From the NCBI GenBank assembly GCA_945876185.1, contig CAMCMZ010000008.1, forward strand, positions 1 to 64,000: 64,000 nucleotides of DNA, read 5' to 3'. Every line of letters starts with the position of its first letter. Position 1 is the first letter of the stretch. Source of the stretch: Candidatus Kuenenia stuttgartensis. GTDB taxonomy: Bacteria > Planctomycetota > UBA11346. Of the stretch, positions 1-64,000 are shown in pieces. The notes beneath the pieces were generated by a model, which was not told the origin of the DNA, did not search any database, and saw only the letters and a program-made list of their open reading frames with translations. A program made the translations under genes and the position numbers.

Positions 1-179
1 GTGACGTCGGAATCGCGCTTCTGGCTTTGCAGGAACAGCAACTGCGCCACCACGACGTTGGCGACGAAGTCGTCGATGACCTCGCCGATGAAGACGATGC
101 GGTCCTTCAGCAGGCGGCTGTAGATGTCGTAGGTCCGCTCGCCGCGGGCGTCTTTTTCGATCACGTAGGGGATGGGCAT
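1..179 (-). CDS. clpP: ATP-dependent Clp protease proteolytic subunit, N-terminal part (runs off window start)
   Basis: Reverse strand reads [53 protein letters not shown], typical ClpP N-terminus. Confidence 0.93.
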
Positions 180-416
180 GGGGGTCCTCGCTGGGGTGGC
201 GCAGGATAGGGTGAACCTCGGCGGGCACAAACCGTTTGGCCTCGTGGGAAAACAAGCTGGCAGACCGAACCTGGTCGGCAGGCACCGCCTGCGGTTCACA
301 CGCCCGTCCAGGGTGTGTCGTCCGCCCCGGCCTACCCCGGTCGCACGCCGCAGGAACCGTCTAGGATGAACCCCGGATCCGGGTCATAATCCCGTATCCG
401 AACCGAGGAATTCCCT

Positions 417-1955
417 ATGCCCCCAATGTCCCGTGTCCGCTCGCTGCTGCTGATTCCAACCCTGGGCCTGCTCGCTGGTCTGACCGCGCTGGGTGCCGAG
501 GAGTCCTTCGACGAGGTCAAGGCGCGCACCGACTTCGCCAGCGCGGATCAAGTCACCGCGCTTGGCAACTGGTGCGCCGCGAATCAGCGGCAAACTCTGG
601 CGCGGACGTACTGGAATCAGGCGATCAAGCTGGATCCCGAGCACGACGGAGCCCGCACCGCGCTGGGTTTCGTCCGCGTCGGCGAAAAGTGGCTCCACAA
701 GTCCCTGGTGAAGGACGGCCAGGGCCAGCCGGGGAAGGTGAATCAGCCAGCCACAAACCAGGGGGGACCTGTTCGGCAGCCGGGCGGCAAGGCCCCGACG
801 GCGGCGCAGGTGGCCTGGGATCTCACCCTGCCGGCGCCGATGCCCAATGATCCCTGGCTGTGGGACACCCACATCAGCAAATTGCCTCGCCTTGGCAACG
901 ATTCGACCGCGATGGAAAGCTCGATCGCGACCATCAATCGCGACCTCGACAAGTCGGGGTTCGCTTTGCTGTGCAAGGCGTTGAAGGCCGATTTTGGCGA
1001 CCTGTATGCGGCGGCCGACATCTGCCGCATCCTCAGTTCGTCGGATCGGCCGCGCGCCCGCAAACTGTTCGCCTTCGTCGCCAAGGCGAGCGAGAAAATC
1101 ACCGACGCGGGCGACCTGGAATACTTCGCCATGATCGCCGGCACGCTCAAGGAACGCAACGCGATCCCGCGCCTGATCGAACTCATGGACCATGCCGATG
1201 CCCGGGTGAAGGCCTCGGCGATCGAGGCCGCCGCCGACATCACCCTGCTGCCTAAAAGGACCATGACCCGCGACACCGCGCAGCGTTGGTGGGAGCTGAA
1301 CTGGAACGTGAGCGAGCGCACGATCCTGGGCGAGCAGTTGGCGAGTTCTGACCCCGCCGTGCAGGTCGAGGCCGCCGCTGCGCTCTACGAGTACCGCGAC
1401 CGCGCCATCATGCCGGTGCTCATCCGCTTGCTGCGCGTCAGGGAGGTCGGCGTCAACCGCAAGGCCATCGCGGTGATCAGCCGCATCGCCGGCGAACGCG
1501 CCTTCGATCCGGTCGGCCCCGACGAACAGCGGAAAAAGCAGGCCGACCTCATCGAGAAGTGGTGGCGTGAGGAAGGCGCGACCTGGATCTGGATCGAGGA
1601 CCGCAACCCGGTCGCCGCCACCACAGCCGCGACGGGAAAGAGGGATTTCTCCAGCGAGAACGTGCGCCTGTTGGGCAGCGCGGTACGCAAGGATTCGGCC
1701 GCCGCCGAGAACGCCCTGGTCGGTGGAGGCGTGAAGTCGATCCCCGCCCTGCTCGACGGCCTGGGCAGCAACGATCAGATCGTGCGCATGAAGGCGCACG
1801 ACATCCTCAAGCAGATCAGCAAGCAGGACCACGGATTCGCGGCCAACGCCGTCGAGGACAAGCGCGCCGCAGCGATCGCCAAGTGGCGCGACTGGGCGGT
1901 TGGCCAGGGATTCACCACCGAGGTCGCAGTCCCCGACCAGCCGGCTGGAAAGTGA
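417..1955 (+). CDS. Hypothetical exported protein with HEAT-like repeats
   Basis: 512-aa ORF, N-terminal signal-like segment (SRVRSLLLIPTLGLLAGLTALGA), repeated Ala-rich helical segments (IPRLIELMDHADARVKASAIEAA). Confidence 0.75.
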   Translation: MPPMSRVRSLLLIPTLGLLAGLTALGAEESFDEVKARTDFASADQVTALGNWCAANQRQTLARTYWNQAIKLDPEHDGARTALGFVRVGEKWLHKSLVKDGQGQPGKVNQPATNQGGPVRQPGGKAPTAAQVAWDLTLPAPMPNDPWLWDTHISKLPRLGNDSTAMESSIATINRDLDKSGFALLCKALKADFGDLYAAADICRILSSSDRPRARKLFAFVAKASEKITDAGDLEYFAMIAGTLKERNAIPRLIELMDHADARVKASAIEAAADITLLPKRTMTRDTAQRWWELNWNVSERTILGEQLASSDPAVQVEAAAALYEYRDRAIMPVLIRLLRVREVGVNRKAIAVISRIAGERAFDPVGPDEQRKKQADLIEKWWREEGATWIWIEDRNPVAATTAATGKRDFSSENVRLLGSAVRKDSAAAENALVGGGVKSIPALLDGLGSNDQIVRMKAHDILKQISKQDHGFAANAVEDKRAAAIAKWRDWAVGQGFTTEVAVPDQPAGK

Positions 1956-2006
1956 ACCCGCGACGTCGCTTGACTGCCGTCCGGCAGCGATGACCTCAGC
2001 GCCGCC

Positions 2007-2723
2007 ATGCCGGATGCCGTAGCCGTCAACCTCGCCAGCAACCTCGCCGCCGTGCGCTCCGAGATCGCCGCCGCCTGCCAGCGCACCGGCCGCGATCCGA
2101 CCACGGTGCGGTTGATCGCGGTCACCAAGTCTCAGGGGCCCGAGGTGCTGCCCCACCTGGCGGCCGCCGGGGTCGTGGATTGTGGGGAAAACCGCATCGA
2201 TCACCTGGAAATGATGGCGGCGAACGCGCCCGCTGGCCTGCGCTTCCACGCCATCGGTCGGATCCAGGGCCGGCAATTGGCGGACACCGTGCGTCTGGCG
2301 CAGTGCCTGCACAGCCTGTGCGATCCAGGTCACGTCGACCGATTCGCCAAGGCGATCGCAGCAGCCGGATACACGATCGAACGACGGTATCCCGTTTTCG
2401 TGCAGGTGAACACCTCGGGCGAAGCCGCCAAGGCTGGACTGGAACCCGACGCTCTGCCGGCGGTGCTCGATCGGTTGCGCTCCATCCCAGCCTGTTCGGT
2501 CGAAGGCCTGATGACCATGGCGCCCGACTTCAGTGAAAACGCGGATGAAGCCAGCGTCCGACGCTGCTTCGCCGCCTGCCGCGAACTGGCTGGCCGCCAT
2601 GGCCTGAAGCGTCTGAGCATGGGCATGTCCGGCGATTTCGCCCTCGCCATTGCGGAGGGGGCCACCGAGATCCGCGTCGGCACGCGGCTGTTCGCGGAAG
2701 TCACCACCGGAGTGACAGCATGA
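2007..2723 (+). CDS. yggS: YggS/PLPBP family pyridoxal phosphate homeostasis protein
   Basis: VRLIAVTKSQGPEVLPHLAAAGVVDCGENRI, FHAIGRIQGRQ, VFVQVNTSGEAAKAGL, LSMGMSGDFALAIAEGATEIRVGTRLF. Confidence 0.93.
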   Translation: MPDAVAVNLASNLAAVRSEIAAACQRTGRDPTTVRLIAVTKSQGPEVLPHLAAAGVVDCGENRIDHLEMMAANAPAGLRFHAIGRIQGRQLADTVRLAQCLHSLCDPGHVDRFAKAIAAAGYTIERRYPVFVQVNTSGEAAKAGLEPDALPAVLDRLRSIPACSVEGLMTMAPDFSENADEASVRRCFAACRELAGRHGLKRLSMGMSGDFALAIAEGATEIRVGTRLFAEVTTGVTA

Positions 2724-3568
2724 CCTGGCCGGGTTTTCTGCGTTCCTGGTTGAGACCCCCGACGCCAGCGGCATTTCCTGGGTCGCTGACAGCACCTGGG
2801 CAGACAGTAGCGCCTGGGAAGACAGCAGCGTCTAGGCAGACGGCAACCGTCGGACCAGCGGCCATCGACCCGGACGCCGCCAGACTGCGCGACCATCTGT
2901 CAGCGGCGGGTCTGGCGGTGACGGTCCGGATTACGCGAAATCGTCGCGTGGCTCTTAGTCTGGGCGGCCGGCCCGGGGCGTGGCGCCTGGGCATCCATCG
3001 TCGGATGGTCGACGACCACGATTGCCTGGCCGCGCTGCCGGCCTGGATTGCGGCCCACGGTCGCGGCCGGCATCCCGGGATCCGGGCGGCGCTGAACCGG
3101 CTCGCTCAGACCGAGCGTGAACGCGCCCTCGCCCGGCTGGGGCCTGCGCCGGTGTGCGAACCGGTCGGCGCGAGCGTCGATCTGGCAGCGGATTTCCAGC
3201 GCATCCATGCGACCTGGTTCAGCGACATCCCGCCGCCGACGATCAACTGGTCGCGCGACACCGGCGGTCGTCAGTTGCGCCAGATCCGCTACGGCAGCTA
3301 TCGGCGAGGAGATCCAGCGCGGATCATGATCCATCCTCGTCTGGCCCAGCCGTGGGTCGCCCGGGTCTTCCTCGATCACGTCCTCTGGCATGAACTCTGC
3401 CACCATCGCCAGGCGCTCACTCCGATTTCGCGCGAAAAACCGCATTCCGCCCGCTTCCGCGCCTGGGAACGCACCTTCCCCGACCACGCCCTGGCGATGC
3501 GCTGGGAACGCCACCACCGCTTGCGCCTGCTGGGTGCCAGCGGACCCGAGTCAGGGGCGGACCCGTGA
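2720..3568 (+). CDS. SprT-like zinc metalloprotease domain protein
   Basis: DHVLWHELCHHRQ HExxH-type motif; ATG overlaps yggS stop (ATGA). Confidence 0.7.
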   Translation: MTWPGFLRSWLRPPTPAAFPGSLTAPGQTVAPGKTAASRQTATVGPAAIDPDAARLRDHLSAAGLAVTVRITRNRRVALSLGGRPGAWRLGIHRRMVDDHDCLAALPAWIAAHGRGRHPGIRAALNRLAQTERERALARLGPAPVCEPVGASVDLAADFQRIHATWFSDIPPPTINWSRDTGGRQLRQIRYGSYRRGDPARIMIHPRLAQPWVARVFLDHVLWHELCHHRQALTPISREKPHSARFRAWERTFPDHALAMRWERHHRLRLLGASGPESGADP

Positions 3569-3587
3569 GCGGTGAAGCGCCGGAAGT

Positions 3588-4868
3588 TCACCCCGCCTGC
3601 ATGCGCAACCGATACGCGCGCGGGGTCGTCGCCATGCGGCGGCGGAAGACCTTGCCGAAGTGGCTCTGATCGGCGAAGCCGCAGTCGACGGCGATGCTGG
3701 CCAGGGAGTCGTCGCTGCGGGCGAGCAGTTCCGCCGCGTGTTCGCAGCGCGCCTGGGCGAGGGCGTCGGTGAACGACAGGCCGGTGCGGGCGCGGAACAG
3801 ACGGGAAAAATGCGCGGGCGAGCAATGGCACTGCTTCGCGACCTGGTCGCGCGACAGCGGTTCGCGGTGGCGTTCGCGCACGATGCGCTGGGCCTCGGCC
3901 ATGAACACGTCGCCCGGCGGGCTGCGCGAGGCGCGGATCGCGGCCATGAGATCGTTCATCGCCGCCGCGAGCCAGCGCGAGACCGATTCCTCGTCTTCAA
4001 GATCCGCGAGTTCGGCCAGGCGGGCGAGGCCGGCGGCACTCGCCCGCGTCGGCGCGCCGCCTTCGACAGCGGTGCGGACCATGGTGGTGGTGAGCTCCAG
4101 CGCGAACGCTTTCAGCGCCCGCACGTCGGTGCCGGCAAGACCGTAGAGCACCACCAGTACCCGGTTGAGGATTTGGCGCGCCTGGGCGTCGTCGCCCCGG
4201 CGGATCGCGCTGATCAGGCCGGCTTCTTCGCGTTGGTAGGCGGCGTGGACTTCGGCCTGGGCGGAACCACCTTTGGCTAGGCGGATGGCCTCGGCGCGCG
4301 CTTGCTCACGCAGGCCAAGCTGACGGTTGCGACCAAGCAGGGCGGCGTTGGTCAGATTGGCCGTCTCGGCGCGGATCCGCAGGTCGCTGAGCACGGTGTG
4401 GGCTCGTTGGCGATCACCGGCGAGCGTGGATTCGGGCGCGACGGCGACCAGCCCGCCGACGATCTGCGCGTTCACCATCACCGGCACCGCCCAGACCAGG
4501 CGCTCGTTGGCGGCGGGGACGAAAGCGGCTTCGCCCCAGCGCAGGGCTTCGCTGATGGCGGTCAGGCAGATGAACGGTTCCAGCAACGACTCGGTGGCGG
4601 AAGATCGCGCCCCGGTCGGCGGGATCGGACGGCCATCAGGATCGACGAGCAAGGCCACCACGTTCCAGTCCTTGCTGTAGGCAGCCAGCAGGGCGTCGAG
4701 GTCCTGCCGGCGGAAGCAGGCCAGCAACGCAGGCGACAGCAGCGCAGGGGACACCAGCGCAGTGTCCTGCAGCGCAGGGGACAGCAGCGCGGTCGTCGGA
4801 GGGGAACCGGGCGATTCGTAAGGCGTTGCCACCGCTTTGTGTCGAGGCTGTTTCGGGGATGGTGGCAT
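3588..4868 (-). CDS. AraC family transcriptional regulator with PocR-like sensor domain
   Basis: C-terminal AraC HTH (CHCSPAHFSRLFRARTGLSFTDALAQARCEHAAELLARSDDSLASIAVDCGFADQSHFGKVFRRRMATTPRAYR); N-terminal LLAAYSKDWNVVALLVDPDGRPI PocR-like; divergent from mtaB. Confidence 0.88.
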   Translation of the reverse strand: MPPSPKQPRHKAVATPYESPGSPPTTALLSPALQDTALVSPALLSPALLACFRRQDLDALLAAYSKDWNVVALLVDPDGRPIPPTGARSSATESLLEPFICLTAISEALRWGEAAFVPAANERLVWAVPVMVNAQIVGGLVAVAPESTLAGDRQRAHTVLSDLRIRAETANLTNAALLGRNRQLGLREQARAEAIRLAKGGSAQAEVHAAYQREEAGLISAIRRGDDAQARQILNRVLVVLYGLAGTDVRALKAFALELTTTMVRTAVEGGAPTRASAAGLARLAELADLEDEESVSRWLAAAMNDLMAAIRASRSPPGDVFMAEAQRIVRERHREPLSRDQVAKQCHCSPAHFSRLFRARTGLSFTDALAQARCEHAAELLARSDDSLASIAVDCGFADQSHFGKVFRRRMATTPRAYRLRMQAG

Positions 4869-5100
4869 GGCCGGACCATGCCAGGTTGGCTGGCGCCAAC
4901 AAGCACCGATAGACCAGGAACGGTCACGAACCGCCGGGATTCCTGATTTCCCTTGGTCATATCATGCCGGCAGAGCGCCAGGGACGAGTCAGCCCGCCCC
5001 CGCCCCCGGCACCCGCCGACCAGCTACCACCCACTCCACCGCTCCCTTATCCCGTATCCCCCGCCCCGCCCCCGCCCCGCCCCAACCAAGGACACCCCAT

Positions 5101-6484
5101 GCCCCGCTACACCTCCCTCGCGATCACCAACCCCGACGACCTCCGCTTCGGTTTCGCGCCCAAGCCGGTCAACACCCGCATGGGCATGTCGATCGGTGGC
5201 GGCGAGGTTTACCCTGAACTCAACTTCACCCTGCCGACGATGACCATCGAAGAGAAGACCAAGCCCGAGATTCGCGCCCACTACCACGAGATCATCACCG
5301 GGGCGCTGAAACGCGCCGCCGAACTGGACGCCAACGGCGTGGTCATCGAGTTCGAGACCCTGCCGCCGATGACCTGGGAACCGCAGCTGGGCATCGACCT
5401 CGCCAAGATCCTGCTCACCGGCATGAACGACGCGCACGCCAAGTGGGGCCTGAAGTCGGTCCTGCGCATGACCCCCAACGACAACCGCGAGATGATCCGT
5501 CCGCCGCTGATGCGTTCGGGCAAATACTGGGAAGCGATGCTGGAGACCTTCCACGGTTCCGCTGCCGCTGGCGCGGAACTGCTGTCGATCGAAAGCGTCG
5601 GCGGCAAGGAAGTCCACGACGAGGCCCTGACCATGGCCGACCTGAAGGGCGTGATCTTCGGCACCGCCATTCTGGGCGCGCGCGACATGGCGTTCCTGTG
5701 GGGCAACCTGGTGGCGATCGCCAAGCGGCATGGCGTCCAGCCGGCGGGCGACTCGGCCTGTGGCTTCGGCAACACCGCGATGGTGCTGGCCGAGCAGAAG
5801 CTCATCCCGCGCGTGTTCGCCGCCGTGGTGCGCCCGATCACCGCGGTGCGCGCCCTGGTCGCGCACGAGCAGGGCGCAGTCGGCCCCGGCAAGGATTGCG
5901 CTTATGAAAACCCGATCCTGAAAGCGATCACCGGCTGCCCGATCGCGATGGAAGGCAAGACCGCCGCCTGCGCGCATCTGTCCCCGGTGGGTAACATTGC
6001 CGCCGCCGCTTGCGATACGTGGTCGAACGAATCGGTTCAGAATATCAAGCTGCTCGGCGGCATGGCCCCGACCTGCTACATGGAACAGCTCATCTACGAC
6101 ACCCGCCTGATGAACCTGGCCAACTCCGACGGCAAGGCCGCCGCGCTCATGCTGCGCAACCTCTTCGTGCGCAGCGACGCCGCGCTCGACCCCCAGGCCT
6201 ACGTCCTGACCCCCGAGAACACCATCCGCTTCGCCAAGGCCATCATCGGCCAGCCGACCCACTACCTGTCGGCCGTCGCCGTCGCCCGCGAGGCCGTCGC
6301 CGCGATCAAGGAAGGCGCCGCCGCCGGCAAGGTGCGGATCGCCGATAAAGAGAAGCCGTACCTCGACCGCCTGCAAAAGACCGTCGACCGCCTGCCGGAT
6401 GACGAGCAGGAATTCATCGCCGACATGCTGGAATCCGTTGACCAAAGCAAGTTCCGCAAAGAGGACTACGGCTTCGCGAAGTGA
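5101..6484 (+). CDS. mtaB: Methanol--corrinoid protein Co-methyltransferase MtaB
   Basis: DSACGFGNTAMVLAEQKLIPRVFAAV, GAVGPGKDCAYENPILKAITGCPIAMEGKTAACAHLSPVGNIAAAACDTWSNESVQ; start chosen at MPRYTSLAITNPDDLRFGF rather than the upstream ORF-track start. Confidence 0.92.
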
Positions 6485-6556
6485 AGTTGACCCCAATGGG
6501 CCGATCGGGCCACATATATGGTGAACGGTCATTCCCTAGGATGAGGCAATGCCCCA

Positions 6557-6622
6557 GGAGCGTCGATGTCCACATCGACGGGTATCGTTCGACAGCGACG
6601 GCGATGTGGACATCGCCGCTCC
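6557..6622. repeat. REP-doublet-like inverted repeat (family B)
   Basis: GGAGCGTCGATGTCCACATCGACGG ... GGCGATGTGGACATCGCCGCTCC; each arm is itself a palindrome; same motif twice at 33270-33464. Confidence 0.8.
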
Positions 6623-6675
6623 AGCCGGCGCGATGGATCTGGCGCTGATGTCGGACTAACTGACGAGGAGTTGCC

Positions 6676-7650
6676 ATGCCCCAGCCGACGACGCGCGTGA
6701 TCGTGGTGGCCGGATTCCTCGGGTCCGGCAAGACCGCGTTGATCCTCGGCCTGGGGCGGATCCTGGTGGAACGCGGCCTGCGCGTGGCAGTGGTCGAAAA
6801 CGAGATCGGCCCCAGCGGGATCGACGGGGCGATCCTGCAACGCGCCGGTTTCGCGGTGCGTGAGGTCACCGCTGGCTGCATCTGCTGCACCCTGATTGGC
6901 GATCTGCGCGCGGCCGTGGAATCGCTGGTGCGCGAGGTCGCGCCTGATGTTGTGTTCATCGAGCCGACCGGCGTCGCTGGTCCGGCCGCCACCGCTGATG
7001 CGGTGCGCGGCTGTGCCGACATCGCCCCGGTCGGCGTGCTCGGGGTGATCGATGCTACCCGTATTGGGCAATTGGCTGAAAATAACCCCGTCTACCTGGA
7101 CGGTCTGCTCGCGGCGTCCGACGCCGTCGCCCTGACCAAGATCGACCGCGCCGGACCGGTGTCGACCTCTGCCGCGTATGCGCAGCTCGTCGCCGCCGGT
7201 GCGTCGGTACCAGTGCAGGCGCTCGACAGCGCCGATCCAGAGTCGTTGGCAGAACTCGCCGACCTCGCGCTGGCCCCGGTCGGCCGGACCCACGTCGGTG
7301 GCCTCCACGGTATCACGGCCGCCGCCGCCAGCACGACGGCGGTGTGGGATCCCGTTCCGGCCGATATTGAGTCCCAGGTGCGGCAAGCGCTGGTGCGCCT
7401 CGGCCGCAAGGTCGCTGGCCCGGATGGTTCCATCCCGGGCCACCTCAAGGCTTTCGTCGATGCCGGCGCCGACGGCTGGTTATCGCTCGGCCTCACCCGC
7501 CTTGACGATCCCGGCCGCACGCGAGGTCGGCTCGAACGCCAGCCGGGCCGGGTCACGGTGACTTTGACTGCGATCGTTGCCGGGGGCGTACAGCGCGTGG
7601 TGGAAACGCTGGTCGCGGAGGCGCTGGTGCCGAGCCTCCGCTTGGCCTGA
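6676..7650 (+). CDS. CobW/HypB/UreG-type P-loop GTPase
   Basis: VIVVAGFLGSGKTALILGLG Walker A, VTAGCICCTL CxCC motif, ALTKID. Confidence 0.88.
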   Translation: MPQPTTRVIVVAGFLGSGKTALILGLGRILVERGLRVAVVENEIGPSGIDGAILQRAGFAVREVTAGCICCTLIGDLRAAVESLVREVAPDVVFIEPTGVAGPAATADAVRGCADIAPVGVLGVIDATRIGQLAENNPVYLDGLLAASDAVALTKIDRAGPVSTSAAYAQLVAAGASVPVQALDSADPESLAELADLALAPVGRTHVGGLHGITAAAASTTAVWDPVPADIESQVRQALVRLGRKVAGPDGSIPGHLKAFVDAGADGWLSLGLTRLDDPGRTRGRLERQPGRVTVTLTAIVAGGVQRVVETLVAEALVPSLRLA

Positions 7651-7783
7651 ACCCCGCCGCGTCCGGCCGTGCCAGCCGATATCGGCCAAGCTGCTGCCGC
7701 GTGCGGCCATAAACGTCGTTTTGCCATGGCTTGCAGCCGGGATCCGTATTCCCATGGTGCGGCCATCCCGGGGGGCCAATCGC

Positions 7784-8569
7784 ATGGAGTCGTTCCTCGC
7801 CGCCCTGATCGGTTGGCCGACGGCGGTCTTCACCATCGGCCTCGGCGTCTGCCTGCTCTACTGGGGCCTGGTGATCCTTGGAGCCATGGACTTCGACCTG
7901 TTTGGCCATGGCTCCGACGTTGGCGGTGACGGTCATGACGTCGGGCATGATGGAGGTGGCGAATTTGGCCATCATCTCGGTTTCTGGCATGGATTCCTGG
8001 AGTTCCTCGCCGTCGGCACGGTGCCGATCACCATCGTCCTGACCCTGGTCCTGCTTGCCGCTTGGACGGTCAGCATGCTCGGGGCGCTGTTGGTTGCACC
8101 GCTGGTCAGCGGCCTCATCCCGACTTGGCTAACCGGTACGCTGCTGCTGCCGCTTTCCCTGATCGCGGCTGTTCCGGCCGCGCGCCTGGGGATCTGGCCG
8201 ATCAAGCTGATCTTCCGCAACCTGGCCAGTGGCGGGCATGCCTCGCGCCGGGATGCCATCGGCAAGATCGCGCGCATCACCAGCCAGACGGCAGACGCGA
8301 GCTTCGGTACCGCAGTGTGTCTGGTCGACGGCGCCGAACACCTGCTCAACGTCGCCGCCCGCCCCGGGGCCAGCTTCCGCAAAGGCGATCAGGTGGTCGT
8401 GGCCAGTTACGACGACGCCAAGGAGCGCTTCCTGGTCGGTCCGCTGCCACATCTGGCCGGGGCGGAAGGCAACGATGCCGGAAACGCCTCCGTGCAGGCG
8501 CCATCTTCTGCCCCGGCATCGAACCCGATTGCCGCCCAGCCGCAACCATCTCCACGCGCCCAATCCTGA
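7784..8569 (+). CDS. YqiJ/NfeD-like membrane protein
   Basis: Membrane helices, His/Gly/Asp-rich loop, C-terminal OB-like segment (ASRRDAIGKIARITSQTADASFGTAVCLVDGAEHLLNVAARPGASFRKGDQVVVASYD); immediately upstream of flotillin. Confidence 0.75.
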   Translation: MESFLAALIGWPTAVFTIGLGVCLLYWGLVILGAMDFDLFGHGSDVGGDGHDVGHDGGGEFGHHLGFWHGFLEFLAVGTVPITIVLTLVLLAAWTVSMLGALLVAPLVSGLIPTWLTGTLLLPLSLIAAVPAARLGIWPIKLIFRNLASGGHASRRDAIGKIARITSQTADASFGTAVCLVDGAEHLLNVAARPGASFRKGDQVVVASYDDAKERFLVGPLPHLAGAEGNDAGNASVQAPSSAPASNPIAAQPQPSPRAQS

Positions 8570-8578
8570 GGAACCACC

Positions 8579-10663
8579 ATGGACCAGCTCATCTACCTCG
8601 TCGCTGCCGTCATCGGCTTCATTTTCGTGTTGTTGCTGGGGATATTCTCGTTCCTCAAGGCTTTTTACCGCACCATCGACCAGGGCCACGCCCTGATCAT
8701 TACCAAGGGCAGTGGCGCGGTGGTGTCCTTTGCCGGCTCGGTGGTGCTGCCGGTCATCCACCGCGCCGAGGTCATGGACATCTCAGTCAAGACCATCGAG
8801 GTCGACCGGCGTGGCAACAACGGCCTGATCTGCGCCGACAACATCCGCGCCGACATCAAGGTGGCGTTCTTCGTCCGGGTCAACAAGACCGAGGAGGACG
8901 TGCTCAAGGTCGCCACCGGCGTCGGCGTCGCGCGCGCCAGCGATCCCAAGACGCTAGAAGAACTGTTCAACGCCAAGTTCAGCGAGGCCCTGAAAACCGT
9001 GGGCAAGCGCATGGATTTCGTCGACCTCTACAATGAACGCGACAAGTTCAAAGACGAGATCGTCAAGGTCATCGGCCGCGACCTCAACGGCTATCAACTC
9101 GAAGACGCGGCGATCGACTTTCTCGAACAGACCCCGATCACCATGCTCGATCCGGAGAACATCCTCGATAGCGAGGGCCGCAAGAAGATCATCGAGCTGA
9201 CCTCGGCCCAGAAGGTCAAGGCGAACGAGATCGAACGCGAAGCGCAGAAGGTCATCAAAAAGCAGGACGTCGAGGCGCGTGAGGCCATCCTCGCCCTCGA
9301 ACGCCAGCAGGCCGAGGCCGAGGCCAAGCAGTTGCGCGAGATCGCCACCAACAAGGCGCGCGAAGGCGCTGAGCAGACCAAGGTCGAAGCAGAAGAGAGG
9401 AAACGCTCCACCGAGGTTCAGATCCAGGTCGAGCAGGAACTGGCGGTGCAGAAGCAGGTCGCCAACCGCGAAGTCGAGATCGCGGCCAAGAACCGCGAAG
9501 GCGCGGTGATGGTCGAGAACGAACGCATCATCAAGGAACGCGACCTCGAGATCGTGGTGCGCGAGCGCGCCGTCGAACTGTCCCAGATCGAACGCGAAAA
9601 GATCATCGCCCAGGAGCGCAAGGCGATCGCCGAGGTCATCCGCGAACGCGTCGCGGTCGAAAAAACCGTGGCCGAGGAAGAGGAACGCATCAAGGACGTG
9701 CGCGTGCTGGCCGGGGCCAAGCGCACCAAGGACGCAGCGATCATCGACGCCCAGCGCGGCGCCGAAGAGTTGCGCATCAAGGAGGTCGTGCAGGCGGAAG
9801 GCTCGTACCAGTCGGCCCAATTGCAGGCCAAGGAGAAACTGCTTCTCGCCGAGGCCGACCAGACCTCTGCCGAAAAAGAAACCATCGCCACCATCCGCCG
9901 CGCCGAAGGCAAGCAGGCCGACGCTGCCGCCAGCGGTCTGGCTCAGATCAAGGTGAAGGAACTCGACGCCGTCGCGACCGAGAAGCAGGGCTTGGCCAAG
10001 GCGCGCATCATGGAGGCCGAAGCCGAGGCGGCGAAAAAGCGCGGCCTGGCCGAGGCGGTGGTCAAGGAAGCCGACGCCGAAGCCGACAAGAAACGCGGCT
10101 TGGCCGAGGTCGCCGTGCGCGAAGCCGAGGCCAATGCGATCGAGAAGCAGGGTCACGCCACTGCCGTCGCGGTCGAAGAGAAGATGCTCGCCGAGGCCAA
10201 GGGCCTGCATGAAAAAGCCGCCGCTATGGCCAAGATGAACGAATCGACGCGCGCCCACGAGGAATACCGGCTTGGCCTGCAAGCCAAGGTCGACGTGGCC
10301 AAGGTCCAGGTCGACGCCCACGTCCAGGTCGCCGAACGCAATGCCGCGATCCTCGCCGAGGCGATGAAGAGCGCAAAGATACAAATCGTCGGCGGCGACG
10401 GTGATTTCTTCGACCGCTTCGTCAAGGCGGTCTCGGTCGGCCAGGGCATCGACGCCACGGTGATGAACAGCGAGGTCCTCCAGACCGTCGGCAAACAGTA
10501 CCTCGAAGGCGACCGCAGCCTGCCCGAGGACGTGACCAAGATCCTGTCCCAATGGGGCACCGGCGACGTCGCCAATCTCAGCCTGGCGAACTTCCTCAGC
10601 AGCATCAGCCAGAAAGACCCCGGCCTGGTGAAGAAGATCCTGGCCCAGGTGAAACCCGGGTGA
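8579..10663 (+). CDS. Flotillin family protein (YqiK-like)
   Basis: N-terminal TM + band-7 domain, long EAE/AEA-rich coiled coil (RGLAEAVVKEADAEADKKRGLAEVAVREAEAN). Confidence 0.9.
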   Translation: MDQLIYLVAAVIGFIFVLLLGIFSFLKAFYRTIDQGHALIITKGSGAVVSFAGSVVLPVIHRAEVMDISVKTIEVDRRGNNGLICADNIRADIKVAFFVRVNKTEEDVLKVATGVGVARASDPKTLEELFNAKFSEALKTVGKRMDFVDLYNERDKFKDEIVKVIGRDLNGYQLEDAAIDFLEQTPITMLDPENILDSEGRKKIIELTSAQKVKANEIEREAQKVIKKQDVEAREAILALERQQAEAEAKQLREIATNKAREGAEQTKVEAEERKRSTEVQIQVEQELAVQKQVANREVEIAAKNREGAVMVENERIIKERDLEIVVRERAVELSQIEREKIIAQERKAIAEVIRERVAVEKTVAEEEERIKDVRVLAGAKRTKDAAIIDAQRGAEELRIKEVVQAEGSYQSAQLQAKEKLLLAEADQTSAEKETIATIRRAEGKQADAAASGLAQIKVKELDAVATEKQGLAKARIMEAEAEAAKKRGLAEAVVKEADAEADKKRGLAEVAVREAEANAIEKQGHATAVAVEEKMLAEAKGLHEKAAAMAKMNESTRAHEEYRLGLQAKVDVAKVQVDAHVQVAERNAAILAEAMKSAKIQIVGGDGDFFDRFVKAVSVGQGIDATVMNSEVLQTVGKQYLEGDRSLPEDVTKILSQWGTGDVANLSLANFLSSISQKDPGLVKKILAQVKPG

Positions 10664-10717
10664 GGTTTTACCCCTGAAATAGCCCATATGATTTCATCCA
10701 GTTCGCGTCCCGTAGTC

Positions 10718-10765
10718 GCGTCCCGTAGGGACGCATTGACGTTAGCCCGGGGTTTCAACCCCGGG
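10718..10765 (-). repeat. 48-bp double-hairpin REP-like unit (family A), inverted relative to the downstream array
   Basis: GCGTCCCGTAGGGACGCATTGACGTTAGCCCGGGGTTTCAACCCCGGG, reverse complement of the units at 11358-11760. Confidence 0.92.
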
Positions 10766-10784
10766 ATCCGATCCACCCCAGGCG

Positions 10785-11337
10785 CCAGTCCCGTAGGGAC
10801 GGCTGAAGTCGAAAACCAACAATCGGCAGCCAATCGCGATTTTCATGCCCCATACCTATGTCATCGCCTATTATCACGTGGTGTTCAGCACGAAGAATCG
10901 TCTGCCGACGATCTCAGCTGAGGTTCTGCCGCGTCTTCACGCCTATCTTGGTGGCATCAACCGTGAACATGGCGGCACCGCCATGAGCATCGGCGGGGTC
11001 GAGGATCATGTCCATTTGCTCCTCCAAGTGCCATCGACGCTGGCCATCGCCAAATTGGTCCAGTTGATCAAAGGCGGAGCCTCCAAATGGATGAACGAAC
11101 AACGGGTCGCTGGTTTCGCTTGGCAGGAAGGCTACGGGGCCTTCACCATCGGTCAGTCCCAGATTTCGGATACGAGGAGCTATATTGAGGGACAGGCGGA
11201 ACATCATCAGCATTCCACCTTTCAGGATGAATACCGGCGCTTCCTGGTGAAACACGGGATCGAATGGGATGAGAAATATGTCTGGGGATGAACGCAGAGA
11301 TCCATTTCATGACCTTCAGCCGTCCCTACGGGACTGG
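10785..11337 (+). mobile_element. REP-associated / IS200-like element bounded by inverted hairpins
   Basis: Left CCAGTCCCGTAGGGACGGCTGAAGTC (10785-10810) and right GACCTTCAGCCGTCCCTACGGGACTGG (11311-11337) are inverted copies with one indel, bracketing the transposase ORF. Confidence 0.8.
10845..11291 (+). CDS. IS200/IS605-type (REP-associated tyrosine, HUH) transposase
   Basis: MPHTYVIAYYHVVFSTKNR, IGGVEDHVHLLLQVP HUH-like motif, SDTRSYIEGQAEHHQHSTFQDEYRRFLVKHGIEWDEKYVWG. Confidence 0.92.
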   Translation: MPHTYVIAYYHVVFSTKNRLPTISAEVLPRLHAYLGGINREHGGTAMSIGGVEDHVHLLLQVPSTLAIAKLVQLIKGGASKWMNEQRVAGFAWQEGYGAFTIGQSQISDTRSYIEGQAEHHQHSTFQDEYRRFLVKHGIEWDEKYVWG

Positions 11338-11357
11338 TTGGTCTTCGTGTGCATCCA

Positions 11358-11760
11358 CCCGGGGTTGAAACCCCGGGCTAACGTCGTCGCGTCCCTACGG
11401 GACGCGGGTGAAAACCGGGATCTGCAATTCCCGGGGTTGAAACCCCGGGCTGGCGTCATGGCGTCCCTACGGGACGCCGGGGGTTTTTCGTGCGCGTTTT
11501 TCCCGGGGTTGAAACCCCGGGCTGGTGTCATGGCGTCCCTACGGGACGCCGGGGTTTTTTCGTGCGCGTTGTTCCCGGGGTTGAAACCCCGGGCTAACGT
11601 CATCGCGTCCCTACGGGACGCGGGCGGAAATCGGGATCTGCAATTCCCGGGGTTGAAACCCCGGGCTGGCGTCATGGCGTCCCTACGGGACGCCGGATCT
11701 GATGTGAATGCGGGGTTCCCGGGGTTGAAACCCCGGGCCAACGTCGTCGCGTCCCTACGG
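11358..11760 (+). repeat. Tandem array of six 48-bp double-hairpin units at exact 72-bp period (last truncated)
   Basis: Units start at 11358, 11430, 11502, 11574, 11646, 11718; core CCCGGGGTTGAAACCCCGGG + 11-nt linker + GCGTCCCTACGGGACGC, 24-bp spacers. Confidence 0.95.
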
Positions 11761-11795
11761 AAAACCGAACCAGCCTTCAACATCACTGGTGTTCC

Positions 11796-14700
11796 ATGAC
11801 CGATGCCCCCGCGTCGCTCGACGCCACGACCTACGATGTGGTCCGCCGCCGGCTCGAAGGCCAGGCGGGGGAGTTGGCGGCGGCGGCCGGGCGACTGGCG
11901 GCGCGGCGGCAGGAATTGTTCGGCGGGACGAAGCTCGAACTCGTCGCCACTTATCGGGTGCGGACCGAGCATGCCTGTCAGCCGCGCGATCTGGTGTTCA
12001 TCGATGGGCGTTTCGTCATGGGCTTTGAGGTGGTGCTGGGCCTGCAAGCGCGCATCAGCCCGGCCGAGGTGCTGATCGAACTGGAAGAACAGGGCGACGG
12101 CCTGGTGCCGGTTGCGCCTCGGATCACGGCGCAGCCGGAATTCGTCAAGGATTTCGCCGAGGTCTTCCAGTATTACAAAGAAGCCCGGCTGCTTCACCTG
12201 CGGGCGACTGCGACCCGGTTGTTGGCGGCGTTCCAGACCGGCTCGCGCCTGACCGACCTGCGGGTGCTGCGTTGGGACCGCCGCGCGGACGGTTCCGTGG
12301 CGTACCTCGACAACCGTGGGATCGGCGACTACCAGTTCCCGGTCAGCCACGATTTCACCTGGACCCGCACCACCCGCGAGATGCACGTCCAGGGCGCGCA
12401 TCCGCACATCAACATCCTCGACACCATCTTCGTCGAATGCGTGCACGGCGACTTGACGGTGAAGATCGAGAACAACACCGCGAGCGGCCAGGGCGTCTAC
12501 GCCGAAACGGTCGACGATCCGACCCAGGGCCTGGACGACGCCGAGATCTATTTCGTGGGCCTCGAATCAGCGATCCTGCTCAAGATGCGGCCGTACCGGG
12601 AAAAGGACTTCCGCTACCTCGTCTACAGCCGCACCACCCGGCAGGTGGTGCGCATCGACGCCCTCGGCCAGGCTTGCCAGCAGTTGCCCGAGGGCCACGG
12701 CCTGGTCTACCCCGGCGGCTACTACCTCAGCGATGGTTCGCACAAGACCTTCCCGGTCGACGCCAGCGGGATGGAGTTCAAGCGGGTCCTGCGCGGACCC
12801 AGCGGCGAGCACGTCGCCTATATCTTCTACCGCCGCGACCTGGGCACCTACCTGATCCTGATCTACGACGTGATCGCGCGCAGCATGCAGACACCGATGC
12901 ACGTCCACAGCTATTGCCGGGTGCCGGACGGCCGCCTGGTGACCCTGCGCGCCGAACCCGAACCGGGCCGGATCCACACCTTGCAGGTCTGGCGTTCACC
13001 TTTCTGTGACGAAGACCGCCTACCCCCGCCCGCCGCCGATTCGGCCCTGGCGCGCATCGGCAACCGGGAAGTGGTGCGGGCAGTCAGCGACCTCGGACAG
13101 CTCGGGCGCATCGTCGCCAATCCGTCGCCGAATCGGGATCTGTACGATGATCTGGTCAAGCGCGCCCAGCGCACGCTCGACAGCTATCCCTGGCTGGGTG
13201 AACCAGAAACGGGCGGCTGCCGCGAGCGTTTGACTGCTCTGCGCACCACCGCCGAGCAAGTCGTCGATGAGTTCGTCAAGGTTGAGGCCCTGGCCCGCCA
13301 GGCCGGCGAGCGCCTGGCCCGGCAAGGCGCTGCGGTCGATGCCGCCCTGCGCGAACTCACCTTCGCCAAGAAGGACACCGTCGACGCGTTCACCGTCCCG
13401 CTGGCCAACCTGCGCAGCCTGCGTGGCCAGGTCGACCAGTTGAAATCCGTGCGCTTCATTGAGGTTCCGGCCTGCACCGCGCTCGATGCCCGGATCGCGA
13501 AGGCTGCGGCTGAGCTGTCGCAGCAGGCGGTGGGTTTTCTGCTCGCGGAATCCGCTCTGGCGCCGCAGACGGCCGAGGTCGCGGAGCTTGAAGCCAATGG
13601 CGCGGTCATCGCCACCGTGGTCGAGGCGAAGCCGATCGCCGAACGCCTGGCCGCGATTGCCGCCGGTGGCGATCTGCTGGTCGAGACCGTCAACGGCCTG
13701 GCGATCGAGGACGCGAACCAGCGCACGGCCATCCTCGGTCGCATCGCCGAGGTTCTGGCCACGGCCAACCGCGCCCGGGCGGTGCTCGACCGCCGGCGCA
13801 AAGAACTCGCCGGGGTCGAAGGCCGCGCCGCTTGGACGGTGCAGGCGCAACTGCTGGCCCAGGCCGCCACCGCCGCCCTGGCGCTGTGCACCACGCCCGA
13901 GGCCTGCGACGAGCAGAACGCGCGGCTTTCGGTGCAGATCGAAGACCTGGAAGGGCGTTTTGCCGACGTTGACGAGATCGTCGCCGAACTCGCGGAACAG
14001 CGCGTCCGCATCGCGGAGAGCGTGGCCAGCCGGCGCAGCCAGCTCGCCGACGGCCGCGCCCGCAGCGCCGATCGCCTGGCCACCGCCGCAGAACGCTTGT
14101 TGACCACCATCGCCAGGCGCGCCAAGGCGGCGGCCAGCTTGGATGAGTTGTCGGCCTATCTGGCCGCTGATCCGCTGGTGCGCAAATACCGCGATCAGGT
14201 CGGTCAGTTGCGTACCTTGGGCGCGGCGGTGCGCGCCGACGACCTCGACGGGCGGCTGAAAGCCGCGCGCGAAGACGCCGCCCGCAGCATCCGCGATCGC
14301 TCGGATCTCAGCGCCGGCGAAGGTCTGGTTCGCCTCGGCCGGCATGCCTTCACGGTCAACCGCCAGGCCCCGGAATTGGCGCTGATCCCGCGTCGGGACG
14401 ACGAGGGAGTGCATCTCGAATTCCAGCTCGCCGGCACCGATCTCGCCTGGCCCTGCACTGATGCGGGGACTGCCGCCCGTGCAGAAGTCTTTGAGCAATT
14501 GCTGGAATCCGAGGATTCGCTGACGTGCCGGGCGGAATGGCTGGCCTGGACGGCTCTTACGCGCCAGGCGCCAGGTGCCGGCATCCTGGACGAGTCCTCC
14601 GCCCTGGCGCTGGTCCAAACGATCGCGGCTGATTCGCCGGATGGTGGCTATGAGCGTGGCATTCACGATGCGGATGCGGCGCGCATCCTGGTCGCCCTGG

Positions 14701-16991
14701 ATCACCTCGGCCGCTCTGCCGGCTTGCTGCGCTACGGCCCGGCGTGCCGGGCGGCGGCGATCCTGGGCTGGGCCGGATGCGCTGATGCGGCCCGGCGCGA
14801 ACGCCTTGCCACTGAAGCCGCCAGCCTGGATCGCTTGCGCCAGGCTGGACTCGTCGTCCCGGCCTGGGCGGTCTTGGCCGCCGACTGCCAGCGGCTTCTT
14901 GGCGCAGCGACCCAGGCTGACTCCGGCGCAACCGCCGAGGCTGGCGCAGGCGCTTATCTAGCAGAAGAACTCGCCCGTGACGGCGGCCGGTCCTTCGTCC
15001 TGTCCGGCGAGGCCGCCAGCCTGGGCGAGCGGCTCGCGGAGTGGATCCGCCTGCACCCGGCTGATCGTACGTTGGACGAGGCCCTGCGCGCCCTGGCGGC
15101 TGATCCCGCCGCCGCGCTGCGTCTGGCCACCGCCTGGATTGGCGCGGTGGCTCCGGCTGAACTGACCCCGGCCGTGCCGGAGGCCGCTGCTGCCTTGCTG
15201 GCCTCCGGCCTGGCGCGCGTCCAGGTCAGCGCCCGCACCGTCCTCACCATTGAGGGGCTGCTATCGAACCATCCCCGCATCCGCGACGGCCGCTTGGAGG
15301 TACGCCTCGACGAAAGCCTCGCCCGGCTTGCCGCCCACGGCCGCAACCGCCTGCCGCTCTTTCGCGCCTGGCGCGCCAAGCGCACCGCCCTGATCGCGGC
15401 GGAACGCCGCCGGCTGCGCCTGGACGAGATGCAGCCCAAGGTGCTGACCAGCTTCGTGCGCAACCGCCTGGTCAACGAGGTCTACCTGCCCCTGGTGGGC
15501 GACAATCTGGCCAAGCAACTCGGCGCGGCCGGGGCGCAGCGGCGCACCGATTCCCAGGGCCTGCTGCTGCTGATTTCCCCGCCCGGTTACGGCAAGACCA
15601 CCCTGCTCGAATACGTAGCGGCAGTGCTCGGCCTGGCCTGGGTCAAGGTCAACGGCCCGGCCCTGGGCCACCGCACGGTCTCGCTCGATCCGGCCGAGGC
15701 CCCGAACCTGTCGGCCCGCAATGAGGTGGAACGGATCAACCTCGCCTTCGCCATGGGCAGCAACGTCCTGCTGCTGATCGACGACATCCAGCACTGCAGC
15801 CCCGAATTCCTGCAGAAGTTCATCCCGCTGGGCGATGGCACCCGCCGCATCGAAGGCGTCTGGCACGGCGAGGCGCGCACCTTCGACCTGCGCGGCAAGC
15901 GCTTCGTCATCGCCATGGCCGGCAACCCCTACACCGAATCAGGCGACCGCTTTCGCATTCCCGATATGCTCGCCAACCGCGCCGACACCTGGAACCTGGG
16001 CGAGGTCGCGGGCGGCGCGGGCGAGGCTTTCGCCCTCAGCTATCTGGAAAACTGCCTCGTCGCCAACCCGGTCCTGCATCCCCTGGCCGCCCGGCCGGGC
16101 CAGGATCTCTTCCGCCTGCTGCGCATCAGCCAGGGCGACGACGGCGCCCGCAGCGAGCTCGAACACCCGTACAGCGGCGCCGAGGTCGCCGAAGTGACCA
16201 CCGTGCTGGGGCACCTGCGGCGTGCCCGCGACCTGCTGCTGCGGGTCAACCAGACCTACATCTCCAGCGCCGCCCAGGGTGACGCCGACCGCACCGAACC
16301 GCCCTTCAAGCTGCAAGGCAGCTACCGCAACATGGCCAAGATCGCAGCGCGGGTGGTGCCAGCCCTGACGCCAGGCGAACTGACCCAGGTGCTGCTCGAC
16401 CACTACCAGGCCGAAGCCCAGACGTTGACCTCGGCCGCCGAGGCGAACGTCCTCAAACTCAAGCACCTCGCCGGGGTTGCCAACCCGACGGAGCAGGCCC
16501 GCTGGACTGACCTGTGTCGTGGCTTCGCCCGCCGCACCGAACTGTCCGGCAGTGACGATCCTCAGGAAAAAGCGGTCATCATGCTCGCCAAGCTGGGCGA
16601 ACGCCTGGAGGGGTTGCAGATTGCGCTTGTCCACGCCCTGACCGGCGCCGATGCCAGCCGGCGCAGCGAGTTGGCCGAACTTCTCGCTCAACTCGGTCAG
16701 GGTCTCGCCGCCCTGAAACCGCCTGCCCCGGTCCTGCTGCCACCGCCCCTCCCGGTCGAGCCACCGCGCGTCGAGGTGATCAACACCCTGCCCGCCGCTT
16801 ATGGCCGGTTGTTCGAGAAGCAGGCTCTGGTGATCGAAGCCGTACTGATCCCGCTCATCGAACGCCTGGGCCAGTACATCGGCACCTCGCAGCAGACCCG
16901 GGGTCAGCTCGAAACCGTCGCCGGCGACCTGCGCACGTGGATCAGCAAAACCAAGGATTCGCCACGGATCCGGGTTGAGGACAACGGGTAA
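11796..16991 (+). CDS. Giant AAA-type ATPase, DUF3686-like 'DNA repair ATPase'
   Basis: 1731 aa; LLLISPPGYGKTTLLEYVAAVLGLAWVKVNGPALG Walker A, NVLLLIDDIQHCSPEFLQKFIPLGDGTRRIEGVWHGEARTFDLRGKRFVIAMAGNPYTESGDRF Walker B/sensor; coiled-coil mid-region. Confidence 0.8.
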   Translation: MTDAPASLDATTYDVVRRRLEGQAGELAAAAGRLAARRQELFGGTKLELVATYRVRTEHACQPRDLVFIDGRFVMGFEVVLGLQARISPAEVLIELEEQGDGLVPVAPRITAQPEFVKDFAEVFQYYKEARLLHLRATATRLLAAFQTGSRLTDLRVLRWDRRADGSVAYLDNRGIGDYQFPVSHDFTWTRTTREMHVQGAHPHINILDTIFVECVHGDLTVKIENNTASGQGVYAETVDDPTQGLDDAEIYFVGLESAILLKMRPYREKDFRYLVYSRTTRQVVRIDALGQACQQLPEGHGLVYPGGYYLSDGSHKTFPVDASGMEFKRVLRGPSGEHVAYIFYRRDLGTYLILIYDVIARSMQTPMHVHSYCRVPDGRLVTLRAEPEPGRIHTLQVWRSPFCDEDRLPPPAADSALARIGNREVVRAVSDLGQLGRIVANPSPNRDLYDDLVKRAQRTLDSYPWLGEPETGGCRERLTALRTTAEQVVDEFVKVEALARQAGERLARQGAAVDAALRELTFAKKDTVDAFTVPLANLRSLRGQVDQLKSVRFIEVPACTALDARIAKAAAELSQQAVGFLLAESALAPQTAEVAELEANGAVIATVVEAKPIAERLAAIAAGGDLLVETVNGLAIEDANQRTAILGRIAEVLATANRARAVLDRRRKELAGVEGRAAWTVQAQLLAQAATAALALCTTPEACDEQNARLSVQIEDLEGRFADVDEIVAELAEQRVRIAESVASRRSQLADGRARSADRLATAAERLLTTIARRAKAAASLDELSAYLAADPLVRKYRDQVGQLRTLGAAVRADDLDGRLKAAREDAARSIRDRSDLSAGEGLVRLGRHAFTVNRQAPELALIPRRDDEGVHLEFQLAGTDLAWPCTDAGTAARAEVFEQLLESEDSLTCRAEWLAWTALTRQAPGAGILDESSALALVQTIAADSPDGGYERGIHDADAARILVALDHLGRSAGLLRYGPACRAAAILGWAGCADAARRERLATEAASLDRLRQAGLVVPAWAVLAADCQRLLGAATQADSGATAEAGAGAYLAEELARDGGRSFVLSGEAASLGERLAEWIRLHPADRTLDEALRALAADPAAALRLATAWIGAVAPAELTPAVPEAAAALLASGLARVQVSARTVLTIEGLLSNHPRIRDGRLEVRLDESLARLAAHGRNRLPLFRAWRAKRTALIAAERRRLRLDEMQPKVLTSFVRNRLVNEVYLPLVGDNLAKQLGAAGAQRRTDSQGLLLLISPPGYGKTTLLEYVAAVLGLAWVKVNGPALGHRTVSLDPAEAPNLSARNEVERINLAFAMGSNVLLLIDDIQHCSPEFLQKFIPLGDGTRRIEGVWHGEARTFDLRGKRFVIAMAGNPYTESGDRFRIPDMLANRADTWNLGEVAGGAGEAFALSYLENCLVANPVLHPLAARPGQDLFRLLRISQGDDGARSELEHPYSGAEVAEVTTVLGHLRRARDLLLRVNQTYISSAAQGDADRTEPPFKLQGSYRNMAKIAARVVPALTPGELTQVLLDHYQAEAQTLTSAAEANVLKLKHLAGVANPTEQARWTDLCRGFARRTELSGSDDPQEKAVIMLAKLGERLEGLQIALVHALTGADASRRSELAELLAQLGQGLAALKPPAPVLLPPPLPVEPPRVEVINTLPAAYGRLFEKQALVIEAVLIPLIERLGQYIGTSQQTRGQLETVAGDLRTWISKTKDSPRIRVEDNG

Positions 16992-17014
16992 GGCTGCGGG
17001 TGCAGCCCGCAGCC
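16992..17014. terminator. Perfect 9-bp-stem hairpin between convergent genes, candidate bidirectional terminator
   Basis: GGCTGCGGG-TGCAG-CCCGCAGCC lies directly between the two stop codons; no clear U tract. Confidence 0.45.
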
Positions 17015-17016
17015 AG

Positions 17017-18513
17017 TCAGGTCTTCGCGTCCGGTTCCTCGGTATCCACCACGCCCGTCCCCCGTCGGACGTGGATGTCGAACTCGGCGAGCTTGCGGTC
17101 GAGGGTCACGCGGTTGATGCCCAGCGCCTTCGCGGCGCGCAGCTTCACGCCTTTTTCGCGGTTCATCGTCCAACGGATGAGGATGCGTTCGGCCTCGGGG
17201 AATAGGCGGTTCAGGTCGGGGCCGGCTGAGCTGGCGTAGATTTCAAGAGCGCGGGTGAGCGCTTGCAGAGGCTGGGGTGCCTCGGTCTGGGGTTCGCGGC
17301 GATAGCTGCGGATGGTCGGTGGGATGAGGTCATCGATCATCACCGTGCCGGGGGCGAGCACGACCGCCTTCTGGACGCAGTTTTCCAGTTCGCGGATGTT
17401 TCCGGGCCAGGGATAGCTGATCAGCATCTCCAGCACGTCGCGCGGGACTTCATCGACATTCTTGAAGTTTTCGCGGTTGTAGCGTTGCAGGAAGTGGTTG
17501 ACCAAGAGCGGGATGTCCTCACGACGTTCGCGCAGCGGCGGCACCTGCAGGTTCACCACGTTCAGGCGGTAGAACAGATCTTCGCGAAAGCGGCCGGATT
17601 TCACCTCTTCAGACAGGTCGCGGTGGGTCGCGGCGATGATGCGCACGTCGACGGTGATCGGGCGGTGGTCGCCGACCCGGGTGATGGTGCGTTCCTGCAG
17701 GACGCGCAGCAGACGCACCTGGGTGTCCTGGCTGATCTCCCCGATTTCATCCAGGAACAGGGTGCCGCCGTTGGCGACCTCGAAGAGGCCCTTGCGGTCC
17801 TGGTCGGCGCCGGTGAACGCGCCCCGGGTGTGGCCGAACAACTCGCTTTCCAGCAGCGTCGGTGAGAGCGCGCCGGCGTTGATCGGCACAAGCGGTTTGT
17901 GGGCGCGGTGCGAATGGGCGTGGATGAGCTTGGCGAGGAGTTCCTTGCCGGTGCCGGTCTCGCCCTGGATGAGCACGGTCGCTGACGACGCCGCCGCGCG
18001 CACCGCGCTCTGCACCAGCGCGCGCATGGTGCCGCTGTTGCTCAGGATGTCGTGCGATTTGACATCAACCGACAGGGCACCGCGCAGAACCTGGTTTTCC
18101 TCAGCGAGTTCGCTGCCTTCGAGCTGCACCCGCAGGCGGTCCATGCCGTAACGCGCCAGGGCGTCGACGAGGAAGGTCGCGGCTTCTTCGCTGTCGCGGT
18201 GCGATACCACCAGGGTGGCGATCGGTACGTTGCCGTCGCGCACCTGGCGTGCGACCACCGGCAACCCATCAGTAGCGATCGGAGCGGTGGCGTTGCCGGC
18301 GCATTGGGCGATCTCGTCGGCGTTGGCCAGCGGTTCGCCGCCGATGAAGGTTCCGGAGGGCGTGAGATGGCCTGGTCGGCAATGCAGCCAGATCCCGGCG
18401 ATGGTCTTCCAGGTCTGGACTTCCAACCACAGCCGATCGAGGACCAGTTTCGGCCCCGTTGCAGGGTCGAGCATGTGCAGGACAGCGCCGACACGGGTGG
18501 GCCAGGTTTGCAT
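17017..18513 (-). CDS. Sigma-54-dependent Fis-family transcriptional regulator
   Basis: GETGTGKELLAKLIHAHSHR, ELFGHTRGAFTGADQDRKGLFEVANGGTLFLDEIGE, C-terminal Fis HTH (KAAKALGINRVTLDRKLAEF). Confidence 0.93.
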   Translation of the reverse strand: MQTWPTRVGAVLHMLDPATGPKLVLDRLWLEVQTWKTIAGIWLHCRPGHLTPSGTFIGGEPLANADEIAQCAGNATAPIATDGLPVVARQVRDGNVPIATLVVSHRDSEEAATFLVDALARYGMDRLRVQLEGSELAEENQVLRGALSVDVKSHDILSNSGTMRALVQSAVRAAASSATVLIQGETGTGKELLAKLIHAHSHRAHKPLVPINAGALSPTLLESELFGHTRGAFTGADQDRKGLFEVANGGTLFLDEIGEISQDTQVRLLRVLQERTITRVGDHRPITVDVRIIAATHRDLSEEVKSGRFREDLFYRLNVVNLQVPPLRERREDIPLLVNHFLQRYNRENFKNVDEVPRDVLEMLISYPWPGNIRELENCVQKAVVLAPGTVMIDDLIPPTIRSYRREPQTEAPQPLQALTRALEIYASSAGPDLNRLFPEAERILIRWTMNREKGVKLRAAKALGINRVTLDRKLAEFDIHVRRGTGVVDTEEPDAKT

Positions 18514-18687
18514 GGTGTTGCATCAGTGCACATATCGGACCATTCCTGTTCCGCCACCGTTTGATCCTGATTATCTGTGCTGACAAGATGTTAGATACCT
18601 GCGGCCAGACTAGTCGTGCATCTTGGGCAGGCAGCCACGATCAATTATTGGGCAAGTGCCCGATTCGGGCCGATCCTGCTGCTACGA

Positions 18688-21288
18688 TCATCCCAGCGGC
18701 AGCACCAGCACCGCTTCGACACCCCCGCCGTCGGGTTCTTCCAGGCGCAAGTCACCACCCTGGGCGCGGGCCAGGCGGCGGCAGAGCGCGAGCCCGAGAC
18801 CGACCCCAGGCGCGCTGCCGGCGGCGGCCTCGGCGCTGCGGGCGAAGGGCAGGAAGAGTCGGGCGCGCACATCGGCGGCGAGTCCCGGGCCATGATCGCG
18901 CAGGCGCAGTTCGAGGCTGCCCTTGCCCATCAGGGCGCTGAGCGTGATCGTCTTCGTCGCGCTGTTGGCAGCATATTTCGCGGCATTGTCGGCAAGATTG
19001 AGAAGGATCCGTTCGACCGCAGCCGGATCGCAGCGCACCATGCAGGGCGGTACCTGGGCCGTGGCGAGTTCCAGGCCGGCGGCGGCGAGGCGGGTGCTCA
19101 GGCGCGGGACCAGAGGGGCGAGCAGATCGGCCAAGGAAACCGGTCGCGGTTCGGGCGGCCGGCGGCGTTCCAGCCGGGCGTAGTCGAGCACATTGTCGAT
19201 GAGATGCGCCAGCCGCCCGGCCTCGGCGCGCAGCACATCCACGCGTTTCCCGCGCCGGGCGCCATCGTCAGCCACGCGCGGGTCCGCGAGCAGATCCGCA
19301 TGCAGGCGCAGGGCGGTCAGCGGCGTGCGCAGTTCATGCGTCACCGCACTGACGAAGGTGGCGCGACGTTCCGCCAGGCGATTCGCCGCCAGGAGCAGGG
19401 TCGCGCCGCCGACCAGGCCGGCGAGCAGCGCGCCCCAGGCGATACCGAGCGTCCAGCGCGCGGCCGAACTGAGCGGCACGGACGGCAGCGGGCCGGGATC
19501 GAGCCGAATCGGCAAGGCCGCGAGGCAGCGTTCAGGCGGATCATCAGGGCCGCGCGGCACCAGTTGCGCCTGCGGCAGCAGGTCGGTCAGGCGTGAGGTG
19601 AGTTGCGTCCGCAGGTCGTCCCAACGCAGCGCCGCCGCCTGCAATTCCTCATGTCCGTCGAGCTTTGCCCGGCGTGCGAGCAGGAGCCAATGTTCCCCGG
19701 CCCAGCGTGCCTCGACCAGGCCGGCGGTGCTGGCCTGGGTGGCGGGGGACGACACGGCGACGGTGGGAGGGGGCGTCGTGGCGGGTCGCGTTGGGGACGG
19801 TGGCGACACCGCCGGGGTCACCAGGCGCAGGTTGGTCAGCGCAAAGCCTGAATCCAAAGAGTTCATGGTTCCGGGTGTCTGGGCATTCACCTCTTCGGCC
19901 GGAAGAAGGCTTGCGGTTGGAGCGGCGGGCGCCGACAGGCGTTTCGCCTCGACGACGCGGCGATCACGCATTATCCGGCCATCTATATCCGCAGCGTGGA
20001 CGGCAGGGCTTGCCGCCGGATCGGATTCCCGATCGTTGAGGATCGTTCGCGCTGATGGTGCTTGGGGCTTTGCTACTGCAGTGGCCGAAGCGCTTGCCGG
20101 ACCAGGGACGGGCGAAGGTGACGTGAACGACCTTTCCTTGCTCAGCATCTGCTTGGACGCGCGCTGGTTCTCATCCAGGTCGATCGACCCTTTTGTAGGC
20201 GTCTGATCGGTGTTCGGTTTGGTCCTCCATGATGCGGTGCTGTCTGTTCCGATTACGGTCCCGGCCGGTTGCCCTGGCTGATGGCCGGCGACGACCGGGC
20301 CGCGTTTGCCTGCCTGCGGACCAGGCGGGGCCAGGACGATAGGTGCCTGCTCGGCCTTTGCTGAGGGAACTGATCCGGGTGCGGGTTTGAAGTCGGCCGG
20401 AGCTTGGATGTTCGCCGATGCGGCTTTCTGCGATCGGTAGGGATTGTCATTGCGGGCATAGTTCTGCGAGGACAGGAGCGCTTCCGAGCGATTGTCGAAT
20501 TCGTCGATGGCGGACTTTCGTTGCAGGGAATCGCTCCCGTTCGGGTTCACGTTCCAATTATTCATCAGGTTTTGCTGCTGGACCTGGGCGACCAGGGGCG
20601 AATCGCCCGTCTGGCGGATGACATCCTTGTCAGCAGAGCGTTGGGCGACGGTGGAATCCAAGGTCTTCGCTGCCGCTGGGGCCTTTATCTTGGCCGTGGG
20701 CTCCGGCGTTGCCGCCGGTGTCGTGACCGGTGTCGGCGCCAAAGGCGAGGACACCTGACGGGGTGCATCAATCGGATTCACGATGGAATCCGACGCATCA
20801 GGCGGCGGCGGCAGGTCGGCCAGCAGGAGCGCCGGTTCCCGGCCCAGGGTGAAGCGCAGGGCGCCGAAGCGGCGTTCGGCTTCTTCCAGGTCGGAAGCGG
20901 CGATCAGACCGTCGAGTGCGAGCGTGCGTTCGCGTCCGCTCGGAATCTGCGGCGAGGACAGCGTGCTGCCGACCAGACGCACGTGCAGGTGCAACGGGGC
21001 TTGCGGCAATCCCAGCAATGGCGACGGCAGCAGGACGCGTCCGGCCGGAGTCAGGCGCTCGCCGAATACCTCGCTCGGCGTCCAGAACGAACGATAGGCC
21101 TCCGGCGCGCGGCTGGCCTCGCCGACCACCAGGGCGGTGGCGCGCGCATCGAGGCGCCACAAGGCGATGCGCAGCGCCTCGCTTTCGGCACGGTCGCGCT
21201 CGCCGTTCACCACCGCGCGGGTCAACAGCACTCCGGCCGCGAGCAACGGCAGCGCGACCAGCAGGAGGGTGAGCAGGCGCAGGCGCAC
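18688..21288 (-). CDS. Sensor histidine kinase with long low-complexity linker
   Basis: FVSAVTHELRTPLTALRLHADLL H-box, LNLADNAAKYA N-box, LRDHGPGLAADVR G-box, GVGLGLALCRRLARAQGGDLRL. Confidence 0.9.
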   Translation of the reverse strand: MRLRLLTLLLVALPLLAAGVLLTRAVVNGERDRAESEALRIALWRLDARATALVVGEASRAPEAYRSFWTPSEVFGERLTPAGRVLLPSPLLGLPQAPLHLHVRLVGSTLSSPQIPSGRERTLALDGLIAASDLEEAERRFGALRFTLGREPALLLADLPPPPDASDSIVNPIDAPRQVSSPLAPTPVTTPAATPEPTAKIKAPAAAKTLDSTVAQRSADKDVIRQTGDSPLVAQVQQQNLMNNWNVNPNGSDSLQRKSAIDEFDNRSEALLSSQNYARNDNPYRSQKAASANIQAPADFKPAPGSVPSAKAEQAPIVLAPPGPQAGKRGPVVAGHQPGQPAGTVIGTDSTASWRTKPNTDQTPTKGSIDLDENQRASKQMLSKERSFTSPSPVPGPASASATAVAKPQAPSARTILNDRESDPAASPAVHAADIDGRIMRDRRVVEAKRLSAPAAPTASLLPAEEVNAQTPGTMNSLDSGFALTNLRLVTPAVSPPSPTRPATTPPPTVAVSSPATQASTAGLVEARWAGEHWLLLARRAKLDGHEELQAAALRWDDLRTQLTSRLTDLLPQAQLVPRGPDDPPERCLAALPIRLDPGPLPSVPLSSAARWTLGIAWGALLAGLVGGATLLLAANRLAERRATFVSAVTHELRTPLTALRLHADLLADPRVADDGARRGKRVDVLRAEAGRLAHLIDNVLDYARLERRRPPEPRPVSLADLLAPLVPRLSTRLAAAGLELATAQVPPCMVRCDPAAVERILLNLADNAAKYAANSATKTITLSALMGKGSLELRLRDHGPGLAADVRARLFLPFARSAEAAAGSAPGVGLGLALCRRLARAQGGDLRLEEPDGGGVEAVLVLPLG

Positions 21289-21289
21289 G

Positions 21290-21985
21290 TCAGGCCTCGG
21301 CCAGGCGGTAGCCCAGGCCTCGTACCGTCGCGATCAGCTTCGGGTGGCGCGCATCGTCGCCGAGTTTTTCCCGCACGCGCGCCACCAGCATATCCACCGC
21401 CCGGCTGTTGAGGTCGACGCCCTGGTTCTTCCAGAGCAGGCTGTGCAGTTCCTCGCGCGGCACCACGCGATCGCGCCGCTCTGACAATAGTTTCAGCAGG
21501 TCGCATTCCTGTTCGGTGAGTTCCACCCCCGGACCAGCGCCGGTGCGGGCCTGGCGGCGGCCGAGATCGACCTCAATCCCGCCCAGGGTGATGAGTTCCG
21601 GCGCCGGGGCCGCCTTCGCGCCGCTGCGCCGCAGCACGGCCTCGACCCGCGCCACCAGTTCATCGGCCCCGAACGGCTTGACCACGTAGTCGTCGGCCCC
21701 GCCTTTCAGACCCTTCACCCGGTCGTGCTCCGCCCCGCGCGCGGTGAGGATGATGACGGGCAGGGCCGGACGCGCCTGACGCAGCGCAGCGAGGATGTCG
21801 AGCCCATCGCCGCCCGGCATGACCAGATCCAGCAGCACCAGATCGACGTCCATGCCCAGCGCCGCGCGGCGGCCGCTTGGGAAATCCCCGGCCTGGCTGA
21901 TCTGGAAACCGGACAGATCGAGGATCTCGACGATCCCGGAGCGGATCGCCGGATCGTCTTCGACGACGAGGATGTGCGCGCGCAT
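21290..21985 (-). CDS. OmpR/PhoB-type response regulator
   Basis: MRAHILVVEDDPAIRSG receiver, LVLLDLVMPGGDGLDIL, winged-helix C-terminus (LLSERRDRVVPREELHSLLW); start trimmed from ORF track. Confidence 0.92.
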   Translation of the reverse strand: MRAHILVVEDDPAIRSGIVEILDLSGFQISQAGDFPSGRRAALGMDVDLVLLDLVMPGGDGLDILAALRQARPALPVIILTARGAEHDRVKGLKGGADDYVVKPFGADELVARVEAVLRRSGAKAAPAPELITLGGIEVDLGRRQARTGAGPGVELTEQECDLLKLLSERRDRVVPREELHSLLWKNQGVDLNSRAVDMLVARVREKLGDDARHPKLIATVRGLGYRLAEA

Positions 21986-22031
21986 GGCGCACACCGTAGA
22001 TCCAGCGGCGGTTCGCGGAAGCAGCGGCATG

Positions 22032-23213
22032 TCAGGGTGCCGCTGGATTTGCGTTCATTCTCGCTGCCTGGACCTTGACCATCTCTGCGACCTGGGCGTC
22101 GAATCCATCCTTGCCCGTTGCCGGTTTCGCCGCTGTCTGCTCACGCAGCCATTTGGTCCGTTCGGTCAGTTGGGCATCAAGTTGTTTCCCGAGTTCGATG
22201 CGCTTTTGTTGCCGCTCTGCGATCTTTGCTGCGATTTCTTCCTTTTTAAGTCCCTGGAACTCACTTGGCAAATCGGTCGCACTCACCTTGTCCAGGTCGA
22301 CCTTGTTGGTGACAAGATCGTTGATCAGTTCTCCCTTGCCACTGATCACCGGAGCCGCCGTCGGATCTGCGCCGGCATCGGTTCGATTACGGGCGAAGTT
22401 TTCGGCCCTGTCCGCCGAGGTCGCAACCGGCGCGGCTGCCTGCGCCGCAACTTTGGCTGAGACCTCATCTCGCTGCTTGCGATCGCCATAAGCGAGGGCC
22501 GTCGCTGCCAGATCGCTGTTGAGCTTGCCGATTGCCGCATCGAATGGCGTTTCCTGCTGTTTGACTCCGCCATCTTGGGGAATGCCCACGTAACGACCCT
22601 CACTGCGCTTGGCGATGTCCTGCCAGATCCCCATCGCCGTCGGGTCGGCACCGCACAGCAAGGCATTGATGACAATGCCGTTGGTGACGGCCTGCGTGCA
22701 GATCAGAGGGTATTTCACATCGTTGGCGTAATCCATGTGAGGCGGCGCATCGCCGACCAGGAAGATCGTCTTCATCGTTGTCTTGTCCTTCGACCAAGTG
22801 ACCTTGGCCACGGCGTCGGACAGGGCTTGGTTCACCGATTCTGGAGTGTCCCCACCGCCGTCTGCCCTTAAAGCCGACAACTTCAGCCAGATCGCATCGA
22901 GATCGTCATTCAGATCCGTCACCTGGGTGATGTAGCCATCGCCGCGATCACGGTAGGCCACCAGTCCGATGCGTAGACGAGGCCGTGGTTTCCCGGATTC
23001 GGCGACAGTCAGTTCATTCACGATCCCCCAGATCCGACGCTTGGCCCCATCGATCAAGCCGCTCATTGATCCGGTGGTGTCGAGGACGAAACAGACTTCA
23101 CGGACTTCGCCGGCTGGCGCTGGCACCGCCGTATGGACCGGATCGGCCGCGACTGCCATCGCACTGGCGTAGGTGAAGACGGTGAAGGAAAAGAGTTTGG
23201 GAAGGCGGCGCAT
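22032..23213 (-). CDS. Exported von Willebrand factor A domain protein
   Basis: EVCFVLDTTGSMSGLIDGAKRRIWGIVNEL MIDAS-like; signal-like N-terminus MRRLPKLFSFTVFTYASAMAVAA. Confidence 0.85.
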   Translation of the reverse strand: MRRLPKLFSFTVFTYASAMAVAADPVHTAVPAPAGEVREVCFVLDTTGSMSGLIDGAKRRIWGIVNELTVAESGKPRPRLRIGLVAYRDRGDGYITQVTDLNDDLDAIWLKLSALRADGGGDTPESVNQALSDAVAKVTWSKDKTTMKTIFLVGDAPPHMDYANDVKYPLICTQAVTNGIVINALLCGADPTAMGIWQDIAKRSEGRYVGIPQDGGVKQQETPFDAAIGKLNSDLAATALAYGDRKQRDEVSAKVAAQAAAPVATSADRAENFARNRTDAGADPTAAPVISGKGELINDLVTNKVDLDKVSATDLPSEFQGLKKEEIAAKIAERQQKRIELGKQLDAQLTERTKWLREQTAAKPATGKDGFDAQVAEMVKVQAARMNANPAAP

Positions 23214-23265
23214 CGGGGACTCCATGGGCTGGGGGGTGGTAAGGTTGAGGATGTGGGACTGCGCG

Positions 23266-25497
23266 TCAGCGCACCGCTTCGACCAGGTAGATCTCCAGGC
23301 CATCACGGACCTGGACCTCGCCGTCGTTGGCAAGCAGCGATTGCCGGCCGGATTTCGCCAGGCGTTCAGCCAGGGCGAGGTGCTCGCTGCTGCCGAAGGT
23401 GACGCGCTGGGTCGGGGTGCCGTCGGCGCCGGCTTCGATCCAGCGGTTGCCGCGCTGCCAGGCGCTACTGTTGGCGAACTGCCGCACGCCGGTGTAGCGC
23501 TCGGTCTTTCCTGCCGCGTTCATGATCGCGTTCTCGGCAGGCTTGTCGCTTTCGCGGTATCGGCCGTTGTTGAGCGAGGACGCCTGGGCCTGGCCGCCGC
23601 TGCGGGAATCGAGTCCCTTGTGCTGAAGTTCGTCGGTGGCCCGCTTCATCACCGGTGCCGCAGCCGCATCCCAGCGGGCGCGTTCCTCGCGGGTCGCACC
23701 CAACGCCATGGCCGGCATCGGCGCGCCCTCGGTGGCGAGGAACGCCGTGTATTCGGTGAGGATGCCGTACTGGGTGCTCAGACGCACGATGTCGCGGGTG
23801 AGTTCGCTCAACCGGGCCGGATTACTGCGGCCATCCGCCCCGAGTTCGCGTGCCTGGTCGACGAGTTCGGCGATGCGGCGCTGGGCCCACAACCGGGCGA
23901 CCCAGCCGGCGCACGGGTCGGCAGTGGCGGGATCGAAAGTGATGCTGCGTTCCCAGCGGGCGCCATCGGCCAGGGCGCCGGTCAGGGCGATCCGGCACGG
24001 GGCGCGGCCGGCGTAGCGGCCGGTGACCAGGATCTGCTCGCCGGCGAAGGCGTCACGCAGGCGGCGCGGCTGCTGGTCGAGCACCCGGCCGGCATCGGCA
24101 GCGATTTCAGGTGAAGCCAGCACCGGCCGGCCGAGCGCCTTGATCAGTTCGCCCACCGCGACTTCGATGTCGGCGCCGGGCGGCAGGTGGCGGGCGCGGC
24201 CGCGGCCGATCTCGGCCAACTTGTCCAAGAGCGGCGCATTGGCGTCGTGGCCGATGCCGACGCAGAAGATCCGGCGCCCGGCAGGATTGTCGCCGGCCCG
24301 GGTGCGGATCGCGAGTTCGCTCGTGAGGCCGATGGTGGGCAGGCCGTCGGTGAGAAAGAGGATGAGCGGCAACGTGCCGGCCTGCACCGGCTGGGCGAGC
24401 GCAGCGGCCAGGGCCTCATGGATGTTGGTGCCGCCGCTGGGCCGCGAGGCTTCCAGCCAGTCGCGCAGGGTCTTCTGGTTGGTTTCATTCATGGCCAGCG
24501 GGGCGCGGGCGAATGGGTCGACACCTTCGTTGAACAGCAGCAGATTCGCCGATTCGTTGGCGCTGAGCGCGGCCAGCACCTGGGTCACCGCCCCTTTGGC
24601 CTGGCTCCACTTGTCGCCGGCCATGCTGCCGCTGCGGTCGAGCACCACGGTGATTTCGCGTGGAATCGGCTTCGCGGAACCGGGCGGCGGCCCTTCCGCC
24701 AGAAGGGCGAACACGCCGCCGTCGCCTTCCGGGAAGCCGATGACCGACAACGGCGCGCGATCACGCAGGCACCACGACAGCCGGATCGCGCCCGGGGCGG
24801 CGCGGCCTTCCAGCTTCAGTTCGACCCGGCGTTCCTCGCGCCGGGATTCGACCAGGTTCTGGGCCGGGGCGTAGACCGCGCCGATCGGCCCGGATCCGCT
24901 GATGCGGGCCCGGATCGCCCAGGGCTGGTCTCCGGCCAGGGCTTCAGCGCGCGGCAACTGCCAATCGACGCGACCATCGTGCGATTCTAATACCTGTTCG
25001 AAGGTCAGCCGCACGGCCTGGGTCGCCCCAGGTTCGACCGGGAAGACGGATGAACGCAGCAATTGCGCGCCGGCGAACTCGAGCAGGGCCGGGTCGAGCA
25101 TCTTGCTGACGATGGAGCGGTACGTCGCGCGTGCCTCGTCGGCCGGCAGCAGGCGGGCCTCCAATTCGCCACCGGGGCCAGAGAACCCGAACGAGCGCAC
25201 CACCGCCCCGGCTGGCAGCGGCAGCAACAGCACCGCCTCGGCCCGGCTGCTACCCCGGTTGCGCACCTGCACGGTCATCGCGGTGCGGGCGCGCTGATCG
25301 GTGGCCTCCAGGTCGAGCGTGACGCTCTCGACCGTAATCGGCTGGTCCGGCCGTACGCGCATCACTGGCACCACCGGATGCACGTGCCGGCGCGCGTGCC
25401 ACCAAGTGACCTCGTCGTGGTCGCCGGCGGTCAGCCCGGACGAGGTCAGGGACAGAGCAATGGCGAAGAGGAAGCAGAAGTGGGGGATGGGGCGCAT
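23266..25497 (-). CDS. VIT and VWA domain protein
   Basis: VIT region (ARTAMTVQVRNRGSSRAEAVLLLPLPAGAVVRSFGF), VWA (REITVVLDRSGSMAGDKW). Confidence 0.88.
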   Translation of the reverse strand: MRPIPHFCFLFAIALSLTSSGLTAGDHDEVTWWHARRHVHPVVPVMRVRPDQPITVESVTLDLEATDQRARTAMTVQVRNRGSSRAEAVLLLPLPAGAVVRSFGFSGPGGELEARLLPADEARATYRSIVSKMLDPALLEFAGAQLLRSSVFPVEPGATQAVRLTFEQVLESHDGRVDWQLPRAEALAGDQPWAIRARISGSGPIGAVYAPAQNLVESRREERRVELKLEGRAAPGAIRLSWCLRDRAPLSVIGFPEGDGGVFALLAEGPPPGSAKPIPREITVVLDRSGSMAGDKWSQAKGAVTQVLAALSANESANLLLFNEGVDPFARAPLAMNETNQKTLRDWLEASRPSGGTNIHEALAAALAQPVQAGTLPLILFLTDGLPTIGLTSELAIRTRAGDNPAGRRIFCVGIGHDANAPLLDKLAEIGRGRARHLPPGADIEVAVGELIKALGRPVLASPEIAADAGRVLDQQPRRLRDAFAGEQILVTGRYAGRAPCRIALTGALADGARWERSITFDPATADPCAGWVARLWAQRRIAELVDQARELGADGRSNPARLSELTRDIVRLSTQYGILTEYTAFLATEGAPMPAMALGATREERARWDAAAAPVMKRATDELQHKGLDSRSGGQAQASSLNNGRYRESDKPAENAIMNAAGKTERYTGVRQFANSSAWQRGNRWIEAGADGTPTQRVTFGSSEHLALAERLAKSGRQSLLANDGEVQVRDGLEIYLVEAVR

Positions 25498-25650
25498 GAC
25501 CCCAGGCTAACACCGCCAAAGCGGGCGGGTGTAACGGCTCGGTAACGATGCCGAAGCCATCTGCCGGGCGGCGAATCGGCCCAGGCCACCGCAGAAGCCG
25601 GCCCTCCTGGGAGCGCTGGGGTCAGGCCCAGAAAACCCGTGCCGGTGACC

Positions 25651-26643
25651 TCAGCCGAGTTTCCCCAAGGCGTCCTTGGCGAGTTTCCCGGAAATCTGGT
25701 GTTCTTTCAACAGTGCCTTGACCTGCGCCCGGGCCACGTCGAGGGACAGGATGCCGGTCTCGACCAGTCGGCAGATGGCGGCGATCATGCCCTCGGCTTT
25801 GCCCTTCGCTTCGCCCTCGGCCTTGCCCAGAGCCTGCCCCTCCGCGCGGCTCTTCGCCTCGCGCTCCTTGATGTTTGCTAGGATTCGGGTTGCCATCATG
25901 GATTCCACCTTTGCCAAAGTGATCTTAGCCGTTTTGCCCGGCGGGATCAAGCCGGTCGGGCGGAGGACTTCCTCGGCCCATGTACCGAGCAGTTCCTGGA
26001 GATCCGGTCGGCGCTTGAGCCATTCCCGCAGAGCGGCCACCACCTGGAGCTGGGCCTCGGGGGAGGCGCATTGCTCCAACGCGAAGACGGCAGCGGCGAG
26101 GTTTTTCAACTCCATCCCCTCTTCGACCGGAACGTGGTTCTCGTCCAGGAAGAGGTACTGGAGGTCGGGCTGAAACTTGGCCAGGGCATCGATCGGCGAA
26201 GCGATCAGGTCGCGCAGGTGGATCGGCGCGTTCCACGGCCGGTCGCCGTTGTAGAGGACGATCGGCAGCACCGGCGGCAACGTGCCCTCTGCCGTGATTT
26301 CCTTAGCCGCGATCAGGTCCTGCCACAGCAGAGCGATGTAACCCAACAGCCGCACCGCCATCCAGCGGTCCACCGTCGATTGGAATTCCAGCAAGAGGTA
26401 GACGTAGACCCAGGTCTTCTGGACCTTCAGCCGCCAGACGAGATCGTTCTCGCGACCGCGCAGATCCTGCGAAATATAGTTGCCGTTGCAGCGTTCCAGC
26501 GAGTCCAGGTTGAAGCGCTTGGCCAGATCCGGACTGACGTAGCCGCGGATCAGGTCAGCGACCAGGTCTTTGTGCGAGAACAGGCGCTTGTAGGCGCTGT
26601 CCTGAGAACGCGGCGACTGACCGGACGGCTTTCGGGTGACCAT
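25651..26643 (-). CDS. Rpn family recombination-promoting nuclease / putative transposase
   Basis: SAYKRLFSHKDLVADLIRGYV, VWVYLLLEFQSTVDRWMAVRLLGYIALLWQDL-type PD-(D/E)XK region. Confidence 0.8.
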   Translation of the reverse strand: MVTRKPSGQSPRSQDSAYKRLFSHKDLVADLIRGYVSPDLAKRFNLDSLERCNGNYISQDLRGRENDLVWRLKVQKTWVYVYLLLEFQSTVDRWMAVRLLGYIALLWQDLIAAKEITAEGTLPPVLPIVLYNGDRPWNAPIHLRDLIASPIDALAKFQPDLQYLFLDENHVPVEEGMELKNLAAAVFALEQCASPEAQLQVVAALREWLKRRPDLQELLGTWAEEVLRPTGLIPPGKTAKITLAKVESMMATRILANIKEREAKSRAEGQALGKAEGEAKGKAEGMIAAICRLVETGILSLDVARAQVKALLKEHQISGKLAKDALGKLG

Positions 26644-26769
26644 AGCGGGGCAGGATTGGCAGAGACAGCAGCGTGCAAGCAGCACCGGATCGTTCAACCC
26701 AAGCCGGTCGTTTTCCCCGGTTCCCTCCTGCCGTTCCGGGACTATCGTGCCGTTCACGGAGCAACCCGC

Positions 26770-27732
26770 GTGAGCAACCCTTTCACCTTCCTCGACCATC
26801 TGGTCGCCATCGAGGCGAAGATCAGCGAACTGGAAACCCTGGGCGAAAAAAGCGGTGTCGACATGGCGAGCGAACTCGCCTCGCTACGCGAGAAATACGC
26901 GGTCGAAAGCCGGCGGACCTTTTCGACCCTGACCCCGTGGCAGCGGGTGCAGTTGTCGCGCCATCCGCTGCGACCGCAGGCGTCGGACTACATCGACCTG
27001 TGCCTGGATGATTTCGTACCCCTGGCCGGCGATCGCCTGTTCGGCGACGACCAGGCGATCATCACCGGCATGGGCCGCCTGGATGGCACCGGGGTGATGA
27101 TCGTCGGGCAGCAGAAGGGCAAGGACGTGCATGAACGCAAGCGCTGCAACTTCGGCATGCCGCACCCGGAAGGCTACCGCAAGGCGATGGCCAAGATGAA
27201 CCTGGCCGAACGCTTTGGCATCCCGGTGATCTGCCTCGTCAACACGCCGGGCGCTTTTCCAGGCATCGAGGCCGAGGAACGTGGCCAGTCGATCGCCATC
27301 GCCGAGAACATCCGCGACATGGCGATGCTGCGCGTGCCGGTGATCATCGTCATCATCGGTGAAGGCGGATCCGGCGGCGCTTTGGGCATCGGTGTCGGCG
27401 ATCGCGTGCTGATTCTTGAGAACAGCTACCTGTCGGTGATCACGCCGGAAGGCTGCGCCGCCATCCTGTGGAAGGACGGCAAGAAGAGCGATCTCGCGGC
27501 CGAGCAGCTCGGCCTCACTGGCGAGGTGCTGAAATCACACGGCATCGTCGACGAGATCATCCCCGAACCGGCCGGCGGCGCGCACCGCCAGCCCGAGGTG
27601 ATGGCGCGCGATCTCAAGGCCGCGTTGTCTCGCCACCTTGGCGAACTTCAGGCGATGGAGGTCGACGAGATGCTGGAGCGCCGCTATCGCCGCCTGCGCG
27701 CAATCGGGCAATATCTGGAACCCTCGACCTGA
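26770..27732 (+). CDS. accA: Acetyl-CoA carboxylase carboxyltransferase subunit alpha
   Basis: GTG start VSNPFTFLDHLVAIEAKISEL; NFGMPHPEGYRKAMAKMNLAERFGIPVICLVNTPGAFPGIEAEERGQSIAIAENI, IGEGGSGGALGIGVGD. Confidence 0.96.
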   Translation: MSNPFTFLDHLVAIEAKISELETLGEKSGVDMASELASLREKYAVESRRTFSTLTPWQRVQLSRHPLRPQASDYIDLCLDDFVPLAGDRLFGDDQAIITGMGRLDGTGVMIVGQQKGKDVHERKRCNFGMPHPEGYRKAMAKMNLAERFGIPVICLVNTPGAFPGIEAEERGQSIAIAENIRDMAMLRVPVIIVIIGEGGSGGALGIGVGDRVLILENSYLSVITPEGCAAILWKDGKKSDLAAEQLGLTGEVLKSHGIVDEIIPEPAGGAHRQPEVMARDLKAALSRHLGELQAMEVDEMLERRYRRLRAIGQYLEPST

Positions 27733-27746
27733 GTTGGTTGTACCCA

Positions 27747-28064
27747 ATGGCCATCGCCGTCCGCATCGTGGTCCGGCCGCAACGCGCCGAGGTGCTCTGC
27801 CAGCGGTTGCTGGCGGCCGGCTGGTTCAGCGATCTGGTGGCGATGGAATGCCGTGGTTATGGCCGGCAAAAGGGCCACCTCGGCGACTACGACGGCGACG
27901 AATACCACATCGACTTCCTGCCCAAGGTCTGGGTCGGCGGCACCATCCCGGCCGAGCGCCGCAATGAACTGGTGGATCTGGTGTGCTCGACCTGCCGCAC
28001 CGGCCGCATCGGCGATGGCAAGATATTTCTGCTCAAGGCCGACGAGATCGAGATCGCCGGCTAA
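27747..28064 (+). CDS. P-II family nitrogen regulatory protein
   Basis: VECRGYGRQKGH-like T-loop (AMECRGYGRQKGHLGDYDGDEYHIDFLPKV), GRIGDGKIFLL. Confidence 0.88.
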   Translation: MAIAVRIVVRPQRAEVLCQRLLAAGWFSDLVAMECRGYGRQKGHLGDYDGDEYHIDFLPKVWVGGTIPAERRNELVDLVCSTCRTGRIGDGKIFLLKADEIEIAG

Positions 28065-29935
28065 ACTTGCGCTGTCCCAGCCAGCACCGCTGTCGTCTTC
28101 GCAGGTGCAGCCGGCAGCAGCAAACTCATACGAGTTCCCTTGCCCTCGGTGGTCTCTAGCAGCACCGCGCCCTCGTGGGCGTGCATGGCACCGAGCACCG
28201 AGGGCAGCCCGAGTCCGGTGCCCTGGCCGTCCGGCTTGGTGGTTAAGAACGGGTCGAAGATGCGTTTACGCAGCGCTTCCGGGATGCCGGTCCCGGAATC
28301 GATGACATCGATGCGCAGGTAGGTTCCGGCTGCGATCGGCTGATCCAGGCAGTCGAGGCGACCTGGCGCGAGGTCCTCGCGGGCGGTGATCACCCGCACC
28401 AGGCCCTTGCCTTTCATCGCGTCGCGGGCGTTGACGCAGAGGTTGAGCACGGCCGACTGCAGCTCGCCAGGCATCCCCAGGGCAAGATCGGGATCGGCCC
28501 GCAGGTCCTGCTCCAAACGGATGCCTGCGCCCGCGACGCGGCTGAACAGACCGAGGGTTTCACCCACCAGGGCATTGAGCCGGATCTCGCTGGTCACCGA
28601 CTTCACCGCACGGACATGGGCCAGGAGCCGCCGGGTCAGGTCGCCGGCATTGCGGCTGGAGTTCATGATGAGGTCGAGGTACTCGTAGATGCCCGCGTCA
28701 GTGGTCCGCATCCGGGCCAATTCCGCCGCCCCGGAAATACCGGCCAGGATGTTGTTGAAATCGTGGGTAATACCGCCTGCCAACTGGCCGATCGCCTCCA
28801 GCCGACTGCCTTCGCGCAGCAGGCGCTCGTAGCGGCGCAGGGCGCTGACGTCACGCCCTTCCGCGATCAGGAAGCGCACCCGACCATCCTCGCCCCGGAA
28901 TGGCGTCAGGCTGAATTGGACATCGAGTTCACCGCCAGCGGCAATCCGATGGGTGGTGATGAATCCGTCCGGAACGCCAGCCGCCGCCTTGGTGATCGCC
29001 GCCCGCAGCCGATCCTGCGCAGGTGGGCTATGGGTCCACCACGGTGTCTCAGGGAAAGGAAGCCCCAACACCTGGCTCGCCGGGGCATTGATGGCGGCCA
29101 GGGCGACGCGGTTGGCGAGCACCAGGGTGCCGTCCGGCTCAAGCAGTCCGGCAAAGCCCTGGCCGTGTTCGAGGATGGCTTCCAATCGTTCCTGCCGGTC
29201 GCGTTCCTGACGATGGTGGGCACGTTCGCGGCGGAAGGTCTCGACGCACAACAGGAAGAACACGGTCGAGGTTGCGTATTCGGCGAGCGGGACCCCTTTC
29301 CACCAACCCGCAGCAAGTCCGAACCCGTGGATGATCGGCACCAGCACCGCCGTGATCACCAGGAGCATGAGCATGAACGAGCTGCGGTCGAGGCGGGTGC
29401 GCGAAGCCAGGGTGAGCCAGAGCAGTCGCATATTAATGAGCAGCAAGAGTAGGTGGACCACCGGGGCGAGCGGATCCAGCGGGCCTTGCAGCACCGAGAT
29501 CGGCCCCCACCAACCAGCCGGGATGGTGCTGATCCCGTTGATCTCGGTGAACACGAAGCCGCCAGGACTGAGCAGCGAGTATGGGATGATCGCAAGCGTC
29601 AACCAGAACAGGATGCGATCGAACCGACTTTCATCCCGCTGGCAGAAGCTGCGGAAAAGCCCCATGTACCCGACGGCGAAGACCGGAATGGCCGCACCAA
29701 GAATGCGCAGGGCAGCGTCCCCGACTGCGATATCGGTGCACGAGTTGCGCACCACCTGCGCCATCGCCATCACCGCCTGGGCCGCCGCCAGCAGAACCAT
29801 CCAGCCCATCCAACCTTGGCGGTCGCGCGCCCGCCACAGCATCAGGCAGCCAACCGCGACGGCGATCGCCATCCCCGCGACGCAGGCGCTGAAGACGATT
29901 GCTGGAGCGGGCATCACGAGCGAATATGGGGTCAC
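28061..29935 (-). CDS. Membrane PAS sensor histidine kinase
   Basis: N-terminal TM helices, PAS-like region, LAGGITHDFNNILAGISGAAEL H-box, NLCVNARDAM, GTGLGLPSVLGAM. Confidence 0.9.
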   Translation of the reverse strand: MTPYSLVMPAPAIVFSACVAGMAIAVAVGCLMLWRARDRQGWMGWMVLLAAAQAVMAMAQVVRNSCTDIAVGDAALRILGAAIPVFAVGYMGLFRSFCQRDESRFDRILFWLTLAIIPYSLLSPGGFVFTEINGISTIPAGWWGPISVLQGPLDPLAPVVHLLLLLINMRLLWLTLASRTRLDRSSFMLMLLVITAVLVPIIHGFGLAAGWWKGVPLAEYATSTVFFLLCVETFRRERAHHRQERDRQERLEAILEHGQGFAGLLEPDGTLVLANRVALAAINAPASQVLGLPFPETPWWTHSPPAQDRLRAAITKAAAGVPDGFITTHRIAAGGELDVQFSLTPFRGEDGRVRFLIAEGRDVSALRRYERLLREGSRLEAIGQLAGGITHDFNNILAGISGAAELARMRTTDAGIYEYLDLIMNSSRNAGDLTRRLLAHVRAVKSVTSEIRLNALVGETLGLFSRVAGAGIRLEQDLRADPDLALGMPGELQSAVLNLCVNARDAMKGKGLVRVITAREDLAPGRLDCLDQPIAAGTYLRIDVIDSGTGIPEALRKRIFDPFLTTKPDGQGTGLGLPSVLGAMHAHEGAVLLETTEGKGTRMSLLLPAAPAKTTAVLAGTAQV

Positions 29936-29992
29936 TTGGGTCGATGGGCAAGGCGTGCGAGCGGATCACGCAACGGTCATGGAATCCACGGA

Positions 29993-31063
29993 TCAGGCCG
30001 CTTTCGCCTTCTTCAGCTTGTAGACCATCGCCAGCACCTCAGCCACCGCCTGGTACCATTTGACCGGGATCGGCTTGCCGATCGGCACGTCCTTGGCCAG
30101 GGCGCGGGCGAGGGCGACGTTTTCGACCAAGGTGATGTGGTGCTTGGCGGCGAGGTCCTTGATGCGCTGCGCCATCGCGTCGTAGCCCTTGGCGAGGACG
30201 ATCGGCGCGGCCATCTTCGCCTGGTCGTATTTGATCGCGACCGCGACGTGGGTCGGGTTGGTGATGACGACGTCGGCCTTGGGCACCTCCTGCATCATGC
30301 GGCGCTGGGCCATCTGGCGCTGGATCTGGCGGATGCGGCCCTTGATCAGCGGATCGCCTTCCGACTGCTTGTATTCCTCTTTCACCTCCTGCTTGGTCAT
30401 CATCAGGTCCTGGGTGTGCTGCCAGCGCTGGTAGATGAAGTCCGCTGCCCCGGCGGTGATCAGCACGGAAATCAGCTTGATGGCGATCCAGAGCAGCGCA
30501 TGCGCGTCGGCAGCGAAGCGCGCGCCGACCTCCGGTGTGATTTGCAGCATGCGGGTGAGGTCGTGGCGAATCAGATACCACGCGAGCAGGCCGAGGACGA
30601 TCAGTTTGAAGATGCCGAACACCAGGCGCATGATTCCCCGGGTGCCGAACAGGCGGCCCAGGCCGGTGATCGGGTTGATCTTGCTCAGCTTTGGCATGAG
30701 CGGGGTGAACGAGAAGTTCAGCCCGACCTGGCCGATCGCCACCAGCAGCCCAAAGACGAAGGTGATGCCGCAGAACACCATCGCCCAGCGGCCCAATGGC
30801 AGGTGGTGCATGATGAAGGTGCGCAGGGTCTCGCGATCGTCGAGCTGGATCAGTAGAGCGTCTTGCAGGCTCCAGCGGATGGTCTCGGCCGAGGCGCGCA
30901 TGAACCACGGCCCCATCAGGGCGAGCAGGACGAACCCGGTTAGAAGCAGGATCGCGGTGCTGAAATCGACCGACAGCGAGACGTTGCCCTCGCCGCGCGC
31001 TTTTTCGACCCGCTTCGGCGTCGCCTGCTCCGTCTTTTCGCTGCCATCGCTGTTCTCGGCCAC
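29993..31063 (-). CDS. flhB: Flagellar biosynthesis protein FlhB
   Basis: SEKTEQATPKRVEKARGEGNV, ADVVITNPTHVAVAIKYDQ (autocleavage NPTH). Confidence 0.93.
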   Translation of the reverse strand: MAENSDGSEKTEQATPKRVEKARGEGNVSLSVDFSTAILLLTGFVLLALMGPWFMRASAETIRWSLQDALLIQLDDRETLRTFIMHHLPLGRWAMVFCGITFVFGLLVAIGQVGLNFSFTPLMPKLSKINPITGLGRLFGTRGIMRLVFGIFKLIVLGLLAWYLIRHDLTRMLQITPEVGARFAADAHALLWIAIKLISVLITAGAADFIYQRWQHTQDLMMTKQEVKEEYKQSEGDPLIKGRIRQIQRQMAQRRMMQEVPKADVVITNPTHVAVAIKYDQAKMAAPIVLAKGYDAMAQRIKDLAAKHHITLVENVALARALAKDVPIGKPIPVKWYQAVAEVLAMVYKLKKAKAA

Positions 31064-31155
31064 GACGCCCCCGTGGCGACCCGCGACGTCCGGGATCGGA
31101 CGGCAGCCACCAGCGGGGGATCAGGCGAGTGCCGTGCCAATGCCCTGCCGGCTTG

Positions 31156-31761
31156 TCACCAATCCTTGTCCCACCCCGGAATGCCTCGGCACAGTTCCGC
31201 CGCCGCCGTGGCGACGCTGGCGTCGTCGGTGATGACCGACAGTTCGCGGTTCTTGCGCAGGGCGCTGCGGGTCCAGTTGTGGCTGCCCAGCACCACCAGG
31301 CGGTCGTCGACCACAATGATTTTTGCGTGGGTGCGGCGGTCGGGTTCATCGCGCACCACCTTGACGCCGTGCTCGGTCAGCCACTGCGCGGCGACGGCGT
31401 TGCCGTCGCTCGGGGTCTTGCCGTTGCGTTCGCCTTCGAGGTCCAGGCAGACCTGGACCTTCACCCCGCGCTGCACGGCGTCGGCGAGTTCATCCAGGAG
31501 CGTGAACTTCCCCTCTGGGCCGGGCCACAGACTGTACATCACCACCCACACCCGACGCTGGGCTTGGCGGATGGTCTCGGCGACCCGGCGTTCGTAGGTG
31601 CCCTCGGTGCCTGGCGTGGTCGGCACGGCCTCGATGCGGCCGTGGCGGGAGGGGGCGAACCAGCCGACGACCAGCACCAATGCAGCAAGCAGCAGCACGA
31701 AGGCGATCCGCTTCAGCCGGGGCGGCCAAGGATCGAGTCCGGGTTGCAGCGGCAGCGCCAT
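31156..31761 (-). CDS. Membrane-anchored phospholipase D-like protein
   Basis: THAKIIVVDDRLVVLGSHNWTRSALRKNREL HKD-like motif; N-terminal hydrophobic segment. Confidence 0.82.
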   Translation of the reverse strand: MALPLQPGLDPWPPRLKRIAFVLLLAALVLVVGWFAPSRHGRIEAVPTTPGTEGTYERRVAETIRQAQRRVWVVMYSLWPGPEGKFTLLDELADAVQRGVKVQVCLDLEGERNGKTPSDGNAVAAQWLTEHGVKVVRDEPDRRTHAKIIVVDDRLVVLGSHNWTRSALRKNRELSVITDDASVATAAAELCRGIPGWDKDW

Positions 31762-31771
31762 GCCTGGGCAA

Positions 31772-32110
31772 TTAATCGGCTGCGGCAGCAGCCAGGTCCG
31801 GCTTCATCGGCAACAGGCGATCCAGGCGGGCGAGCATCAGCACCACCGAGACCGCCGGCAGCGGCGCCACCAGGATCAACTTGCCGCCGGCGGTGTGCAA
31901 TTGCCGGACCAGGGTGATCAGGCGGGCGATGTTGGCGGAACCCAGCATCGGAATGCTGCTGGCCATGACCGCCCAGCGCAGCGACGGTTGGCGAGTCACG
32001 ATCTGGCACAACTGGTCGATCGCGGCATCGACTTGGCGCGAATCCATCGCCAGGGACTCGCCCAGGCTGAGCACCTGGAGTTCGCCTTCACGTCGGGACT
32101 GCCAGGGCAT
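31772..32110 (-). CDS. STAS-domain-like protein
   Basis: MPWQSRREGELQVLSLGESLAMDSRQVDAAIDQL ... SSIPMLGSANIARLITLVRQLHTAGGKLILVAP; longer ORF-track start not used. Confidence 0.6.
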   Translation of the reverse strand: MPWQSRREGELQVLSLGESLAMDSRQVDAAIDQLCQIVTRQPSLRWAVMASSIPMLGSANIARLITLVRQLHTAGGKLILVAPLPAVSVVLMLARLDRLLPMKPDLAAAAAD

Positions 32111-32199
32111 CGTGGTGGCGATCGTGGTGGCTGGGATCTCGCCGGTCAAGGCGGACGACCGTGGTGCCACGTGGACCGTCCTGTCGAGGGAAGGCTTTG

Positions 32200-33201
32200 C
32201 TAGGCATCCGCCAGGCACGCCAGCGCCGCCGATTCGACGGCCTCGGCGGTGATCGCGGCCATGTCCACCTTGCTGACATCGCGGCGTTCCCAGGCCGCCC
32301 CCGGCGCCTGCAGGCAGCGCCAGCGCCGGCCGCGCGGGCCGTTGCGCTCGGCTGGCACCGGACCGAACAGGCCGACCGCCGGTGTCCCCAAGGCGAGGGC
32401 CAGATGGAGCGGCCCGGTGTCGCCCGAGACGACCAGACCCGCCCGGGCGAGCACGGCCCCGAGTTCGGGGATGGTCGTCGGCGGCAGCAGCACGCCATGC
32501 CGGGCGCTGGTTGAGACGCGTTCGGCGACGGCGCGCTCGGCTGGTGAACCCCAGGCGACTACCACCTGGCGTCCCTGGCTGCGGCAGCGGGCAAGGAACT
32601 CCGCCTGGCGCGCCTCGGGCCAGACCTTGGTCGGCCAGCCGGCACCGACGTTGAGCAGCCACGGCTGTTGCAGGCCGTTCTGCTCCATCCATTTATTTGC
32701 CCAAAGGTGCTCGTGGGTCCACGCCGGCAGCGGAAAGTGCCAGCCGCCCTGCGCCCGCACACCGAGACCCAACCCCAGCGCCCGTTGCTGATCGATGACA
32801 TGGATCGCCGTCGCTGGGACGTGGATCCGATGCGCGAGCCAGCTCAGTTCCCGCGCCCGTGGCCGGGCATGCCCGACGACCTGATTTGTACCGGAAAATG
32901 CAGAAAATATTGCGCTTTTCGCCAGCCCCTGGGCATCGATCGCCGCATCGAAGTCGTGCTGTCGCAGCGACCGCAGCACCCGGCGGACGATGGCGATTTT
33001 GCCCGTCAGCGATGCCCGGCGTAGTTCCGCGCGCGGCAGGCGATGCACCATCGCCACCGCCGCCGACCCGTCGACCAGACAGGCCCAACGGTCTTCGCAC
33101 AGCCAATGCACCTCATGCCCCGCCTGGGCAAGATCATGCGCGAGCGGCAGGGTGTGGACGATGTCGCCGAAGGCGCCGAGCCGGACCAGCAGAATCCGCA
33201 T
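32200..33201 (-). CDS. Glycosyltransferase family 9 (heptosyltransferase I-like)
   Basis: MRILLVRLGAFGDIVHTLPLAHDLAQAGHEVHWLCED, VVSGDTGPLHLALALGTPAVGLFGP. Confidence 0.88.
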   Translation of the reverse strand: MRILLVRLGAFGDIVHTLPLAHDLAQAGHEVHWLCEDRWACLVDGSAAVAMVHRLPRAELRRASLTGKIAIVRRVLRSLRQHDFDAAIDAQGLAKSAIFSAFSGTNQVVGHARPRARELSWLAHRIHVPATAIHVIDQQRALGLGLGVRAQGGWHFPLPAWTHEHLWANKWMEQNGLQQPWLLNVGAGWPTKVWPEARQAEFLARCRSQGRQVVVAWGSPAERAVAERVSTSARHGVLLPPTTIPELGAVLARAGLVVSGDTGPLHLALALGTPAVGLFGPVPAERNGPRGRRWRCLQAPGAAWERRDVSKVDMAAITAEAVESAALACLADA

Positions 33202-33269
33202 GGCGGACGCTAACCAGCGGATCCGCACGGCGAAAGGCGGGAACCCGGCAGCGCCGGCTTGGCCGTACG

Positions 33270-33464
33270 GGAGCGTCGATGTCCACATCGACGGTTTTCT
33301 CTGGTCCCCAACGACGGGTTTCTCCTCCAACGCCGGCGATGTGGACATCGCCGCCCCTGAGGCAGCCGTGAACTCGGTGTGCGCGCTACGGAGCTAGGTC
33401 GTCATGGAGCGTCGATGTCCACATCGACGGTTTCTTGAGCAACACCGGCGATGTGGACATCGCC
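33270..33464. repeat. Two tandem REP-doublet-like elements (family B)
   Basis: GGAGCGTCGATGTCCACATCGACGG at 33270 and 33406; GGCGATGTGGACATCGCC at 33335 and 33447. Confidence 0.88.
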
Positions 33465-33497
33465 GCCCCTGAGGCAGCCGTGAACTCGGTGTGCGCG

Positions 33498-34937
33498 CTA
33501 CGGATTCGCCGGTTTCAACGCGCGCGGCTTGGGCGGCGGCGGCGGGATCAGGATGGCGTCGAGGTCGATCTCCAGCGACCAGCGGCAGTCCTTCACCGGT
33601 TCCCGGTCTGGCTGCTGGCCGATGGTTGAGGTGTAGGTGGGGCCCCATCGACTCGCGGGGATCGACGGTGGTTTCGCCAATGGATCGATGCCGATGCGGA
33701 AGCGGCCGGGGGACAGGCGTTCGTATTGGATTGCGGGATTGTCAGGGGTTTTTGCTTCGAGATATCCGGTCGGCAACCACGCGGCGAGATCGTTGCGACT
33801 TGCAGGCAGATTGGGGTTGGTCCGGTAATGAGAAGCGATCACGCCAGCGATCCGGCTTTGGCGATGGCGGAAGGCAGACTGGTGGGCGGTGATGCTGCAT
33901 TCACCGAGGCTGGGAAATGCGATTCTGGAAATATAGTTGAAACCAAATGGGGCTGGGGGAACCGGTGTTGGGCGTGGTGTTCCCTTCAATTCAGCTTCCA
34001 TGTCACCGATCGCCTGGATTCCACGGGCGATTTCATGGAATTTTGCTGGATATAAGTGATCGGTCATGTCAGACACTACCGCAAAGCGGGTGAACTCGAA
34101 TGCCTCGGCAACATTGGAATGCGACATCGGTTCCCACCACAGGCACCGCTCTCCAGCAAGTCCATCCGCTACCCAGCGAACTTGTTGCGGATCCTCTGTC
34201 ATCCAATCGATCTGTTGCTGCGCTGGCAATCTACCCCGAACTGCCAGCCAGAGGTACACCTGATCCCGGATTTCACCAACCGCGAGTCCAATCATCGCAT
34301 CAATCAGGGTGCCCGGTTTTTCCAAGGACTTATTCCAGCAATCTAGCCGTTTCAGAGCTGTGGTCGGATTTGTTGCAGCGATCGCCTGTGATCCCCACCA
34401 ATGTGCGCAGCCTCGCGAGACAAGGAGTAGAGGGATTCGCGAGGTCGCGAGTTCCCAGAGTGTTTTCTTGGCCAATCGTCCAGGATCACGTTCGATCCAA
34501 CCGAACACCGACAATTCGACCGGACCCTCATCCAGTACCGACTCAAGATTTTCCATATCGATCGCCCCATCCAACAGATTGCGCGAAATCTTGAGTCGAT
34601 CCGGATCGTTCTCGGCCTTTTCCCGAAGTCGCTCAAAGATCGTCCCACCCTGCCATTCCGCCCACGGATGGTTCTTCATCACCTCCATCGCCCGCCACAA
34701 CCGTTCCTGCCGATCCTTGTCAACCGGCGGGGCCTTGGCGACGAGTTCGACTGCGGTGGTGGCGTAGCCCTTGGCCTTGAGGTCGGCCTGCACCGCCTGG
34801 TAGCGGGTCCAGCCGTGCTGGCGCATGCCGAAGATGGCGCTGAAGACGATGACCAGGACGAGCAGGATCCACATCCACCAGCGCAGGCGGAAGCCGTCGT
34901 GATGATGGCCGTCCGTGTTCGGGGCGTGATCGCTCAT
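33498..34937 (-). CDS. Hypothetical membrane-anchored protein
   Basis: 479-aa ORF with one N-terminal TM (WWMWILLVLVIVFSAIFGM); no domain recognised. Confidence 0.7.
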   Translation of the reverse strand: MSDHAPNTDGHHHDGFRLRWWMWILLVLVIVFSAIFGMRQHGWTRYQAVQADLKAKGYATTAVELVAKAPPVDKDRQERLWRAMEVMKNHPWAEWQGGTIFERLREKAENDPDRLKISRNLLDGAIDMENLESVLDEGPVELSVFGWIERDPGRLAKKTLWELATSRIPLLLVSRGCAHWWGSQAIAATNPTTALKRLDCWNKSLEKPGTLIDAMIGLAVGEIRDQVYLWLAVRGRLPAQQQIDWMTEDPQQVRWVADGLAGERCLWWEPMSHSNVAEAFEFTRFAVVSDMTDHLYPAKFHEIARGIQAIGDMEAELKGTPRPTPVPPAPFGFNYISRIAFPSLGECSITAHQSAFRHRQSRIAGVIASHYRTNPNLPASRNDLAAWLPTGYLEAKTPDNPAIQYERLSPGRFRIGIDPLAKPPSIPASRWGPTYTSTIGQQPDREPVKDCRWSLEIDLDAILIPPPPPKPRALKPANP

Positions 34938-35005
34938 GCTGGCATGGTGCGTGGACGCGAAGGTTGGGAAGCAGATAGCCCGGGATCAGGCTGATACGGT
35001 CATCC

Positions 35006-35146
35006 GACCCTGGGACCGCCAGGCTCCAGCCTGGCCGAACGATGGTCGGATCAGATGGAGTTGAAAAGCACCAGGCATCCAACCAGGAATTGCGTTTCGC
35101 GTAGGATCGTGCTCCGGCCACGCTGGAGCGTGGCGGTCCCAGGGTC
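35006..35146. repeat. Short element with perfect 16-bp terminal inverted repeats (family D)
   Basis: GACCCTGGGACCGCCA (35006-35021) and TGGCGGTCCCAGGGTC (35131-35146); each end carries a hairpin (GCCAGGCTCCAGCCTGGC, CCACGCTGGAGCGTGG). Confidence 0.8.
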
Positions 35147-35192
35147 GTGGTCCTGGATAGGCACTGCTTTCGGGGCGGTTCCCCGGCCAGGT

Positions 35193-36377
35193 TCAAACGG
35201 CATTCCCCGCCGCGAATCCCGACGCCCAGGCCCATTGGAAGTTGTAGCCGCCGAGCCAGCCGGTGACATCGACCACCTCGCCGATGAAGTGGAGTCCCTT
35301 GACGCGGCGGCTCTCCAAGGTTTGCGATGACAGGTCTGCGGTATCGACGCCACCGCGCATGACCTCGGCTTTGAGCCAACCATCGGTGGCGTCGGGATGC
35401 AGGTGCCAGTCCTTGATCGCGCTGACGGCGGCAGCGATGTCGGCCTTGCCCAACTGAGCCACCGGCCGGGCGGCGAGCGTTTCGGGCAATCGCGCCTTGA
35501 CCAGGCGCTTCGGCAGGAATTCACCCAGGACATTGCCAAGCTGGGACTTGTTGCCACGCGCAGCGGCGAGTTCGGCGGCCAGGTCGCGCCCCGGCAGGAG
35601 GTCGACCCGGATCGCCTGCCCCGGGCGCCAGTACGACGACGCCTGCAGCACACTTGGTCCGCTGATCCCGCCATGGGTGAAGAGCAGGTTCTCGCGGAAG
35701 ACGGGACCGGCGTCGGTGCTGATTGCGGCGTCGACCGCGATGCCGGGCAGGTCGAGGCGTTCGTTGGCCGGCAGCAGGAGCGGTGCCAGCGCTGGAGCGG
35801 TCTCGACCAGGCCGTGCCCGAACTGGCGGGCGAGGCGCAGGCCGAAGTCGGTCGCGCTGATCGCCGGCACCGGCAGGCCGCCGGTGGCGATGACCAGACG
35901 GTTGGCGAGCACCTCGCCGGACGAGGTTGCACCCGCGAAGCGGTCCTCGTGCGCAACAGCGAAGCGGTCTTCGTGCGCCACCGCGTTGACGCGCACGCCC
36001 CAGCGCACGTCGGCCCCGGCGTCGCGGCAGGCGTCGAGCAGCAATGCCACGATCTGCTTGGCGGAATCGACGCAGAATAACTGGCCGTGCCGGCGTTCCT
36101 CGTAGGCGATGCCGCGTGCCTCGACCAGGGCCAGGAAGTCGTCAGGGGTGAAGCGCGCCAGGGCGCTGCGGCAGAAATGCGGGTTCTGCGACTGGTAGTT
36201 CTCGGCACTGACTCGGCGGTTGCTGAAATTGCAGCGCCCGCCGCCCGAGATCAGGATCTTGCGGCCCGGCGTCGTCGCATGGTCGAGCACCACCACCTTC
36301 CGCCCACGCCGTGCGGCGGTGGCGGCGCAGAACAACCCGGCCGCGCCGCCGCCAATGATGCAGACGTCATGCGTCAC
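35193..36377 (-). CDS. HI0933/YhiN-family FAD-dependent oxidoreductase
   Basis: HDVCIIGGGAAGLFCAATAARRGRKVVVLDHATTPGRKILISGGGRCNFSN; C-terminal FIGEVVDVTGWLGGYNFQWAWASG. Confidence 0.93.
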   Translation of the reverse strand: MTHDVCIIGGGAAGLFCAATAARRGRKVVVLDHATTPGRKILISGGGRCNFSNRRVSAENYQSQNPHFCRSALARFTPDDFLALVEARGIAYEERRHGQLFCVDSAKQIVALLLDACRDAGADVRWGVRVNAVAHEDRFAVAHEDRFAGATSSGEVLANRLVIATGGLPVPAISATDFGLRLARQFGHGLVETAPALAPLLLPANERLDLPGIAVDAAISTDAGPVFRENLLFTHGGISGPSVLQASSYWRPGQAIRVDLLPGRDLAAELAAARGNKSQLGNVLGEFLPKRLVKARLPETLAARPVAQLGKADIAAAVSAIKDWHLHPDATDGWLKAEVMRGGVDTADLSSQTLESRRVKGLHFIGEVVDVTGWLGGYNFQWAWASGFAAGNAV

Positions 36378-36545
36378 CCATGCACCCTGGACAGCTGCCC
36401 AGACCGCGCAAGCCGGGCGATAGGCCGGGATTCACCGCGCGACGGCCCAGACCGCTCGCATTTTCAGAAGCCGCCGGATCGGGAAGCTGGCCTGCGCTCG
36501 CGGCCAACCGGATGGCGAGGTCGGTCTCCAGCGAATGCGGTTCAT

Positions 36546-37373
36546 CTATCGGCTGCGTTCCCAGGCCCGCCAGGAGGTGTACGGCGGCTGGTAGAACGTG
36601 AAAAGGCCACCGCCGCGGCGCGAGAAGGCCCAATCGAACACTTCGCCCAGGTTGAAGCCGAAGCCGACGTAGACCGTGCGTTCGGGCGGGCCGGCGCGAT
36701 CGGTCGGCTCGAAGCCGCGCGCGTAGTAACCCAGGTGGAGTTCGAGGTAGCGCAATACGGGCAGGCCGAGATCGCGGGCGAAGGCGCTGCCCTTGAAGGC
36801 GAGCAGGTAGCGCTGACCGGCGTAATCGGTGCTGAAGTCCTCGCCCGCGCCGCTGGTAACGGCCGAGGACGGCCAGTATTCCAGGCGGAAATCCACCAAT
36901 TGCGCGAGTGCAGGCACTTCCCGGCGCAGCACGCTCCAGGAACTGCCGAGGGCGTTGAAGACCACGTCCTCGGGGCTGAAGCCATGCGCCGGGCTGAACG
37001 AGTCGCCGACTTCCATGAGCAGGGTGGTGCCGAACATCGAAGCCCCGCCCATCCAGGCGGCCGGTCGCCGATCATAGCCAAAGTCTTCGTAGATCTCGCT
37101 GAAGATGGTGGCTCCGACCAGATTGGTGTAGGCGTGCCCGAGCTTGTCCATGCCGCCGTGCAGGGTGTCGGCGCCGAACCAGCCTTCGTGGTACACCTTC
37201 GGATCGCTTTCCCCGTATTCCCAGAACGCCATCCCGTAGGCGGCGAAGCCGGCGACCACGGCCGCATTGAGCGCCAGGGCCTTGTCGCCGCGCTCCCAGC
37301 CTGGCGCTGCCGGGCTGGGAGCCTCGCCGGCGCCGGCGGCCGCGCAGACTAGGCCGAGAAGGATCCTGGGCAT
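36546..37373 (-). CDS. DUF2279-like predicted periplasmic protein
   Basis: EGWFGADTLHGGMDKLGHAYTNLVGATIFSEIYEDFGYDRRPAAWMGGASMFGTTLLMEVGDSFS; signal-like start MPRILLGLVCAAAGAGEA. Confidence 0.65.
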   Translation of the reverse strand: MPRILLGLVCAAAGAGEAPSPAAPGWERGDKALALNAAVVAGFAAYGMAFWEYGESDPKVYHEGWFGADTLHGGMDKLGHAYTNLVGATIFSEIYEDFGYDRRPAAWMGGASMFGTTLLMEVGDSFSPAHGFSPEDVVFNALGSSWSVLRREVPALAQLVDFRLEYWPSSAVTSGAGEDFSTDYAGQRYLLAFKGSAFARDLGLPVLRYLELHLGYYARGFEPTDRAGPPERTVYVGFGFNLGEVFDWAFSRRGGGLFTFYQPPYTSWRAWERSR

Positions 37374-37575
37374 GGCGCGATCCTTTCGCCCGCCTTGACG
37401 TCCGGCGGCGCGCGAACCTACCTGGATTACCGACGATCGTGCAGCCCTGGCCTCTCCACCCGCCTGGCCTGGGATTAGGCGGTGGTGGCGGCCCGGAGCA
37501 CAGCAGGCAGGCGTCGGACGTCGATCCCCGCCGCTTCGCGTCTGGCGTGGCTGAATCGCCGGGGATAGTCCGGCC

Positions 37576-38454
37576 ATGCGCATCACCCTGGCCCAGGCGA
37601 TGGGGACCTGCTTCGGCGTGCAGGACGCGATCGACCTGGCGCTGCAGCCGGAGTTCCGCGACAAATTGACCGTCGTCGGGCAGCTCGTCCACAATCCCCA
37701 GACCATGGAGCGCCTGCGCGAAAACGGCGTGCGGGTCATCGAGCGCGACCAGATCGACTCGATCGCCACCGAGGCGGTGATGGTCACCGCGCACGGCGCG
37801 TCGGACGCCACCAAGCAGATGCTGCGCGATCGTGGCCTGACAGTCTACGACGCCACCTGCCCTTTGGTGATCCGCCTGCATAAGCTGGCGCGTTTTCTTG
37901 AGCGCGAAGGATGGTTTCCGGTGGTCGTCGGCGAGGCCGACCACGTCGAGGTGCGCGGCGTCATCGGCAACCTGAAGTTCGCTGCGGTGGTCCACGACGA
38001 GACCGACCTGCCGGCCCTGGCCGGGCACAGCCGCATCGGCATCGTGTCGCAGACCACGAACCGCCTGGAAAAGGTGCAGAAACTGGTCGAGGCCATCCGC
38101 GCCCTGCCCTGGGTCGAGTCCGTCCGCTTCATCGACACCATCTGCCAGCCGGTGAAGGACCGCCAGGGCGCGATCAACGTCCTGCTCGGCCAGGACATTG
38201 ATCTCGGCCTGGTCATCGGCGGCCGCAACAGCGCCAACACCCGCAAACTGCGCGACCTGATCCTGGATCGCGGCATCGAGGCGCACCATTTCGAGCGTGC
38301 CGCCGACCTGGATCCCGCCTGGTTCGTCGGCAAGCAGCACGTCGGCATCACCGCCGGCACCAGCACGCCGCAGGATGTCATCGCGGAGGTCCACCGCGCG
38401 GTGCAGGTGATTGCCGCAGGGCAGACGGCAGGATCGGCCTCCCTCCCAGGCTGA
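37576..38454 (+). CDS. ispH: 4-hydroxy-3-methylbut-2-enyl diphosphate reductase
   Basis: GTCFGVQDAIDLAL, GQLVHNPQTMERL, ATCPLVIRLHK, TICQPVKDRQ, VIGGRNSANTRKL, GTSTPQDVI. Confidence 0.93.
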   Translation: MRITLAQAMGTCFGVQDAIDLALQPEFRDKLTVVGQLVHNPQTMERLRENGVRVIERDQIDSIATEAVMVTAHGASDATKQMLRDRGLTVYDATCPLVIRLHKLARFLEREGWFPVVVGEADHVEVRGVIGNLKFAAVVHDETDLPALAGHSRIGIVSQTTNRLEKVQKLVEAIRALPWVESVRFIDTICQPVKDRQGAINVLLGQDIDLGLVIGGRNSANTRKLRDLILDRGIEAHHFERAADLDPAWFVGKQHVGITAGTSTPQDVIAEVHRAVQVIAAGQTAGSASLPG

Positions 38455-38599
38455 ACGCAACGCGGTATGGTCTCAGGCGTAACCATGGATGGCATCGGTA
38501 GGATCCCCCGGCTCTCCAGGCTGATCCTGACGGTCGCTTGGCTGATCCGCCAAGCACCCCAGGCTTTGGCTGCACCGAACACACCAAGGAATCTGTCGC

Positions 38600-40630
38600 A
38601 TGCGATCCCCATTTACATCCCTGGCTGGAATCCTCGCTCTTGGATCCTGTAGCTGGTCGGCTGCGGGAGAGACTGCGGCTGGCGCGCTTCCACCAACGCC
38701 GTCACCGATCGCGGTCGCGGAAGTCGCCGCCTCGCTCGACGGCCGGGCCCTGGTGGTCAACGGCCAAGCGCAGGTGCCACTCGGTATCTTCGGCGTGCAT
38801 GCCGTGCATGTCGATGCGACGGTGGTGCAAGACCTCGGCATCGAGGCTTCGAGAGAATTGTTGACGCTCCCCGCTGCTGCCACGCGGATGATGGGTAAGG
38901 GTGGTGAACTCAACCCGGTGCTGGCGAAACTTCCGGTCTTCATCGACTGCCAGGGTGATCGCTATCAGGCACCGCCGCCGCTCATCAATCCGAAGTGGAA
39001 AGAAGCGTGTGCGAACATCGGCAGCAAACAGGGTGAACTCTGGAAGATGCTCGAGGGCAAGGTTGCCCACCAAGGCATCACCCAATGGTGGAACGAACCG
39101 TACCTCAACTGGGCCGAACGTTCGGCTGGGGCAAACTGTAGTTCGCTCAGCCAGGTGCACTACGACCTGACCAAGGCGGTCGAGGGTGGCCCGGTGACGA
39201 TCAAGGGCTGGACAGAGCCGCTGGCGCACTTCCGTTGGCGCGGCCTGTGGGCGGTGCGTTATGCCGAAGGCAAAGACCGGGCGGGCAAGCCGGTGAAGAA
39301 CCGGGTTCTTGGCTATGCCGTCAAATTGCCTGCGGGTGCGCAGGAAGGCGACACCTTCAAAGCCAAGAGTCCGCGCTATTGGCAGGAGCCCAACACGGAA
39401 TACGAGTGGACGGTGGAAAAATATTGGTTGCCCGTCGATCCGAGCCTGGACTTGGACAAGGGGTTTTTCTGGTCCGGCAAGCAGAACCTCGACTTCTACC
39501 GCTGGAGTTTCGGCGCCTGGGCGGGGGCCCTGAAAGCCGCCAACCCGGCGGTGACCGTGCTGGCCGGTTGGGACTTCAACTACGACGCCGGTGACTGGTG
39601 GATGTGGGCAGAGATGTACCGGCCCCTGCTGAAGGAGTTTCCGACCCTGATCGATGGCGTGACCGAGCACCACTACGGCCTGCCCCCCGAAAGCATCCAG
39701 GCCTGGTACGAGGTCGCGGCCGCAGATTCCTGGGCAATCACCGGCAAGGCGGTGAAATCGTGGAACACCGAGTGCCAGGGCAGGCTGGATCCGGCTGTCT
39801 ACGGTGCTACCGCGAACGCCGTCGGGGCGGAATCGCCAGTCAAGCGGATGCAGGAATCACGCTACAACCTGGGCGACATGATCGGGCTGATCGCCCGCAC
39901 GCCGGACAAGGTTGGCTCGCGCACCGTCCACAATTTCGCTGGTAATCTGTGGAATCAGTGCGGCGCGGCCTGGGCCCTGCGGCTGCTCAAGCCGCTGCGC
40001 GGAAACCTGCTGGCGGTTTCGTCTGCGGATCAACGGGTGTATCTCGCGGCAGCCCGGCGCCTGGACGGTCAGATCGCGGTGGCCGGGTTCAATCAACGGC
40101 CCGATCCGGTGAACGTCGTGCTCACGTCCGAGGGCGACAGCGGGGTTGTGCGCCGTCTGGTGATTGATGAGGCCACCGACTTCCTACGCATCCAGGAGGA
40201 CGCCGTCCGGCCCGAGGCCGGTGCGTTCCGCTTCCGTCTCGCCTCCAATGAAGGCGTGCTGCTGGTGCTGACCGGAAAGATTCCCGCCAGCCTGCCGACT
40301 GTCGAACGCCAGCAATTTCACGCGGTCGAAGGCGCGCTGCACCGCCCGGTGCCAGGCAAACCGGTTGCCTTGACCATCACCCTACCGGCGGCGGCACTTG
40401 CCGGGGCCAGCACCGCCAGCTTGCGCGTGGTGACCGACGGCGCCGAGGGCCTCGTGCTCCGGCTCAACGGCAAGTCTGTCCCGTTCACCAAGGTGCTGCC
40501 GGTCACCGACGTCACGATCCCGCTCGACCTGATCGTCGCCGGTCCCAACAAGCTGGAAGCCGACCTGCCGGAGAAATCGCTCTTGTGCGCTGCCAGCATC
40601 GTGGTGGAGCGCGTTCGGCCTGGGAAATGA
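38600..40630 (+). CDS. Exported hypothetical protein, possible glycoside-hydrolase-like fold
   Basis: 676 aa, signal-like N-terminus; WDFNYDAGDWWMWAEMYRPLL, VTEHHYGLP, SWNTECQG suggest a TIM-barrel glycosidase, family not assigned. Confidence 0.6.
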   Translation: MRSPFTSLAGILALGSCSWSAAGETAAGALPPTPSPIAVAEVAASLDGRALVVNGQAQVPLGIFGVHAVHVDATVVQDLGIEASRELLTLPAAATRMMGKGGELNPVLAKLPVFIDCQGDRYQAPPPLINPKWKEACANIGSKQGELWKMLEGKVAHQGITQWWNEPYLNWAERSAGANCSSLSQVHYDLTKAVEGGPVTIKGWTEPLAHFRWRGLWAVRYAEGKDRAGKPVKNRVLGYAVKLPAGAQEGDTFKAKSPRYWQEPNTEYEWTVEKYWLPVDPSLDLDKGFFWSGKQNLDFYRWSFGAWAGALKAANPAVTVLAGWDFNYDAGDWWMWAEMYRPLLKEFPTLIDGVTEHHYGLPPESIQAWYEVAAADSWAITGKAVKSWNTECQGRLDPAVYGATANAVGAESPVKRMQESRYNLGDMIGLIARTPDKVGSRTVHNFAGNLWNQCGAAWALRLLKPLRGNLLAVSSADQRVYLAAARRLDGQIAVAGFNQRPDPVNVVLTSEGDSGVVRRLVIDEATDFLRIQEDAVRPEAGAFRFRLASNEGVLLVLTGKIPASLPTVERQQFHAVEGALHRPVPGKPVALTITLPAAALAGASTASLRVVTDGAEGLVLRLNGKSVPFTKVLPVTDVTIPLDLIVAGPNKLEADLPEKSLLCAASIVVERVRPGK

Positions 40631-40633
40631 CCG

Positions 40634-41236
40634 TTACCCCGGCGTGCTGACGGCCTTGACTACCAGCGCCCGCAGCGGTTCCGCCAACGGGATGGTCAGC
40701 GCGGCCGTCTGGGCCGCAGAACTCATCTTGCGCCAGGTCTTGCGGATGATGTCAAGCCACTTGGCCTCGCTGTAGGCCTCGTCGTGGGCCTTGCCGGCGG
40801 CGAAGTCTGCGAGCTCGAACTCCAGGAAGACCAGGCAGGCCGCGTCTTCCAGCGCTTGGCTGCCGGAATTGCCGCGCAAATCAGTCTTGGCGATCCAGGC
40901 GCGGGCCTGGTCAGCTGCCTCCACGCTGACACCGGCCTCGATCAGCAGCGCCCTCGCCCGGTCGGCCTGGCGATGGTAGAGCGAGGTGCGCCAGCGCAGG
41001 TAGCCGGCCCGATCCTGCGGAAACGACGCGCGCGGCACGGCCCAGCGCTCGAGGTGCTGGCAACGGGCCGCCAAGCGCAGGAGCGGATCGGCGTCAGGGT
41101 GGAGCCGGATCAGCCAATCTTCCACACGGTCAGCATAGCGGAGTTCAGCCGGAGCGTCCTGATCAAGCTCCGGATCCAGGGCGTGGACGGCATCGATCAG
41201 GGTGCGGGCACGGACAAAGACGTCGGGATCGGTCAT
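40634..41236 (-). CDS. DUF4202-like protein
   Basis: QHLERWAVPRASFPQDRAGYLRWRTSLYHRQADRARALL, EDAACLVFLEFEL. Confidence 0.75.
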   Translation of the reverse strand: MTDPDVFVRARTLIDAVHALDPELDQDAPAELRYADRVEDWLIRLHPDADPLLRLAARCQHLERWAVPRASFPQDRAGYLRWRTSLYHRQADRARALLIEAGVSVEAADQARAWIAKTDLRGNSGSQALEDAACLVFLEFELADFAAGKAHDEAYSEAKWLDIIRKTWRKMSSAAQTAALTIPLAEPLRALVVKAVSTPG

Positions 41237-41308
41237 GGCAGGCAGCGTGCGTCGGTGCGAAGGACGGACAATCCGCTGGTCGTCCCGGTCGGCACGTCGG
41301 ACGGGGGC

Positions 41309-41530
41309 TCACGACAACGATTGCACCACCGGCTTCCGTCGTTGCATGAATCCCAGCACCAGGGCCATGTCGTCGGCGCGCATGACCACCAGCGGGCCAT
41401 GTTCCTCGGAGGTCACCGCCACGATCGGCAGCGGATTGCCGGGATGGTCGGCGCTGCCGAGAATCTCCCGCCGCAGCGCGGCATCGATGTCGTTGATGGT
41501 ATTTAGGCAGCGGGTGGCGGGCATGGTCAT
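41309..41530 (-). CDS. Small hypothetical protein
   Basis: 73-aa ORF in an otherwise empty gap. Confidence 0.4.
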   Translation of the reverse strand: MTMPATRCLNTINDIDAALRREILGSADHPGNPLPIVAVTSEEHGPLVVMRADDMALVLGFMQRRKPVVQSLS

Positions 41531-41583
41531 GGCGGTCCCCAGGGCAGGAACGCGCGCCGCATGCCAACTGCCAACCGGAGGGC

Positions 41584-42480
41584 TCAGGGAGTGGACTTGG
41601 GTGCAGGCGTGGCTGGTGCCGCCGAAGCGACCAGCCGGATGCTGCGGATGACCACCGGTTCGACCGGCCGGTTGCCTGCGCCGGTCGCGACGGCGCCGAT
41701 CGCCTCCACCACCTCCATACCGGCCACCACCTGGCCGAACACGGTGTGCTTGCCGCGCAGGTGCGGCGTGTCGCCGAGGTTGATGAAGAACTGGCTGCCG
41801 TTGGTGTTCGGGCCCGAATTCGCCATCGCCAGGCTGCCGCGCACCGGCGGATGCGCCGGCGCGAGTTTGGCATCGTAGCGATAGCCGAGGTGCTGGTTGA
41901 ACTCGACCAGGCTCATCTTCGCCATCTGGTCGAGAAGCTGGTCGACGAGTTGCTTGCGCGCGTCGGAGGAGGTTCCCGGAGGCAGGGAGGTGAAGCGCGG
42001 TTGAATGAAATTCTTCTCGAATTTCTTCTGATCCTGCGGATTGACCCAGGGATGGAACGCGTTGCCGTCGAACGCCTTGGCTTCCATGCCCAGGTTCACC
42101 GGGTTGAACTCGTCCTCGAAGGCATAGCCGGGGCCGCCCGCGCCGGTGCCCTGCGGATCGCCGCCCTGGATCATGAAACCGGGGATGACGCGATGAAAGA
42201 CCAACCCGTCATAGAACGGCCGAGTCAGCTTCGCTCCTTCGGCCGAGGTGAAATCGCGCCTGCCCTCGGCCAGTTCGACGAAGTTCGCGACAGTCTTCGG
42301 GCATTCCGCCCGAAACAGTTCGCAGGTGATTTCGCCCTTGCTGGTCGTGATCACCACGCGCGGGTTGGCGGCAGCCGGCGGAGTCCCAGGAATGGGCTCA
42401 CCGGCCGCGACGACACCGAGGCTGAGGGTCAGGGCCAGGGTCTGGATAGAGCAGAGAATCGGGGTCGGGAAGAAGTTCAT
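41584..42480 (-). CDS. Cyclophilin-type peptidyl-prolyl cis-trans isomerase
   Basis: FYDGLVFHRVIPGFMIQGGDPQGTGAGGPGYAFEDEF, GSLAMANSGPNTNGSQFFINLGDTPHLRGKHTVFGQVVAGMEVVEAIG. Confidence 0.95.
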   Translation of the reverse strand: MNFFPTPILCSIQTLALTLSLGVVAAGEPIPGTPPAAANPRVVITTSKGEITCELFRAECPKTVANFVELAEGRRDFTSAEGAKLTRPFYDGLVFHRVIPGFMIQGGDPQGTGAGGPGYAFEDEFNPVNLGMEAKAFDGNAFHPWVNPQDQKKFEKNFIQPRFTSLPPGTSSDARKQLVDQLLDQMAKMSLVEFNQHLGYRYDAKLAPAHPPVRGSLAMANSGPNTNGSQFFINLGDTPHLRGKHTVFGQVVAGMEVVEAIGAVATGAGNRPVEPVVIRSIRLVASAAPATPAPKSTP

Positions 42481-42732
42481 GGCGCGGCATGATGGAAATG
42501 GATCGGGATCGCGGAAGTGCCCAGGTTTCCGCCTCATGGCGGCCGGACGTCATGGATGAACCAAAGGAACCCGGCTATGCTGCGATTCCACGGTCTGTCC
42601 GGCGTTGGTTGGATCGCCCCGTGGTCAGCGGCCGGTTGCAAACCGGCGGTCCCAGGCGCAAGCGTAATCGTTGGCGTTTATTGATGGTCGAAACGCCTGG
42701 CCAATCCCACGTCGCAGCGCGGCTAAGAAAAA

Positions 42733-42803
42733 TTACCCCGGCAGGATTCGAACCTGCAATGACAGAGTCAAAGTCTGTAGTGTTACCATTACACCACGGG
42801 GTA
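42733..42803 (-). tRNA. tRNA-Gln (anticodon TTG)
   Basis: Reverse strand TACCCCG...ACAGA-CTTTGAC-TCTGT...GCAGGTTCGAATCCTGC-CGGGGTA; cloverleaf closes, anticodon TTG. Confidence 0.93.
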
Positions 42804-42988
42804 TTGGGCTGGAATCGTCGCGTTCACGCGCGGTGGCTCGACCGGGATGATCTCGATGGTGCCCAGGTGGCGATTTTCGAGGACTCGGACCGAGCAACGG
42901 CGTAGCAGCGGCACGTTGCGGCGGACCGTGATAGAGGCGGCTGGCTCCGGGTCAACGTGGTCAGGCCGGCGATCGACGGCGATCGACG

Positions 42989-43315
42989 GGGCGCCTCCAA
43001 TGTCGGCCTTCCTGGGAGCGCCGGCGTCTCGCCGGCCGAAAAAGCAGCATCCGCAGGATGCCAGCATCCGCAAGATGCCCTGGGGATTGGCCATTCGTCC
43101 CCAATGTCACAGAAACGCTGGAGAAACGCTTGCGCCCGGGAGCGCCAGGCACCAGCCTGGCCGGTGGCACCGGACGGACCGACCCAGCGGAACAACCTGA
43201 TAATAACCAGCGAAAGAATCCTGATGCTCGGGTTGGGTCTCCCGGCCACCACGCAAGAGGTCCAAACCCCAGAGCATCCGCAGGATGGAACCGACCGACT
43301 TTTGAGGCAGCCTGC
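42989..43315. repeat. MITE-like element (family C), expanded copy with inserted sequence
   Basis: Left GGGCGCCTCCAATGTCGGCCTTCCTGGGAGCGCCGGCGTCTCGCCGGCCGAAAAAGCAGCATCC and right CCGACTTTTGAGGCAGCCTGC match the compact copy at 63209-63309. Confidence 0.75.
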
Positions 43316-43369
43316 GGCGATCGCCCCGGCCGCGTCGTCACAAACGTGCGGCCGGGTCGCGGCTCTCGC

Positions 43370-45955
43370 TCAGTTGATCGCCTTGAGCAGCTTCATCGGA
43401 CCGTCAGGTCCAAGCAGTTGCCCGGCCGCCGCCGCACCGATGACCACGCCCATGACGCCGCTGGCCTCCATGCGCCAGCCGGCGGCGCCGGTGGCGTCTT
43501 CGGGGGCAAAATGCAACCAGCCGCGCGTGCCCTGGGTGCGCATGCCCTGCTGCCAGGCAGTGACGCGCTGCATGGCGTCTGGCGGCAACTGCACGGCAGC
43601 GAGCGGGGCGAGTTGCTCGCTGAGCGCTAACGGACGCAGGATGAGCGCGAAGGCCGGCGCGGCCTTGGGCATCTCGGCGAGTGCGGCGCGGACCTCGGGG
43701 TGGTCGGTGAACCCGGTGCCCCGGCAACCGGCCAGACCCTGGTCGTGGGTGGTGAACCAGAGTTTGCCGTCCTGGTGGATGAGCGTCGCATTGGCCAGGC
43801 CGAGCGGGATCTGGACGCTGCCGTCGGCGCGACGTGCCAGGCCGGTGGCGGTGATCAGGGCATTGGCGGCTTCGGCGGGGGTGTCCAGCGACGCGGAGAC
43901 CGCCGGAATGAAGGGACGCGCCTGGACCCAGAGCGACAACTGGCCGTCGGCTTGTTCCAGACATTTCCAGATCCAGGAGGTGATCAACAGGGGATTGCCT
44001 GGTTTGGTTGACTCTTTATCCAGAAAAACCCGCATGTCCGTGCGAGAGAATGGAACCGTCATCGGGTGAATGGTCTTCCAGAATGGGGAAGTTGAAACGA
44101 AGCCGGATTTGAACGCTACGGCGGCGGCCACCAGGGAATCCGCCGGTACACCGGCGAAGGCTGCTTGCGGCAGCCGAGGGATGGCAATCGCAGCCGGCTT
44201 GGAGGCATGATCTTTCCCTGACCCGAGCGTAATTGCAGGTTTCTTTGCTTGGAGGCTCGTGGTTTCCGAAGTGGCATTCCTTTCCACATCAACCCAGGAC
44301 ACGGCTTCATCGCCGCCAGGGAGATCAACCTTCTTCATGAAACTCGACAGCCGTAATCCCTCTTTCGTCCAGGATAGGCGAACATCGAATGTCGAAGCGA
44401 CGGAACCGGTTGCGGGATCTCCGGCCAGACCGATCAGCGTCAGATCGTCGCTTGGATTGATCTGGTAGTATTCCGGTTTCAACCAGCCCAGATCCGAAGC
44501 GGCGTCGGTGTCGGCGGTCACGGTGGCGACGGTGCCATCGACGCGGAATCGGGTTGTGTTGGTTGGTCCTTTGAGGTCGCACCCGGCGTCAACCGGGCGC
44601 AACGACCATTTTTCATTTCCGTGCAGGTTGAAATGAATTTCTCCCGAGACCGGTCGAACTGAAAACGATCCTTTGGGGATGACGTGTTCGAGGGTTGGAG
44701 CACGAAGCCATTGCAAAACGGCGGCCTCTGGCGACTTGGCAGTCAAACGGCCGCGTAGGGTGGGGATCTGGTCGATCACGACACCTTCAGGTGATGTCTC
44801 TGCCTCAGCCTTGAGATTTTTACCAAGGGCATCAATGGTCTTCTTCTGCTCCTCCGCATCCGCAATGTTGATCGCGTCTTTCAGTTCTTTGGCCATCTTC
44901 TGTTGTTCGGCACGATGCTCCGGGGTGTAACAGGAGTCCGGGTCGAACTCGATGCTGACCTCCCCCACTTCAGCTACCCGATCCAACCACTCCTGGGCAA
45001 TGGGCGGCAGCAAGGCCGCTTCCGGCGCAGCGCGCAGGCGCGCGATGGTCCGTCCGAGATCGGCGGCGCGGACGACGATGGCATTCCATGTCGGTTTCAC
45101 GTTTGCTGTCGGTTCCGGCGCACCGGGTTTCGGAGTGGTTCCAGCATTCGTAGGTGCAGCCAACGCAGGAGACGGCGTCTCCGCGCTTCGCAAAAACGGG
45201 GTAATGGAAAGACCGACGGCTGTGAGGCCGGCGGCGCACCAGGCGGCGATGCGAGTCATGGGAATGGGTCCGGTTCGCGACCACCGCAGGATGTGCGCTG
45301 CCACGACCGCGGTGGTCGCTTGACCCGTCGTTTCAGTGCAGAGGGACCGGCAATGGGCAAGCGTCGCAGGCGACATGCCCGCTTCCGCCTTGCCCGCTAG
45401 CAATGCCGCCACCGCCGCACCCGCCGCTACCCCACGCGCGGACAGGCTGGCGCGCAAGCGCGCCAGCCCGCGTTCGATGCGCGAGGCGATGGTGGTGAGC
45501 GGTGCCCCGAGACGTTCCGCCACCTCGGCCAGGGTGTACCCGGCAAGGTAGCGTAAGCGGATCGCGTCGCCCTCTGTTGCAGGCAGCTCAGCGAGCGCCC
45601 GTTTCAGGTGGTCGAGCGCTTCGCCCGCATCGGGATCGGCAGCCTCGGGCAGCGACGGCGTGAACGTCGTCTCGGCCCGATGCCGGCGGCCGTGGTCACG
45701 CAGAGCCTGGCGGACCACATGGTCTGCCACCTGCATCAGCCACGCAGCTGGTTCGGGATGGGCCGCCGCTGCAGCAGCCCGCCGCGCCAAGACCAGGAAC
45801 ACGGCCTGGGTGGCGTCGTCGGCATCGGCAGTGCCCAGCACGCGCCGGCAACGGGCATGGACCAGGGCCGCATGGCGGTCGACCAGGGCGGTGAAGCCCC
45901 GCTCGTCGCCTGCGGCCCAAGACGCTGCCAATGACCGGTCGGGCTGGAAGTCCAT
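43370..45955 (-). CDS. ECF-type RNA polymerase sigma factor fused to TM segment and large C-terminal domain
   Basis: N-terminal sigma2/sigma4 (FTALVDRHAALVHARCRRVLGTADADDATQAVFLVLARR; IRLRYLAGYTLAEVAERLGAPLTTIASRIERGLARLR), TM (AAGLTAVGLSITPFL), ~600 aa C-terminal region. Confidence 0.88.
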   Translation of the reverse strand: MDFQPDRSLAASWAAGDERGFTALVDRHAALVHARCRRVLGTADADDATQAVFLVLARRAAAAAAHPEPAAWLMQVADHVVRQALRDHGRRHRAETTFTPSLPEAADPDAGEALDHLKRALAELPATEGDAIRLRYLAGYTLAEVAERLGAPLTTIASRIERGLARLRASLSARGVAAGAAVAALLAGKAEAGMSPATLAHCRSLCTETTGQATTAVVAAHILRWSRTGPIPMTRIAAWCAAGLTAVGLSITPFLRSAETPSPALAAPTNAGTTPKPGAPEPTANVKPTWNAIVVRAADLGRTIARLRAAPEAALLPPIAQEWLDRVAEVGEVSIEFDPDSCYTPEHRAEQQKMAKELKDAINIADAEEQKKTIDALGKNLKAEAETSPEGVVIDQIPTLRGRLTAKSPEAAVLQWLRAPTLEHVIPKGSFSVRPVSGEIHFNLHGNEKWSLRPVDAGCDLKGPTNTTRFRVDGTVATVTADTDAASDLGWLKPEYYQINPSDDLTLIGLAGDPATGSVASTFDVRLSWTKEGLRLSSFMKKVDLPGGDEAVSWVDVERNATSETTSLQAKKPAITLGSGKDHASKPAAIAIPRLPQAAFAGVPADSLVAAAVAFKSGFVSTSPFWKTIHPMTVPFSRTDMRVFLDKESTKPGNPLLITSWIWKCLEQADGQLSLWVQARPFIPAVSASLDTPAEAANALITATGLARRADGSVQIPLGLANATLIHQDGKLWFTTHDQGLAGCRGTGFTDHPEVRAALAEMPKAAPAFALILRPLALSEQLAPLAAVQLPPDAMQRVTAWQQGMRTQGTRGWLHFAPEDATGAAGWRMEASGVMGVVIGAAAAGQLLGPDGPMKLLKAIN

Positions 45956-46067
45956 CGCTTGGTTCCTCTGCGTGTATATGGCCGCACTTGGGCCAGTTTA
46001 CGACGCGAGTTGGAGCAGGGCCAGCATTACGGCATAAAAGCAGCGAAGCCGCTGCTGTGGCAGCAGA

Positions 46068-46682
46068 TTACGAAGCGAACGCGTTGAGGTACGGCAGCCG
46101 CGCTGCCGTCGCCTTCACCTGCGGCAGGCCGTCGACGAGTTCGCCGAGGGCATCCCACTGACCGGTCAGGAACTGCTTGCGGGCGGCATCGGCGAGTTGC
46201 GCCGACCAGCGTTGGCTGCCGATCGCGACGCTGAGGTCGTTGAGGTCGACCACGACCTCAACGGCCGGATCAGCTTCGATCGCGGTCTGGATCGCATCGG
46301 CATCGGCCTGGCTGATGCGCAGGCAGGGCAGGCCCATGGCGGTGCAGTTGCCGGAAAAAATCTCGCTGAACGAGACGCCGACGATGGCTTTGATGCCCTT
46401 GCCCCACTTCGCCAGGGCCTGGGGCGCGTGCTCGCGCGAGGAACCGCAGCCGAAGTTGCCGTTGACGACCAGGACGATGCCGTCGCTGAAGCGGGGTTCG
46501 TCGAACGGGTGCTGCTTGCCGGCGCGGGCGAGCTGCTGGCGGTCGTCCTCGAAGGCGTGCGCACCCAGTCCGTCGAAGGTGACGCAGCGCAGGAAGCGCG
46601 CCGGGATGATGCGATCCGTATCGATGTCGTTGCCGCGCAGAGGGATGCCGCGACCGGCGATGCGGGAGATGATGGCGCTCAT
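46068..46682 (-). CDS. leuD: 3-isopropylmalate dehydratase small subunit
   Basis: [47 protein letters not shown]-type motif. Confidence 0.95.
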   Translation of the reverse strand: [204 protein letters not shown]

Positions 46683-46704
46683 GGGGTGGTCCTTCGGCTG
46701 CGGT

Positions 46705-48477
46705 TTACTTCAGGCCGTTGCGGCGCAGGGCGCGGCGGACGGGCTTCACGGGTTTCGCGGCGGGCTTGCGAGTAGGCTTGGATTTCGCCTGGTTTTTCGC
46801 CGGTTTGGCTTTGGCCGGCTTGGCCTGGCGTTTCGCCTTCGCGGCCTTGCTGGCCTTCACTGCCTTAACGGCCTTGGCCGGCTTCGCTGGCTTCGCCGAC
46901 TTGACGACCAGCTTGCCGGCCTTGCGACCAACGACCTTGGCCCGGGTGACTGGCTTGGTCGCGACCGTGCGGACGGGCCGCTTGCCGGCAGGGGCACGCA
47001 TCGTTCGCGCCGTCGCGGCCTTTGCCGTTAGAGCCTTGGTAACGGTAACCTTCGCAGCTGGAACCTTCGCCTCGACCGCCCGGACGTCGCTCACCGCGCC
47101 TTCCAGCGCGGCGACGGCGACCATGGCCGGGCTCATCAGCAGAGTGCGGCCTTCGGGTGAACCCTGGCGACCCTTGAAGTTGCGGTTCGACGAGCTGGCC
47201 GAGATCTGCCGGCCCTTGAGCTTGTCCGGGTTCATCGCCAGGCACATCGAGCAGCCGGCTTCACGCCATTCGAAGCCATGCTTGGTGAAGATACGGTCGA
47301 GACCCTCGGCCTCGGCGGCGGCCTTCACCGCCTCGCTGCCGGGGACGATGAACGCCTTGACGTGCGCCGCGACCTGGCCGCCGTGGGCCTGGATCACGTC
47401 GGCGGCGGCGCGCAGGTCGCTGATGCGGCCGTTGGTGCAGGAACCGATGAAGGCGACGTCGATCTTCAGACCCTTGATCGGCTGGCCGGGGGTGAGGCCC
47501 ATGTACTGGTGCGCTTCGGCGATGTTGGGGCGCTCGGATTCGGGGAAGGCGGTGACGTCCGGGATCTGCTCATCGATCGCGATCGCATGATCGGGCGAGA
47601 TGCCCCAGGTCACGGTCGGCGCGATGTCGGCGGCGGCGAAGGTCTTCACGTCGTCAAAGACCGCATCGCTGCCGCTGGCGATCGACTGCCAGAAGGCGAC
47701 CGCCTTGGCCCAGGCCGCGCCGCTGGGCGCGTGCTCACGGCCCTTGAGGTAGGCGAAGGTCGTCGCATCGGGGTTGATGTAGCCGCAGCGCGCGCCGCCT
47801 TCGATCGCCATGTTGCAGACCGTCATGCGCTCCTCCATCGACATGGCGTCGATGGTCGAACCGGCGAACTCGTAGGCGAAGCCGACTCCACCTTTGGCAG
47901 ACAACACGCGCAGGACGTGCAAAATGACGTCCTTGGCGGTGACGCCACGGCCGAGCGTGCCGTTGATCTCGATGCGGCGGACTTTCAGCCGCGACATCGC
48001 CAGGGTCTGGCTCGCGAGCACGTCGCGCACCTGGCTGGTGCCGATGCCGAAGGCGATGGCGCCGAAAGCCCCATGCGTGGCGGTGTGGCTGTCGCCGCAG
48101 GCCACGGTCATGCCGGGCTGGGTCAGGCCCTGTTCGGGCGCGATGATGTGGACGACACCCTGCTTGCCGGAGCCGGGCTGGTACAGGCGGATGCCGAACT
48201 CGCGGCAGTTGCGGTCGATGGCGACCAGCATTTCCTCGGCCTGGGTATCAGCATAGGGCCGCGACTGGTCCTCGGTCGGGACGATGTGGTCGACGGTGGC
48301 GAGGTTGCGGTCGGGGAAGGCGACCTTCAGGCCGCGTTCATGCACCCAGGCGAACGCCTGCGGGCTGGTGACCTCGTGGATGAGGTGCAGGCCGATGAAA
48401 AGCTGGGTTTGACCGCTGGGCAGGACGCGGACGGTGTGGAGGTCCCAGACCTTGTCGAACAGGGTGCGCTGGCTCAT
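46705..48477 (-). CDS. leuC: 3-isopropylmalate dehydratase large subunit with Lys/Ala/Pro-rich C-terminal tail
   Basis: 590 aa from [82 protein letters not shown]; last ~120 aa are histone H1-like. Confidence 0.95.
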
Positions 48478-48634
48478 GTGGCGTGATCCGTGGGTGGGCG
48501 CGGCATGATCGTGAGTCGGACCCATCTGACAAGCACAGGTGCGGACTCGGCAGGCATGCACCAGCACAGCCTGCGGCGGCCAGTATCTGCCTGCTTGCCA
48601 AGCATCCGCGTGGACGGAACCTCCCCTACCACAC

Positions 48635-49492
48635 ATGATCCCGCTGAAGCTGGAAGTCCTCAACACCGCCTTCAAGGGCCGGCAGTTCAAGTTCAAGCCA
48701 GGCCTGACCATCGGTTCAGGCCCAGGCTGCGCGGTGCGCGCCCAGCATGCTGAAATGAAGCCGGTCCACGCGAAACTCTACCTTGAGTCTGAAAAGCCGA
48801 TGATCGAGATCGGTAGCGATGAGGCGCACATCCTGGTCAACGGCCGGGATGTCGTGCGCAGCGAATTGCGGCACGGCGATGAGATCACGGTCGGCCCGCT
48901 GCGCTTTCGCGTCGTCGACATGACCCGTCTAAGCCAGGTCAACCGGATCGACGACCTGCTGTCGGACTTCGAGGCCCACGCCGGTGACGAAATCCACGAT
49001 TTTGCCAAGGAAGACCTGTTTTATCTCGCGACCAAGGATCCCGGCATCCGCAAGGCGGTGTCCTTCCGCATCCCGAGCAAGGACAAGTTCATCGAGCAGT
49101 CGCAGATCTTCCTCGCCCGTCTGGCCAAAGCGGCAGGTCTCGACGAAATGAAGGTTGAAGCCTTCATGACCTGCGCCAAGGAACTGATCCTCAACGCGCA
49201 CCGCCATGGCCACAAGTACGACGAATCCAAGAACATCATCGTGCGTTACCGCGACCTGGGCGAACGCCTGCAACTGGTCGTCGCCGACGAAGGCCACGGC
49301 TTTGACCACCAGAAGATCCTAGGCGGCGTGCCCGGCAAGGATGCCGCCTCTGCTGCGCGTGAACGCTATCTTGCCGGCGGCTTCGGCGGCCTGGGATTCC
49401 AGCTCATCACCCGCATGGCGGATGAACTGAAGTACAATCAGGTCGGTAACGAAGTGACGTTCAGCGTGCTGAAGCGGATGCCGGGCGGCTGA
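48635..49492 (+). CDS. FHA-like domain fused to RsbW-type HATPase domain
   Basis: FHA-like N-terminus ([32 protein letters not shown]...[16 protein letters not shown]), HATPase ([42 protein letters not shown]). Confidence 0.75.
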
Positions 49493-49510
49493 ACCGCACC
49501 GAGAACAGCA

Positions 49511-50518
49511 TCAACGTGCGAGCCATTCCCGGTACCAGGCGACGAACCGGCGCATGCCCTCTTCGATCGGCGTCGCCGGGGTGAAGCCGCAGTCGCGGTT
49601 GAGGTCGGTCACATCGGCGGCGGTCTCGACCACGTCGCCGGGTTGGATGGGCGCGAGTTCGATCACGGCCTTCTTGCCGGCGGCAGCTTCAATCGCGGTG
49701 ACGAAGCGGGTGAGTTCGACTGGCTGGTTGTTGCCGATGTTGTAGATCCGCCACGGCGCGGGGCTGGTGGCGAGATCGCCGGACCAGGCCGCCGCCGGAG
49801 CCGGAACGTGATCAGCAGCGCGCAGCACGCCTTCGGCGATGTCGTCGACGTAGGTGAAGTCGCGGCGCATCTTCCCATGGTTGAACAGGCGGATGGTCTT
49901 CCCGGCCAGGATGTCGCGGGTGAACGACCACGGTGCCATGTCAGGCCGCCCCCATGGCCCGTAGACGGTGAAAAAACGCAGTCCGGTGCAAGGAATGCGG
50001 TACAGGTGCGCGTAGGCGTGCGCCATCAATTCGTTCGCGCGCTTGGTCGCGGCGTAGAGACTGACCGGATGGTCGGCAGCGGCGTGCTCGGAATACGGCA
50101 GCTCGCCATTCAGGCCGTACACCGAGGACGAACTGGCATAGACGAGGTGCTTCACCTGCGTCTGGCGGCAGCCCTCAAGAATCGTGAGGAATCCGGTGAG
50201 ATTGCTGTCGGCGTAGTCGTGCGGGTGGTCGATCGACCAGCGCACCCCGGCCTGCGCCGCGAGGTGGATGACCAGGCGCGGCTTCACGGCGGCGAAGAGT
50301 TCCGCCATGCCGGCGCGATCGGCCAGATCCAGGCGATGGAAGGTGAATACCGGCCGCGTCGTCAGCCGCGCCAAACGGGCGGCTTTCAGCGCGGGATCGT
50401 AGTAGTCGTTGAGGTTGTCGAGCCCATGCACCGCAGTCTCGCCGCGCGCGAACAGGCGCTCGCACACATGCATGCCGATGAACCCGGCCGCGCCGGTGAC
50501 CAGGATGGGATCGCTCAC
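49511..50518 (-). CDS. NAD-dependent nucleotide-sugar epimerase (UDP-glucuronate 4-epimerase-like)
   Basis: ILVTGAAGFIGMHVCERLFARGETAVHGLDNLNDYYDPALKAARL, VYASSSSVYG, SLYAATKRANELMAHAYAHLY. Confidence 0.93.
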   Translation of the reverse strand: MSDPILVTGAAGFIGMHVCERLFARGETAVHGLDNLNDYYDPALKAARLARLTTRPVFTFHRLDLADRAGMAELFAAVKPRLVIHLAAQAGVRWSIDHPHDYADSNLTGFLTILEGCRQTQVKHLVYASSSSVYGLNGELPYSEHAAADHPVSLYAATKRANELMAHAYAHLYRIPCTGLRFFTVYGPWGRPDMAPWSFTRDILAGKTIRLFNHGKMRRDFTYVDDIAEGVLRAADHVPAPAAAWSGDLATSPAPWRIYNIGNNQPVELTRFVTAIEAAAGKKAVIELAPIQPGDVVETAADVTDLNRDCGFTPATPIEEGMRRFVAWYREWLAR

Positions 50519-50586
50519 GCGGGTACCTCGGGCGGCATCGTCAGGTGGTGAGCGGGCGACTCAAGTCGTCGTGAAGTGCGGGAGGG

Positions 50587-50743
50587 ATGGCCACAAAGAG
50601 CACAAAGGGCACAAAACACTAGCAAAAGTGGGTGGTGGCCACCTTTTCTTCAGCCGGTTCAGATGAAAGCGGGCTGCGGCCAAGCCCCAGTAGCCCCGTC
50701 GTGACCTCAAACCCTTTGTGACCTTTGTGCTCTCTGTGGCCAT
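50587..50743. repeat. 157-bp element with 29-bp imperfect terminal inverted repeats (family E)
   Basis: ATGGCCACAAAGAGCACAAAGGGCACAAA vs reverse complement ATGGCCACAGAGAGCACAAAGGTCACAAA, 27/29 identical. Confidence 0.88.
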
Positions 50744-50754
50744 TCCATTCTTCC

Positions 50755-52077
<1,323 letters not shown>

Positions 52078-52160
52078 GGGGCGGGGCTGAGATGATCCCG
52101 CTGCGGGCGAACTTCAACGTTCGAAGCGTAGAACATCCTGAGCCGTGGATGGCCGTGTCA

Positions 52161-52565
52161 TCACGTCTCCTGCGGATTGGTGATCCAGGCCGCAATCCGA
52201 CGATCTTCGTCTGCGGTATGTTCGACAAACCAGACAAAAAGAAACCGGACCAGATCCGATAATCCCATCGACCCGGTCCGCACCCGTTCGATGCGTTGCC
52301 GCAAATCGGTCAGGAGTTCCTGGTGCAGTAACCGATGCCGGTCGAGATCGGGATACCCCTGTTCAAGCATGAACAATTCTTCAGATGAAAAATGGTAATC
52401 GGCGTATTTGTAGATCTCGACCAGGAGGCCATCACGAATCGCCGGTGAGCTGTCCTTCGAACCATGCCCAGCGATGCGATTGATGATCTCGACGAAGCAC
52501 TGGTGCTGCCGGTCGATGGCGTAGAGGCCGATGTCGTATTTGGATTCCCAGAGGATCTCAGGCAT
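52161..52565 (-). CDS. Bacteriohemerythrin
   Basis: IGLYAIDRQHQCFVEIINRI, YADYHFSSEELFML, DRHRLLHQEL, WFVEHTADEDRRIAAWI. Confidence 0.92.
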   Translation of the reverse strand: MPEILWESKYDIGLYAIDRQHQCFVEIINRIAGHGSKDSSPAIRDGLLVEIYKYADYHFSSEELFMLEQGYPDLDRHRLLHQELLTDLRQRIERVRTGSMGLSDLVRFLFVWFVEHTADEDRRIAAWITNPQET

Positions 52566-52610
52566 GGGATTTTCCTGCGCTGAAGTGAGTTTCCACCGTG
52601 TTGCGATCGA

Positions 52611-52934
52611 TCACGGATGCCAACCTGGGGGCAATCCGCGTTCAAAAGGGGGTCTGTTCTGCATCGAGCACATCTGGCTCATCATGACCATGAAGAAGAT
52701 GATGGCGATAATCACACCGACGATCTGCATGTACGCCTTGAATTTGAACTTGGATTTCTCCAGTTCAACGAATTGCCGCCCGGCGTCGCCCAAGGACTGG
52801 TGGGGCGTGCCGGCCTTGGTCTCGTCCTTTTGCCCGTTGATGATCTCGCGTTTAAGCGCTTCGAATTCGGCATCAGTGACCATGCCCGAGTCCCTGAGCT
52901 TCTGCAATTCGGTCAATTTCTGGATCTTGTCCAT
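52611..52934 (-). CDS. SHOCT-like short membrane protein
   Basis: KIQKLTELQKLRDSGMVTDAEFEALKREIING followed by one TM. Confidence 0.75.
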   Translation of the reverse strand: MDKIQKLTELQKLRDSGMVTDAEFEALKREIINGQKDETKAGTPHQSLGDAGRQFVELEKSKFKFKAYMQIVGVIIAIIFFMVMMSQMCSMQNRPPFERGLPPGWHP

Positions 52935-53253
52935 GGTCGGCACCCTGGGTCGAAGTTGCTGGAAGTCTCGTACCTGAAACCTGCATGGGAAGCTTCCTCC
53001 TCGCCAGACCTTCAATTCTGGCCTCGCTCAATCGGTCACCCCGACATTGCCCTTGGAAACCCAGCCTCGCGTCGCATCATGCCGCGCCTCAGGCGGATGC
53101 ATCGCGTCCGTCCAGGCCTCCCCGGCGCCGCGCCGTGGATGGTCCGCGAGCCGCGCCCGTCGGGCGCCCCGGATCGTCCCCACGGCTGCGCGTTGCGCGC
53201 GAGGCAGTCGTCATAACCAGAGCCGCTTTACAGCGCAAAACCCCCGGAATCCC

Positions 53254-55209
53254 ATGGGCACCCATATCCTGATGAACGCACTCGACGAGCATGAACTGCG
53301 CGTCGCGGTGATCTCCAACGGCCGGCTCGAAACGCTCGTGCATGAACGCATGGGCGAGGGCCAGCACCTCGGCAACATCTACAAGGCCAAGGTCGCCAAC
53401 GTCGAGCCGTCGCTCGATGCGGCCTTTCTCGACCTCGGCAGCTTCAAGAACGGCTTTATCCACGTCGATGAACTCCTGCGCGACGCCCTGCCCAAAGGCC
53501 GCCAGGGCAAGCGGATCGAGGACATCCTCAAGGCCGGCGACGAGATCATCGTCCAGGTCACGAAAGAAGCGATCAAGGACAAGGGTCCGAACATGAGCAT
53601 GTACCTGTCCCTGCCGGGACGGTACCTGGTCATGATGACCTCCGAACAGGCGCGCGGCGTGTCGAAGCGGATCGAGGATCCGGGCGTGCGCCGCCGCCTG
53701 CGCAAGCTGCTCGACGACAGCGAACCGCCCGAGGGCATGGGCTTCATCGTCCGTACTGCCGCCGCCGAGGCTGCCGAACCGGACATCCAGCTCGACCGCG
53801 AATTCCTGATCAAGATGTGGAGCGAGACCGCCGCCCTGGGCAAGCGCGTCGAAGCGCCGTTCTGCCTCTTCATGGAGGCCGACGTGGTGGTGCGCACGCT
53901 GCGCGACCTCGCGGCGCGCAATGTTGAAGCCATCATCATCGACAACGAAAAGCTCTACGACGAGGCGCGCGCCTTCGCCCAGATCTTCCTGCCGCAACTC
54001 GCCGATCGCATTCAGCTCCACCGCGACGAACTGCCGATCTTCAGCTTCTATGGGCTGGAAGAGCGCCTGGCGCAGATCTACGACCGCAAAGTCGAACTGC
54101 CTTCGGGCGGCGCCATCGTGATCGAGCAGACCGAGGCGCTGGTGTCGATCGACGTCAACAGCGCCAAGAACCGCGATGCCGGCAACGTCGAGCAGACCGC
54201 GCTGATGACCAACCTCGAAGCCGCTTTGGCAATCGCTGAGCAGCTGGTGCTGCGCGACCTCGGTGGCCTGATCGTCATCGATTTCATCGACATGGAGGAC
54301 GGCGCCCACCGCAAGCAAGTCCAGCTCGCACTGCGCCGCGCCCTGGCGACCGACAAAGCCAAGATCTCGGTCGGCGCAATCTCGCGCTTCGGACTGGTCG
54401 AGCTGTCGCGCTCGCGCCAGCGCCCCAGCCACAAGCTGCTGTCGAGCCAGGAATGCCCGTATTGTGTCGGCACCGGCACGATCAAGACGGCCGAGACCTT
54501 CGAAATCGACGTCATGCGCACGGTGCGCCAGACCCTGCATAGCCGCAGCCTGCAGCGCTTAGAAATCGTCGTTCCCGCCGATCTGGCGGTGAACCTGCTC
54601 AACGCGCGGCGCAAGGAATTCGCCGAACTGGAAGAGCGCACCGACTGCCGCCTGCAGGTCACCGCCGACCCGCTGATGAAGGCGCGCGACTTCCGCTGCG
54701 TGCCGACCTTCCGCAAGGGCGAACGTCACAGCCGCGACCGCCAGGGCCAGCGCGCCCAGCCGGTCACCCCGAGCCTGCTCGCGCCGCTGATGGTCGAACA
54801 GGCCAAGGCCATCGCCCTGGCCAAGGAACTCGCGGCGATGAAGCCGGACGAGCTGGAACGCGAACTGAACACCGATCCGGAAGAGATGGCCCGGATCAAG
54901 GAGCGCGAGGCCCAGGCCGCGATCGAACGCAAGGCGGCCGAACTCGTCGCGCGCGAGGCCGCCAAGCTCGCTGCCGCCGCGCCGCCGCCACTGCCGCGCG
55001 TGAATACGGTGTGGGACGACGCCGCCGTGCTGCGCCGGCTGCTTTTCAGTCCGAACCAGCCGATTCAGACCAACACCGTCGAGGCCGCCCCGGCCCAGGC
55101 CGCGCCCGTCACGAACGGGGCGCCGTCGAACGGTGCCAACAGCGGTGATCGCCACGGCGACCGTGGGGATCGCGGCCGGCGCCACGGCCGGCATGGCCGT
55201 CGGCGCTGA
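53254..55209 (+). CDS. Ribonuclease E/G family protein
   Basis: LRVAVISNGRLETLVHE, GNIYKAKVANVEPSLDAAFLDLGSFKNGFIHVDEL, LVSIDVNSAKN, IVIDFIDMED, CPYCVGTGTI; start trimmed to ATG 53254. Confidence 0.94.
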   Translation: MGTHILMNALDEHELRVAVISNGRLETLVHERMGEGQHLGNIYKAKVANVEPSLDAAFLDLGSFKNGFIHVDELLRDALPKGRQGKRIEDILKAGDEIIVQVTKEAIKDKGPNMSMYLSLPGRYLVMMTSEQARGVSKRIEDPGVRRRLRKLLDDSEPPEGMGFIVRTAAAEAAEPDIQLDREFLIKMWSETAALGKRVEAPFCLFMEADVVVRTLRDLAARNVEAIIIDNEKLYDEARAFAQIFLPQLADRIQLHRDELPIFSFYGLEERLAQIYDRKVELPSGGAIVIEQTEALVSIDVNSAKNRDAGNVEQTALMTNLEAALAIAEQLVLRDLGGLIVIDFIDMEDGAHRKQVQLALRRALATDKAKISVGAISRFGLVELSRSRQRPSHKLLSSQECPYCVGTGTIKTAETFEIDVMRTVRQTLHSRSLQRLEIVVPADLAVNLLNARRKEFAELEERTDCRLQVTADPLMKARDFRCVPTFRKGERHSRDRQGQRAQPVTPSLLAPLMVEQAKAIALAKELAAMKPDELERELNTDPEEMARIKEREAQAAIERKAAELVAREAAKLAAAAPPPLPRVNTVWDDAAVLRRLLFSPNQPIQTNTVEAAPAQAAPVTNGAPSNGANSGDRHGDRGDRGRRHGRHGRRR

Positions 55210-55310
55210 GGGGACCAGTCGACCCAGGCCATATTCCGCCTGCTTGCCAGGACCGGGATGGTCAGGCATGGTTCCGTCATCACCGGAGTCATCCCGGGGC
55301 CGCCCTGCTG

Positions 55311-55706
55311 GTGCTCGGTGCGGTCGTGCGGCGTCGGCCGGGGCTCACCACCCTGCCGGTGCGCCTGCTGGGGCCGCTCGCTGACCGCCAGGTGCTGGCC
55401 CAGGCCGGCACCGCGCGGTTGCTCAGCGACGGCTTCCGCGAAGGGGTTCGTCAGGGCGCGGCCGGGCACGCGCGCGAACTCATCCTGCTTGGTCGTCCGT
55501 GGGGATTCGACCTGGCTTCGATCGACGTTCCCGTCGTCATCTGGCACGGCAGCGTCGATGGCGTGGTGCCGCTCGCGTTCGCCCGGCACCTGGCGGAGCG
55601 GATCCCCGGGGCTGAACTGCGGGTGGTGCCCGGCGAGGGGCATTTTTCGCTGCCTATCCGGCACATGCGCGCGATTCTCAGCTCATTCGCCGCATCCAGC
55701 CGTTGA
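55311..55706 (+). pseudogene. C-terminal fragment of an alpha/beta hydrolase
   Basis: VPVVIWHGSVDGVVPLAFARHLAERIPGAELRVVPGEGHFSLPIRH has the acid/His end of the fold; no G-x-S-x-G half found upstream before the RNase E/G stop. Confidence 0.55.
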
Positions 55707-55782
55707 CCCGGCGGTTCACCCACGGGGCGCGGCGGCTTCCCGGGCTGGTCGCATGCCGGTTGGGGGCGTCTAGCCTCAGCGC

Positions 55783-57771
55783 ATGAACCGACCTGGCCCG
55801 CGTGATTCAGCCCCCCGCAACGCCTCTGCCTCGCGCGCCGGCCGCACTCCGGACAGCCGGGCGTCCGCTACCCGGTCGGCGACGCGTTCGGGCGCAAGAG
55901 AGAGACCCGAGACCCGGGCCAGCGCCCGCAAGCCGGCGAAGGAGGCCGTTCCTGCAAAGCCTGATTCGGCAAAGCCTAATTCGGCAAAGCCTGATTCAGC
56001 AAAGCTTGACGAGAGCGCACCGGTGTTGAGCGCTGCCGAACGCCGACGTCAGCGCGGGTCGGCCGGCAGCTACAAGCCGATGATCATCCTCGGCAGCGTC
56101 GTCGTGGTCGGGATCATCGTCTGGTGCGCGTGGAATCCGGTGCGGCGGTGGGTCGCGTTGCGCGAACTCGACACCTTCAAACCCGAAGCGCAGGGCCAAC
56201 CGACACCCGCCGCCAAGGCGCAGGGCAGCATCGGCGCGGCCGACGCCTTCCTGGCCGTCGTCGCGAACGATTCCAACTGGGTCGAAGACGCCATCGCCTG
56301 CGACCATGGTCCGGTCGAAGCCCAGATTTATCTGGCGGTGAAGGTGAAACACGCCCGCGCCCTGGTCGGCATTCTCGACCGGCCCGAAAGCCTGATCACC
56401 GAGGAACAGCGGCTCAAAGCGCTCAACGCCCTGGTCGAGGTTTTCGATCCCGCCAAGGACAACACCACCGGGCAGATGCTCATGCTGCCATCCGCCCTGG
56501 AAAAATGGGCCACTGGCACCACCAAGCCGCCAGCCGCCAGTGACCAGGCGCCAGCCGCCAGTAACAGCAAGACGGATCCGGAAATTCAGCGCGGCAGGGC
56601 GATCGCCGCGACCGCCCTGCTGGTCAAGGCCAACCGACCCGGGTCGAGCGGGGGCGGGGCCGCTGCGATCCTCGCCAAGATCGCCGCGACGCCGGGAATC
56701 GATGGCGAGCGGATCCAGGCCGCGCTCGACGGCCTGGCGACGCTGGCCGAGAACAATGCCGACGCTCTTGGACTTGGTCTCCACCTGCTCAAAGGGCCGA
56801 GCGCCGATCTGGTGGTGAAGCATCCCCGTCTGCGCACCGCGCTGGTGACGCGGGCGACCACCGCGCACCTGCGCGCCGCGCTGGATCTGCTGGGCGAGCA
56901 GACTCCGCCTGAGATCCGCGCCTTGGCATTGGAATGCCTGGGTGCGCCCGGGATGCGCATCAGCGAGGACGCTGCCGGCACGAAAACGCGACGTGAACTG
57001 GGTCTGCAGATCGGATCCAAGCTCCGCAAGGAGACCGACAAGGCGGAACTCGTCGGGGCGCTCAAGGCAGCCCGCAATCTGAAGCTGTGGGGCGCTCGCG
57101 ACGCCGTGCTCGCCCTCGCCAATGACATCGGCACCCTGGGTCTGGAGGGCATCGACGGCGGCTGGCTTGCTTCCTGCCTGGCTTATTCCTGCCTGCCGCC
57201 TTCGCTGCACAACGTCAGCGACGATCAGCGGTCTTGGGCTGGCGAAACCCTAGGCAAGTTCATCGCGGGGCTCGACAACCCGGCGATCCGGCCGGTCGCA
57301 GCCCAGGCGCTCGGCCTGGTCGGCAGTGGTTTTGACGAACTGTTGGCACTGCGCCCGGCGCTCGACCGCCTTGCCGCCCTTGGCGACGAACCGGCCTGCT
57401 TCACCGCCCTCGTCACCCTGGTCGGCAAGGTCTACAACCGCACCGACGTGGCCAAGACCTGCGGTAACGACCTCAAAGCCTGGCGCGACTTCCTGGCCAA
57501 GGACAAACCGCGCGCTGAGACCTATGCCGGGATCATGAAGTGGATCGAAGAAAACGGCGAGAATAGCATGCTCGTTAAGACCGGTCTGGCGAAACTCACC
57601 GTCGCCAAGAACTTCATCGCCAAGTCGCGCGTCGAGATCGACGCCTGGCTGGCCGATCCCAAGTTCGTACCGCCGATCGGGGTCACCCGGGATCAGGTCG
57701 CGGCGCTGGGCAAGCAGCTCAACTGGATGACCCAACAGGTGAACAAGGCCTGGTCCGGTGCTCCGCGCTGA
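55783..57771 (+). CDS. Hypothetical membrane-anchored protein
   Basis: 662 aa, low-complexity N-terminus with AKPDS repeats, one TM (MIILGSVVVVGIIVWCAW), helical remainder. Confidence 0.7.
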   Translation: MNRPGPRDSAPRNASASRAGRTPDSRASATRSATRSGARERPETRASARKPAKEAVPAKPDSAKPNSAKPDSAKLDESAPVLSAAERRRQRGSAGSYKPMIILGSVVVVGIIVWCAWNPVRRWVALRELDTFKPEAQGQPTPAAKAQGSIGAADAFLAVVANDSNWVEDAIACDHGPVEAQIYLAVKVKHARALVGILDRPESLITEEQRLKALNALVEVFDPAKDNTTGQMLMLPSALEKWATGTTKPPAASDQAPAASNSKTDPEIQRGRAIAATALLVKANRPGSSGGGAAAILAKIAATPGIDGERIQAALDGLATLAENNADALGLGLHLLKGPSADLVVKHPRLRTALVTRATTAHLRAALDLLGEQTPPEIRALALECLGAPGMRISEDAAGTKTRRELGLQIGSKLRKETDKAELVGALKAARNLKLWGARDAVLALANDIGTLGLEGIDGGWLASCLAYSCLPPSLHNVSDDQRSWAGETLGKFIAGLDNPAIRPVAAQALGLVGSGFDELLALRPALDRLAALGDEPACFTALVTLVGKVYNRTDVAKTCGNDLKAWRDFLAKDKPRAETYAGIMKWIEENGENSMLVKTGLAKLTVAKNFIAKSRVEIDAWLADPKFVPPIGVTRDQVAALGKQLNWMTQQVNKAWSGAPR

Positions 57772-57866
57772 TTTGAAGGTAAAGCACCAGCGATAGACAA
57801 ACGCGACCCATCCTGGGTGTTGCCGTTCAACTCCATCCCGCCATCGTCCTGGCCCGAGGAAACCCA

Positions 57867-58853
57867 ATGACTGAAAACCGCGCCCGCCGCTGGGTCGGCT
57901 ACCGCCCCGAGATCCGCATCGTCGACTGCACCATCCGCGATGGTGGGCTGATGAACGACCACAAGTTCACCGACGAGGTCGTGCAGGCTGTCTATCACGC
58001 GTGCAGCGCGGGCGGCATCGACTACATGGAGATCGGCTACAAGGGCGCACGCGGTATGTACACCGAGGGCGAGCACGGGAAGTGGCGTTTCTGCAGCGAG
58101 GACGACCTCAAGCGGGTGGTCGAATCCGGCGATGGGCTGGTGTCGCGCACCAAGCTGTCGGTCATGGCCGACGTCGACCGCACCGACCACAAGAACGACC
58201 TGCTGCCGCGCGAAGACAGCGAGATCAGCATGGTCCGCGTCGCCACCTACATCCATCAGATCCCGGCTGCGATCGAACTCGTTACCGCCGCCGCCGACAA
58301 GGGCTATGAAACCTGCGTCAACATCATGGCGCTGTCGACCGCGCCGAGGAACGAACTCGAAGGGGCGCTGGAACTGCTGGCCAAGTGCCCCACCGGTGCG
58401 ATCTACGTCGTCGACAGCTTCGGTTCGCTCTACGGCGAACAGGTGCGCGAGTACGTCGATCTCTACCTGTCCCATGCCGGTCCGGCGGGCAAAGAGGTCG
58501 GCGTCCACAACCACAACAACCAGCAGCTCGCCTTCGCCAACACCATCGAGGCGATCGTGCGCGGCGCCAACCTGGTCGACGGCAGCCTGGCCGGGATGGG
58601 ACGCGGCGCCGGCAACTGCCCGACTGAACTGCTGGCCGGATTCCTGCACAATCCGCGCTACCACCTGCGGCCGCTCATCCACTGCGTGCAGCACCACATC
58701 GAGCCGCTGCGCCAGGACGTGCGCTGGGGCTTCGACATCCCGTACATGCTTTGTGGCCTGCTGAACCAGCACCCGCGTTCGGCGATGGAGTTCAACGAGT
58801 CCGACCGCCACGCCGACTGGGTCGCGTTCTACGACGAGATCACTACCGTCTGA
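57867..58853 (+). CDS. DRE-TIM/HMGL-like aldolase family protein
   Basis: IRIVDCTIRDGGLMNDHKFTDEVVQAVYHACSAGGIDYMEIGYK, VGVHNHNNQQLAFANTIEAIVRGANLVDGSLAGMGRGAGN. Confidence 0.88.
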   Translation: MTENRARRWVGYRPEIRIVDCTIRDGGLMNDHKFTDEVVQAVYHACSAGGIDYMEIGYKGARGMYTEGEHGKWRFCSEDDLKRVVESGDGLVSRTKLSVMADVDRTDHKNDLLPREDSEISMVRVATYIHQIPAAIELVTAAADKGYETCVNIMALSTAPRNELEGALELLAKCPTGAIYVVDSFGSLYGEQVREYVDLYLSHAGPAGKEVGVHNHNNQQLAFANTIEAIVRGANLVDGSLAGMGRGAGNCPTELLAGFLHNPRYHLRPLIHCVQHHIEPLRQDVRWGFDIPYMLCGLLNQHPRSAMEFNESDRHADWVAFYDEITTV

Positions 58854-58957
58854 CTGAACCGCCTGCGGCCAAGCCAGCCGCCGGCAGCCAAGCCAGCCGC
58901 CAGCGGCCGGATTGCCGGTTGCGTCAGCGATCGCCGCTGTGGAGGGTGTCGCGAATC

Positions 58958-60232
58958 ATGCCCGATCTGCTCGCCACCGCCTGCGCCCTGGTTGATCCCC
59001 TGCCCAGCGGTGAACGTCGGAGCCTGCTCGTGCGCTGGGCCGATCGCCTGGAGCGTGCCGCCGAAAGCCTGGCCCAGACCATCACGACCGCGACGCAGAA
59101 GCCGATCCGCCTCGCCCGCCACGAGGTCAAGCGCGCGGTGGCGGTGGTGCGCTCGACCGCCGATGCGATGGTGCTCATCGAACCGCGCCTACTCGATCTT
59201 GGCGACGGCGGCAAGGCGGAGATCACCCGCGTCGCCCTTGGCCCGGTGCTGGCGGTGACGCCGTTCAACTTCCCGCTCAACCTTGCCTGCCACAAGCTCG
59301 CTCCGGCCTTGGCAGGCGGTTGTCCGGTGATCTGGAAGCCCAGCCCACGCGCCCCGGGCGTGGCCGAACTCGCGCTTGAGCTTCTTGATCAGGCCGGCTG
59401 TCCCGAGGGTCTGGTCCAGGTCGCGCACCTGAGCGACGACGCGGTCGCCGCGCTGGTTGCCGATGAGCGCCTGGCGCTGCTGTCCTTCACCGGCTCGGAC
59501 GTGGTCGGTCGCCGCCTGCAACGCCTCGCCACCCGCGCCCGGGTGGTGCTCGAACTCGGTGGCAACGCCGTGGTGATCCTGCACCGCACCACCGACATTG
59601 ATGCGGCGGCGCGCACCATCGCCTTCGGTGCCTGCGCCAACGCCGGCCAGAGCTGCGTTAGCGTGCAGCGCATCCTCATCCCCGACGAGCGCGACGACTG
59701 GCGTGACGCGCTGACGGCGGCTTTCGCCGCCCTGCCCACCGGCGATCCCAGTGACGAAGCCATCCTCTGCGGCCCGGTGATCGATGCCGCCGCCAAGACC
59801 CGCATCCAGCACCTGATCGCCCGCTACCTGGCCCAGGGCGGCAGGTTCCTGACCGGCGGCACCTGGAATGACCGCACCCTTGCTCCGACCCTGATCGATG
59901 GCCTGCCCGCCTGGGCCCCCGGCGTGCACGACACGGAAGCCTTCGCCCCGCTCGCGACGCTGCACCGCTACCACGATCTCGCCGAGGCCCTGCATTTCGC
60001 CGAACTGACCCCTTACGGCCTGCAGGCCGGACTCTACACCGATGATGATGTCGCGATGCGCTTCGCCTTCAGCCAGCTCAATGTCGGCGCCCTGGTGATC
60101 AACGATGTGCCGACCCGACGCGACGATCGCCTGCCCTTCGGTGGCATGAAGGAATCCGGCTGCGGGCGCGAAGGAACCTTCGAGAGCATCCTCGACTTCA
60201 CCCAGCCCAAAGTGCTCTGGCGTCCGGCCTGA
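58958..60232 (+). CDS. NAD(P)-dependent aldehyde dehydrogenase
   Basis: VLAVTPFNFPLNLACHKLAPALAGGCPVIWKPSP, LSFTGSDVVGRRL, VLELGGNAVVIL, FGACANAGQSCVSVQRI. Confidence 0.94.
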   Translation: MPDLLATACALVDPLPSGERRSLLVRWADRLERAAESLAQTITTATQKPIRLARHEVKRAVAVVRSTADAMVLIEPRLLDLGDGGKAEITRVALGPVLAVTPFNFPLNLACHKLAPALAGGCPVIWKPSPRAPGVAELALELLDQAGCPEGLVQVAHLSDDAVAALVADERLALLSFTGSDVVGRRLQRLATRARVVLELGGNAVVILHRTTDIDAAARTIAFGACANAGQSCVSVQRILIPDERDDWRDALTAAFAALPTGDPSDEAILCGPVIDAAAKTRIQHLIARYLAQGGRFLTGGTWNDRTLAPTLIDGLPAWAPGVHDTEAFAPLATLHRYHDLAEALHFAELTPYGLQAGLYTDDDVAMRFAFSQLNVGALVINDVPTRRDDRLPFGGMKESGCGREGTFESILDFTQPKVLWRPA

Positions 60233-60488
60233 AACGGAAAACCGCCATAGCGCCCCAACTGCTGCGTTGGTCGTCGGTTTCAGTCGTCCGGACAGGTGTT
60301 TCTCTGCGCCTGCGAACGGTTTCGACTAATCCAGTGGCGTTACAGCGCCCAAGCGACCGTGCGGCCACACCTGCCCGGGCGCAGCGCTGCCACACTCACT
60401 TCTCCCGCCTTGCATTTGGGGCACTCTGGTGGTTTTCCTGGTCGCTTGTTGCGGATTTTCATTCGCCAAGGCGGGCGGAGTCTTCCAG

Positions 60489-62123
60489 TCAAACCGGGGC
60501 GGCCACCGATTCGTGGGCGTTGCGGATAGCCGCCAATTCTTTGCGCAGGAAGGTCCTCAGTCCGGTGACCTCGCCGAGGGCGCCAGGATGATCGATCGCC
60601 TCGAGGCAGATCAGGGAGAAGATCCGGTTCGCCACCGCCGGCTCGCCCAGGACCCGAGGTAGCATGCGGATGAGGGCGGCTTGCAGGACGGCATCGGTAT
60701 CGCCGGTCGACGGTGGCGCGGAACGCGTTTCGCGGCGGTCGAATTCGGCCCGGATCATGGCCTGAATCTGCTCGGGACTGAGCTCGCTGGCACCGGGCTT
60801 GGCACTGGGCCGTGCGGCGACATCGGTGACCGGGCGGGCGGCGGGGATCTCGTCCGGCGTAGCATCGGTGAAGATGTCAGTGGCTGGCGCGGTTGGGTTC
60901 ACGAACTGGAGCTTCCGCGAGCCCCGCGTCTCGACCTTGTCCGGCTCGTCGACCTTGCCGGCTGCGGGGGCAGGATGGGACGGAACCACCAGGGCTTCGG
61001 TGGATTTGTGCGGTTCTTCGCTGGGTTGCAGGTCGAGGGCCTGCTCCGAGAGCAGTTCGGCCGCAGCCTTGACGGCCCGCGCATCGACCGCGTCCAGGGC
61101 ACCGGATTCCAAATTCTGGTTTTCGGCGCGCGGGATGATGCCCGCCGGGGCGAGCCGGTTCACGATCGCGGCGGTGCCGCGCTCAAAGCGGTCTTGCAAG
61201 GCGGTGATGAACTGCTGCTGCTGGTTCAGGGTCTGGCGCACGAACTCGGACAGCGCTGCCTCCAACCGCGAGAAATCCGGCGTGGCCGAAGATGGTCCGC
61301 TGCCGGCCATCGCCTTGTGCATGATCGACTCGACATCGCCGACCGTGCACCAGCCGTGCTCGGCGGCAACTTTCTCGATCCGCCATTCCAGGTCGGCGGC
61401 GACTTGTTCGTGCAGGGTTTTGAGGGCGGCGTCGCTCGGCGTGCCGGCGGCGGCGAACGCGGCGCGCGACTGAGCCACCGCCTCGGCGATCCACTCGCTG
61501 CGTTGACGCGCGGAATCCGCGCCCGCCTTGTCGTGGATCTGGCGCAGCACCTCGTCGATGACCTGGGCGCGGGCGGAGTCGATGCTGGCGCCCACGAGTT
61601 CAGGCAGGCGCTGGCGCAGGTCGTCCAGCTTGGCGTCGAGTTGGACCGTGTTCAGGCCGCCGTTCTCGGCCATGATCGTTTCGATGCGCCAATCCAGATC
61701 CGAGAGCAGCCGCCGTTCGAGATCGCTGGTGTCACCACCGGCGGTGGACGCGACCTGGGTGAGCCGCGCTTCGAACTCGGGGCGGGTTACCGCCCCCGCT
61801 TCGGCCATGGCCTTGGTGAGCAACCCCTGATCAAGCACCTGGCGCACCTCGGCGGCGAGATCGCGTCCGACCGAGCGCGGCAGCCGACCGCTGTCGCTGC
61901 GGCGTGGGGTTTCGCCGGATTCGCCCAAACGCTTGGCGGCCGCCAGGACCTCATCGCAGATGGCGTCGCTTTCCGCCACCTGGCCGTTGCGCAGGGCGCT
62001 GCGGGCGAAGGCGAGCTGGGCCACCAGAGCACCCACGTCCAGGCCATGCTCATGCAGGGCGGCGAGGCGATTTTCCGCTGTTTCCAGGCGGTCGGCGGCG
62101 GCCCTCAGTTCTGCTTCGCCCAT
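60489..62123 (-). CDS. Hypothetical helical/coiled-coil protein
   Basis: 544-aa ORF, Ala/Glu-rich helices, no recognised catalytic motif. Confidence 0.7.
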   Translation of the reverse strand: MGEAELRAAADRLETAENRLAALHEHGLDVGALVAQLAFARSALRNGQVAESDAICDEVLAAAKRLGESGETPRRSDSGRLPRSVGRDLAAEVRQVLDQGLLTKAMAEAGAVTRPEFEARLTQVASTAGGDTSDLERRLLSDLDWRIETIMAENGGLNTVQLDAKLDDLRQRLPELVGASIDSARAQVIDEVLRQIHDKAGADSARQRSEWIAEAVAQSRAAFAAAGTPSDAALKTLHEQVAADLEWRIEKVAAEHGWCTVGDVESIMHKAMAGSGPSSATPDFSRLEAALSEFVRQTLNQQQQFITALQDRFERGTAAIVNRLAPAGIIPRAENQNLESGALDAVDARAVKAAAELLSEQALDLQPSEEPHKSTEALVVPSHPAPAAGKVDEPDKVETRGSRKLQFVNPTAPATDIFTDATPDEIPAARPVTDVAARPSAKPGASELSPEQIQAMIRAEFDRRETRSAPPSTGDTDAVLQAALIRMLPRVLGEPAVANRIFSLICLEAIDHPGALGEVTGLRTFLRKELAAIRNAHESVAAPV

Positions 62124-62187
62124 GGGTCCTCCGGCGGGGCAGACCCCGCAGCCATAGGATCGGCATCATCCGGCCGGGCTTGAGCCG

Positions 62188-62790
62188 TTATCGTCTCGAA
62201 TCGGATGGAGGAACTGGAACAACAGGTGCCGCTGCTGGCGCGGTCGGGGTGAGTGGATCGGTCAAGGTCAGGACGAGCGGTGGCGCCCAGATGGCATCCC
62301 GACCCGGATCGGAACCGGCTGGTTCGGCCAGGAAGACGAAGCGGCAGAGCACCGACCGGTCGGGCGCGAACCCGACGATGACATCGACTGCGGTCTCGTC
62401 GCGCTGACCCGGGGCCAGCGACACGCTGACCGTGCGGTCAGCGGGCGGTGTGACCTCTGCTGTACGAACCAGCCGGCTGTCCGCCCACCATGACCGGGTC
62501 CAGGCCGGTTCACTGCGCCGGTAGGTGACGCTGCGATCACCGGTGTTTTCAAGGGTCAGGCGCAGCCGCACCCGCCGCCACGCGAGATCGGCGAAGACCA
62601 CGGGGGCCAGGCCGCCGGCGACGGCCGGGGCGGGCACCGCCACCGCCGCCACGCTGCGGTCGGCCACGACTTCAGCTCGCAAGGAAGGATTACCGGCGTG
62701 GGCAATGGTCACGGGGGTCGTTGCGGGTCGGGATTCGTCGCAGCCTGACAGCAGCAGGGCGACGCAGCCGATATAGGCCAAGGATCTCAT
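62188..62790 (-). CDS. Predicted lipoprotein
   Basis: MRSLAYIGCVALLLSGCDES lipobox; overlaps upstream gene by ATGA. Confidence 0.65.
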   Translation of the reverse strand: MRSLAYIGCVALLLSGCDESRPATTPVTIAHAGNPSLRAEVVADRSVAAVAVPAPAVAGGLAPVVFADLAWRRVRLRLTLENTGDRSVTYRRSEPAWTRSWWADSRLVRTAEVTPPADRTVSVSLAPGQRDETAVDVIVGFAPDRSVLCRFVFLAEPAGSDPGRDAIWAPPLVLTLTDPLTPTAPAAAPVVPVPPSDSRR

Positions 62791-63188
62791 TTCGGTTCCT
62801 TGGCAGGAGGGACGGTCGTCTCGCGCAGGATCTTCAGGTCGGCTTCCGCCCGTTCGGCTCGGCGCGCCTGGGTGTCGGCGCGTTCGCTGGCGGCGGTGAG
62901 ATCCCGGCGCAAGCCCTCGCAGGTGGTGCGGTAGGTCGCAAGGGCGGATTCCACCTGCGCCAGTTGCTGCCGGGTTGTGGCAAGTTGGTCCGTCGTCCGG
63001 GTCAGGTCGATCCGCATCCGGTCCAGATCGCTGGCATGCTGATCGCGTTCAGACCGCAACCGGTCCTGTCTGCCGGCCGAAACCAAGCCAAGAACGGTCA
63101 CCAGGGCCAATCCGGTGAGGGCGATGACGATGGCGACGACGGCGATGCGCGGCATGGCGGGATGGTCGTGGCAGGGCGGCGGCTGCAA
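62787..63188 (-). CDS. Hypothetical TM + coiled-coil protein
   Basis: TM near N-terminus (IAVVAIVIALTGLALVTVLGLV) then heptad-like region (LDRMRIDLTRTTDQLATTRQQLAQVESAL). Confidence 0.65.
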   Translation of the reverse strand: MQPPPCHDHPAMPRIAVVAIVIALTGLALVTVLGLVSAGRQDRLRSERDQHASDLDRMRIDLTRTTDQLATTRQQLAQVESALATYRTTCEGLRRDLTAASERADTQARRAERAEADLKILRETTVPPAKEPK

Positions 63189-63208
63189 CCGCCATGACCG
63201 TCACAACG

Positions 63209-63309
63209 CAGGGCGCCTCAAAAGTCGGCCTTCCTGGGAGCGCCGGCGTCTCGCCGGCCGAAAAAGCAGCATCCGAAGGATGCTGCCAACCGACTTTTGA
63301 GGCAGCCTG
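63209..63309. repeat. MITE-like element (family C), compact copy
   Basis: Inner perfect TIR GCCTCAAAAGTCGG / CCGACTTTTGAGGC (63215-63228, 63290-63303); internal hairpins GCCGGCG-TCT-CGCCGGC and GCAGCATCC-GAA-GGATGCTGC. Confidence 0.88.
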
Positions 63310-63311
63310 CA

Positions 63312-64000
63312 TCACATCGGGGGCTGCATCTCGCCATCCTTCTTCACGGATTTCTTCTCGGATTTGAGGTCGCTTTTGCCGGCCTTGCCTGGACCCGGTT
63401 CCGACGCCGCTTTGGTTGGGGTCGTGGTCGGAACCGTGGTCGGAGATGCGGCCGGAGCGGTCTTCACCGGTTCAGGCTGGGCTTCATCCGGCGGCAGCGT
63501 ATCGAGCAGCGCCTTCGCCTTGGTCTTGGCGTCGAGCTTCGAATCGGTCGCGGCGGCGCCGCTGAGCAGCAGGCGGATGGTGCGCTCCTGCTCCTTGAAG
63601 AATTGGGCCCGTGTCTCGTCCTTGGGATCGGCGGTGGCGCGCTGCGCGTTGAGATCATCCAGGAGCAGCCGGCCGGCCTGGTAGCGCGCCTCGCACTTCA
63701 TGTCGAGGCTGCCCTGGGGCAGGGCGTCGAGGGCGATGAGTTCCGGGATCACCGCCGCAGACGCTTCGATCGCCAGGCGGGCCATGGCGCGGCCGAAGCG
63801 CAGTCGAACCCGCGTGAACGCATCGGCATTACCCTGGAGGATCAGCCGGTCGTAGATGGTGATCGCCTCCTTGGGCCGGTTCAGGGTGGTCATCGCCTCG
63901 GCGCGCCAGATGCCGAACGTCCAGTAGATCTCGTTGTCTTCGAAGAATCCCGGGCCGGGGAGAAACGACACCTTGGCGCAGGCGTTCTGGGTCTTGACGA
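63312..64000 (-). CDS. Hypothetical TPR-like protein, C-terminal part (frame stays open past window end)
   Basis: RAEAMTTLNRPKEAITIYDRLILQGNADAF; Lys-rich C-terminus; upstream codons VKTQNACAKV in frame. Confidence 0.6.
   Translation of the reverse strand, partial: VKTQNACAKVSFLPGPGFFEDNEIYWTFGIWRAEAMTTLNRPKEAITIYDRLILQGNADAFTRVRLRFGRAMARLAIEASAAVIPELIALDALPQGSLDMKCEARYQAGRLLLDDLNAQRATADPKDETRAQFFKEQERTIRLLLSGAAATDSKLDAKTKAKALLDTLPPDEAQPEPVKTAPAASPTTVPTTTPTKAASEPGPGKAGKSDLKSEKKSVKKDGEMQPPM

Follow-up and report, generated by a model that had tools for sequence, protein, structure and literature searches.

A subclass 1.2 Y1 transposase between inverted copies of a double-hairpin repeat: a probable REPtron-like locus in Candidatus Kuenenia stuttgartensis

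In a 64,000-nucleotide stretch of the genome of Candidatus Kuenenia stuttgartensis (contig CAMCMZ010000008.1, positions 1 to 64,000; here called the window), a gene for a small transposase, tnpA, lies between hairpin-forming repeats of opposite orientation. The question that this locus raises is what the transposase and the hairpins have to do with one another. A first-pass annotation took the gene for a REP-associated tyrosine transposase (RAYT) of the HUH type with its REP palindromes, pointed to the rigid 72-bp register of the repeats on one side of it, and concluded that the locus is a repeat-generating centre. The analysis described here indicates that the structure is real, that the transposase was misnamed and that the conclusion on repeat generation is stronger than the window's genome supports.

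The features of the locus are collected in Table 1. Downstream of tnpA, hairpin A (CCCGGGGTTGAAACCCCGGG) recurs at steps of exactly 72 bp and is the same in all six array units, and it is followed by hairpin B (GCGTCCCTACGGGACGC) in units 1-5. In unit 6, hairpin B lacks its 3' arm (CGTCCCTACGGAAAAC), so that what had been read as six 48-bp units is an array of five full units and a truncated one, with starts and spacing exactly as first described. The other elements recognised at first pass are also present: two hairpins per unit (in units 1-5), an inverted unit upstream (its complementarity to the complete downstream units is about 90-96%) accompanied by a fragment that proves to be a piece of hairpin B, and an inner inverted pair around the gene that is complementary at 24 of 24 positions. 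A covariance-model scan of the window found seven units and, at the inner hairpin, a weak match; all of them lie within the tnpA locus. The spacer of unit 1 resembles that of unit 4 (87%) and the spacer of unit 2 that of unit 3 (91%), while those of units 5 and 6 are unrelated; coupled with the identity of the A hairpins, this pattern fits a local duplication of units, after which the spacers would have diverged and the hairpins been kept. A putative reading frame of 176 aa (11269-11799) spans the whole array with 24-aa repeats (PGLKPRAxVxASLRDAG), and it stays open since the 72-bp step is a whole number of codons.

Table 1. Features of the tnpA locus and its neighbours, in window positions
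Feature	Position	Strand	Remarks
Upstream neighbour, 694 aa, flotillin/band-7-like by appearance, no Pfam match	8579-10663	+	Homologous neighbour in sister species
B-hairpin fragment (TCGCGTCCCGTAG), 13 bp	10703-10715	+	
Inverted H unit upstream of tnpA: hairpin B, linker of 11 nt with GTTAG at its end, hairpin A	10718-10765	+	Covariance model 64.4 bits, the window's best match
Inner b' hairpin with tail GGCTGAAG	10785-10808	+	Perfect inverted match to 11314-11337
tnpA, 148 aa, Y1 HUH transposase, TnpAY1 subclass 1.2 type (DHVH, WQ, YIEGQAEHH)	10845-11291	+	
Inner b' hairpin, downstream copy	11314-11337	-	
H unit 1 (on the + strand: A, then B)	11358-11405	-	Covariance model
H unit 2	11430-11477	-	Covariance model
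H unit 3	11502-11549	-	Covariance model
H unit 4	11574-11621	-	Covariance model
H unit 5	11646-11693	-	Covariance model
H unit 6, incomplete: full A hairpin, B without 3' arm	11718-11763	-	Covariance model 35.1 bits
Downstream neighbour, DUF3686/AAA protein	11796-16991	+	Homologous neighbour in sister species

The tnpA product matches Pfam Y1_Tnp with 88.3 bits and passes the IS200 model NF033573 (68.3 bits, cut-off 55). Its identity as a RAYT is ruled out by its score with the RAYT model NF047646 (21.3 bits, cut-off 80) and by the motif YIEGQ in place of Y-x3-N-P; what stands of the first-pass claim is an HUH Y1 transposase tied to flanking and dispersed palindromes across phyla. The nearest solved relatives by sequence are IS200/IS605-type transposases such as the ISHp608 enzyme, a type to which we take the solved structures entered without an IS name to belong as well. 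The Y, Q, H and H of the motif Y-x3-Q-x2-H-H are invariant among 39 aligned homologues, and the motif was found in 76 of 78 held-out metagenome loci. It is the signature of TnpAY1 subclass 1.2, which has been described as near the IS200 transposases but without IS features, carries the entry "no" for REPs, and is hosted mostly by Cyanobacteria and Bacteroidetes (Quentin et al., 2018; PMC6006769). The window protein has all the traits of the subclass, that is, the signature, a length of 148 aa, the motif DH[IV]H in the form DHVH, the WQ motif and low copy number (there is one close copy of tnpA in the genome). It differs from the published description in its double-hairpin flanks and in a host range that also takes in Planctomycetota, Verrucomicrobiota and Acidobacteriota. 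As protein sequence is what defines the class, these flanks do not exclude membership; they amend the published negative for REPs. No double-hairpin partner of subclass 1.2 was found in the literature searched, which covers few subscription journals. The window's genome also encodes four further RAYT-size Y1 transposases (C31:5498, C12:31441, C4:106252 and C11:67518), and the RAYT model has four matches there, at least two of them coinciding with positions of RAYT-size Y1 transposases.

Double-hairpin flanks recur around homologues of the gene. In a first set, made up of homologues from species genomes, the left and right 300-bp flanks are inverted with respect to each other (inverted match score of at least 14) in 77 of 91 cases, compared with 0/91 for distal flanks and 9% for crossed pairs. 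The unit common to them consists of a B hairpin with a core of 5 bp and a loop of 3-4 nt, then 12-13 nt, a foot that reads ATAG, GTAG or TTAG, or else CCAG or ACAG, and an A hairpin. As the first parser demanded the foot and perfect stems, the analysis was repeated without the foot requirement on the 78 held-out metagenome loci. The best metagenome relatives are about 59% identical. The double hairpin was found in 106 of 142 near flanks but in only 1 of 88 distal ones, and a gap of 12-13 nt and a TAG foot predominate, though the parser required neither; about a quarter of the near flanks are without a unit. Crossed pairs match frequently in this set too (74/198), because related loci have hairpin types in common. 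The flank geometry is common to homologues of Planctomycetota, Verrucomicrobiota, Acidobacteriota and Bacteroidota, and a homologue on a plasmid of Persicobacter (Bacteroidota) has the same flank layout as the window locus. Across these phyla the geometry is conserved and the hairpin sequences vary, with stems that stay complementary. The 99.6% pairing obtained in A4 is not taken as proof of this, because the parser itself demanded complementary stems.

In the sister species (G001, contig BJHQ01000024.1), a tnpA gene whose protein is 70% identical occupies the window's locus, between the corresponding neighbour genes. Hairpin arrays flank it on both sides, with gaps of 5, 23 and 98 bp, and the A hairpin differs by a paired substitution (GTTGAAAC in the window, GCTGAAGC in the sister species). 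The 72-bp register is species-specific and not conserved. The shared locus and neighbours, the different spacings and the paired change in the A hairpin argue that tnpA has been held at one locus while its arrays turn over.

The association between unit and transposase extends to whole genomes. Exact A hairpins number 44 in the window's 3.8-Mb genome, 37 of them outside the tnpA locus, whereas the reversed pattern, used as a control, has no match in the same genome, which excludes chance. Among 61 relatives, the exact A hairpin occurs only in the two genomes with a close tnpA. The link between transposase and repeat drawn at first pass has thus held up, the unit being neither absent from the rest of the genome nor commoner where the transposase is missing. 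A covariance model of the unit (R1) and a TnpA1.2 protein alignment were then run over 301 Planctomycetota and 241 Verrucomicrobiota genomes, in which a match at E < 1e-30 defined a carrier. With related genomes treated as independent, the unit was found in 55/65 carriers and 22/236 non-carriers in Planctomycetota (odds ratio 53.5, p 8e-32), in 40/49 carriers and 9/192 non-carriers in Verrucomicrobiota (odds ratio 90, p 4e-28), and, when at least five units per genome were demanded, with odds ratios of 69 and 35, respectively; these model counts include the units that flank tnpA, are limited to about 20-26 matches per genome, and come in part from genomes that supplied units to the model. The presence of a RAYT has no added effect among TnpA1.2 carriers and a smaller effect among non-carriers. 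Weaker TnpA matches (E > 1e-30), which resemble subclass 1.1, were left out; the unit is absent from all seven Verrucomicrobiota genomes of this kind.

How the dispersed copies have moved is a separate matter. In the window's genome (G000), the six copies for which both ends were found lie inside elements of 409-625 bp with a 17-bp terminal inverted repeat (TIR; CAGAGATCCTGATCCGT), and the target duplication is an exact 5 bp in four of the six, has a base mismatch in one and is missing in one. The combination of a TIR and a target duplication of fixed length is the trace of a DDE transposase, and IS200-type HUH transposition leaves none. The main family of genome G305 similarly has a TIR (ACTGATGTTACGCG) and apparent 7-bp target duplications, read from the sequences, and the dispersed copies of the sister species have TIR-like ends. 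Owing to these TIRs and target duplications, TnpA is not needed to explain the G000 copies and the main G305 family, and it was set aside as the mover of those G000 copies that have both. The well-delimited copies of G000 appear to be carried by a DDE-type MITE, as the passengers of which they would mainly have moved, and the idea of a repeat-generating centre is, for this genome, unproven and in part contradicted. The same elements could be taken to mean that the hairpins are no more than parts of DDE-type MITEs and that tnpA happens to lie between two MITE remnants with no functional link. This is unlikely, since the TIR CAGAGATCCTGATCCGT was not found at the window's tnpA locus, subclass 1.2 genes have the inverted unit at their sides in several phyla and in different surroundings, and MITEs of different species have unrelated ends and yet the same hairpin geometry.

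A second mode of spread is suggested by G310 (Gemmataceae), in which all 11 copies examined end exactly at the outer A hairpins, in unrelated flanks, without target duplication (the longest flank match is 2 bp). These copies behave as REPIN-like mobility predicts and make a stronger case than those of G000 for spread by TnpA. The unit thus seems to travel by two routes, in DDE-like elements in G000 and G305 and as hairpin-bounded copies in G310. The hairpins of the locus and the dispersed hairpins match in G000, in G001 and for one TnpA of G305, and are near in G016 and G079. The flanks of the TnpA1.2 genes identified in G187 and G310 differ from the hairpins dispersed in those genomes, and thus the link between a transposase and its repeat family is not universal.

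Several further observations concern the dispersed repeats. The order of the two halves of a dispersed pair is, with few exceptions, reversed between the sister species: about twenty pairs in G000 read b'A B - B A b', and about seventeen in G001 read B A b' - b' A B. The tnpA locus itself has one order in both. A dispersed copy in G001 (L139:3503-3700) has no counterpart in the orthologous interval between genes in G000 (C2:107442-107611); a nucleotide-exact empty site for it was set aside, the intergenic DNA being too diverged to place the ends. A palindromic element of about 193 bp (CTGGGGATTGGCCATT ... AATGGCCAATCCCCAG; window 43080 to about 43272) has 32 copies with both ends found in G000, of which 24 have a direct repeat of at least 10 bp on both sides, and 16 of these repeats hold a perfect short hairpin that is specific to the site. 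This looks like insertion at hairpins with duplication of the hairpin, and several copies lie inside B hairpins. In G187, about ten near-identical subclass 1.1-type transposases (YIREQEQLE in the two that were read) occur beside two subclass 1.2 genes; at the two 1.1-type loci checked, a double-hairpin match was found in one flank and none in the others.

It is also very doubtful that the locus is a plain IS200-family insertion sequence with ends duplicated by chance and the array as a by-product. The protein does pass the IS200 model and other genomes hold several diverged TnpA1.2 loci, but the window's genome has a single close copy and near-identical copies of a whole element were not found in it, the sister species retains tnpA at the corresponding locus, the inverted double-hairpin flanks differ from known IS200 ends, and there are dispersed units without the gene. 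Whole-element mobility in Adhaeretor was likewise rejected, as the two regions compared have only 13 bp, and no element, in common. Least probable of all is a mainly RNA-level role for the hairpins, as terminators or mRNA stabilisers for neighbouring genes with the transposase link secondary: the stems are strong and intergenic and the array keeps the 176-aa frame open, but the fixed B-linker-A geometry with its foot is centred on tnpA, no T-runs follow the stems in the window, and G-U pairs are rare (12 against 759 Watson-Crick pairs in a foot-anchored count, the filter of which favours Watson-Crick).

Among known systems, the locus is closest in outline to the REPtron, in which a class 2 TnpAY1 (TnpA-REP or RAYT, as in E. 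coli) is associated with REPs. In both, a low-copy, vertically kept Y1 HUH gene has inverted palindromes at its borders and related palindromes dispersed in the genome, and the NTAG foot beside the stem resembles GTAG. Unlike the REPtron transposase, the window protein is of class 1, with Y-x3-Q-x2-H-H in place of Y-x3-N-P and a score below the RAYT cut-off, and its unit comprises two dissimilar hairpins at a fixed spacing, with a foot that is mostly ATAG and also GTAG, TTAG or CCAG. The TIRYT/TIRtron system likewise pairs a tyrosine transposase with long inverted repeats that are in part self-complementary and of which some recur in the genome, and R. baltica is named as rich in both genes and repeats; in the parts consulted, a B-linker-NTAG-A geometry is not described (Di Nocera et al., 2013; PMC3733652). 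Most TIRYTs were later placed in subclass 2.1 (PMC6006769). With REPINs and BIMEs the repeats have in common paired inverted palindromes scattered over the genome, and hairpin-bounded copies in the Gemmataceae; they differ in having two hairpins per half, in that the G000 pairs are carried within a larger element that has target duplications, and in a pair order that is reversed between sister species.

From its sequence features, the locus probably represents a hitherto undescribed class of REPtron-like unit, in which a subclass 1.2 transposase gene is flanked on both sides by its own double-hairpin repeat in inverted copies. The full unit would consist of a B hairpin, a 12-13-nt linker ending in NTAG, an A hairpin, about 22 nt and a second b hairpin. 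TnpA1.2 may recognise it in folded, single-stranded form, the NTAG foot serving much as GTAG does for TnpA-REP, and may be able to cut and join there. A wider proposal, for and against which we see about equal weight, is that subclass 1.2 forms a line of REP-type transposases alongside the known one and independent of it, which extends over several phyla and acts on a two-hairpin single-stranded DNA substrate with an NTAG foot, and that its repeats were repeatedly taken up by DDE MITEs, which transport them within genomes. The role of subclass 1.2 has been open because its members were described as near the IS200 transposases and yet without IS properties or REPs. A conserved and geometrically fixed candidate substrate makes that role testable. 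It would also provide a second case of REP-like coevolution outside class 2, and a defined two-hairpin target with which single-stranded DNA recognition by small HUH enzymes may be studied.
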